A stretch of 36,476 bases of DNA from an uncultured Opitutia bacterium (GTDB lineage Bacteria > Verrucomicrobiota > Verrucomicrobiia > Opitutales > UBA953), in assembly GCA_903889525.1 (NCBI GenBank), contig CAISXT010000116.1, forward strand, positions 1-36,476. The letters are read 5' to 3'. A program made the position numbers and the translations under genes. Below the pieces are notes generated by a model. It made no database searches. It saw only the letters and a list, made by a program, of their open reading frames with translations, and was not told where the DNA came from. Below, in pieces: positions 1 to 36,476 of the stretch (its first letter is position 1; the number at the start of each line of letters is the position of its first letter).

Positions 1-284
1 ATCGGCGTGATGGCGCCGAACCAACGAGGCGCGCCCAAAGCCATCGCGTAAAGCGTCCCGGCGAAGGTCGCCGACCCCATGGCCCAAAGGCGCGCCGGCA
101 AAGCGGAGCGCGCGGCGATGGCACCTATGGCCACGGCGTGCGTCAGCAGATAGAAGGTGGCCGTCTGCCACCAGCCCGCGGCTTCCGGGATGAGCGCGAG
201 CTTGTCCTTCAATCCATGGGCACCGAAGGCCCCCAGCGCGATGGCGGTCGCGCCGAGAAGTCCTGCGGTGACCAGACGATTCAT
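1..284 (-). CDS. DUF423 family small membrane protein (partial, C-terminus outside window)
   Basis: The reading frame opens with ATG at 284 and stays open to the window edge, giving 94 residues of a protein whose end lies outside. The N-terminus MNRLVTAGLLGATAIALGAFGAHGL carries the GAFGAHGL block typical of DUF423 (YgdD-like) inner-membrane proteins. The visible part has hydrophobic segments at about residues 4-20, 41-58 and 66-84, consistent with the usual four-helix protein of about 120 residues. The start lies 3 bp after the clpC stop, so translation is probably coupled to clpC. The biochemical role of the family is unknown. Identification is by motif only but the motif is distinctive. 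Confidence 0.85.
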   Translation of the reverse strand, partial: MNRLVTAGLLGATAIALGAFGAHGLKDKLALIPEAAGWWQTATFYLLTHAVAIGAIAARSALPARLWAMGSATFAGTLYAMALGAPRWFGAITP

Positions 285-287
285 CGC

Positions 288-2840
288 TTACGCGCCAGTA
301 TCGGCACCGCTCTTCTTCTGCGTGAAGACGAGACCCTTCTCGCCGACCGAGACGATGACAGGTTCGTCCTTGTTATAATCGTCGCGCAGAATGGATTCGG
401 CGAGCGGGTCCTCGAGCAGACGTTCGACCGCACGACGGAGGGGGCGGGCGCCGTATTTCTCGTCCCAGCCGTTGTCGACCAGGTAGCCACGGGCGGCTTC
501 GTTGACCACGAGCTTCACGCCGAGGTCGAGGAGACGTTTGGCGACCTTGTCGACCTCGATGTCGACGATCTTGGTCATGTGCGTCTTCGCGAGCTGCTGG
601 AAGATCACGATATCGGTGAGGCGATTGAGGAACTCCGGCTTAAAGGCGCGCTTGGTCTCGTCCATGATGCGCTCCTTGAGCTTCTCGTAATCACGGGTGG
701 AATCCACGCCAACGTCGAACCCGACCGAGTTGTTACGTTGCAGCACGTCGGCCCCGACGTTCGAGGTCATGATGATGATCGTATTGCGGAAGTCGACGAC
801 TCGACCGAGCGAGTCCGTTAGGCGCCCATCTTCTAGGGCCTGCAACAGGAGTTGAATCACATCCGGGTGGGCTTTTTCGATTTCATCGAAGAGCACGACG
901 GAGTAAGGCTTGCGACGGACCGCTTCGGTGAGCTGACCGCCTTCGTCGTGTCCGACGTAGCCGGGAGGCGAACCGATGAGGCGAGAGACCGTGAACTTCT
1001 CCATGTACTCGGACATGTCGATTTGGATGACCGCTTCCTTCTCGCCGAACATACGTTCGGCCAGGGAGCGGGCGAGGAGCGTCTTGCCGACGCCAGTGGG
1101 GCCGAGAAAGAGGAAGGAGCCGATCGGGCGACGCGGATCCTTGAGGTCGGCACGGGAGCGACGGAGGGCGCGGGCAACGACTTCGCAGGCACGCTCCTGA
1201 CCGATCACGGCCGTCTGCAGGTCCGTCTCGAGCTCAAGGAGCTTCTTGGTCTCCTTCTTCTCGAGCCGGTTAAGGGGCACACCGGTCCAGTCGGCGACAA
1301 TGTGGAGCATCTCATCTTCGCCGACGATGATACGCTTCTCGTCGCGCTTCTTGCGCCACTCTTCGAGCATCTTCTCGCGCTTGGCGCGAAGTTTCTTCTC
1401 GGTGTCGCGGAGGTTGGCGGCTTCCTCGAACTTCTGATGGCGGGAGGCGTCTTCCTTCTGCTGCACGACCTTGTCGATCTCGGTCTGCACCGTGTCGATG
1501 TCGGCCGGGACGTTCAGGGAACGGATACGGGCGCGGGCGCCGGCCTCGTCCATGACGTCAATTGCCTTGTCCGGCAGGTGGCGGGCGGTGATGTAGCGGT
1601 GCGAGAGGCGGACGGCGGCCTCGATGGCAGCGTCCGTATATTCACACTTATGGTGCTCTTCGTACTTCGAGCGGATTCCGCGCAGGATGAGCACGGCGTC
1701 CTCCGGGGTCGGATCGTCGATTTTGACGGACTGGAAGCGGCGTTCGAGGGCGGCGTCTTTCTCGATGTGCTTCCGGAACTCGGAGAGCGTGGTCGCGCCG
1801 ACGCACTGGATTTCACCGCGGGAAAGGGCTGGCTTGAGGATATTCGAAGCATCCATCGCGCCTTCGGCGGCGCCAGCGCCGACGATGGTGTGCATCTCAT
1901 CAATGAACAGGATGATGTTCTTGGCGCGCTTGATCTCGTCCATGATACCCTTAATGCGCTCTTCAAACTGACCGCGGTACTTCGTACCCGCGACCATCAG
2001 GGCGAGGTCGAGGGTGATGACCTTGCGGTCGAGGAGAATTTCCGGGACGATACCCGAGGCAATCTCCTGGGCGAGGCCTTCGACGATGGCGGTCTTACCC
2101 ACGCCAGCTTCGCCGATGAGAACGGGATTATTCTTCGTGCGGCGGCAGAGAATTTGCACCACGCGGCGGATTTCTTCTTTTCGTCCGATGACCGGATCGA
2201 GTTCGCCCGCCTTGGCGAGTTCGGTGAGATCGCGACCGAAGGTCTTCAGGAGCGAAAGGCGCTCATTGCGGCCAGGCCGGGAGGCCTCCTCAGAGGAAGA
2301 TCGGCGTGAGGGAGGCGGAGTATCTTCGGAGGCATCTTCGGAAGGTGGTGGCGTGTCGCCGTCCTTCTTCTCTGATTCGTCGGCGGCGGAGGGATCGATG
2401 TCGGCTAGAATTTCCTTACGGCAACGCTCTAGATCGACGTCGAGTTGCTGCAGGACCCGGGCGGCGACGCCCTCCCCTTCCTTCAGGAGGCCGAGGAGAA
2501 TATGTTCGGTACCGACGTAGGCATGGCCGAGAGCACGAGCCTCCGTGACCGCATGGGCCATGACCTTCTGCACGCGCGGCGTGAGCGGAATCGTGTCGGG
2601 AGCCTTCGCTTCCTCCGGTCCAGGTCCGACTTGTTTCTCAACGGCACCACGCACCGTCTTGAGGTCGAGCCCCATGCGACCGAGCACGTTGACCGCGACG
2701 CCCTCGCCGAGCTTAATCAGCCCGAGGAGGATGTGCTCCGTGCCGACATAGTTGTGATTGAACCGGCGGGCTTCCGCCCGGGCGAGTTCCACGACCTTGC
2801 GAGCGCGGGGAGTGAAATTATTGTTTTTGTCCTTGTCCAT
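288..2840 (-). CDS. clpC: ATP-dependent Clp protease ATP-binding subunit ClpC
   Basis: This 850-residue HSP100 AAA+ unfoldase would feed substrates to the ClpP peptidase in the cytoplasm. The N-domain (about 1-150) has two Clp-N repeats, each with [12 protein letters not shown] Ser/Pro/Glu-rich linker (about 150-195) follows. The first AAA+ module has Walker A GEAGVGKT at 243-250 and Walker B ILFIDE at 310-315. The UVR-like coiled middle region lies at about 465-500, which separates ClpC from ClpA. The second module has Walker A GPTGVGKT at 580-587 and Walker B VVLFDE at 648-653. Length and order are normal for ClpC. It is divergent from nrnA and is followed 3 bp later by the DUF423 gene. No CtsR-type or CIRCE operator was recognised upstream, and mcsA/mcsB are not adjacent. 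Confidence 0.96.
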
Positions 2841-2994
2841 AAAGTTGGGTTTGGGCGAAACGCCCGTACGGGGTTGGTAGCAGGGACTATGCCCGAACCA
2901 TCCGCAGGTTCAAGCGTTCCCCCGATGTTGGTAATAACCCTGCCTTTTGCCTTTGCCAGTCGAGGGGCCTGGGTGTTTGTTCATCAGCAAAACC
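2841..2994. promoter_or_regulatory. Divergent clpC / nrnA intergenic region with small palindromes
   Basis: This 154-bp gap must hold the promoters of both divergent genes. Visible symmetry is a 10-bp perfect palindrome CCCGTACGGG at 2863-2872, just upstream of the clpC start, and an inverted repeat GAACC/GGTTC at 2895-2899 and 2907-2911. I could not assign convincing -35/-10 hexamers. Both repeats are short enough to occur by chance in GC-rich DNA, so a regulatory role is only a possibility. Confidence 0.3.
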
Positions 2995-3996
2995 ATGGGA
3001 ATCAGCATGCAAGCGGCGGGCGAAGCCCTCCGAGACCTCGTCAAGGGTCTCAAAGGGCAGAAAGTGGCCGTATTAGGCCATATGCGCCCCGACGGGGATT
3101 GCATCGGATCACAGACCGCACTCTGCCGGATACTCCTGGCCGAAGGCGTTGACGCCCTCTGCGTGAATCGCGATCGCATCCCCCCCAACCTGGTCCCTTA
3201 CGCCGAAGGTGTGAAGTTCGTCAAAGCCGCTGATTATGACGCGACCGACCGCATCGCCGTCACGGTGGACTGTGCCGATGCGTCCCGCGTAGGGACGGAA
3301 CTGCTCAGCAAGTTCCCCCTCGGCATTCTTGCCAACATCGACCACCACGCCTCGAATCCGGATTACGCGCAGACCAACATCGTTGTCCGCGAGGCCGCTG
3401 CGACCTGCCACATCCTCGCCGCCGGAGCACTCGCAGAAGGCCTGGTCGTCGACACCATCACTGCCAAAGCACTGCATTTGGGTATCCTAACCGACACCGG
3501 CCGCTTCTGCTACCGCAGCACCACCGCCGACGTCTTCGCTATCATCGCCGAACTCGTCCGCCGGGGCGCCGATCCGGCCGAAGCGAACTACCGCGTCTTC
3601 GAACAGGAAAGTCGCGGCAAACTCGAGCTCACCCAGCGCTTTCTTAATACTATCCTTTTCCATGAGGACGGGAAAATCTGCTCTGGGGAGCTGACGCAGG
3701 CGGACTACGCCGCGACCGGCACCACGAAGGAAGATAAGGAGGGGCTGGTCGAATTCCCCCGCTCCGTCGAAGGTGTCGAAATTGCCGTACTCATGGAAGA
3801 AGGCGTCGATGGCATCCGCGGCAGCCTACGTGGGCGCGACCCGAAACTTCGCTTAGACCTCTGTGCCGGAAAGCTCAACGGTGGTGGCCACATGCTCGCA
3901 GCCGGCTTCAATATGCAGGGCTGCCGCCTGCCGCAGGACCGCGCGAAGATTCTTGGTATCGTTATCGCCCACTATCGCGAATACTCGGCGAAATGA
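2995..3996 (+). CDS. nrnA: DHH/DHHA1 phosphoesterase, NrnA-like (nanoRNase / pAp phosphatase)
   Basis: This 333-residue cytoplasmic protein belongs to the DHH phosphoesterase family; NrnA members degrade 2-5 nt RNAs and dephosphorylate 3'-phosphoadenosine 5'-phosphate. Metal-binding motifs are DGD at 33-35, D92 in VDCAD, and the signature DHH at 116-118. GILTDTGRF follows, and the DHHA1 substrate domain carries GGGH at about 296-299. I start at ATG 2995 because a TTG-started extension adds 16 residues with no family match; a second ATG at 3007 is also possible. The TGA stop overlaps the truB start (ATGA), and nrnA-truB-ribF is a well-known neighbourhood, usually with rbfA upstream. Here rbfA is missing and nrnA leads the operon, facing clpC. 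Exact substrate is inferred from family. Confidence 0.9.
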   Translation: MGISMQAAGEALRDLVKGLKGQKVAVLGHMRPDGDCIGSQTALCRILLAEGVDALCVNRDRIPPNLVPYAEGVKFVKAADYDATDRIAVTVDCADASRVGTELLSKFPLGILANIDHHASNPDYAQTNIVVREAAATCHILAAGALAEGLVVDTITAKALHLGILTDTGRFCYRSTTADVFAIIAELVRRGADPAEANYRVFEQESRGKLELTQRFLNTILFHEDGKICSGELTQADYAATGTTKEDKEGLVEFPRSVEGVEIAVLMEEGVDGIRGSLRGRDPKLRLDLCAGKLNGGGHMLAAGFNMQGCRLPQDRAKILGIVIAHYREYSAK

Positions 3997-4718
3997 GCGA
4001 GCCCGCCGCCGAACCCGCGGGCGTACTGCTCGTCGACAAGCCGCAAGGTATTACCTCCCATGACGTCGTGGATAGCGTGCGGCGCCTGTACCAAACGCGT
4101 CGCGTCGGGCACGCCGGCACGCTCGACCCGATGGCCACCGGCTTACTCATTCTCCTGGTCGGTAAAGCCACGAAGGCGTCCGACCAACTGATGGCCCAAG
4201 AAAAAGAATACCTCGGCGAGGCGACTTTGGGCGGCGTCACCGACACGCAGGACGCCGAAGGCGAAATGCTGGAGACGAACCCGGTGCCGGAAATCACCGA
4301 AACTCAGATTCGCGATGCACTCGCCTCGATGCTGGGCGAACAATTCCAGATTCCGCCGATGCACTCCGCCAAGAAGATCGGCGGCCAGAAGCTCTATGAG
4401 CTCGCCCGCAAAGGCCTCGAGGTCGTCCGGGAACCACGTGCCATCCGCATCGACGCCTTTGAATTGATCTCTTGGCAGAGCCCTAAGATCAACTTCCGCG
4501 TGCATTGTACCAAGGGCACTTATGTCCGCACCCTCGCCTACGACCTGGGACGTAAACTCGGCCCAGGCGCGCACCTCTCGATGCTGCGACGGACTCGTTC
4601 CGGCAACCTAGACCTCAGCCGCGGACATACGCTGCCAGCCCTCGGTGCCATGAATGATGATCAACTTCTCGCCGCACTCGTGCCGGCCCACGAAGCCATC
4701 GGTGGTGCCAAAGAATGA
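3993..4718 (+). CDS. truB: tRNA pseudouridine(55) synthase TruB
   Basis: TruB converts U55 in the T-loop of tRNAs to pseudouridine. The 241-residue protein has the early motif LLVDKPQGITSHD and the catalytic block HAGTLDPMATGLL at 40-52, in which D45 is the expected nucleophile. Further family features are KEYLG after residue 60 and GTYVRTLAYDLG in the second half. It is shorter than the E. coli enzyme of about 314 residues and lacks most of the C-terminal PUA-type extension, as in other short bacterial TruB proteins. The start overlaps the nrnA stop by 4 bp and its own stop overlaps the ribF start by 4 bp, so the three genes are probably translationally coupled. Confidence 0.95.
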   Translation: MSEPAAEPAGVLLVDKPQGITSHDVVDSVRRLYQTRRVGHAGTLDPMATGLLILLVGKATKASDQLMAQEKEYLGEATLGGVTDTQDAEGEMLETNPVPEITETQIRDALASMLGEQFQIPPMHSAKKIGGQKLYELARKGLEVVREPRAIRIDAFELISWQSPKINFRVHCTKGTYVRTLAYDLGRKLGPGAHLSMLRRTRSGNLDLSRGHTLPALGAMNDDQLLAALVPAHEAIGGAKE

Positions 4719-5620
4719 TTATCAGCCCGGCCATTCATCTCGCCATCGGCGCCTTTGACGGGGTCCATCTCGGGCACCGGGCAGTCCTCCACTCCGCCCG
4801 TGAAGCCGCGCGCGCCGACGGCGGAATCGTCGGTGTGCTGACTTATGACCCTCACCCGAGTAAATTCTTGCGGCCCGAGTCGGCTGTTCCGCTGATTTTC
4901 ACGCGTGCCCAGAAAGATAACCGGCTGACCGAAGCAGGCGCGCAACTGATTCATCACGAGAAGTTCGACCGGGCCCACGCGGCCATCGAAGCCACCGATT
5001 TCCCAAAGTGGCTCAAAGCGAATTTTTCACACCTAAAGTCCATCCATGTCGGTTCTAATTTTCAGTATGGTCGCGGCCGGGCGGGCAATGGTGAGAGCCT
5101 GATTGCCCATGCTGAAATCCAAGATTTGAGCGTGAGGCTCGTGGCAGCCGTGCAGCTGGGCAAAGAGACCGTGAGCAGTTCGCGGATCCGCCAGTGCCTG
5201 GCCGCAGGCGACCTCGACCTCGCTAACGCGATGCTACTCCGGCCCTACGAAGCCGAGGGCACCATTATCAGCGGAAGACAACTCGGCCGCACCATCGGCT
5301 ACCCGACCGTCAATATCGCCTGGGAGCCCGAACTTAAGCCGGCCTTCGGTGTATATGCCGTCGAAGTCATCTTTAACGGAGAAGCCATGCCGGCCGTCGC
5401 CAATTACGGGCTACGGCCGACCGTTGAATCAGGGCTAGTCGCGCCACTACTCGAAGCCCATATTCTGCGCGGCCCAGCACCTTCGACGGGTGACGTCGTC
5501 CGCCTTAGCTGGGTCCGACGCCTTCGCGCTGAACAAAAGTTCGTCGACCTAGATGCGCTGCAGGCACAGATTGCGAAAGACTCGGCGGCAGCCAAGCAAG
5601 CACTCGGCTTGCGGGGCTGA
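4715..5620 (+). CDS. ribF: Bifunctional riboflavin kinase / FAD synthetase RibF
   Basis: RibF phosphorylates riboflavin to FMN and adenylates FMN to FAD. The N-terminal nucleotidyltransferase domain of this 301-residue protein has GAFDGVHLGH at 12-21 and the second adenylylation motif SSSRIR at 154-159. The C-terminal flavokinase domain begins near residue 180, with GRTIGYPTVN at 191-200, then NYGLRPTV and an EAHIL block with the catalytic Glu. Length is typical. It is the last gene of the nrnA-truB-ribF operon. Its stop lies only 6 bp from the stop of the convergent mpl gene, so no terminator can fit between them. Confidence 0.95.
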   Translation: MIISPAIHLAIGAFDGVHLGHRAVLHSAREAARADGGIVGVLTYDPHPSKFLRPESAVPLIFTRAQKDNRLTEAGAQLIHHEKFDRAHAAIEATDFPKWLKANFSHLKSIHVGSNFQYGRGRAGNGESLIAHAEIQDLSVRLVAAVQLGKETVSSSRIRQCLAAGDLDLANAMLLRPYEAEGTIISGRQLGRTIGYPTVNIAWEPELKPAFGVYAVEVIFNGEAMPAVANYGLRPTVESGLVAPLLEAHILRGPAPSTGDVVRLSWVRRLRAEQKFVDLDALQAQIAKDSAAAKQALGLRG

Positions 5621-5626
5621 TTTAGT

Positions 5627-7039
5627 TCAGAAGCTTTGGGCGAACTTCTTGATGATGCCGCCGAAGGCGCCGTTGGAGAAGAACACCACGCAGCGGGGCG
5701 ACTTATCCGACTTCACGAGGGTGGTGAGTTCAGCGAGCAGAGCATCGTTGGAAGCCGGGGCGAAGCCCTTCTTGCCGGCTTGGGTAATTGCAGCGGCCAC
5801 GCCCTCGCTGTCGAAACGTTCTTCGCCGAGTTTGTCGGCGCGGTGAGGGGGGGCCAAGAAGACCTCGTCGGCCTTCTTCAGCGCCTCGCGGAAGGCATCC
5901 TGCATCACCTTGCGGGCGGCGGTGTTGCTGCGCGGCTCGAAGCAGGCGACTAAGCGATGCTGCGGATAACGCGCCCGTAGAGACTCCAAGGTCAAATCGA
6001 GCGCGGTCGGGTGATGGCCGAAATCTTCAATCACCGTCAGGTCGGGGCGGTCGACGAGCACCTGCTGGCGCCGCTGGACGCCTAGGAACTTGTCCAACGC
6101 CGCGAGCTTCAACTTCGTCGGATCCCCAGCGTCGAGCAGAAGGCCTGCGGAGACGGCGGCCATCGCCGCGTTACGGGCGTTGAAGAGACCAGGAAGGGCC
6201 CACTTCACCCTACCCCACTCCTTGCCCTTCCAGAGCAACGTGAAGGACGAGCCCGTCGTGGATTCCTGGAAATCGGCGATGATAACATCATTACCGCTGC
6301 CGGTGCCCACGCGGACGACGGGAGCCCAGGTCACGTTCTTCACTAAGCCGAGGACGTTGGCGTCGTCGCCATTAGCGACAATCGTGCCGTCGCGAGGGAC
6401 GATACGGATGACATGCGAGAACGTCCGCAGGACATCATCGAGGTCGCGAAAGATATCGGCGTGATCGAACTCGCAGTTATTAATTACGAGCACGTGCGGG
6501 AGATATTGGATGAACTTGCTACGCTTATCGAAGAAGGCCGTGTCGTATTCGTCGCCTTCGATGACGAAGGGGCCACCCGGCTTACCCGGGTGCGAAGAAT
6601 CAGGGAGGTCGCGGGGGACGCCGCCAACAAGCCAGCCTGGGCTGGCGCCATTAGCCTTGAGCAGGACCGCGGCCATGCAGGTCGTGGTCGTCTTACCGTG
6701 GGTACCGGCCACGACGACGTTGCGGCGATCGTTAAGCAGGCGCGTGCGCAGAAGTTCCGGGAGCGAAACGTAAGGCTGGGCGCGGGCTTCGAGCAGCCAT
6801 TCTACTTCGGGGTGTCCGCGGGAGGCGACGTTGCCGACCACAACGAGGTCGGGCTTAAGCTGGACCAGGCGTTCGACGGACCACCCTTCCAGGATATCGA
6901 CGCCGGCGCCGCGCAGGTGATCAGACATCGGCGGGTAGATACCGGTGTCGGAACCCATGACCTCATGCCCCAAGGCGCGCATCAGCAAGGCGGCGTTACC
7001 CATCGCTGTACCGCAGATGCCCATGAAATAGATCCGCAT
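5627..7039 (-). CDS. mpl: UDP-N-acetylmuramate:L-Ala-gamma-D-Glu-meso-DAP ligase Mpl
   Basis: Mpl reattaches the recycled tripeptide L-Ala-gamma-D-Glu-meso-DAP to UDP-MurNAc, feeding murein turnover products back into cell-wall synthesis. The 470-residue Mur-ligase fold protein begins with the Rossmann motif MGICGTAMGN (6-15). The ATP loop AGTHGKTT lies at 111-118. The segment EGDEYDTAFFDKRSKF at 161-176 and the later DFGHHPTA distinguish Mpl from MurC. The product implies meso-DAP peptidoglycan and a recycling pathway. A GC-rich hairpin followed by TTTT lies about 10 nt upstream of the start codon (separate entry), so expression may be attenuated. No obvious Shine-Dalgarno sequence was seen. 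Confidence 0.94.
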   Translation of the reverse strand: MRIYFMGICGTAMGNAALLMRALGHEVMGSDTGIYPPMSDHLRGAGVDILEGWSVERLVQLKPDLVVVGNVASRGHPEVEWLLEARAQPYVSLPELLRTRLLNDRRNVVVAGTHGKTTTTCMAAVLLKANGASPGWLVGGVPRDLPDSSHPGKPGGPFVIEGDEYDTAFFDKRSKFIQYLPHVLVINNCEFDHADIFRDLDDVLRTFSHVIRIVPRDGTIVANGDDANVLGLVKNVTWAPVVRVGTGSGNDVIIADFQESTTGSSFTLLWKGKEWGRVKWALPGLFNARNAAMAAVSAGLLLDAGDPTKLKLAALDKFLGVQRRQQVLVDRPDLTVIEDFGHHPTALDLTLESLRARYPQHRLVACFEPRSNTAARKVMQDAFREALKKADEVFLAPPHRADKLGEERFDSEGVAAAITQAGKKGFAPASNDALLAELTTLVKSDKSPRCVVFFSNGAFGGIIKKFAQSF

Positions 7040-7052
7040 AGGGCAGATAAAA

Positions 7053-7072
7053 GCCCTCGGGGGCCTGAGGGC
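7053..7072 (-). terminator. GC-rich hairpin with T-run in the mpl leader
   Basis: On the minus strand GCCCTC and GAGGGC form a 6-bp stem around an 8-nt loop. The stem is followed immediately by TTTTAT and then the mpl ATG at 7039. The form is that of a short intrinsic terminator. Its position inside the mpl leader makes it either the end of the hpf transcript or an attenuator controlling mpl. Confidence 0.5.
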
Positions 7073-7105
7073 GAGAAAGTTAGCGGGGGCCGGTGCTAAA
7101 CAGGA

Positions 7106-7137
7106 GGACCCCGGCCACCTTGCGGCGGCCGGGGTCC
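7106..7137 (-). terminator. Perfect 11-bp inverted repeat downstream of hpf
   Basis: GGACCCCGGCC at 7106-7116 pairs perfectly with GGCCGGGGTCC at 7127-7137 around a 10-nt loop. On the minus strand the stem is followed by TCCTGTTTAG, a weak T-run, so it is a plausible but imperfect terminator for hpf. It could also act as a 3' RNA-stabilising structure. Confidence 0.55.
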
Positions 7138-7149
7138 GATACCTTACTT

Positions 7150-7315
7150 TGACTGTGCTAACCTGGCTTTCGCTGTCGGTTACTTGACTGTCCGTCCGTT
7201 ACTGACGTTGTCCTTACTGCCTTTCTTTCTGTTTTCACCGACTTCTGGCCGTACTGACTTCGACTTTCACTGACTTGGTAGCCCTCACTGACAACCGGCC
7301 GGCACCGCACTGTCC
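7150..7315 (-). repeat. Degenerate GTCAGTRA-type repeats between hpf and mpl
   Basis: Read on the minus strand, the segment just after the hpf stop contains at least eight related purine-rich units such as GTCAGTGAGG, GTCAGTGAAA, GTCAGTACGG, GTCGGTGAAA and GTCAGTAACG. They are spaced mostly 14-22 nt apart. On the plus strand the core reads ACTG at 7152, 7187, 7201, 7216, 7253, 7269, 7287 and 7309. No credible coding frame runs through the segment. Its function is unknown; it could be a 3'-UTR-derived small RNA, a protein-binding array or a decayed repeat. Confidence 0.45.
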
Positions 7316-7675
7316 TTACGCCGCCCTTCCCAACTCACCCAGGTCTGTCGGATGCGGATGATTCCTTTTTTCCTTATCTAGGCGATGGCGACGGCGAAGC
7401 TGACGGTCGACCTTATCGACCAAAATATCGATGGACTTGTACAAGTCATCCGACTCTTCCCGGACAACGATGTCCGGTCCGGGTAGTTCCAGCCGGATTT
7501 GAGCCCCGAATTCGCGACTGTGGTCGCTGCAGCGGGTGTAGACGAGTTCGACGAGCACGCGGATGATCCGCGGGTTGTGGCGCAGCAGTCTTTCGACCTT
7601 GGCGCACACCGTTTCCTTCAAGGCGTCGGTGAGGTCCATATGGACCCCCGTCACGACGATCGGAGCACTTGTCAT
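7316..7675 (-). CDS. hpf: Ribosome hibernation promoting factor, short form (HPF/RaiA family)
   Basis: This protein would bind the decoding region of the 30S subunit and stabilise idle ribosomes. Starting at ATG 7675 (MTSAPIVVTGVHMDLTDALK) gives 119 residues covering one S30AE/RaiA domain. The order is beta strand, the helix DALKETVCAKVERLLRH, strands with HSREFGAQIRLELPG, then the second helix DLYKSIDILVDKVDRQLRRR. The basic C-terminal helix ends soon after, so the dimerisation domain of long HPF is absent. A longer frame of 193 residues exists but its first 74 residues do not fit the family and run into the divergent gene at 7716. The gene is upstream of mpl, separated by a structured 276-bp spacer. 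Confidence 0.88.
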   Translation of the reverse strand: MTSAPIVVTGVHMDLTDALKETVCAKVERLLRHNPRIIRVLVELVYTRCSDHSREFGAQIRLELPGPDIVVREESDDLYKSIDILVDKVDRQLRRRHRLDKEKRNHPHPTDLGELGRAA

Positions 7676-7715
7676 GTGTGTTGTGTTTTTGGGGGTGACG
7701 TGAGACTCTGCGCCC

Positions 7716-8528
7716 ATGTCAAAGAACAAGACCGTCGATGAATTCTTCAGGAGTTTTTCCGTGGTCATCATATCAGGGGCTTCTTCCGGGATCGGACGCG
7801 CGATACTCTCGCGCATCAGTAATTCTGAGACCAAAGCCGCGGTGTTCAACCTTTCCAGGACGATACCTGAGGGCGTCCCGAATTCCCTGAACTTCACTCA
7901 CCTTACCTGCGACCTCTCGCAACCCGCTGACATCGTGTCGGTTGTCTCCGAATTACGGAAACTAATGCCCCGAGAAGGCAGGATGCTACTGATTAATAAC
8001 AGCGGCTTCGGTGCCTATGGAGAGTTTCCGGCACCAGGCGTCGACCACACCTTGAAGATGATCGACGTCAATGTGCGCGCGCCAGTCGAACTCACCGGAC
8101 GTCTTTGGGACGAGTTGAAAGTACGCGGCGGCATGGTCGCCACCGTCGCTTCGCTCGCTGGTTTCCAGCCGACGCCATTGATGACCACGTATGCCGCGAC
8201 GAAATCCTTCATGCTCGACTGGAGCGTCGCGCTCGATGCCGAAGCGAAGCGACACGGGATCCGCTGCGTGGCCATCTGCCCTGGGCCCGTGTCGACGAAT
8301 TTCTCCAAGGCTGCGGGGTTCGCAAGCTCGACCGGCCTCAGCGGGCAGACCTCGGAGGAGTGTGCGGACGAAGCCGTGCGTGGCATGGCGGCGTATCGCC
8401 CGGTGGTGATTACGGGCTGGAAGCACAAGATCCTAGCCGTCTTCTCGGCGCGTCTACCTAAGCCTTGGGCGGCTGCCATCGGCCTACGGATGATCCAGCG
8501 CCTGCGGCTGGATCGCTACGTGAAATAA
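7716..8528 (+). CDS. Short-chain dehydrogenase/reductase (classical SDR)
   Basis: This 270-residue protein is an NAD(P)-dependent oxidoreductase of the classical SDR family. The cofactor motif GASSGIG lies at 21-27 and NNSG at 94-97. The catalytic tetrad is visible as N119, S146, Y159 and K163 in the YAATK motif. The PGPVSTNF segment near residue 190 is the usual loop after the active site. It resembles the DltE/YqjQ-like group, but the substrate cannot be told from sequence. The start is 40 bp from the divergent hpf start, so the two probably share a very short promoter region. The stop is 8 bp from the convergent recN stop. Confidence 0.9.
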   Translation: MSKNKTVDEFFRSFSVVIISGASSGIGRAILSRISNSETKAAVFNLSRTIPEGVPNSLNFTHLTCDLSQPADIVSVVSELRKLMPREGRMLLINNSGFGAYGEFPAPGVDHTLKMIDVNVRAPVELTGRLWDELKVRGGMVATVASLAGFQPTPLMTTYAATKSFMLDWSVALDAEAKRHGIRCVAICPGPVSTNFSKAAGFASSTGLSGQTSEECADEAVRGMAAYRPVVITGWKHKILAVFSARLPKPWAAAIGLRMIQRLRLDRYVK

Positions 8529-8536
8529 GCCTAAGC

Positions 8537-10198
8537 CTACTTCGCCCCGTCGAGCAGTTCGCGGGCGTGGGAGAGCGCGACCTTGCTGGCGCGGTCACCC
8601 AGCATGCGGGCTAACTCCGACTCGCGATCCTTACGCTTACCGTGGACCGGGGAGATCTCGACCATCGTCGACTTGTCGTCCTGCGTCTTCGTGACGACCA
8701 GGTGGGCATGACCGAGGGCAGCGACCTGAGGAAGATGCGTTACGCAAAAGACTTGGTGTCCCTTGCCGAGCGCGGCTAGTTCCCGGCCGACCTGGGCACC
8801 GATTTCTCCGCCAACATTGGCGTCGACCTCGTCGAAGACTAGGACCGGGGTACGGTCGACGGCGGCGAGCACGGTTTTCAAGGCGAGCATCACGCGGGCG
8901 GCTTCGCCACTGGACGCGATCTGGTCGAGAGGAAGGAGGTCCTGGCCGGCGTTCGGGCAGAAAAGGAAGCGGACTGCATCGGCGCCACGGGGTCCGAGTT
9001 CGGCGACCCCGACCTCGATACGCAGGTCAGCCTTCTTGAAGCCGAGCGAACCAAGCATCTTGCGGGCGTCAGCGGCGAGTTTCTCGGCGGCCTTCGTGCG
9101 GGCCACGCGGAGAGCCTCGGCCTGCTTGCGGAGTTCCTTCTCCACCTTGGCCGCCTCGGCCTTCAGCTTCGCGACCCGGGCTTCGACATCGCCCTGCGAG
9201 GCCAGCCGACGTCGGAGCGCCTCGCGCTTCTCGCGGACCGCTTCGGCACCTGGCCCGTACTTGCGACGGAACTCCAGCCAGAGGTTCATCTTCCCCTCTA
9301 GCTCGGCGGCGGATTCTTCGTCGGAAGAAAGCCCGCGGCCGAGGCGTGCGAAGTCGGCGCGAATGTCTTCCGCTTCGGCCGCGAGAGAATTCAAACGGTC
9401 GCGCAGCGTTTCGGCATCGGCGTCGATGCGGGCGATGTCATCGCCAGCCTTCAGTAACTTAGGCATCACCTCGCCGAGGCCATCGGAGCCGAGGCCGGAC
9501 TCCAGCTGGCCAAGTAAGGCCGCGAGCTCTTGGGCGCGGGAAGAGCGGGCGTGGTCACGTTCGAGCTTGGTGATGGCCTCTTCGGAGAGGTCGAGCGAAT
9601 CTAACTTCTCGAGTTGGGAGCGCAGGAAGGCCGCTTCGTCTTCGGAAAGACGTTCGGCCGTGGCGGCTTCGGCCGCCTCGCGGAGCAAATCATTGCGCAG
9701 GCGCCAGCCGGTACGGTAGGTCGCCAGCGCGGCGGCCAGGCCGGCATGCAAGTCGAGCATCTCCAGCTGAGTATCGGCGCGCATCAGCTTCTGCGGCTCG
9801 CCCGGCCCATGGAAGTCGATCCAGAGTTCGCCGAGCTGCTGGAGTTGCGTGAGCGTGGCCGAACCACCGTTGATCGAGATACGGCCCGCCTTGGTCGCAT
9901 GGACTGAGCGCTTCAGGATAAGCAGACCATCGTCGCAGGCCGGTAGATCGAGTGATTTCAGGACTTCGTCGAAACGCTTGTCGCCGTCGGTCTCGAGTTC
10001 GGCCTCGACCGAGCATTCTTCGGCGCCCTTGCGGACGATTGTCTTCGCGGCGCGATTACCCGCGAGAAGCGAAAGCGCGCCAAGCAGCACGGACTTACCC
10101 GCGCCGGTTTCGCCCGTGACAACCGTAAAGCCGGAGCCCAACTCGAGCTCGGTGCGATCCATCAAGGCGAGGTCACGGATGTTGAGGCGGCGAATCAT
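8537..10198 (-). CDS. recN: DNA repair protein RecN
   Basis: RecN is an SMC-like ATPase that tethers DNA during double-strand break repair. The start at ATG 10198 gives 553 residues. Walker A GETGAGKS is at 29-36. A long Ala/Glu/Arg-rich coiled-coil region occupies roughly residues 150-380. The C-terminal ATPase half contains SSGEAARVMLALK (signature) and VLVFDEVDANVGG (Walker B and D-loop), followed by HLPQVAALG. An upstream extension to 10243 adds 15 residues that overlap yggS and do not fit the family. The start overlaps the yggS stop by 4 bp, so yggS and recN form an operon. Confidence 0.95.
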   Translation of the reverse strand: MIRRLNIRDLALMDRTELELGSGFTVVTGETGAGKSVLLGALSLLAGNRAAKTIVRKGAEECSVEAELETDGDKRFDEVLKSLDLPACDDGLLILKRSVHATKAGRISINGGSATLTQLQQLGELWIDFHGPGEPQKLMRADTQLEMLDLHAGLAAALATYRTGWRLRNDLLREAAEAATAERLSEDEAAFLRSQLEKLDSLDLSEEAITKLERDHARSSRAQELAALLGQLESGLGSDGLGEVMPKLLKAGDDIARIDADAETLRDRLNSLAAEAEDIRADFARLGRGLSSDEESAAELEGKMNLWLEFRRKYGPGAEAVREKREALRRRLASQGDVEARVAKLKAEAAKVEKELRKQAEALRVARTKAAEKLAADARKMLGSLGFKKADLRIEVGVAELGPRGADAVRFLFCPNAGQDLLPLDQIASSGEAARVMLALKTVLAAVDRTPVLVFDEVDANVGGEIGAQVGRELAALGKGHQVFCVTHLPQVAALGHAHLVVTKTQDDKSTMVEISPVHGKRKDRESELARMLGDRASKVALSHARELLDGAK

Positions 10199-10893
10199 GC
10201 AGATGGGCGGCTTCCGAACAAAGCGGAGCCGACACGGACACAAGTAGAACCTGCGGCGACGGCGGATTCAAGGTCTCCGCTCATACCCATGGATAATTCC
10301 GGCAGGGCGACTCCGAAGCGGGCGGCCAAATCGTCCCGGCAAAGTCGTAACGCGGCAAAGGTGCGATCGGCCACGGCGGCGTCGTCCGAAAGCGGGGCGA
10401 TGGCCATCAGCCCCTTCACAGCCAAGGCCGGGTGAGCCAAGGCGGCCTCGAGCAGGCGGGGCGCGTCGGCCAGGTCGCAGCCGAACTTAGCAGGGTCGTT
10501 ACCCGAGTTCACCTGCAGCAGTACCTCGCGCTTCAGACCCAGCTCACCCGCAAGGCGTCCGAGGCGGGTGGCCAGTTCAGCGGAATCGACACTCTGGATG
10601 ACATCAAAGGCCTGCAGGGCATGCTTAGCCTTATTGGACTGCAGGTGGCCAATCAGTTCCCAGCGGAGGTCGGGCGGGGCCAGGGGACGTTTCTGAACGG
10701 CCTCTTGGACCCGATTCTCCCCCACCGACCTCAAGCCGTACCCATAAGCAAGGAGGGCGGCTTCTACGGGGTGCGTCTTGGTCACCGGCAACAGGCGAAC
10801 GGTGGCCGGGTCGCGCCCCAACTGGGCACAGACGGCCGTAATGCGGGCCTGCACCCCGTCACAATGGGCCTTAAACTGGTCGGCGGAGACCAT
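10195..10893 (-). CDS. PLP homeostasis protein, YggS/PLPBP family
   Basis: YggS/PROSC proteins bind pyridoxal phosphate and help maintain vitamin B6 and amino-acid balance; they have no established enzymatic activity. From ATG 10893 the protein is 232 residues, the normal length, with an alanine-racemase N-terminal barrel fold. The PLP lysine is K39 in LLPVTKTHP. Other hallmarks are SVGENRVQEA, WELIGHLQSNK, KFGCD and the C-terminal LSMGMSGDLESAVAAGST phosphate-binding block with RVGSALFG. A longer frame from 10977 adds 28 residues not found in the family. It is coupled to recN by an ATGA overlap and is divergent from the LysR regulator. Confidence 0.93.
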   Translation of the reverse strand: MVSADQFKAHCDGVQARITAVCAQLGRDPATVRLLPVTKTHPVEAALLAYGYGLRSVGENRVQEAVQKRPLAPPDLRWELIGHLQSNKAKHALQAFDVIQSVDSAELATRLGRLAGELGLKREVLLQVNSGNDPAKFGCDLADAPRLLEAALAHPALAVKGLMAIAPLSDDAAVADRTFAALRLCRDDLAARFGVALPELSMGMSGDLESAVAAGSTCVRVGSALFGSRPSA

Positions 10894-10968
10894 TTGAACC
10901 AGAGGGAGGGAGAACGGGCGGGGAGTCAATGCGAGGGGCGCATCTGCACGCCAAGGTGCCTCAAAATC

Positions 10969-11017
10969 GATAAGCAAATCTACACTTGAAGGCTTATCTC
11001 ATTAGATTTATTAATCT
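10969..11017 (+). promoter_or_regulatory. Possible LysR-type operator upstream of the regulator gene
   Basis: Two inverted repeats lie in the 141-bp divergent gap: GATAAGC (10969-10975) with GCTTATC (10992-10998), and AGATT (11004-11008) with AATCT (11013-11017). LysR regulators typically bind AT-rich dyads near their own promoters, so autoregulation or control of yggS-recN is plausible. No promoter hexamers were confidently assigned. Confidence 0.4.
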
Positions 11018-11034
11018 GTTCGACGCGCCCTGCC

Positions 11035-11934
11035 ATGCACATCGAGAACCTAAAAATCTTCCGTGACCTCGTGGACAATGAAAGTTTCTCCAAGGCCGCT
11101 AAGCTGAACGCCATCACCCAGTCCGCCGTGAGCCAGCAGCTCCGCTCAATGGAAAAGCATTTTAACGTCCTGATCGTCGACCGCAGCCAGAAGCAGTTCC
11201 GGCTCACGCGCGAAGGTCGCAGCCTCTATGAGGCCGCCAAGGACATCCTCAACCGCTACGAACAGGTCGGCAGCGAGATGCAGGAGATGCGTAAGGTCGT
11301 CAGCGGCACCGTCCATATCTCCACCATCGTCTCGATTGGCCTCCACGAACTACCACCTCACGTGAAGAGCTTCATGCAAGAGTTTCCCCACGTGAACGTG
11401 CGCGTCGAGTATCGTCGCTCGAACCTCGTGTACGAGGATGTCATCTCGAACGCCGTCGACTTCGGCCTCGTCGCCTTCCCGCAGAAAACCCGTCAGGTCG
11501 AAATCATCCCACTCATGGAAGACCAGCTAGTCGCCATCTGCTCGCCACGGCATAAGCTCGCTGCGAAGAAGGAAATCGACCTCGCCGACCTACAAGGCGG
11601 TAAGTTCATCGGCTTCGACCAAGACATTCCGACGCGCAAAGCCCTGGACCAGTTTTTCCGCGAACAACGCATCGAGCTCGAGCCATCCATGGAGTTCGAC
11701 AACATCGAGACACTTAAGCGAGCCGTCGAAGTTGATGCGGGCGTGGCGCTCGTCCCGGAGGGTACCATCCGCCAAGAAGTCGAGCAAGGCACGCTGGTCA
11801 TGCTACGCCTCCGCGACCGGCGCGTGGCCCGGCCGCTGGCGATTCTCCATCGCAAGGGGCGTGTCCTCACGCCAGCTATGAAGCGTTTCATGACGCACCT
11901 GCTCAACAGCACCAGCGTCAAAAGTAGCGCGTAA
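11035..11934 (+). CDS. LysR-family transcriptional regulator
   Basis: This 299-residue regulator has an N-terminal winged helix-turn-helix (about 3-60, MHIENLKIFRDLVDNESFSK through ITQSAVSQQLRSME). A linker helix follows, then a periplasmic-binding-like effector domain from about residue 88 to 290. The effector domain contains VRVEYRRSN, the FGLVAFPQ strand-turn, and VEVDAGVALVPEG, which is the typical hinge segment. It resembles CysL/CbbR-type regulators, but the effector cannot be assigned. It is divergent from yggS-recN, and the gap contains dyads suitable for LysR binding. Its stop codon abuts the stop of the convergent membrane-protein gene without any spacer. Confidence 0.93.
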   Translation: MHIENLKIFRDLVDNESFSKAAKLNAITQSAVSQQLRSMEKHFNVLIVDRSQKQFRLTREGRSLYEAAKDILNRYEQVGSEMQEMRKVVSGTVHISTIVSIGLHELPPHVKSFMQEFPHVNVRVEYRRSNLVYEDVISNAVDFGLVAFPQKTRQVEIIPLMEDQLVAICSPRHKLAAKKEIDLADLQGGKFIGFDQDIPTRKALDQFFREQRIELEPSMEFDNIETLKRAVEVDAGVALVPEGTIRQEVEQGTLVMLRLRDRRVARPLAILHRKGRVLTPAMKRFMTHLLNSTSVKSSA

Positions 11935-12537
11935 TCACACCCGCCGGGCGGCAGTCCGGGCGGCGACAAGAAATCCCGGTATCGCCAGCGCGCAAAGCAG
12001 GCCAATCCCCAACCACAGCATAGACTGAGCGGCGGGCGCCCGCAGCGCGGTGATAGCCAATCCCCACCAGATCAGGGCACCCAGTAGTGGCTCCCAGTAA
12101 CGCCGCAGGGCGGCATGCGCAAGCGACCATGAACCAAGCAACACGCAAGCCAGGGCGGCGGCCATGGGTGCGGCAAGTAAGCCGAGGGCGAAGTGCGCAT
12201 AACTAATAAAACACAGCGTTACGGCAAGCCCGACAAGTAAAGCGGTGTTTAACCGAAAGTGCGTGGGCAGTAAATAAAGCTTCACACGATGTGCGTGGAG
12301 ATAGTAAAGCGATGCCATGACAGCCATAATCAGCGTCAGGGTCCAGACGTAGAAAAGCCCGCGGATGGGAATCGCGTATTGGTCAATCGCCCATTGCGCC
12401 AGGAAACATTTGGCGGCGATCAGCGACCAAATGGCGCCGAGACGGTCGGTGACCAAGGCCTCGCGATAGGCCCGTTCGACAGAGAGCGAGAGCTCCGCAT
12501 CATGGGCGGGAGGCAAGGAAGTCACGGAGGGCGACAT
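11935..12537 (-). CDS. Hypothetical multi-pass membrane protein
   Basis: I do not recognise this 200-residue protein. A hydrophilic N-terminus (about 1-35, including ERAYREALVTDRLGAIW) precedes probable membrane helices at about 60-80, 97-115, 117-140, 150-167 and 171-192. The C-terminus is a short basic tail (RTAARRV). It starts 3 bp after the stop of the 480-residue gene at 12541-13983 and is almost certainly co-transcribed with it, so the two may act together at the inner membrane. No enzymatic motif was seen. The coding frame is unbroken over its length and has normal composition for this genome. Confidence 0.75.
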   Translation of the reverse strand: MSPSVTSLPPAHDAELSLSVERAYREALVTDRLGAIWSLIAAKCFLAQWAIDQYAIPIRGLFYVWTLTLIMAVMASLYYLHAHRVKLYLLPTHFRLNTALLVGLAVTLCFISYAHFALGLLAAPMAAALACVLLGSWSLAHAALRRYWEPLLGALIWWGLAITALRAPAAQSMLWLGIGLLCALAIPGFLVAARTAARRV

Positions 12538-12540
12538 ATC

Positions 12541-13983
12541 CTAACTAGCCCACAATTTAAGGCTCCGGATGGCCACGGCCACGGAAGGAGGCACTTCTTT
12601 TTCCCAGCCCGCGTCGCCCTTGCGGATGCGATCGGCGAGAGTGCGTGGCTGGCAGGCCATCGCCGAAGGATCCGCGCCCGTAATCGGAACCAAGAACCCG
12701 TTATTCAAAAGGTGCTGGAAAAGCCCGGAGACGGAAGGCCGCATCTGGATGTCGGAGGCCGTGATAACGGAATCCTCCGCGACGCTGTAGCTCTCTGGGA
12801 AGCAAACCTTGCAAGCGACCGGATCGAGAATGAGGCGGCGCAATTGATCGCCGCGCATCGGGTAAACCATGACACGGACCCCGTCCTTAAAGAGCCGGCC
12901 GCACGATTCGAGCACGCCACCCTCGAGGTGGGTGTAATGCTCAGGATTGAATAAATCCACGAGGTTATTCATCCCCGCCACGAGCGTGATGCTCCCCGTC
13001 GTATGCAGACGGAAGTAGGCCGGCAGGCGATACCAACCCCGATGCCGGGTAACTAACAGCGGGTGCTGCATAGCACCCACGAGCCGAATCCGGTCAATGA
13101 GTTCGGATTCAGGGTGCGGGTCGGCACCAATGCACATTTCGAAGAGCGGCAGGACATCCTTGCCACCATCCGGCAGGCTCCGCATCGCGCAGGCGAGCAT
13201 ATCTTCATTGACGATGGAAACCGGCCTGAAGGTGCCGCGGGCGACCAGGACGGACTTTTTGTAGAAATATTCGCTCGGCACCTGCGGGGAGCCCTCGGGA
13301 CCGAAGAGGACCGCATCCGTCAATCCTAGGCGCACGAGGCGTAAGGCCGCGGAACGATTATCGAAGGCACCAAACGCTGGGCCACTAAAATGGGCGAACT
13401 CGACCTCAACCCGGCCCGCTCCGACTTCCTCGACTAACGCATTGAGGAAATTGTCGACGCTGTCTCGGGAGTTGAGAGCGGCGTGAATGAGGTTAACTCC
13501 CACGGTACCGAGAGCGTCCTGCTGGCGTCCAGCATCCTTATCCCAGAGGCGCAGATGTAGAATGACTTCGCTAGGCTCAGCTTGAGGTGCGTCCTGGAAG
13601 CGGATCCCAATCCACGAGTGCCCCTGCCCCCGCCCATCATGCGGCGTCGTTGCGACGGTATCCGCAAAAGCGAAAAATCGGGTGACCGCTCCGCGCTCCA
13701 CTTTAAGCCGGTCAACGAGTAGCCCGTATTCATGATCGAGCATCTGCTCGAGACGCTCCCGGGAAACATAACGCTGAGGGTGGCCGTAAATCGCATCACT
13801 TACCCGCATGTCATAAGCGGAAATGCTCTTAGCTACCGTACCAGAGGCCCCGCCTGCTTTGAAGAAATGGCGGACAACTTCCTGCCCGGCACCGATTTCG
13901 GCAAAAGCGCCATAGGCCGACCGATCAAGATTGATGGCTAAAGCCTTGCGGGAAACAGCGGCACCGGGCGTGGACTCGAACAT
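12541..13983 (-). CDS. Conserved uncharacterised protein, 480 residues
   Basis: The N-terminus has a block I recognise from conserved uncharacterised bacterial proteins: RKALAINLD (12-20), YGAFAEIGAGQEVVRHFF (24-41) and GGASGTVAKSISAYDM (44-59). A second block, GHSWIGIRFQ (121-130) followed by LHLRLWDKD (142-150), is probably also family-wide. There is no signal peptide and no membrane helix, so it should be cytoplasmic. I know of no tested function; automated labels sometimes attached to this family, such as TonB-dependent receptor, do not fit a soluble protein without a beta-barrel. It is the first gene of a two-gene unit with a small membrane protein and is divergent from sppA. Confidence 0.8.
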   Translation of the reverse strand: MFESTPGAAVSRKALAINLDRSAYGAFAEIGAGQEVVRHFFKAGGASGTVAKSISAYDMRVSDAIYGHPQRYVSRERLEQMLDHEYGLLVDRLKVERGAVTRFFAFADTVATTPHDGRGQGHSWIGIRFQDAPQAEPSEVILHLRLWDKDAGRQQDALGTVGVNLIHAALNSRDSVDNFLNALVEEVGAGRVEVEFAHFSGPAFGAFDNRSAALRLVRLGLTDAVLFGPEGSPQVPSEYFYKKSVLVARGTFRPVSIVNEDMLACAMRSLPDGGKDVLPLFEMCIGADPHPESELIDRIRLVGAMQHPLLVTRHRGWYRLPAYFRLHTTGSITLVAGMNNLVDLFNPEHYTHLEGGVLESCGRLFKDGVRVMVYPMRGDQLRRLILDPVACKVCFPESYSVAEDSVITASDIQMRPSVSGLFQHLLNNGFLVPITGADPSAMACQPRTLADRIRKGDAGWEKEVPPSVAVAIRSLKLWAS

Positions 13984-14049
13984 AGGCCGAGATTAGCCAC
14001 CACCGCGGACGGCATCGAGAGGAAAGAGGCTGAAATCGTTTGCTTTAAG

Positions 14050-14078
14050 TTGGCGAAAAGAAGCCATGCGGACATAAA
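14050..14078 (+). promoter_or_regulatory. Candidate sigma-70 promoter for sppA
   Basis: TTGGCG at 14050-14055 and CATAAA at 14073-14078 are separated by exactly 17 bp, which predicts a transcript start near 14085 and a leader of about 35 nt before the sppA ATG. Each hexamer matches the consensus at four positions. It is the best candidate seen in the 136-bp divergent gap. Confidence 0.4.
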
Positions 14079-14119
14079 TAGGCACACCCAACGCCTCTCC
14101 GCGACCACCCCCAAATCCC

Positions 14120-15931
14120 ATGAAAGATTTCTTTAAGTCGGTACTCGCTTCCGCCGTCGGCACCTTTTTCGCCGGCATGCTGGTGTGCTTCCTGCTCGTC
14201 GTGCTGATCGTCGCCGGGATCAGCACCACTAACCATGCCCCAGATAGTAGCACGGTCGCCATCAAGCCCAAGACGATGCTCGTCATCGGCAATGACCTGA
14301 CGGTCAACGACACGCCGGCGAACGGCACCCCCGGACTCAGCGTCCTGCTCGGCAATTCTACTGGACCGGAAGTCGATCTCCTCCGGGCCTTGGAAGCCAT
14401 CGATTTGGCGGCAAAGGACCGGAACATCTCGGGCATCCTGCTCTCCGGCGAACTCATCGCCGGGGCGGTGCAAAAAGCCGAGCTGCGCAAGGCGATCGCT
14501 GGGTTTAAGACTTCTGGAAAGCCTGTCATCGCTTGGATCGAGAATAGCTCCCAGGGACAGTACTTCATGGCGACCGCCGCCGACAAAATTTACATGCATC
14601 CGGCCGGAGATTTGGAATTCAAAGGTCTGGCCTCCTACCACATGTACTACGGAGACACCCTCAAACTGGCAGGAGTCGGCGTGCAGGTCACCAAAGTCGG
14701 GAAATATAAGTCCGCGGTGGAACCCTACCTCGGAGCGACCATGAGCGAGCCCGCCCGCGAACAATCCGAACTCCTGATGTCGAGCATCTGGAGTCGCATC
14801 GTCAAAGACATCTCCGCCTCCCGTAAACTGAGCGAAGCCACCCTGCGGGCGGCGGCTAATTCTGCCGGCGAATTCAATGCCGCGACCGCGCTCAAACTCA
14901 AATTAGTCGACGGTATCCTGCAGCGAGATGAACTCGTCAAGGCAGTCCGCAAGGCCGGCGCCGCGGACGATGAATCGGGCACCTCTTTCCGCCAAGTCTC
15001 CCTGGGGCGCTACGCCGGGAAGGTAAACTTCCCAAAAGGTTCTGGGAAAATCGCGATTGTCTATGCCGAGGGCGAAATTGTGGACGGATGGGGCTCCCCG
15101 GAGGATATCGGCGGAGACCGCCTTGCCCGGGATCTGCGCATGGTGCGGGGAGATGAACGCTACAAGGCCGTCGTGCTGCGCGTGAATAGTCCTGGGGGCT
15201 CAGCCTTTGCCAGCGACGTGGTCGCCCGGGAAGTAAGCCTGCTGCGTGAAAAAGGCCTCCCTGTCGTTATCTCCATGGGCGACGTCGCCGCCAGTGGCGG
15301 CTACTATATCGCCGCAAAGGGCTCCTATATCATGGCTGACCCTTCGACGATCACCGGCTCAATCGGGGTCTTCGGATTACATTTCAACTATGAGGAGCTG
15401 GCCAAGAAAGTCAGCCTTGGGACCGATGGCGTCAAAACCGGCCGCTATGCCGACTTGCTCGCCAGCCACCGGGCGGCCACCCCAGAGGAACTCGCCATCG
15501 TCCAGAAGATGGTTGATGGCGTCTATGAGGACTTCCTGCAGGTCGTAGCCGAGGGGCGTAAATTAAAACGCGACGATGTCCATGAAATCGCCCAAGGAAG
15601 GGTTTGGAGCGGGCGCGACGCCCTGGGCATCAAGCTCGTCGATAAGTTTGGCGGCTTGCGGGATGCCATCAAGGAAGCCGCTACCCGCGCCACGCTCACC
15701 CAAGCGGAGTGGGTGCAAATTCCGGCACTTAATTCTGGTCGCGAATCCTTACTGCAAAAAATCCTTTCGGATGCCCACGACGAGAATCCGATGTTCGCCA
15801 AAGCCTCCGCGGACCGTGATCCGGTACTGCAATTCCTCAAGGCCCACGCGGATACCCTAAAGTCCATCCGCGCCCTCAACGACCCGAAGGGCGTCTATCT
15901 GACCTGCCCGCTCATCCTGCGTAAGCAGTAA
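14120..15931 (+). CDS. sppA: Signal peptide peptidase SppA, 67K type
   Basis: SppA is a membrane-anchored serine/lysine protease that degrades cleaved signal peptides. The 603-residue protein has an N-terminal signal anchor at about 8-33, followed by two tandem S49 domains typical of the long form. The general base is K197 in VGKYKSAVEPY within the N-terminal domain. The nucleophile is S392 in GDVAASGGYYI within the C-terminal domain, followed by ADPSTITGSIGVFG. The catalytic dyad is therefore split over the two domains, as in E. coli SppA. A promoter candidate lies directly upstream. The stop is 5 bp from the convergent M48 protease stop. Confidence 0.95.
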   Translation: MKDFFKSVLASAVGTFFAGMLVCFLLVVLIVAGISTTNHAPDSSTVAIKPKTMLVIGNDLTVNDTPANGTPGLSVLLGNSTGPEVDLLRALEAIDLAAKDRNISGILLSGELIAGAVQKAELRKAIAGFKTSGKPVIAWIENSSQGQYFMATAADKIYMHPAGDLEFKGLASYHMYYGDTLKLAGVGVQVTKVGKYKSAVEPYLGATMSEPAREQSELLMSSIWSRIVKDISASRKLSEATLRAAANSAGEFNAATALKLKLVDGILQRDELVKAVRKAGAADDESGTSFRQVSLGRYAGKVNFPKGSGKIAIVYAEGEIVDGWGSPEDIGGDRLARDLRMVRGDERYKAVVLRVNSPGGSAFASDVVAREVSLLREKGLPVVISMGDVAASGGYYIAAKGSYIMADPSTITGSIGVFGLHFNYEELAKKVSLGTDGVKTGRYADLLASHRAATPEELAIVQKMVDGVYEDFLQVVAEGRKLKRDDVHEIAQGRVWSGRDALGIKLVDKFGGLRDAIKEAATRATLTQAEWVQIPALNSGRESLLQKILSDAHDENPMFAKASADRDPVLQFLKAHADTLKSIRALNDPKGVYLTCPLILRKQ

Positions 15932-15936
15932 TCGAC

Positions 15937-16710
15937 TTAAGGCTGCTGCGGCATCTGGGCCCGCGCTTCGGGTAACCAGGATTGCAGCTGCTTCACCCGG
16001 GTGGCATCAGCCGGATGGGTCGAGAGGAACTCGGGCGGCTTAACGCCGCCAACCTTCGAGAAGCGGTCCCAGAAAGCCGGAGCGGCCTCCGGCTTATAGC
16101 CAGCCCGGGCCATGAAAAGTAGACCAAGATGATCGGCTTCCGATTCATGGCTGCGGCTGAAAGGAAGTAAGATGCCATACTGGGCACCGACGCCGACCGC
16201 AGCCATCCAACTGGAACGCGTCTTGGTGGAGGAGTTTTTCGTGGCCTCATCGGCGACCGCAGCGGCGATCGCTACGCTCATCGACTGAGAGACGCGCTCG
16301 GAGCCATGTCGGCAGATGACGTGGGCAACCTCATGCCCAAGGATCACCGCGATATCGTCATCCGTCGGGGCGTATTGAAACATTCCAGAATTAAAACCGA
16401 TCTTGCCGCCTGGCATCGCAAAGGCGTTTGGCGTCTTGTCATCAATGACGGCGAACTCCCACTTCGAACCGGGGGGCAGGACGCCGGCCCGATCATCCCG
16501 GCGGGCGGCGGCGACTATTTTAAGTCCGATTTCCTTGATTTTGGCGAGGCGCTTGTCGCTCGGCAATTTCTTCATCTTCGAGAACTCGGAGGCCGACATC
16601 GAAGCAACTTCGGATTCATCGACAAAGATGAGCTGCGAGCGTCCGGTAACCGGGGCGTGCTGACAACCGGCGAGGGCTAAGGCCAAGAGGAGGAAAGTGA
16701 GTGGGCGCAT
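15937..16710 (-). CDS. M48-family metalloprotease, predicted lipoprotein
   Basis: From ATG 16710 this is a 257-residue protein with a lipoprotein signal ending LALAGC, so C16 would be acylated. The zinc motif HEVAH is at 126-130, and the third ligand is probably E189 in HESEADHLG. These features match the periplasmic M48 family (LoiP/YcaL/BepA-like), which handles misfolded outer-membrane proteins. Tetratricopeptide repeats such as those in BepA are absent. The longer frame from 16851 adds 47 residues overlapping the kinase gene and hides the signal peptide. It starts 10 bp after the BY-kinase stop, so it is probably the last gene of the export cluster and may tend the export machinery. Confidence 0.9.
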   Translation of the reverse strand: MRPLTFLLLALALAGCQHAPVTGRSQLIFVDESEVASMSASEFSKMKKLPSDKRLAKIKEIGLKIVAAARRDDRAGVLPPGSKWEFAVIDDKTPNAFAMPGGKIGFNSGMFQYAPTDDDIAVILGHEVAHVICRHGSERVSQSMSVAIAAAVADEATKNSSTKTRSSWMAAVGVGAQYGILLPFSRSHESEADHLGLLFMARAGYKPEAAPAFWDRFSKVGGVKPPEFLSTHPADATRVKQLQSWLPEARAQMPQQP

Positions 16711-16720
16711 GATCAAAATA

Positions 16721-19015
16721 TTAAGGCTTAGCTGGCCCGCCCTCTTCAGGGCTGCCGCCAGATGAAACATAGTATTTCTTGTAAGCAGAATCGTAGTAGT
16801 CCGTGTACACTGAGGCCATCCGCTGCGACATACTATTAAGCACCACCCCAAGCAAGGGGGCTTCGGCCTCCTTCAATCGGGCGATGCAAGCCACCGCGTG
16901 GCGGAGATTCACCGCATTATAGCGAACAACGTAAATGAGCCCGTCTATCTTCGGGAGCAGGTGCAACGCGTCCGAAACCGCTCCGAGTGGCGGGGAGTCG
17001 ATGAAGATGCGATCGTAGCGCCCGCGAAGCTCGTCGAGCATGGCGAGGAATTTCGGGTTATTGATCACCTGGGTGGGATTCTTACAGCTCATCCCGACGG
17101 GAAGAACATCAAGGCCAGACGCCACGTCCCTGACGATGGCCTCCTCAAGGGTCGACTCCCCGTTAAACCATCGGCTCAAGCCGCCATCGACGGTGAAGCC
17201 TAGAGAGGGGCCGACGTTGGGCAAACGAAGGTCGGCGTCGATGACCAGCACCCTTTCCGCATGTTGCGCAAAGATCAGGGCGAGATTCGTTGCCACGAAG
17301 GTCTTGCCTTCGCTGGGACGGGTAGAGGTGACGAGGAAGACCTTACTCGTGGCCGCAGCCGGATTGACCTTCATCGAAGAATAGATGGCCCGGATGGCCT
17401 CCACCGCGACGGGGTCCTTGCCTTGGCGTGCCAAGAGCGCTCGGTCGGGCCCAGAGACTTCCGTGACGCGGGGGACGGTGCCCAGCAGTGGCAGCCCCAG
17501 GCCACCTTCGACATGCTTGGCCGACTTAATTCGGTCATCGAGGGTGCCCATGATGACAATCAAAAGGGCGCCGAAAACCACTCCGACGCCGAGACCGAGC
17601 ATCGCATTGAAATAGTAGTTCTTATTAATGGGCTTATCCGAGACCGAGGGCTGATCCAGGATTCGAATCGAAGTGCTGGTGCCTGAAGTTGAGGAACGCA
17701 GCTTGGCTTCCTCATAGCTCAGTTTCATACGAGCGAGGAATTCTTCACTTGCGCGGACTTCCTTGTCCACTCGCTCGAGCTCGATATTAGCCGCCTGGAG
17801 TTTGGAAATCTCCCCTTCCTTGGTTTCCAGATTCTTGACGATCGCTTCGTAACGGGAGCGGGCGTTATCCAACGAGGCCAAGACCCGCTTAACAGCTTGC
17901 ACGACCGCCTCGCGGTGCTCCTTCTGCGTCTCGGCGAGCTTCGCACGTTCATCGATAAGTTTCTGGTTCTTCTCGGTATAGCGCTTTTCCATCGTCCCGA
18001 TACTGATCTTCAACTGACTGAGCGAAGCTAAAGCATTGGCCACCGTGGTGTCCGCCCGAATCTGAGGAATATCGCCGAGGTCCCGGGCCGCCTTCTGGTA
18101 CTCTGTAATCAAAGCCGCGATGATCTCCAATTCGTCCACTTGCTTGCGGGTCTCCTCGCGGTCTTTCACCAGGACGGAGCGTTCGGTGGTGAGGGTGTTA
18201 GTGTCTTTCGCGATGGAGAGTAATTTCTGATTCTTAATCAGTTCGTTCTTTTGCTCGTAGAGTTTTCGGACCTTGTCATCGAGGGTTTCGATCTCAATAC
18301 GGGCCTTCTCCACCAAGGGGTTGGTGATGGTGAGTCGCTCATCTTCGCTGTACTTCGTAATGGCTTCACAAAACAAGCGGGCCACCTGGCGCGAAAGGTC
18401 GCGATTCGGGTGCGTGAAGTCGATATTGATAACGAGGGTCTGGCGCTGCGGATTGATCGCCCGCTGCTTCGCAAAGACTTCCTGTTCAGTCAGTGGGCCG
18501 CTGAAGACATTACCTCCCTGATACGGTTCAAGCACGAGTTTGCGCTCGGCCGTGGTCAGGCGTTTCGAGACTCCTTCGATGATACTGGCGCTCCGCATCG
18601 TTTCGACCGCGGTAAAGAAGTCGTCATTGGAGATGATTTTGAAATTATCTTCGGCCGCCGAGGTGCCGCCGGCGAGATTGGGCGCGAGACGAAAAACTCG
18701 CAGGCGGCCCGTCGCCCGATATTCGGGCATCACATTGTAGGCGAACAACAAACTAAGAGTCGTGAAGACGAGAGCTGAAAGGAGAATCCACCAATACCGC
18801 TCGCGCAGCATGGTGAGATAAGTCCGGAAGGTACCGCCCTCGGCGGCCCCATAGCGACCGTAGCCACCGTAATTACCGTAGCCCTGACCGCCGTAGTTGC
18901 CTGCGCCGTAGCTATTATAGCCTCCCCCATAACTGCCATAGTTACCGTACCCGCGATTCCCTTCAGGCGGACGTTCATTGGATTGGCCTTGAGGGCCGGG
19001 CGAAGGAGTGGCCAT
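16721..19015 (-). CDS. Polysaccharide co-polymerase / BY-kinase (Wzc-like) with Gly/Tyr-rich N-terminus
   Basis: This 764-residue inner-membrane protein combines a Wzz chain-length domain with a bacterial tyrosine kinase. Residues 21-57 are a low-complexity tract of Gly, Tyr and Asn with ten tyrosines. Membrane helices lie at about 74-93 and 469-491, enclosing a periplasmic region with long coiled coils (about 225-450). The cytoplasmic kinase has Walker A STRPSEGKT at 564-572, Walker A' VIDADLRLP at 591-599 and Walker B IFIDSPP at 670-676. The usual C-terminal tyrosine cluster is present (Y737, 740, 741, 745, 748, 749). It follows the Wza-like gene by 6 bp. Export partner and kinase roles are inferred from family; the N-terminal tract is not part of the normal design. 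Confidence 0.94.
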   Translation of the reverse strand: MATPSPGPQGQSNERPPEGNRGYGNYGSYGGGYNSYGAGNYGGQGYGNYGGYGRYGAAEGGTFRTYLTMLRERYWWILLSALVFTTLSLLFAYNVMPEYRATGRLRVFRLAPNLAGGTSAAEDNFKIISNDDFFTAVETMRSASIIEGVSKRLTTAERKLVLEPYQGGNVFSGPLTEQEVFAKQRAINPQRQTLVINIDFTHPNRDLSRQVARLFCEAITKYSEDERLTITNPLVEKARIEIETLDDKVRKLYEQKNELIKNQKLLSIAKDTNTLTTERSVLVKDREETRKQVDELEIIAALITEYQKAARDLGDIPQIRADTTVANALASLSQLKISIGTMEKRYTEKNQKLIDERAKLAETQKEHREAVVQAVKRVLASLDNARSRYEAIVKNLETKEGEISKLQAANIELERVDKEVRASEEFLARMKLSYEEAKLRSSTSGTSTSIRILDQPSVSDKPINKNYYFNAMLGLGVGVVFGALLIVIMGTLDDRIKSAKHVEGGLGLPLLGTVPRVTEVSGPDRALLARQGKDPVAVEAIRAIYSSMKVNPAAATSKVFLVTSTRPSEGKTFVATNLALIFAQHAERVLVIDADLRLPNVGPSLGFTVDGGLSRWFNGESTLEEAIVRDVASGLDVLPVGMSCKNPTQVINNPKFLAMLDELRGRYDRIFIDSPPLGAVSDALHLLPKIDGLIYVVRYNAVNLRHAVACIARLKEAEAPLLGVVLNSMSQRMASVYTDYYDSAYKKYYVSSGGSPEEGGPAKP

Positions 19016-19021
19016 GGAAAA

Positions 19022-19783
19022 TCAGATGCGGCTGTCTTCGACGTAAATCTGGTCTTCGTCGTCGAGAATGAAGTCTGGCTCGTCGCCGGAATCGATGCGC
19101 CGCATGTCCTTCGTGATCACCTGGGTAGCACCGTCGCGGATGCGCTTAACCGCGACATCGGAACGTCGGCCGCGAGGCAGAATCCCACCGGCCATGGATA
19201 AAGCCCGTCCGAGGGTGAGCGTTTCCTCCGGGGGGATGGACACCGGACCGGGCTTTCCAACGTAGCCCGACACATAGACGCGACGCTCAGCGTAGCTCAC
19301 GATACTCATGACCACCTGCGGCTCCTTGAAAAAAACCCGGAACTGCTTGGCGATTTCATCCTGTGCCTCGGTGAGGGTCAGGCCGGCAACTGGAATAATC
19401 TGCTTAAGATAGGGGATATCGACCGTACCGTCGGGATTGATCCGTCGTTCAATCTGCGTATCCGGCTCATTAATGACCAGGACGCGGACGAAGTCGCGCG
19501 GCCGGAGTCGGTAACTATTTCGGCGATCCACTGTTTTGGCAGGAGCAATGGGAGGGGTGGCAGCCGGGGCGGCAGCAGCGGCGGAAGCCGGGGCCTGAGC
19601 CAGCGCCGGGGCTGCGGCGGCAACCGGTGAGGCTCGCGATGGCGCGACAGGAGCAGGGGCGCCTAATATAATGATATTTTCGCTCTCAACGGCAGCACCT
19701 TCACCTGAGTTGGTTGTCACGCACGCGGACAGCAGGAAAGCTACAGCACAGGTGCCGAAGAGGCATTTCAGAGCAGAGAACAT
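19022..19783 (-). CDS. Polysaccharide export outer-membrane lipoprotein (Wza-like, short)
   Basis: This 253-residue protein carries a lipobox (LLSAC, lipidated C21) and then an Ala/Pro-rich linker of about 40 residues (42-83). A Poly_export domain (about 90-165, with YRLRPRDFVRVLV and INPDGTVDIPYL) is followed by one SLBB domain (about 170-220, RRVYVSGYVGKPGPVSI). It would form or line the outer-membrane exit for polysaccharide. It is shorter than E. coli Wza and lacks the C-terminal amphipathic pore helix, as in many export proteins of this class. It lies 6 bp upstream of the BY-kinase gene and downstream of a beta-barrel protein that could provide the actual pore. Confidence 0.92.
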   Translation of the reverse strand: MFSALKCLFGTCAVAFLLSACVTTNSGEGAAVESENIIILGAPAPVAPSRASPVAAAAPALAQAPASAAAAAPAATPPIAPAKTVDRRNSYRLRPRDFVRVLVINEPDTQIERRINPDGTVDIPYLKQIIPVAGLTLTEAQDEIAKQFRVFFKEPQVVMSIVSYAERRVYVSGYVGKPGPVSIPPEETLTLGRALSMAGGILPRGRRSDVAVKRIRDGATQVITKDMRRIDSGDEPDFILDDEDQIYVEDSRI

Positions 19784-19854
19784 GAAGTGAGCGTGGGCCC
19801 GAGGGGGTGCGTAGTCAACAGGACCTCCCCTTTCCTCCCTTTCCCGCCTTCGGC

Positions 19855-21111
19855 TTAGTACCGGAAGGCAGCAGAAAGGGTGAAGGTATTCGAGTTATAG
19901 GAAGAAGCCGGGGCGGACGGGGTCTTCGAATCAGTGAAATTATACCCGGCCTGGAAGCTGATGTGGGCAGTATATTTATAATCTGCCCCGAGGTTGTAGA
20001 CCATCGTGTTAACCTTGACCGCATCGGAGAGTGCGTCGGACTTGGTCGCCGAGAGATTGAAGCTCAGATCTTCGGCGGCGCTGAAGGACAACCCGTAGAT
20101 GTAACTCTGCGTCAAGGATTGCCCATTGGTCGAGGAAGCCGTGATATCTCGGCTGAGGGTCAGCGACTGGGAAATCCGCTCCGTCAGGGCGTGTGAAAGG
20201 CTAACCGAGTAAGACGGGTCGTTCGTATAAGCACCTCCGTCATAATTATAACGGCTATAACCTGCCTTGATGACGCCGTTAAGCTTGCCGGATTCGGTCA
20301 GCTGTCCTTTCATCGTGAGACCGGCAAAATCCTTTTGCATCTGCTGATGGGTGAGGGCTGGGCGCGCAACGTTAGCGGAATGGAAATACGGAGCAGCGGA
20401 GTAATCCGTCACGTCATGGACGAGTGCCACGCCGAAGCTGAGCTTCTCAAAGGCCTGGTAATCCAGGTCAAACGGCATGGACTTCGTGTTAAGTACCGAA
20501 AGCGAATTCGTGTTATAAATCGTCACGCCAGACGCCGCATCGACCTGCGCGGTCGGATTAATGTATTGGTTATAGCTATTCGCATAGCCGAGACCGGCCC
20601 GCATCTTTTCCGTCAGTTTGTAATTAGCCTTGAACGCATGGCTGTAGCTGGCCTGACGAACAAGCGTGGCGCCAAGCGTCGCGCCGCTGACACCCTGCTG
20701 GATGAGATCGTCGTTACGCGCGGTGACGCGATAGGAAGAGTCCAGAGAAAGTGACAGCGGGCCGCCGTCGGCGAAACGAATTGCCGCCGTCAAGGCGTCT
20801 CGGGAATCCTGGAGGTTAGAAAATTCGGACTGATTAAAGTAAATGTAAGTGCGCTTGGCGGAGAGATTGACCGAGAAGGCCGAATCCTTGCCGTACTCGA
20901 GCGAAAGCCCTGGGGTTACGGTCCAATCCGTGGCGGCCTTCTTCGCGGATCCTGAAAATAAATTGTCGGTCACCTCCAGCGCGGCGGTGGAGTCGAAGAA
21001 AATATCGATGTCGTCACCGATTTGAATGAGCGGAGACGAGGGGAGCCAGTTGGCAGCCTGGGCAACCGAGGCGAACGTGAGGAAGGATGCCGCTACGAGG
21101 AAACGAGACAT
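19855..21111 (-). CDS. Outer-membrane beta-barrel protein of the export cluster
   Basis: The 418-residue protein starts with a signal peptide (cleavage after AQA, about residue 19) and otherwise consists of short alternating amphipathic strands with aromatic girdles, such as LSLEYGKDSAFSVNLSAKR and ISFQAGYNFTDS. It ends FTLSAAFRY, with a terminal aromatic residue like a BAM-recognised beta-signal. Counting strands by eye suggests a barrel of about 16-18 strands. Similar barrels sit next to short Wza proteins in exosortase-type and EpsL-type polysaccharide loci. It lies 71 bp upstream of the Wza-like gene and is separated from rpoC by a terminator. Function as a porin for polysaccharide secretion is an inference. 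Confidence 0.82.
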   Translation of the reverse strand: MSRFLVAASFLTFASVAQAANWLPSSPLIQIGDDIDIFFDSTAALEVTDNLFSGSAKKAATDWTVTPGLSLEYGKDSAFSVNLSAKRTYIYFNQSEFSNLQDSRDALTAAIRFADGGPLSLSLDSSYRVTARNDDLIQQGVSGATLGATLVRQASYSHAFKANYKLTEKMRAGLGYANSYNQYINPTAQVDAASGVTIYNTNSLSVLNTKSMPFDLDYQAFEKLSFGVALVHDVTDYSAAPYFHSANVARPALTHQQMQKDFAGLTMKGQLTESGKLNGVIKAGYSRYNYDGGAYTNDPSYSVSLSHALTERISQSLTLSRDITASSTNGQSLTQSYIYGLSFSAAEDLSFNLSATKSDALSDAVKVNTMVYNLGADYKYTAHISFQAGYNFTDSKTPSAPASSYNSNTFTLSAAFRY

Positions 21112-21133
21112 GGGTGTCTAAGGGTTTAGGTAT

Positions 21134-21162
21134 GGGATAGGCAAAATCCCACCCCCCATCAA
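21134..21162 (-). promoter_or_regulatory. Weak promoter candidate for the export cluster
   Basis: On the minus strand TTGATG (21157-21162) and TATCCC (21134-21139) are separated by 17 bp, about 23 bp upstream of the beta-barrel gene start. The -10 matches the consensus at only three positions, so this is a weak call supported mainly by location just after the rpoC terminator. Confidence 0.25.
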
Positions 21163-21193
21163 CCCCCAAACAAGGTAAAACTACCCAAAACAA

Positions 21194-21217
21194 AGACCCC
21201 GCCTGGTGGCGGGGTCT
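21194..21217 (-). terminator. Intrinsic terminator of the rpoBC operon
   Basis: AGACCCCGCC (21194-21203) and GGCGGGGTCT (21208-21217) form a perfect 10-bp stem with a 4-nt loop. On the minus strand the stem is followed by TTGTTTTGGG. It lies 21 bp beyond the rpoC stop and separates the transcription-translation block from the export cluster. Confidence 0.9.
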
Positions 21218-21238
21218 GTTGGTCGATTTAACCTCCCC

Positions 21239-24200
21239 TTAGGCCGGGGTAGGAGTCTGGAAGACGCGGATGCGGCGGTAGGCCGGGAGGCCGGTGCCAG
21301 CGGGGACGAGGTGCCCCATGATCACGTTCTCCTTAAAGCCCGTCAGATTATCGCGCTTAGCCATGGTAGCGGCATCAGTCAGGACTCGGGTCGTCTCTTG
21401 GAAGGAGGCGGCCGAGATGAAGGATTCCGTTTCCAACGAGGCCTTGGTGATACCGAGGAGGATCGGCTCTGATTCGGCAATCTGACCACCGCGCTCGTTA
21501 ATCGAGCGGTTGGCATGGCCAAGCAGAGTACGGTCAACCTGTTCGCCCCAGAGGTAATCGGAATCGCCGGGCTCGGTGATGCGTACCTTGCGGAGCATGC
21601 GGGCCACGATGATCTCAATGTGCTTGTCGTTAATGACAACACCCTGCGTGCGGTAGACTTTCTGAATCTCGGTGATGAGGTAATCCTGGACCTTGGACTG
21701 GCCAAGGATGTCGAGAATATCGTGCGGATCGACGGCACCATCCGTGAGGGCCTGGCCTTGCTTCACCTTTTCGCCAGCGGCAACGATGATGTGCTTTCCG
21801 TGTGGGATGAGGTGCTCCTCTTCGCGACCGATGGAGTCGGAGATGACGAGGCGCTTCTTGCCACGGACAGAAGGTTCGAAACGGACCATACCATCAATCT
21901 TCGCAATCTCGGCGGCGTCCTTGGGAGGACGGGCCTCGAAGAGCTCGGAAATGCGAGGCAGGCCGGCGGTGATATCCTGGGTCTTGGCAGCCTGACGAGG
22001 AATCTTGGCGAGAATGGAGCCGCGGCTGACGCTGTCTCCTTCATTCACTTCGACGCGGGCGCCGGCGGGAATCGAGAAGGACCCAACTTCCTTACCAGAG
22101 GCATTGATGACCTGAATCTGCGGATTCTGTTCGTCGGAGTGCTCAATCACGGACTTGTAGTACGTGTTGTTCGAAGCGTCGCGCTCTTCCGTGAAGGTCA
22201 CCCCGGAGATCATATCCACGAGACGCACCTTACCATCGGAGTTAGCGATAATCGGAGTCGAATTCGGATCCCAGGCCGCGATGAGTGCGCCCTTGTCGAC
22301 AGGCTTACCATCTTCGACGCCGACCAACGAGCCAGCGACGATGCGGTATTCTTCGACGGGCTGGCCGAGTTCATTAAGGATCCGGATGGAACCGTTACCG
22401 TTGACTGCGATAAACTTCCCGTGAATCGGCACCGTGGTAAGGTCGACAAAGGAGGCGACCCCCTTGCTCTTAGCTTTAATTTCAGGGGTCTTGATCTGAG
22501 CTACGCCACCAATGTGGAAGGTACGCATCGTGAGCTGGGTGCCTGGCTCACCGATGGATTGAGCAGCGATGATGCCGACGGCGGTTCCGCGCTCGACCAT
22601 ACGGCCGGTCGAAGGATCGAGTCCGTAGGAAGTCGGCGGAATCGCGTTCACGTTCATGTGCGTGAGCGGAGAGAGCACCTTGACGCGATCGATACCGACG
22701 GTCTCGATGCGTTTGGCAGCGAGTTCGTCGATGAGATGGCCAGCCTTCACGATGATTTCGGAAGGGTTGAGCGGATTGAAGACGTCGTCGGAAGGACAAC
22801 GTCCCACGATACGGTCGGAAAGGGAGACCAGGAGTTCGTCGCCGTCGTAAATCGGGGACTTCCATACGCCGTTAGGCAGATGGACGTGCACGCGATCCAC
22901 ACCTGCATCACGCAACTTAGCAATCAGCTCCTCAGTCAGAGGGGCATCGGCCTTGGCGAGAAGCTTGGCGGCACCGGAAGGATTGGCCACCTCGGCAGCG
23001 AGGTGACGACCGAGGGCTGCGTCGGAGATGGTGATGACTTCGGAGCCCGGAGCCACATCGCGATTGTCGGTGACGATGACATCCATGGCCACGTCGCAAA
23101 GTTTACGGGTCATATAACCAGCGTCAGCGGTCTTCAGCGCGGTATCGGACAGGCCCTTACGAGCACCGTGCGTCGAGATGAAGTACTCCAAGACGGAGAG
23201 GCCTTCACGGAAGGACGAGAGAATCGGGCGTTCGATGATTTCGCCAGACGGCTTAGCCATCAGGCCGCGAGCACCGCAAAGCTGCTTCACCTGGGCCTTG
23301 TTACCACGAGCACCGGAATCCATCAAAACCCATACCGGGTTGATGAGCATACGGTGGGCGTGACGCGGGTCTCCCTTGCGAACACCTGCGACCTTCGCGG
23401 CAGCAGAAAGCGTGCTGTACACCGAGGCAGCAATGGCATCGGTCGCACCGGACCAAGTATCGACGACCTTGTTGCGTCGCTCTTCAGACGTGATCGTACC
23501 AGCTTCGTTCTGGCGCTGGAATTCGCGGACTTTGGCGGTGGCATCGCGTACGAGACCTTCCTTCTCCTTCGGATAGATCATGTCGCTAACGCCGATCGAA
23601 ATGCCGGCCTTAGTGGCAACGCGGAAACCGGTCTCCTTCAGTGCATCAAGGACCGGAATCGAGGCCTCGCGGCCGCAGTACTTGTAGGTCTTGAGAATGA
23701 GGTCGCCGAGCTGCCCCTTCTTCACGGTTTCATTGAAGAAACCGAGTTCGTCCGGCCAGATGGTGTTAAAGATGATACGGCCGACCGTGGTGACAATCGT
23801 ACGGCTCTTTTCATCGCCATGCACGGTCTTACGGCCGCAATCCGGATTCGCGTAGCGCACCCAGTCATGGAGGTGCAACGAACCTTCAGCTTCTGCAAAT
23901 GCGGCTTCCGAAACGGAGCCAAGGACCGGCAGGTGCGTCTTATCGGCCGGCTTGTCGGCCGGCTCCAGCGTCAGGTAGTAAGAACCGAGCACGATGTCCT
24001 GGGACGGCGTGAGAATCGGCTTACCGCTCGACGGAGAGAAGATGTTGTTCGTGGACATCATCAGAAGCTTGCACTCCATGATGGCTTCCAAGGACAGCGG
24101 GACGTGGACGGCCATTTGGTCACCGTCGAAGTCCGCATTGTACGCCGTACAGACGAGCGGGTGGAGACGGATGGCATCGCCCTCGATGAGGATCGGCTCA

Positions 24201-25573
24201 AAGGCCTGGATCGAAAGACGGTGCAGCGTCGGGGCGCGGTTCAGGAAAACCGGGTGACCCTTCGTGACTTCTTCAAGGATGTCCCAAACTTCGGGCTTCT
24301 TCTGCTCGATGTGCTTACGGGCGCCGCGAACGGTGTGGGCGAAGCCGAGTTCCTTGAGTCGACGGATGATGAAAGGTTCGAAAAGAACCAACGCCATCTT
24401 CTTGGGAAGACCGCACTGGTTGAGTTTGAGCTCGGGCCCGATGACGATGACGGAACGGCCCGAGTAGTCGACGCGCTTACCGAGAAGATTCTGGCGGAAG
24501 CGGCCGTGCTTACCCTTCAGCATGTCCGAAATAGATTTTAGCTGACGGTCGCGGTCCTTGACCGGCTTACCGTGGCGACCGTTGTCGAGCAGCGCATCGA
24601 CAGCTTCCTGGAGCATGCGCATTTCATTATGGATGATGACGTCCGGCGTCTTCATTTGAATGAGCTGCTTCAGGCGATTATTACGATTGATGACGCGACG
24701 ATAGAGATCGTTAAGGTCAGAGGTCGCGAAGCGGCCGCCTTCGAGGGGAACCAACGGACGGAGGTCCGGCGGGATGACGGGGAGCACCGTCAGAATCATG
24801 TGCTCGGGGCGCTTGCCGGAAGCCAGGAATCCCTGGATAATCTTCATGCGGCGAGCGATCTTCTTCTTAATCTGCTTGGAGCGGGTGGAGCGGAGCTGGT
24901 CGCGGAGATTCTCCACCGTGGCGGCGAGATCCATCTTCTTGAGCAGCTGCTGGAGAGCTTCGGCGCCCATGCGGGCCTTGAAAGCGTCGGGGCCGTGCTG
25001 TTCGACGGCACGGCGGTAGGATTCCTCGTCGAGGAGTTCCTTTTCTTCCATGCCCGTGGCGCCCGGGTCGACGACCAGATACTTCTGGTAGTAGATGACC
25101 TGTTCGAGCTGGCGGGTGGTCATGTCGAGCATCAGCGACAGACGGCTGGGCATGCTCTTCAGGAACCAAATGTGGGAGACGGGAATCGCGAGGCGGATGT
25201 AGCCCATGCGTTCACGGCGGACGCGGGAGACGGTGACTTCAACGCCACACTTGTCGCAGACGACGTCCTTATATTTAACCTTTTTGTACTTACCGCAGTA
25301 GCACTCGTAATCACGGACAGGTCCGAAGATGCGCTGGCAGAAAAGACCGTTCGGCTCCGGCTTGAACGAGCGGTAGTTGATGGTCTCAGGGCTCTTAACT
25401 TCCTTGAGGCCTTTAACCTTTCGGTTGCCGTGTTCGTCGAGTTCGTCGAGGAACTGTTCGCCCGTCCACTGGACGATCTCCTCGGGAGAGGCGATCGAGA
25501 TGGAGACGAAGTCGAAGGACTGTTCCTTCGTTTCGTTGGCGGTGAACTCGGGGGTGTGCTCCGGGTGAATCAT
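21239..25573 (-). CDS. rpoC: DNA-directed RNA polymerase subunit beta' with altered second zinc site
   Basis: Beta' forms the catalytic half of RNA polymerase. From ATG 25573 it has 1444 residues; a longer frame to 25660 overlaps rpoB and lacks homology. The N-terminal zinc site is intact (C91, C93, C106, C109). The catalytic Mg motif NADFDGDQM is at 479-487 and the trigger-loop region [15 protein letters not shown] at 1006-1020. The second zinc site, normally four Cys around E. coli 814-898, is missing: the usual DCGT becomes DNRDVAPG (835-842), and the later three Cys positions become H972, P979 and S982. Residues about 854-900 look like an extra copy of the module at 923-969. The frame is open and flanking motifs are normal, so this is not a simple frameshift. 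Confidence 0.97.
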
Positions 25574-25608
25574 GTTTGTTAAAGATCGGGAGTTTAGTCG
25601 GTGGTCGT

Positions 25609-28600
25609 TCAGTTGCGGTCCGGAGTGCCGGTGCCAGTGCCAAGTCGGACATCCAAGCACAAGCCCTGCATTTCCTTCATGAGAACGTTGAATGACTGGG
25701 GAGTGCCGCTGACGAGGGTGTTATCACCCTTGACGAGCTGCTCGTAGATTTTGGTACGTCCGGCAACGTCGTCGGACTTAACCGTGAGGAGTTCCTGTAG
25801 CGTGTAGGCGGCACCGTAAGCCTCGAGGGCCCACACTTCCATTTCGCCGAAGCGCTGGCCACCGTACTGGGCTTTACCGCCCAGGGGCTGCTGCGTAATC
25901 AAGCTGTAGGGACCGGTCGCACGAGCGTGAATCTTGTCCGCGACAAGGTGATTCAGCTTCATCATGTAGATGTAGCCGACCACGACGTCCTGGTCGAAAG
26001 CTTCGCCAGTATGGCCGTTGATGAGCATCGCCTTGCCGGTTTCTGGCAGTTCGGCTTGCTTGAGATATTCGCGAATCTGCTTCTCGGGAATGCCGTCGAA
26101 GATGGGGGTGGCCATCTTCAGGCCGAGCTTGGAGCAAGCCCAACCGAGGTGCGTTTCGAGAACCTGACCGACGTTCATGCGAGAAGGAACGCCGAGCGGA
26201 TTAAGGCAGATGTCGACGGGGGTACCGTCGGCGAGGTAAGGCATGTCTTCTACTGGCACAATGCGGGCGACGACGCCCTTATTGCCGTGGCGACCGGCCA
26301 TCTTGTCGCCGACCTGGATTTTCCGCTTGGTCGCGATGTAGACCTTAACATTTTTGATCGCGCCGCCTTCATCGATGCCCTGTTCAATGGCTTCGACCTT
26401 ACGGGCGCGTTCCTGCTCAAGTTCGTCAAAGCGGCGATGATAGCCGTCGACAATCTGGCGGATCTTCTGCTTCACGGGGGAATCGTTCATCTCGATGGAT
26501 CGAGAGACCGACGCCAGGCGGCGCAGCAGGGTCTTGGTAATCTTGCGGTTGGCCGGGATGATAGCCTCGCCGGTCTCGGAGTTCTTAACGTCGAGCGGAA
26601 TCTTCTCGCCGAGCAGGATATTCGAGAGGGACTCCGTCATCTCTTCGCGGAGGCGGGAATCAGCGGTGCGGTACTCTTCGTTAACCTTCTTAAGAGCCCG
26701 GCGCTGATCGTTAGGCGAGAGGCGGCCGTCGTCCTTATCGGTACGAGAGGAAACCTTTACATCCATGATGATGCCAGAGATACCGGAGGGTACGCGGAGG
26801 GAAGTATCCTTAACGTCGCGAGCCTTCTCACCGAAGATGGCGCGGAGGAGCTTCTCTTCAGGAGCCAAGTCGCCTTCGCTCTTCGGGGTAATTTTCCCGA
26901 CGAGAATGTCGTCCGGCTTAACTTCGGCACCGATGCGGATAACCCCGTCGCGGTTGAGGTTGCGCAGGGCTTCCTCACCGAGGTTCGGAATGTCACGCGT
27001 GATTTGTTCTGGCCCAAGTTTGGTGTCGCGAGCGGTGACTTCGAACTCCTCAATGTGAACCGAGGTGAAAACATCGTCCGTCAGCATCCGCTCGGAGAGC
27101 AGGATCGCGTCTTCGAAGTTGTAGCCGTTCCACGGCATGAAGCCGACTAGGACATTGCGTCCAAGGGCGAGCTCGCCCTTATCGGTAGCGGCGCCGTCAG
27201 CGATGATGTCACCTAGTTTCACCTTGTCTCCGCGGCGGACGAGGGGGCGCTGGTTGAAGCACGTGGACGAGTTGGTCTTGAGGAACTTGCGGAGGTCGTA
27301 GACGTAGATGCCCTTCGAAGGCTCGCTCTTGAACTTCTTATTCTCAAGTTGAGCCGCGACTACTTCACCGTCCTTGGTGACGACGATGCGGCGCGAATCT
27401 GCAGCGGCGACGATGCCTGGACCCTCGGAGACGATCACCGTCTTAGAGTCGATGGCGACGCGACGTTCGAGGCCGGTTCCCACGTATGGGGCTTCGGTGA
27501 CGACGAGCGGCACGCCCTGACGCTGCATGTTAGAACCCATCAGCGCGCGATTAGCATCGTCATGCTCCAGGAAAGGAATGAGGGCGGCGGCAACAGAAAC
27601 AACCTGTTGCGGAGAGACGTCCATGTAGTCGACGTCTTCGGGGTCGACCTCGAGGATGTCGTCGCGGAATCGGACGGTGACCTTGCCCTTCAGGCGGCTG
27701 GCGTCATCGAGTTCTGAGTTAGCCTGAGCGACCTTAAATTTCTCTTCCTGGTCCGCCGTCATGAACTCGACCTGGCTGGAGACCTTGCCGCGCACCACCT
27801 TGCGGTACGGGGCTTCGATGAAGCCGAACTCGTTAATGCGGGCGTAAGTGGACAACGAATTGATGAGACCGATGTTCGGACCTTCCGGGGTCTCGATTGG
27901 GCAAATGCGCCCGTAGTGGGAAGGATGAACGTCGCGGACTTCAAAGCCCGCACGGTCACGGTTGAGGCCGCCGGGCCCGAGGGCGGAGAGACGACGCTTA
28001 TGCGTCAGCTCAGCCAGAGGATTGATCTGGTCCATCAGCTGAGACAGCTGGCTTCGTGCGAAGAATTCGCGAATCGCGTTACCGAAAGGCTTCGGGTTGA
28101 CCAGCTTCTGCGGGGTGATGGAGTCGACGCTCTGGTCGTACTCGTTGATACGAGCCTTGACCGTCTTAACGACGTTCTTCAGGCCAGCACGACACTGATT
28201 CGCGAGTAATTCACCGACGTTGCGGACGCGGCGGGAGCCAAGGTGATCGATGTCATCGATGGCACCATCGCCTGCGCTAAGTTTACAAAGCAACTTGGTC
28301 GCCTCAACGATGTCCTCAGGCGTGATTGTGCGAGTATCAAGTGAGACGTTGAGGCTGAGCTTCTGATTCAGCTTATAGCGACCGACGCGACCGAGGTCGT
28401 AACGCAGCGGATCCTGGAACAGGCGCTGCATGTGGGCGCGGGCGCCCTTGACGTTGACGGGTTCGCCGGGGCGAAGCTTGCGGAAGATTTCCTTAAGCGC
28501 TTCTTCTTCGTTCCGGACAGCACCGATATCTTTACGCAGGGAAAGAATGATCGAACCATTATCGAAGGCGGTATCGAAAACGCCGAACTTCTGCTTCGGG

Positions 28601-29406
28601 AGTTGTTTGTGGATTTCCTTCAGCGTCTCCCGGGAGAGTTTATCGTACTGCTTGGCGACGACCTTGCCGGTCTCGACGTCGACAATCGGATCGGCGTAGA
28701 CGAGGTGGGAGAGCTCTTCCGGATCCAGCTCAAGGGCGGCCTTGGCGGTCAATTCGCGGTGCTCGTAGAAAAGGGCAAGGATGTCCTTGTCGTCCTTATA
28801 ACCGAAGGCGCGCAGCAAGGTCGTGACGAGGAACTTACGGCGACGGCGGCGGCGATCGAGGTAGACCCAGAGCAAGTCATTCTGGTCGAACTGAACTTCG
28901 ATCCAGGTGCCGCGGTCGGGGATAATCCGAAAAGCATGCAGCATCTTGCCGCTCGTGTGAGCGGACTCTTCGAAGCAGATACCAGGGCTGCGGTGCAGCT
29001 GGGAGACGACGACGCGCTCGGCGCCATTGACGATGAAAGAGCCCCGATCGGTGATCATGGGGATTTCGCCCATGAGGATTTCTTCGTCCTTAAAGGCACC
29101 CTTTTCGCGAAGGCGGAGCTTCAGCATCACGGAGATCGCGTAAGTCGTGCCTTCGCGGATGCATTCAAGTTCGGTCTGCTTAGGCAGGACCAAGCCGTAC
29201 TCGAGATACTCGAGACGGAAGTTGCCGTTGTTGCTCTCCACCGGGAAGGCCTCGCGGAACACGGCGTCGAGCCCGACGTTCTTGCGGGCGGACGCGGTCT
29301 CGTCCAATTGCAGGAAATCGTTGAACGAGAAGATCTGGTTCTCGATCAGGTTGGGCGGAGGGATTACTTCGCGTAGTTTACCGAAGTTTTTGCGCTCTTG
29401 AGGCAT
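25609..29406 (-). CDS. rpoB: DNA-directed RNA polymerase subunit beta
   Basis: The beta subunit is 1265 residues and begins [10 protein letters not shown], in place of the longer N-terminus of E. coli. The rifampicin pocket lies at about 449-475 and reads [20 protein letters not shown] in its core. [13 protein letters not shown] is conserved, with the counterparts of H526, R529 and S531 unchanged. Ile replaces Asn518 and Ala replaces Ser522 in E. coli numbering. The C-terminal part carries the GNKGV and GRHGNKG region and ends with [21 protein letters not shown] as usual. It is 35 bp upstream of rpoC and follows a strong hairpin terminator after rplL, so its transcription may depend on readthrough or on a promoter in the 95 bp after that hairpin. 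Confidence 0.98.
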
Positions 29407-29501
29407 GGCTGGTGAAGGTGGGCTCGGAGTGTCGGGATGGTTCGGTGGTGCTGACTGGTTTGCCTGGTTGGGTCGGACTAGGCGGCCGTTGGGAAAGAAA
29501 A

Positions 29502-29546
29502 AGCGGGGAGGAGCTGGCGTCCCGGAAGGGTGCTCCCCTCCCCGCT
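29502..29546 (-). terminator. Intrinsic terminator or attenuator between rplL and rpoB
   Basis: On the minus strand AGCGGGGAGG (in the arm at 29532-29546) pairs with CCTCCCCGCT (in the arm at 29502-29514), with a further AGC/GCT pairing after a two-base bulge. The stem is followed at once by TTTTTCTTTCCC. It is 23 bp after the rplL stop. A partial terminator at this place would set the ratio of L7/L12 to RNA polymerase, as the attenuator does in E. coli. Confidence 0.82.
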
Positions 29547-29568
29547 CTGAAAGATGATCGTCGGAGGA

Positions 29569-29946
29569 TTACTTGACTTCGACCTCGGCCCCGGCGGCCT
29601 TGAGCTTGGTCTCGATATCCTTGGCTTCGTCCTTGGACACGCCTTCTTTGACCGGCTTGGGGGCGGTGTCGACGAGGTCCTTGGCTTCCTTGAGGCCTAG
29701 GCCAGTGATGGCACGGACTTCCTTAATGACATTGATCGGGGTAGCGCCCTTGGCCTTGAGGATGACGTCAAACGTCGTCTTCTCTTCGGCAGGAGCGGCA
29801 GCGGCGGCGCCAGCGACGGCGACGGCGACAGGAGCGGCGGCGGAAACGCCCCACTTGGTCTCGAGGTCTTTGACGAGGTTAGCGATGTCCAGGACGGACT
29901 GGGCGCTGAGCCACTCGATGACTTGGTCTTTGGTGATGTTGCTCAT
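29569..29946 (-). CDS. rplL: 50S ribosomal protein L7/L12
   Basis: The protein of 125 residues forms the mobile stalk that recruits translation factors. The N-terminal dimerisation helix (about 1-35) is followed by an Ala/Val/Gly-rich hinge (about 38-52). The globular C-terminal domain has [20 protein letters not shown] and [23 protein letters not shown], the factor-binding surface. Length and sequence are standard. It is separated from rplJ by a 153-nt spacer with hairpins and followed by a strong terminator-like stem before rpoB, so its output relative to neighbours is probably adjusted at RNA level. Confidence 0.98.
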
Positions 29947-30002
29947 GGTATCTGTTTTCCTTGAATGGTTAGCGTCTGATGAAGGACATTTGAGGGCGCG
30001 AG

Positions 30003-30099
30003 GCCCCTAACCGGGGTTCTTTGGATGTTGGGTTGTTTTTGGTTTGGATTCCCCTCGCTCGGACGCCGCCACATGGCGACGCCTCCGCAAGGAAAGGGG
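30003..30099 (-). promoter_or_regulatory. Structured rplJ-rplL spacer (two hairpins)
   Basis: Directly after the rplJ stop the minus strand can form a long stem: GGCGTCGCC with GGCGGCGTC (30062-30083, G-U pairs included), extended by CCCCT/AGGGG at 30051-30055 and 30095-30099. A second small hairpin, CCCC-GGTTA-GGGG, lies at 30004-30016. No T-run follows either, so they do not look like terminators. They may stabilise rplL mRNA or uncouple its translation from rplJ. Confidence 0.5.
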
Positions 30100-30588
30100 T
30101 TAGGCGGCCGTCTCGTCCTTCTGGCGCTTGGCGTCCAGGAGGCGGACGATCTGCGAGGCAGGGGTGGAGAGGAGCGAGAGGAGCTGGGCGCGGATGCCAT
30201 CGAGCGAAGGCAACTTGGAGAGCGCTTCGACTTCGGACTTCGAGAGGAGCTTGGCATCGAGGACGCCAGCCTTCACTTCGAGCTTCGAGAAATCCTTGAA
30301 GAAGGAGACGAGCACCTTGGCCACACCCGTTGGATTCTTGCCACCGGTAACGAGGGCCGTGTGGCCAATCAGGTGCGGGGTCAGGTCAGGCAGGTTCGCC
30401 TGCTTGGCTGCGATGTTGAGAATACTGTTCTTAACGACGTGATACTCAGCGCCGTGAACGCGAAGCTGATCGCGCACGGAGGTGGAGTTCTCGACCGTTA
30501 CGCCCGTGAAGTTCGCGAGCAGGAGATAGTTGGAAGCAGCCAGCTGGGCGGCTACTTCGTCGACGAGGAATTGTTTTTCAGCGCGCAT
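30100..30588 (-). CDS. rplJ: 50S ribosomal protein L10
   Basis: L10 anchors the L7/L12 dimers to the large subunit at the GTPase centre. The 162-residue protein starts MRAEKQFLVDEVAAQL, has the central LLANFTGVTVENSTSVRDQLR and HTALVTGGKNPTGVAKVL segments of the family, and ends with the helix that binds L12 dimers (RAQLLSLLSTPASQIVRLLDAK). Only 27 bp separate it from rplA, so the long L10 leader that mediates autoregulation in E. coli cannot lie in the intergenic gap; it would have to lie inside rplA or be absent. Confidence 0.97.
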   Translation of the reverse strand: MRAEKQFLVDEVAAQLAASNYLLLANFTGVTVENSTSVRDQLRVHGAEYHVVKNSILNIAAKQANLPDLTPHLIGHTALVTGGKNPTGVAKVLVSFFKDFSKLEVKAGVLDAKLLSKSEVEALSKLPSLDGIRAQLLSLLSTPASQIVRLLDAKRQKDETAA

Positions 30589-30615
30589 GTTCGTAGGTTC
30601 TCGTGGTGGCGGGGG

Positions 30616-31326
30616 TTAGGCGGTCGCAACAGCGGCCGAATAGGGCTTAAGGTCAACACCCACGCCGGGGCTCATGCTGGCGCTCATGGTGATGGACTTG
30701 ATAAAACGGCCACCGGCGAAGCCTGCTGGCTGAGCTTTGACGAGAGCGAAGAGAGCAGCCTGGGCGTTCTCCGTGAGCTGGAGGGCCGTGAAAGACTTCT
30801 TGCCAATCACGATCACGATGTTGCCCGTCTTATCCATCTTGAACTCAACGCGGCCTGCCTTGACTTCCTTGATGGTCTTTGGGATGTCGTCGGAAACGGT
30901 GCCGGACTTCGGGTTGGGCATCAGGCCTTTCGGACCGAGGACACGGGCGACCTGACGGACGTCCTTCATCGCGGTGACCGTGGAGATGGCGACGTCGAAG
31001 TCGAGGAAGCCGCCGTTGACCTTGGCGATCAGGTCGGCGAGGCCGGCGTAATCGGCGCCAGCCGCGAGGGCTTCAGCGGCGTTTTCGGTAAAGGCGAGAA
31101 CCTTGATCTTTTTACCTGAGCCGTTTGGAAGGGAAACTGTGCCGCGGACCATCTGGTCCGATTGCTTCGGGTCGACACCGAGGAAGGCCGAGATTTCGAC
31201 GGTTTCGTCGAACTTAGCTCCGGGCATCTTCTTGATGATTTCCGTGGCCTGGGCCACGTCGTATTTAGCCTTCAGATCGGTGACCTGGAGGGCAGCGCGG
31301 TAACGCTTGCTGGGTTGTTTGCTCAT
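30616..31326 (-). CDS. rplA: 50S ribosomal protein L1
   Basis: L1 forms the mobile stalk at the ribosomal E-site and represses the L11 operon in well-studied bacteria. The 236-residue protein has [25 protein letters not shown] near its N-terminus. The central domain ([23 protein letters not shown] and [19 protein letters not shown]) and the RNA-binding [18 protein letters not shown] segment are also present. Length is standard. It lies 59 bp downstream of rplK and 27 bp upstream of rplJ in the conserved order. I did not identify an L1-binding leader copy with certainty. Confidence 0.98.
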
Positions 31327-31385
31327 AGCGACTTTTGGTCTCCTGCGGGATGCAGTGGTTAGTTTGGTTTAGGGTTGGGTTAAAA

Positions 31386-31811
31386 TTAGCCGATGACTTC
31401 GATGCCCATCGAGCGGGCGGTGCCGGCGATCATGCGAGCAGCGTTCTCCGGATTGACGGCGTTGAGGTCCTTCTTCTTCAGCTCGACGATTTCAAGAAGC
31501 TGCTTCTTGGTGACCTTGCCGACCTTGTCTCGATTCGGGACCTTGGAGCCGCTCTCGATTTTGGCGGCCTTCTTCAGGAGCACCGAGGCGGGAGGGGACT
31601 TGAGGATGAACGTGAAAGACTTGTCTTGGTAGACGGAGATGATGACGGGCAGGATCAGGCCGGCCTGATCCTTGGTCCGCGCATTGAACTCCTTACAGAA
31701 CGCCATGATATTGACGCCCTTGGCACCCAGTGCGGGGCCGACAGGAGGAGCAGGATTAGCGGCGCCCGCGGGGAGCTGGAGCCTGATTTCGCCGACGACT
31801 TTCTTTGCCAT
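31386..31811 (-). CDS. rplK: 50S ribosomal protein L11
   Basis: L11 is part of the GTPase-associated centre and is needed for stringent-response sensing. The 141-residue protein begins [29 protein letters not shown], with the N-terminal proline-rich region bound by thiopeptide antibiotics. The 23S-binding C-terminal domain has [18 protein letters not shown] and ends with [16 protein letters not shown]. Length and motifs are standard. It starts 34 bp after the nusG stop, in the conserved nusG-rplK order. Confidence 0.98.
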
Positions 31812-31845
31812 GGTGGTTGTTTAGATGGTTGGGTTGAAAATGAGA

Positions 31846-32415
31846 TCAGTCGCGGTCATCGCGTTCGACCTGCCAGAATTCGAGTTCGACCGGGGTAGAG
31901 CGACCGAAGATATCGACCGAAACCTCGAGCTTGCCGCGGTCCGCATCGATCTTGTCGATATTGCCGGCGAGGTTGGCGAAGGGGCCGTCGGTGATTTTGA
32001 CGCGTTCACCGATATTGAAAGTGACCTTCGGTACGACCTTGTCCGCAGCGTCGGCGACCTGTTGGAGAATCGTGTTGATCTCTTCGGTCTTGAGGGCGAC
32101 CGGGTTCTGTCCCCCGATGAGGCCGATGACGCCATCGGTGCGCTTGAGGAAACTCCAAGGAGCTTCAAGGAGCAGGCCTTCGTCATCAAACAGGCGAGCG
32201 CGCACGAAGAGATACGAAGGGTAGAGCTTCATCTCGCTCTCGCGCTTCTTGCCGTTCCGGAAATCCTTCACGGTTTTCACCGGCATGAGAATCTCGGCGA
32301 CAAAGTCACCCATCTCGTCGTCCCGGATCGCCTTGTCGAGTAAGCGCTTCACCTTGCTCTCGTTGTTGGAGAGGGTCTGGATGGTGTACCAGCGGAAATC
32401 AGAGGGGGAGGACAT
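31846..32415 (-). CDS. nusG: Transcription elongation/antitermination factor NusG
   Basis: NusG binds the RNA polymerase clamp and couples transcription to Rho or to the ribosome. The 189-residue protein has an NGN domain (WYTIQTLSNNESKVKRLL, EMKLYPSYLFVRARL and FLKRTDGVIGLIGG) and a C-terminal KOW domain from about residue 130 (FNIGERVKITDGPFANLAGNIDKID). The KOW segment is the part that contacts Rho or S10. There is no extra domain between them. It starts 8 bp after the secE stop, so the two are co-transcribed in the usual order. Confidence 0.97.
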   Translation of the reverse strand: MSSPSDFRWYTIQTLSNNESKVKRLLDKAIRDDEMGDFVAEILMPVKTVKDFRNGKKRESEMKLYPSYLFVRARLFDDEGLLLEAPWSFLKRTDGVIGLIGGQNPVALKTEEINTILQQVADAADKVVPKVTFNIGERVKITDGPFANLAGNIDKIDADRGKLEVSVDIFGRSTPVELEFWQVERDDRD

Positions 32416-32423
32416 GGGGGCAA

Positions 32424-32633
32424 TCAGCGCACGAGGTCAGTCGCGTACCGTACGAAGTTGGAGAGAGAAAAGTCACAGAAGAACACCACGGCACCCAGAA
32501 GGGCGACGGCGGTGATAACAACCAAAGTAGAGTCCACGAGCTCCTTGCCAGTAGGCCACGAGGCCTTGACGAAGACCTCGGTGATGGTCTCGTTCCAGAA
32601 GGTGCGGATAAATCCGAGGGATCTGAGGAACAT
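32424..32633 (-). CDS. secE: Preprotein translocase subunit SecE
   Basis: SecE clamps SecY in the Sec channel. From ATG 32633 it is a 69-residue, single-helix form: an amphipathic helix (FIRTFWNETITEVFVKASWPTGKELVDST) is followed by one membrane helix (about 38-55, LVVITAVALLGAVVFF). The WPT block is the family signature. A longer frame to 32687 exists, but its first residues are a translation of the tRNA-Trp gene and are not real. It lies 24 bp downstream of tRNA-Trp and 8 bp upstream of nusG. Confidence 0.95.
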   Translation of the reverse strand: MFLRSLGFIRTFWNETITEVFVKASWPTGKELVDSTLVVITAVALLGAVVFFCDFSLSNFVRYATDLVR

Positions 32634-32657
32634 GGTGACGTTGTTTGGTTTGGAGAG

Positions 32658-32733
32658 TGGCAGGACGGGAGGGAGTCGAACCCACAACCAACGGTTTTGG
32701 AGACCGCTACTCTGCCAATTGAGCTACCGTCCT
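32658..32733 (-). tRNA. tRNA-Trp (CCA anticodon)
   Basis: The minus strand folds into a full cloverleaf: acceptor AGGACGG/CCGTCCT, D-arm with GCTC/GAGT, and anticodon loop CTCCAAA with CCA. The T-arm contains GGTTCGACTCC, discriminator G is at 32661 and the 3' CCA is encoded at 32658-32660. Length is 73 nt plus CCA. It sits between tuf and secE, as in many bacteria. Confidence 0.97.
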
Positions 32734-32757
32734 GTACTGGTGGTTAAAGAGACGAAT

Positions 32758-32785
32758 GCCGGGGCCCTTTTTAGGGGGCCTCGGC
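32758..32785 (-). terminator. GC-rich hairpin downstream of tuf
   Basis: On the minus strand GCCGAGGCCC and GGGCCCCGGC form a 10-position stem with one A-C mismatch, with a TAAAAA-containing loop. What follows is ATTCGTCTCTTT, so the T-run is poor. It may be a partial terminator between tuf and the tRNA-Trp-secE-nusG unit. Confidence 0.45.
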
Positions 32786-32814
32786 ACCATGGTAGGTCGT
32801 TTTTGGTCAGGAAA

Positions 32815-34002
32815 TCACTTGGTGATTTCGAGGATCTGGCCGGCGCCGATGGTCTTGCCACCTTCGCGGAGGGCGAAGCGCTGGCCCTTTTCCATCGCGA
32901 CAGGCTTCTGGAGCTCAATCGTGATCGTGACGTTATCGCCGGGCATCACCATTTCCACGCCTTCAGGAAGCATGACGGTGCCAGTGGCATCGCAAGTTCC
33001 AAAGAAGAACTGAGGACGGTAGTTGTTCGCGAACGAAGTGTGACGGCCGCCTTCATCCTGCTTCAGGACGTAAATCTGGGCCTTGGCCACGGTGTGCGGC
33101 TTGATGCTGCCCGGCTTAGCGAGAACCTGACCACGCTCGATCTGGCTCTTTTCGATACCACGAACGAGGAGGCCGACGTTGTCGCCCGCCTGGCCCTGAT
33201 CGAGTTCCTTACGGAACATTTCGACGCCAGTAACGGTGGTCTTAAGGGTGTCGCGGAGACCGACGATTTCGATTTCTTCGCCCACCTTGATAACGCCACG
33301 CTCGATACGGCCGGTAGCGACAGTGCCGCGACCCGTGATGGAGAAGACATCTTCAACGGACATCATGAAGGGCTTATCAATTTCGCGCTTAGGCTCAGGG
33401 ATTTCGGCGTCCAGAGCAGCAAGGAGGTCTTGGATGGACTGTTCGCCTTCCGGGGTGCCATCGAGAGCGGCGGTGGCAGAGCCACGGACGATTTTGACGG
33501 CGTCTCCTTCGTAATTATACTTATTGAGAAGGTCGCGGACTTCCATCTCGACGAGGTCAATCAGGTCAGGCTCGGAAAGGTCGACCTTATTGAGCCAGAC
33601 AACGATCTTCGGCACGCCGACCTGGCGGGCGAGGAGGATGTGCTCCTTGGTCTGCGGCATGACGCCGTCAGCAGCGGAGACCACGAGGATGGCGCCATCC
33701 ATCTGGGCGGCACCGGTGATCATGTTCTTAATGAAGTCAGCGTGGCCTGGGCAATCGACGTGGGCGTAGTGGCGGTTGATGGACTCGTACTCGACGTGCG
33801 AGGCAGCGATGGTTACGGTCTTGGTGGCGTCACGCACGGTACCACCCTTAGTGATTTCCGCGTAGGACTTATTCTCGGCCAGGCCTCGACGGGCTTGGAC
33901 TGCCACGATGGCAGCGGTCGTGGTCGATTTACCATGGTCAATGTGACCGATGGTACCGACGTTGACGTGAGGCTTAGTGCGATTGAACTTCTCTTTGGCC
34001 AT
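32815..34002 (-). CDS. tuf: Elongation factor Tu with non-canonical switch I
   Basis: EF-Tu delivers aminoacyl-tRNA to the ribosome as a GTPase. The 395-residue protein has P-loop GHIDHGKS at 19-26, switch II DCPGHAD (83-89, catalytic H87) and NKVD at 138-141. Domains 2 and 3 are ordinary, with [13 protein letters not shown] and [21 protein letters not shown]. Switch I (about 47-66) differs: the usual APEEKARGITI block is replaced by [15 protein letters not shown], two residues longer than E. coli, keeping the Mg-binding Thr (T64). A similar variant exists in Planctomycetes EF-Tu from memory, so it may be a lineage trait. Position between tRNA-Thr and tRNA-Trp is classical. Confidence 0.96.
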
Positions 34003-34048
34003 GGTTTTGGTGGTGAGGAGGTGGTTTAGGTTGGTGTGTGGAAAGTGG

Positions 34049-34124
34049 TGGAGCCCCCGACTGGAATTGAACCAGCGACCTCGTCCTTACCAAGGACGCG
34101 CTCTGCCAACTGAGCTACAGGGGC
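34049..34124 (-). tRNA. tRNA-Thr (GGT anticodon)
   Basis: The minus strand gives acceptor GCCCCTG/CGGGGGC (with a T-G pair), D-arm AGCTC/GAGC, and anticodon stem CGTCC/GGACG around the loop TTGGTAA with GGT. The T-arm has GGTTCAATTCC. CCA is encoded at 34049-34051. It lies 46 bp upstream of tuf and is probably co-transcribed. Confidence 0.97.
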
Positions 34125-34177
34125 GAACCGTCAACGTACTTAGACGCGAAGGGAAGGGTTTGAATGACCACCCAAAA

Positions 34178-34249
34178 CCCCACCGTCAAGCGGATTTTTG
34201 CAAGGGTTTTACAGCCTGTCCGGGCGCATTAGGGCCCCACCGTCAAGCG
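34178..34249. repeat. 15-bp direct repeat flanking the tuf-block upstream region
   Basis: CCCCACCGTCAAGCG occurs at 34178-34192 and again at 34235-34249, 57 bp apart. The second copy is the end of the TonB-like coding sequence; the first is in the 104-bp gap before tRNA-Thr. Read on the minus strand each copy includes TTGACG, a good -35 hexamer, but no convincing -10 follows either. The gap has no gene; I did not find a clear promoter. Confidence 0.5.
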
Positions 34250-35002
34250 ATAGCTTCCGGGGGGTAAACGGCGCACCCAATCCACCCGGCCAGCCCAAGC
34301 TAAAATTGCCCGATCCAGCTCCGGATTACCCGACGAGCGCAACATGGCGCCCAAAGAGGCCTTTCCGAGTGAGTCTACCCCCAGTATTAACTCGTAAATA
34401 GATGAGAATGGGGCGTTTTTATCTAAATCACCAATTTTATTATGTGTTTTAATGTCATTATGGGTTATATTACCATATATATATGGATTTCCTGACCCAC
34501 TTATTGATAAAACACTGAAGAAACCGACCCGCGGCGCCACGGTGCCTGCCTTAATCTGCTGGCTACCGAAGGTCGTAAACGGCTCAGCCTGGTCCAACGG
34601 AATCGCCTTTGAGGCGGAGGGGACCCATTGACGGGGGACCTGTAATGTGGAATCCCGGCCCAAAGCTTTGCTGGGATCGAACTGGAGTACGGGAGCCGTC
34701 TTAGGAAAGGGGGAGTCCTCCGGCTGGCCTAACTCGGCCTGCCCGGCTCCAAGATTGCTCGACCGACCAGGGAAATAGACCGCCGAGGGGTCTAGCAGGA
34801 TAACATTTTCCGTCAGCGCATCCCCCTGCTTAACCAGTCTAACCCCCGCCGTAATCTTGCGGGCGGGCGGATGGCCGCCTGCGGACGGACGAAAAACCAG
34901 GAGCGTGACGATGAACACGGTGAGGCCACTCAGGAGCGCCGTCCTCGTCAGAGGAGGTACACGCCCACCAGCAAGATTACGAAATGTGTTCAGAGCCTTC
35001 AT
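34229..35002 (-). CDS. TonB-like single-pass protein with AT-rich segment
   Basis: This 257-residue protein has a basic N-terminus, one membrane helix (about 21-38) and a Pro/Ser-containing periplasmic part. A C-terminal region (about 200-257, SIYELILGVDSLGKASLGAML, then RAILAWAGRVDWVRRLPPGSYRLTV) resembles the TonB C-terminal fold. Similarity is weak, so TonB-like is tentative and no exbB/exbD are nearby. It starts 6 bp after the htrA stop and is probably co-transcribed with it. Residues about 164-206 are encoded by an unusually AT-rich stretch (37 of 120 bases are G or C at 34381-34500, by hand count), unlike the rest of the gene. Confidence 0.65.
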   Translation of the reverse strand: MKALNTFRNLAGGRVPPLTRTALLSGLTVFIVTLLVFRPSAGGHPPARKITAGVRLVKQGDALTENVILLDPSAVYFPGRSSNLGAGQAELGQPEDSPFPKTAPVLQFDPSKALGRDSTLQVPRQWVPSASKAIPLDQAEPFTTFGSQQIKAGTVAPRVGFFSVLSISGSGNPYIYGNITHNDIKTHNKIGDLDKNAPFSSIYELILGVDSLGKASLGAMLRSSGNPELDRAILAWAGRVDWVRRLPPGSYRLTVGP

Positions 35003-35008
35003 CTGGAC

Positions 35009-36118
35009 TCAGCCGCCGGCGGGACGCGTGGCCACAGTCACGCGGGTCACCGATCCCCTGCCCTCGCGGATATAGTTCAGGAGAATGACCTCGCCAGGCT
35101 TATGCCGCGAGATGGCGAGGCGCAGTTCATTCCAATTCTCAAAAGGCTTCCCGTTTAAAGCCACGATGATGTCGCCTACTTTTAGGCCGGCTTTCGCCGC
35201 CGGTAAATCGGCCTGCACCAAGGTAACGCGAACCGCCCCGGCCTTACCAAGCGAGAGTTTATTGGCTTCGGTGAGAGGCAAGTCCTCCCCTTGGACGCCC
35301 AAGAGGCCCCGCACCACCTTGCCCGTATTGGCTAAATCGGTGGCGACGCTGATAATCAGGTTGGCGGGGATAGAATACCCAATGCCCACGCTGCCGCCAT
35401 TCTCGGACTTAATTGCGGTGTTCATGCCCAAGACGCGTCCTTCAAAGTCGATCAAAGGCCCGCCACTATTACCCGGGTTGATCGCCGCATCGGTTTGGAT
35501 GAAATCCTCGAAAAGGAGCCCCATCCCCTGCTTGCCGGAACGACCCATGGCCGAAACGATGCCCGAAGTCACCGTCATCCCCGCGTCCAGCGGATTCCCG
35601 ATGGCAAAGACGACATCGCCCACCCGGGCTTTATCGCTGTCCGCGAATTTGGCCGCAGGCAGGTTGCGCCCGTCGATTTTTAAAACGGCGATATCTGTCG
35701 TCGCATCCACCCCGAGGACCTTGGCGCGAAACTCACGCCGGTCAGAAAGTTGGACAATGACAGTGGCCGCGACGGTGCGGCGATCCTCCTTCATCACAAC
35801 ATGTCGGTTTGTAATCACATAGCCGTCGGAGTGAATGATGGTACCGGAGCCGAGCCCCATGGGCATAAGGGTCTCCCCTGTTTTGGAATCCGTGAGCACC
35901 TTTTCGGGGTCAATGCGGCCACGATATCGATCAAGGACAGCCTTGGGGATGACCTCCGCGGTACGGATGCTCACCACGGCAGGCATGATGCGGGCAAGCA
36001 TGTCCGCATAGCTGGCCCCAGGGGCGGTGCGATTAATCGGCCGGAGATCAGTCTCAAAGTCGACTGCCGCCACCAATACTGATGGGATGAGCGCCAGAAG
36101 GAGGAACAAGCGATTCAT
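35009..36118 (-). CDS. HtrA/Deg-family periplasmic serine protease (one PDZ)
   Basis: The 369-residue protein has a signal peptide (MNRLFLLLALIPSVLVAA) and a trypsin-like domain with the catalytic triad H106 (TNRHVV), D142 (TDIAVLKI) and S218 (GNSGGP). A single PDZ domain follows at about 275-365 (AAKAGLKVGDIIVALNGKPFENW). It would degrade or refold damaged envelope proteins. The single PDZ makes it DegS-like in layout, but the N-terminus looks like a cleaved signal instead of an anchor, so regulated sigma-E signalling is not implied. A long loop before the active site (residues 54-88) links the N-terminus to the protease core. It is upstream of the TonB-like gene, 6 bp apart. Confidence 0.93.
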   Translation of the reverse strand: MNRLFLLLALIPSVLVAAVDFETDLRPINRTAPGASYADMLARIMPAVVSIRTAEVIPKAVLDRYRGRIDPEKVLTDSKTGETLMPMGLGSGTIIHSDGYVITNRHVVMKEDRRTVAATVIVQLSDRREFRAKVLGVDATTDIAVLKIDGRNLPAAKFADSDKARVGDVVFAIGNPLDAGMTVTSGIVSAMGRSGKQGMGLLFEDFIQTDAAINPGNSGGPLIDFEGRVLGMNTAIKSENGGSVGIGYSIPANLIISVATDLANTGKVVRGLLGVQGEDLPLTEANKLSLGKAGAVRVTLVQADLPAAKAGLKVGDIIVALNGKPFENWNELRLAISRHKPGEVILLNYIREGRGSVTRVTVATRPAGG

Positions 36119-36159
36119 AAGCGGACTATAGATGTCCGCTAGGCCAATGCAAGCCGACC

Positions 36160-36476
36160 TCAGCGGGCCATCGTGAAACCTCCACCCGGCTGGGTAGGCT
36201 CGGCCTCATCGCGATCTTTATTGAAGCGCATCGAGAAGAGGCGGGTCACGCCCTTCTCCTGCATCGTCGCCCCAAAGATCGCGTCCGCCGCTGATACCGT
36301 CCGCTTATTGTGGGTAATCACCACGAACTGCGAATAACGGGTGAACTCGCGGATGATATCCGTGAAGCGGGACACGTTGGTGTCGTCCAAGGGTGCATCG
36401 AGCTCGTCCAAGACGCAAAGCGGCGAAGGTTTCACCATGTAAATGGCGAAGAGCAAGGCCACGGCCGTCATGGTGC
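36160..36476 (-). CDS. smc: SMC chromosome-segregation ATPase, C-terminal fragment
   Basis: The frame is open to the window edge and ends with TGA at 36160, leaving about 105 C-terminal residues. It contains TMTAVALLFAIYM directly after the expected ABC signature, then Walker B and D-loop (PLCVLDELDAPLDDTNV), and the H-loop VVITHNKRTVSAADAIFG, followed by GATMQEKGVTRLFSMRF. These match chromosomal SMC, not RecN or SbcC. The visible ATG at 36471 is an internal Met, not a start. The tail after SMRF is a short charged, Gly-rich stretch. It points the same way as htrA with 41 bp between the stop and the htrA start. Confidence 0.9.
   Translation of the reverse strand, partial: TMTAVALLFAIYMVKPSPLCVLDELDAPLDDTNVSRFTDIIREFTRYSQFVVITHNKRTVSAADAIFGATMQEKGVTRLFSMRFNKDRDEAEPTQPGGGFTMAR

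Follow-up and report, generated by a model that had tools for sequence, protein, structure and literature searches.

Introduction

The closest described relative of the protein considered here is Wzc of Escherichia coli, a PCP-2a BY-kinase (PDB entries 7nhr and 9r62). According to the accessible parts of the reports on Wzc, its tyrosine tail enters the active site of a neighbouring subunit and is phosphorylated stepwise, and the octamer disassembles (PMC8285477; PMC11986026; PMC12881504), tail phosphorylation being the driver of disassembly in the first of these reports. The regulatory tyrosine cluster described in this literature, as far as its accessible text goes, is the C-terminal tail. 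In Lactobacillus rhamnosus, Wzd, the co-polymerase (modulator) subunit of the Wzd/Wze system, is reported to be tyrosine-phosphorylated itself, so that phosphorylation at sites other than the kinase tail has a precedent; nine scattered tyrosines are concerned, and the available portion of the report describes no Gly/Tyr tract (PMC4340800). The structures of Staphylococcus aureus CapAB (3bfv) and E. coli Etk (3cio) are kinase-domain constructs and are thus uninformative on any N-terminal segment ahead of the membrane. Furthermore, CapA and CapB are two polypeptides, whereas the protein described here is one.

Low-complexity domains of the FUS type are characterized by the [G/S]Y[G/S] motif. They resemble the segment described below in being disordered, with Tyr residues spaced by Gly or Ser; however, they belong to eukaryotic RNA-binding proteins with no homology to it, and condensation of the segment is putative.

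In this study, a Gly/Tyr-rich N-terminal head on a Wzc-like kinase of an uncultured Opitutia bacterium was analyzed in a 36,476-nucleotide stretch of DNA (contig CAISXT010000116.1, positions 1 to 36,476), which is referred to as the window, and was compared with related kinases from the genus, order, class and phylum. The original prediction, made from the window alone, had proposed that the head could be a second phosphorylation array or a condensation-prone segment. In the open-access literature, as far as its text was accessible, no description of a Tyr-rich or disordered N-terminus of a BY-kinase was found, which is not proof of absence, and no phosphoproteome of the order was found there either.

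Materials and methods

Orthologues and paralogues of the kinase were gathered from the genus, order, class and phylum. The 246 loci with a match gave 201 distinct bodies, of which 197 kinases entered the tree; L055, L085, L086 and L186 had no usable body and were dropped before the body set was formed, and four of the 201 bodies, including L208 and L225, were not placed in the tree because their C-terminal end was incomplete. The tree was built on the body alone, excluding head and tail. A protein was called headed if, by our own tract score, which penalizes Phe, its tract had 5 or more Tyr and Gly plus Tyr made up 50% or more of it. For a measure less dependent on this score, the whole head was counted, beginning at the start codon and ending 14 residues short of the membrane anchor motif, so that the tract score affects only the choice of start. 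Close relatives were compared as 37 disjoint pairs, in which Tyr/Phe differences are undirected. The motif YGxYGxYG was scanned as a DNA pattern with the reversed pattern as the control.

Results and discussion

The kinase and its head

The features of the window on which the analysis rests are as follows.

16721..19015, minus strand: Wzc-like polysaccharide co-polymerase/BY-kinase (PCP-2a), 764 amino acids (ORF, Pfam, TIGR01007, Foldseek)
18956..19015, minus strand: short Pro/Ser/Glu-containing leader of the head, residues 1-20 (translation; variable among relatives)
18845..18955, minus strand: Gly/Tyr-rich head, residues 21-57, 10 Tyr (ORF translation; pLDDT below 50 over residues 1-61)
18788..18826, minus strand: conserved juxtamembrane stretch, residues 64-76, RTYLTMLRERYWW (68 sequences compared)
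18734..18796, minus strand: first predicted transmembrane helix, residues 74-94 (AlphaFold2 helix; topology by Wzc analogy)
17540..17617, minus strand: second predicted transmembrane helix region, residues 467-492 (AlphaFold2 model)
17297..17326, minus strand: Walker A, residues 564-573, STRPSEGKTF (GK[ST] motif in 134/134 headed proteins)
17219..17248, minus strand: Walker A', residues 590-599, LVIDADLRLP (motif comparison)
16988..17011, minus strand: Walker B, residues 669-676, RIFIDSPP (motif comparison)
16769..16807, minus strand: C-terminal tyrosine tail, Y737 to Y749, 6 Tyr (Y737, Y740, Y741, Y745, Y748 and Y749)
19022..19783, minus strand: Wza-like Poly_export/SLBB protein, directly upstream of the kinase (Pfam Poly_export, 58.3 bits)
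19855..21111, minus strand: predicted outer-membrane beta-barrel protein, upstream of the SLBB gene (Pfam OMP_b-brl weak, below cut-off; conserved in the genus)

The protein had been taken for a BY-kinase from its letters, and profile and structure searches agree. Pfam Wzz (26.3 bits against a cut-off of 25.5) and AAA_31 (38.8 bits, the AAA_31/ParA fold) both match above their cut-offs, as does TIGR01007, the NCBIfam model of the polysaccharide-biosynthesis tyrosine autokinase domain (128.3 bits against 108.05). NF008568, the Wzc equivalog model, lies far below its cut-off (127 against 1068), so the kinase is not E. coli Wzc itself. The predicted model and Foldseek matches to full-length Wzc place a Wzz-type periplasmic domain between the two membrane helices, in agreement with Pfam. 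The best Foldseek hits are Wzc structures, the likeness extending over the whole chain (E 3.5e-29) with an identity of 16-18% in the eight best structural alignments; the kinase domain also superposes on CapAB (TMt 0.93) and Etk (TMt 0.82-0.84). Like Wzc, the window protein has the kinase motifs, a C-terminal tyrosine tail and a Wza-like partner. The motifs and tail needed for a cycle of the E. coli Wzc type are intact, and the protein is, judged from these matches, a complete Wzc-type tyrosine autokinase of the Wzc/PCP-2a family, with autokinase activity and an octameric state predicted.

Where it departs from Wzc is the N-terminus, for which the accessible Wzc literature mentions no tyrosine-rich head. 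Residues 21-57 of the ORF (RGYGNYGSYGGGYNSYGAGNYGGQGYGNYGGYGRYGA) comprise 16 Gly, 10 Tyr, 4 Asn, 2 Ser, 2 Ala, 2 Arg and 1 Gln, so that the earlier description of a segment made almost only of Gly, Tyr, Asn and Ser with ten tyrosines holds for 32 of its 37 residues, and its tract score was reached by 0 of 20000 whole-protein shuffles. In the AlphaFold2 model pLDDT falls below 50 in residues 1-61 and again in the end of the tail, residues 739-764; the head is thus predicted to be disordered. It precedes the first predicted membrane helix, and by analogy with Wzc it is cytoplasmic, as had been proposed; its ten tyrosines should be on the same side of the membrane as the kinase. Between head and helix lies the juxtamembrane stretch, in which E72 and W75 are invariant among the 68 sequences compared. 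The usual C-terminal cluster, likewise anticipated, is also present; in the same 68 sequences Y748 is invariant and Y737, Y745 and Y749 are conserved in at least 90%. The kinase thus files under a known family, and the head itself appears to be a new feature.

Gene neighbourhood

Six nucleotides separate the stop codon of the SLBB gene from the ATG of the kinase. Of the headed loci, 130 have 900 nt or more of upstream sequence, and a Wza-like homologue lies just upstream of the kinase in 129 of these. In the SLBB protein of the window the signal region is followed by a low-complexity linker rich in Ala and Pro, encoded with imperfect 12-bp and 14-bp repeats (window 19483-19594).

In the window rpoB-rpoC is immediately followed on the same strand by the outer-membrane protein, SLBB and kinase genes, at a distance of 127 nt from rpoC (window 19022-29406). 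A fixed linkage to rpoBC was considered and rejected: rpoC was found at four headed loci (L032, L034, L037 and L051; 73-98% identity, taken as the same genus) and at none of the other headed loci, among 67 with at least 4500 nt upstream. Being seen only in four close relatives, it is local context and not part of the system. The same genome holds four matches to low-molecular-weight tyrosine phosphatases and one to an initiating sugar transferase.

Distribution of the head

In the 197-kinase tree the orthologues of the order form one clade of 136 members with a support of 100, and the tract is found in 134 of them. The two remaining members are L185, with a short YGYGAY form (3 Tyr), and L052, which is cut off by the end of its contig. 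The original prediction had named a search for the same head in related Wzc proteins as a check and absence from all relatives, together with no expression, as a refuting result; nearly all of the examined order orthologues carry the tract. The tree also includes 23 BY-kinase paralogues from the order, all without the tract, and 38 proteins from outside the order, of which 36 lack a Tyr-rich head and two, L187 and L201, have one. The head therefore marks one clade, and the headless relatives in the tree number 59. L201 stands among headless kinases, which points to an independent origin of its head.

For a further 19 order loci, orthology was judged from the score and the juxtamembrane motif instead of the tree. 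Four of them are truncated before the head, 14 have a tract with 4 or more Tyr, and one (L349, G101:C6) is frameshifted inside the tract. The head part of L349 reads as Ala/Val/Met, as a Gly/Tyr repeat would in another frame, and the sequence is back in frame before the membrane helix, the gene being split again further on; either the tract is prone to frameshifts or these are sequencing errors. In the phylum, Tyr-rich heads were found on seven further loci (L257, L259, L260, L261, L263, L264 and L266) out of 20, which prove existence and not frequency because ten of the 20 had been picked for early-starting alignments. Among them, the BY-kinases L260, L261, L263 and L264 have Tyr/Gly/Pro-rich heads of their own and are candidates for independent origins.

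Two contigs titled Akkermansia muciniphila (L032) and Polynucleobacter meluiroseus (L047) encode proteins 98% and 76% identical to the Opitutae kinase, so these record names are probably wrong. Several order genomes of about 1 Mb (G041, G042, G061, G062, G065 and G070) gave no kinase match at E 1e-60; the kinase may have been lost there on genome reduction.

The head is an addition and not a replacement, since the kinase motifs (Walker A, A' and B) and a tail with 4 to 10 Tyr are kept in all 134 headed proteins. The idea that the head substitutes for a lost tail was accordingly rejected: the last 35 residues of some headed proteins contain no Tyr, but every complete headed protein has a tail cluster, followed by a longer C-terminal extension. 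The numbers of Tyr in head and tail are weakly and negatively correlated (Spearman -0.27, uncorrected for phylogeny).

Composition and selection

From one relative to another the head varies greatly in sequence and length, but its composition is steady. Across the 134 tracts (4577 residues) Gly makes up 49.6% and Tyr 27.3%; against 1251 Tyr there are 3 Phe, and Trp is missing altogether. In the bodies of these proteins Phe outnumbers Tyr, at 3063 to 2192 (F/Y 1.40). As the tract score itself penalizes Phe, the whole head was also counted, with 1278 Tyr and 18 Phe. In the 37 pairs, differences at Tyr that involve Phe make up 0 of 22 in the head and 40 of 60 in the body (Fisher p 1.2e-8); part of the 40 must be Phe-to-Tyr, since the differences are undirected, whereas no exchange of either kind is seen in the head. 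The head thus keeps Tyr and excludes Phe.

Selection is visible in the same pairs, in which dN/dS is 0.163 for the head and 0.062 for the body. Identical Gly and Tyr residues are encoded by differing codons at 347 of 879 sites in the head and 652 of 1623 in the body; codons differ as often in the one as in the other, and it is the protein that is conserved and not the DNA. The composition of the head is therefore selected at the protein level, as read from these comparisons, and its exact sequence and DNA repeat are not conserved. A composition retained over a very long time without conserved letters suggests a second, hitherto undescribed control segment.

These figures bear on whether the head is made at all. 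The original prediction saw no obvious alternative ATG before the membrane helix; this was mistaken, as Met69 (window 18809-18811) is in frame just before the helix and is present in many relatives of the genus. A start at Met69 would, however, discard a segment whose codons are under purifying selection, and the ATG that opens the ORF closely follows the stop codon of the partner gene. This alternative was rejected, and we regard it as scarcely credible.

Growth of a functionless, mutation-driven tract by repeat slippage would account for heads rich in insertions and deletions (gap residues amount to 5.4% of the length of the head and 0.016% of that of the body) and for the near-identical repeat units in the heads of L025 and L106. 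It does not account for a tract kept order-wide in one orthologue and absent from its 23 paralogues there, nor for codons that diverge as in the body, and was already disfavoured on these grounds; we consider it very improbable. The DNA of the window copy had been described as repeated and liable to change in length by slippage. An array is indeed present, but only a weak one of 9 bp (3.6 copies, 69% matches) with mixed Gly and Tyr codons, and slippage in this copy is unsupported; the part of that claim that stands is that head length changes between species far faster than that of the body.

The same rapid change in length, together with a constraint weaker than that on the body, would suit a flexible tether that is merely soluble and disordered, or a docking tail that binds a glycosyltransferase, flippase, polymerase loop or other partner in the cytoplasm. 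However, a plain tether needs neither 27% Tyr nor near-zero Phe, and at paired head sites Tyr is kept in 306 of 317 cases against 67% for Ser and Asn; no docking partner was found. A tether or docking role is, in our estimation, improbable.

Association of the motif with BY-kinases

In its own genome YGxYGxYG has three matches, all in the head, and the reversed control has none. In 87 genomes of the order there are 38 matches, 32 of which fall by coordinates in the heads of these kinases. The other six lie in the tail of another BY-kinase (L300, match site GYGNYGYGQYGGYGYGYNYKYTY), in a 202-codon frame (L284) and in four frames of 2 to 74 codons; the reversed control is more numerous than these six, so the matches outside heads are at or below background. 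The paralogue L300 (G077:C14) has a C-terminal tail that much resembles the head, GYGNYGYGQYGGYGYGYNYKYTYQKKYQKHY. Several headless BY-kinases have Gly/Tyr-rich stretches in their tails as well, which ties such sequence to tyrosine kinases and is no proof of phosphorylation.

Phosphorylation array or sticker segment

The best explanation, which we hold tentatively and at a little under even chances, is that the head is a disordered cytoplasmic multi-tyrosine regulatory array at the N-terminus, besides the usual tail and most likely phosphorylated like it. A second multi-tyrosine array within reach of the kinase in the octamer is the simplest reading of the head. The near-absence of Phe, the near-restriction of the motif to BY-kinase genes and the recurrence of Tyr-rich heads on other BY-kinases all fit such an array. 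The strict choice of Tyr over Phe fits phosphorylation; the known acceptors of the tail are likewise poor in Phe (871 Tyr and 27 Phe in the tails of the 134 headed proteins).

Several observations count against phosphorylation. The head tyrosines are flanked by Gly (at position +1 in 1006 cases), whereas those in the tails of the same proteins are flanked by Tyr, Asp, Ser and Thr. The exclusion of Phe belongs to a general shortage of hydrophobic residues (9 Val, 5 Leu and 2 Ile in the 4577 tract residues), on top of the bias of the score noted above. Furthermore, 59 relatives in the tree do without a head.

The main rival is that the heads self-associate as stickers (Tyr) and spacers (Gly, Ser and Asn), clustering octamers in the membrane or recruiting partners independently of phosphorylation. 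The predicted disorder and a composition kept while length drifts are consistent with this, as is the spacing of Tyr, commonest at 3 residues and with a variance below that of shuffled tracts in 97% of the 134, although duplication of repeat units also yields even spacing. As Tyr is reported to outdo Phe as a sticker in condensates (PMC12677899), the bias towards Tyr does not by itself point to phosphorylation. A generic sticker, however, need not be nearly confined to BY-kinase genes, and tracts go down to 5 Tyr, a minimum set by the threshold, with 3 in L185; these are few for condensation alone, though an octamer would multiply them by eight. A sticker role by itself strikes us as possible but unlikely. 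The two roles are compatible, as a sticker segment could be dissolved by phosphorylation.

For the phosphorylated array, the following mechanism may be envisaged. In the octamer, eight heads would dangle next to the kinase ring, each attached to a first membrane helix. As long as they are unphosphorylated, they would hold subunits or neighbouring octamers together through Tyr and Gly contacts; the kinase would then phosphorylate the heads in trans, as it does with the tail, and the added charge would loosen the assembly, which a low-molecular-weight tyrosine phosphatase would reset. The response would be set by the number of tyrosines and not by their exact place. Phosphorylation of the heads, contact between them and an effect on polysaccharide export are inferred parts of this proposal.

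A bolder proposal, in which our confidence is limited, is that a two-ended tyrosine code operates in the BY-kinases of the order. Its N-terminal end would be a Gly/Tyr array that evolves fast, is phosphorylated in trans and acts through the number of its Tyr, tuning the clustering of the export machine independently of the tail; on other BY-kinases of the phylum, similar heads would have originated several times over. If the order does keep a second tyrosine cluster at the N-terminus of these kinases, the regulatory logic of capsule and exopolysaccharide export would vary between bacterial groups, and there would be a bacterial kinase that carries a sticker-like low-complexity domain in the same polypeptide and may itself be able to switch this domain off. 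Such a kinase would offer a clean system for studying how tyrosine phosphorylation tunes low-complexity domains.
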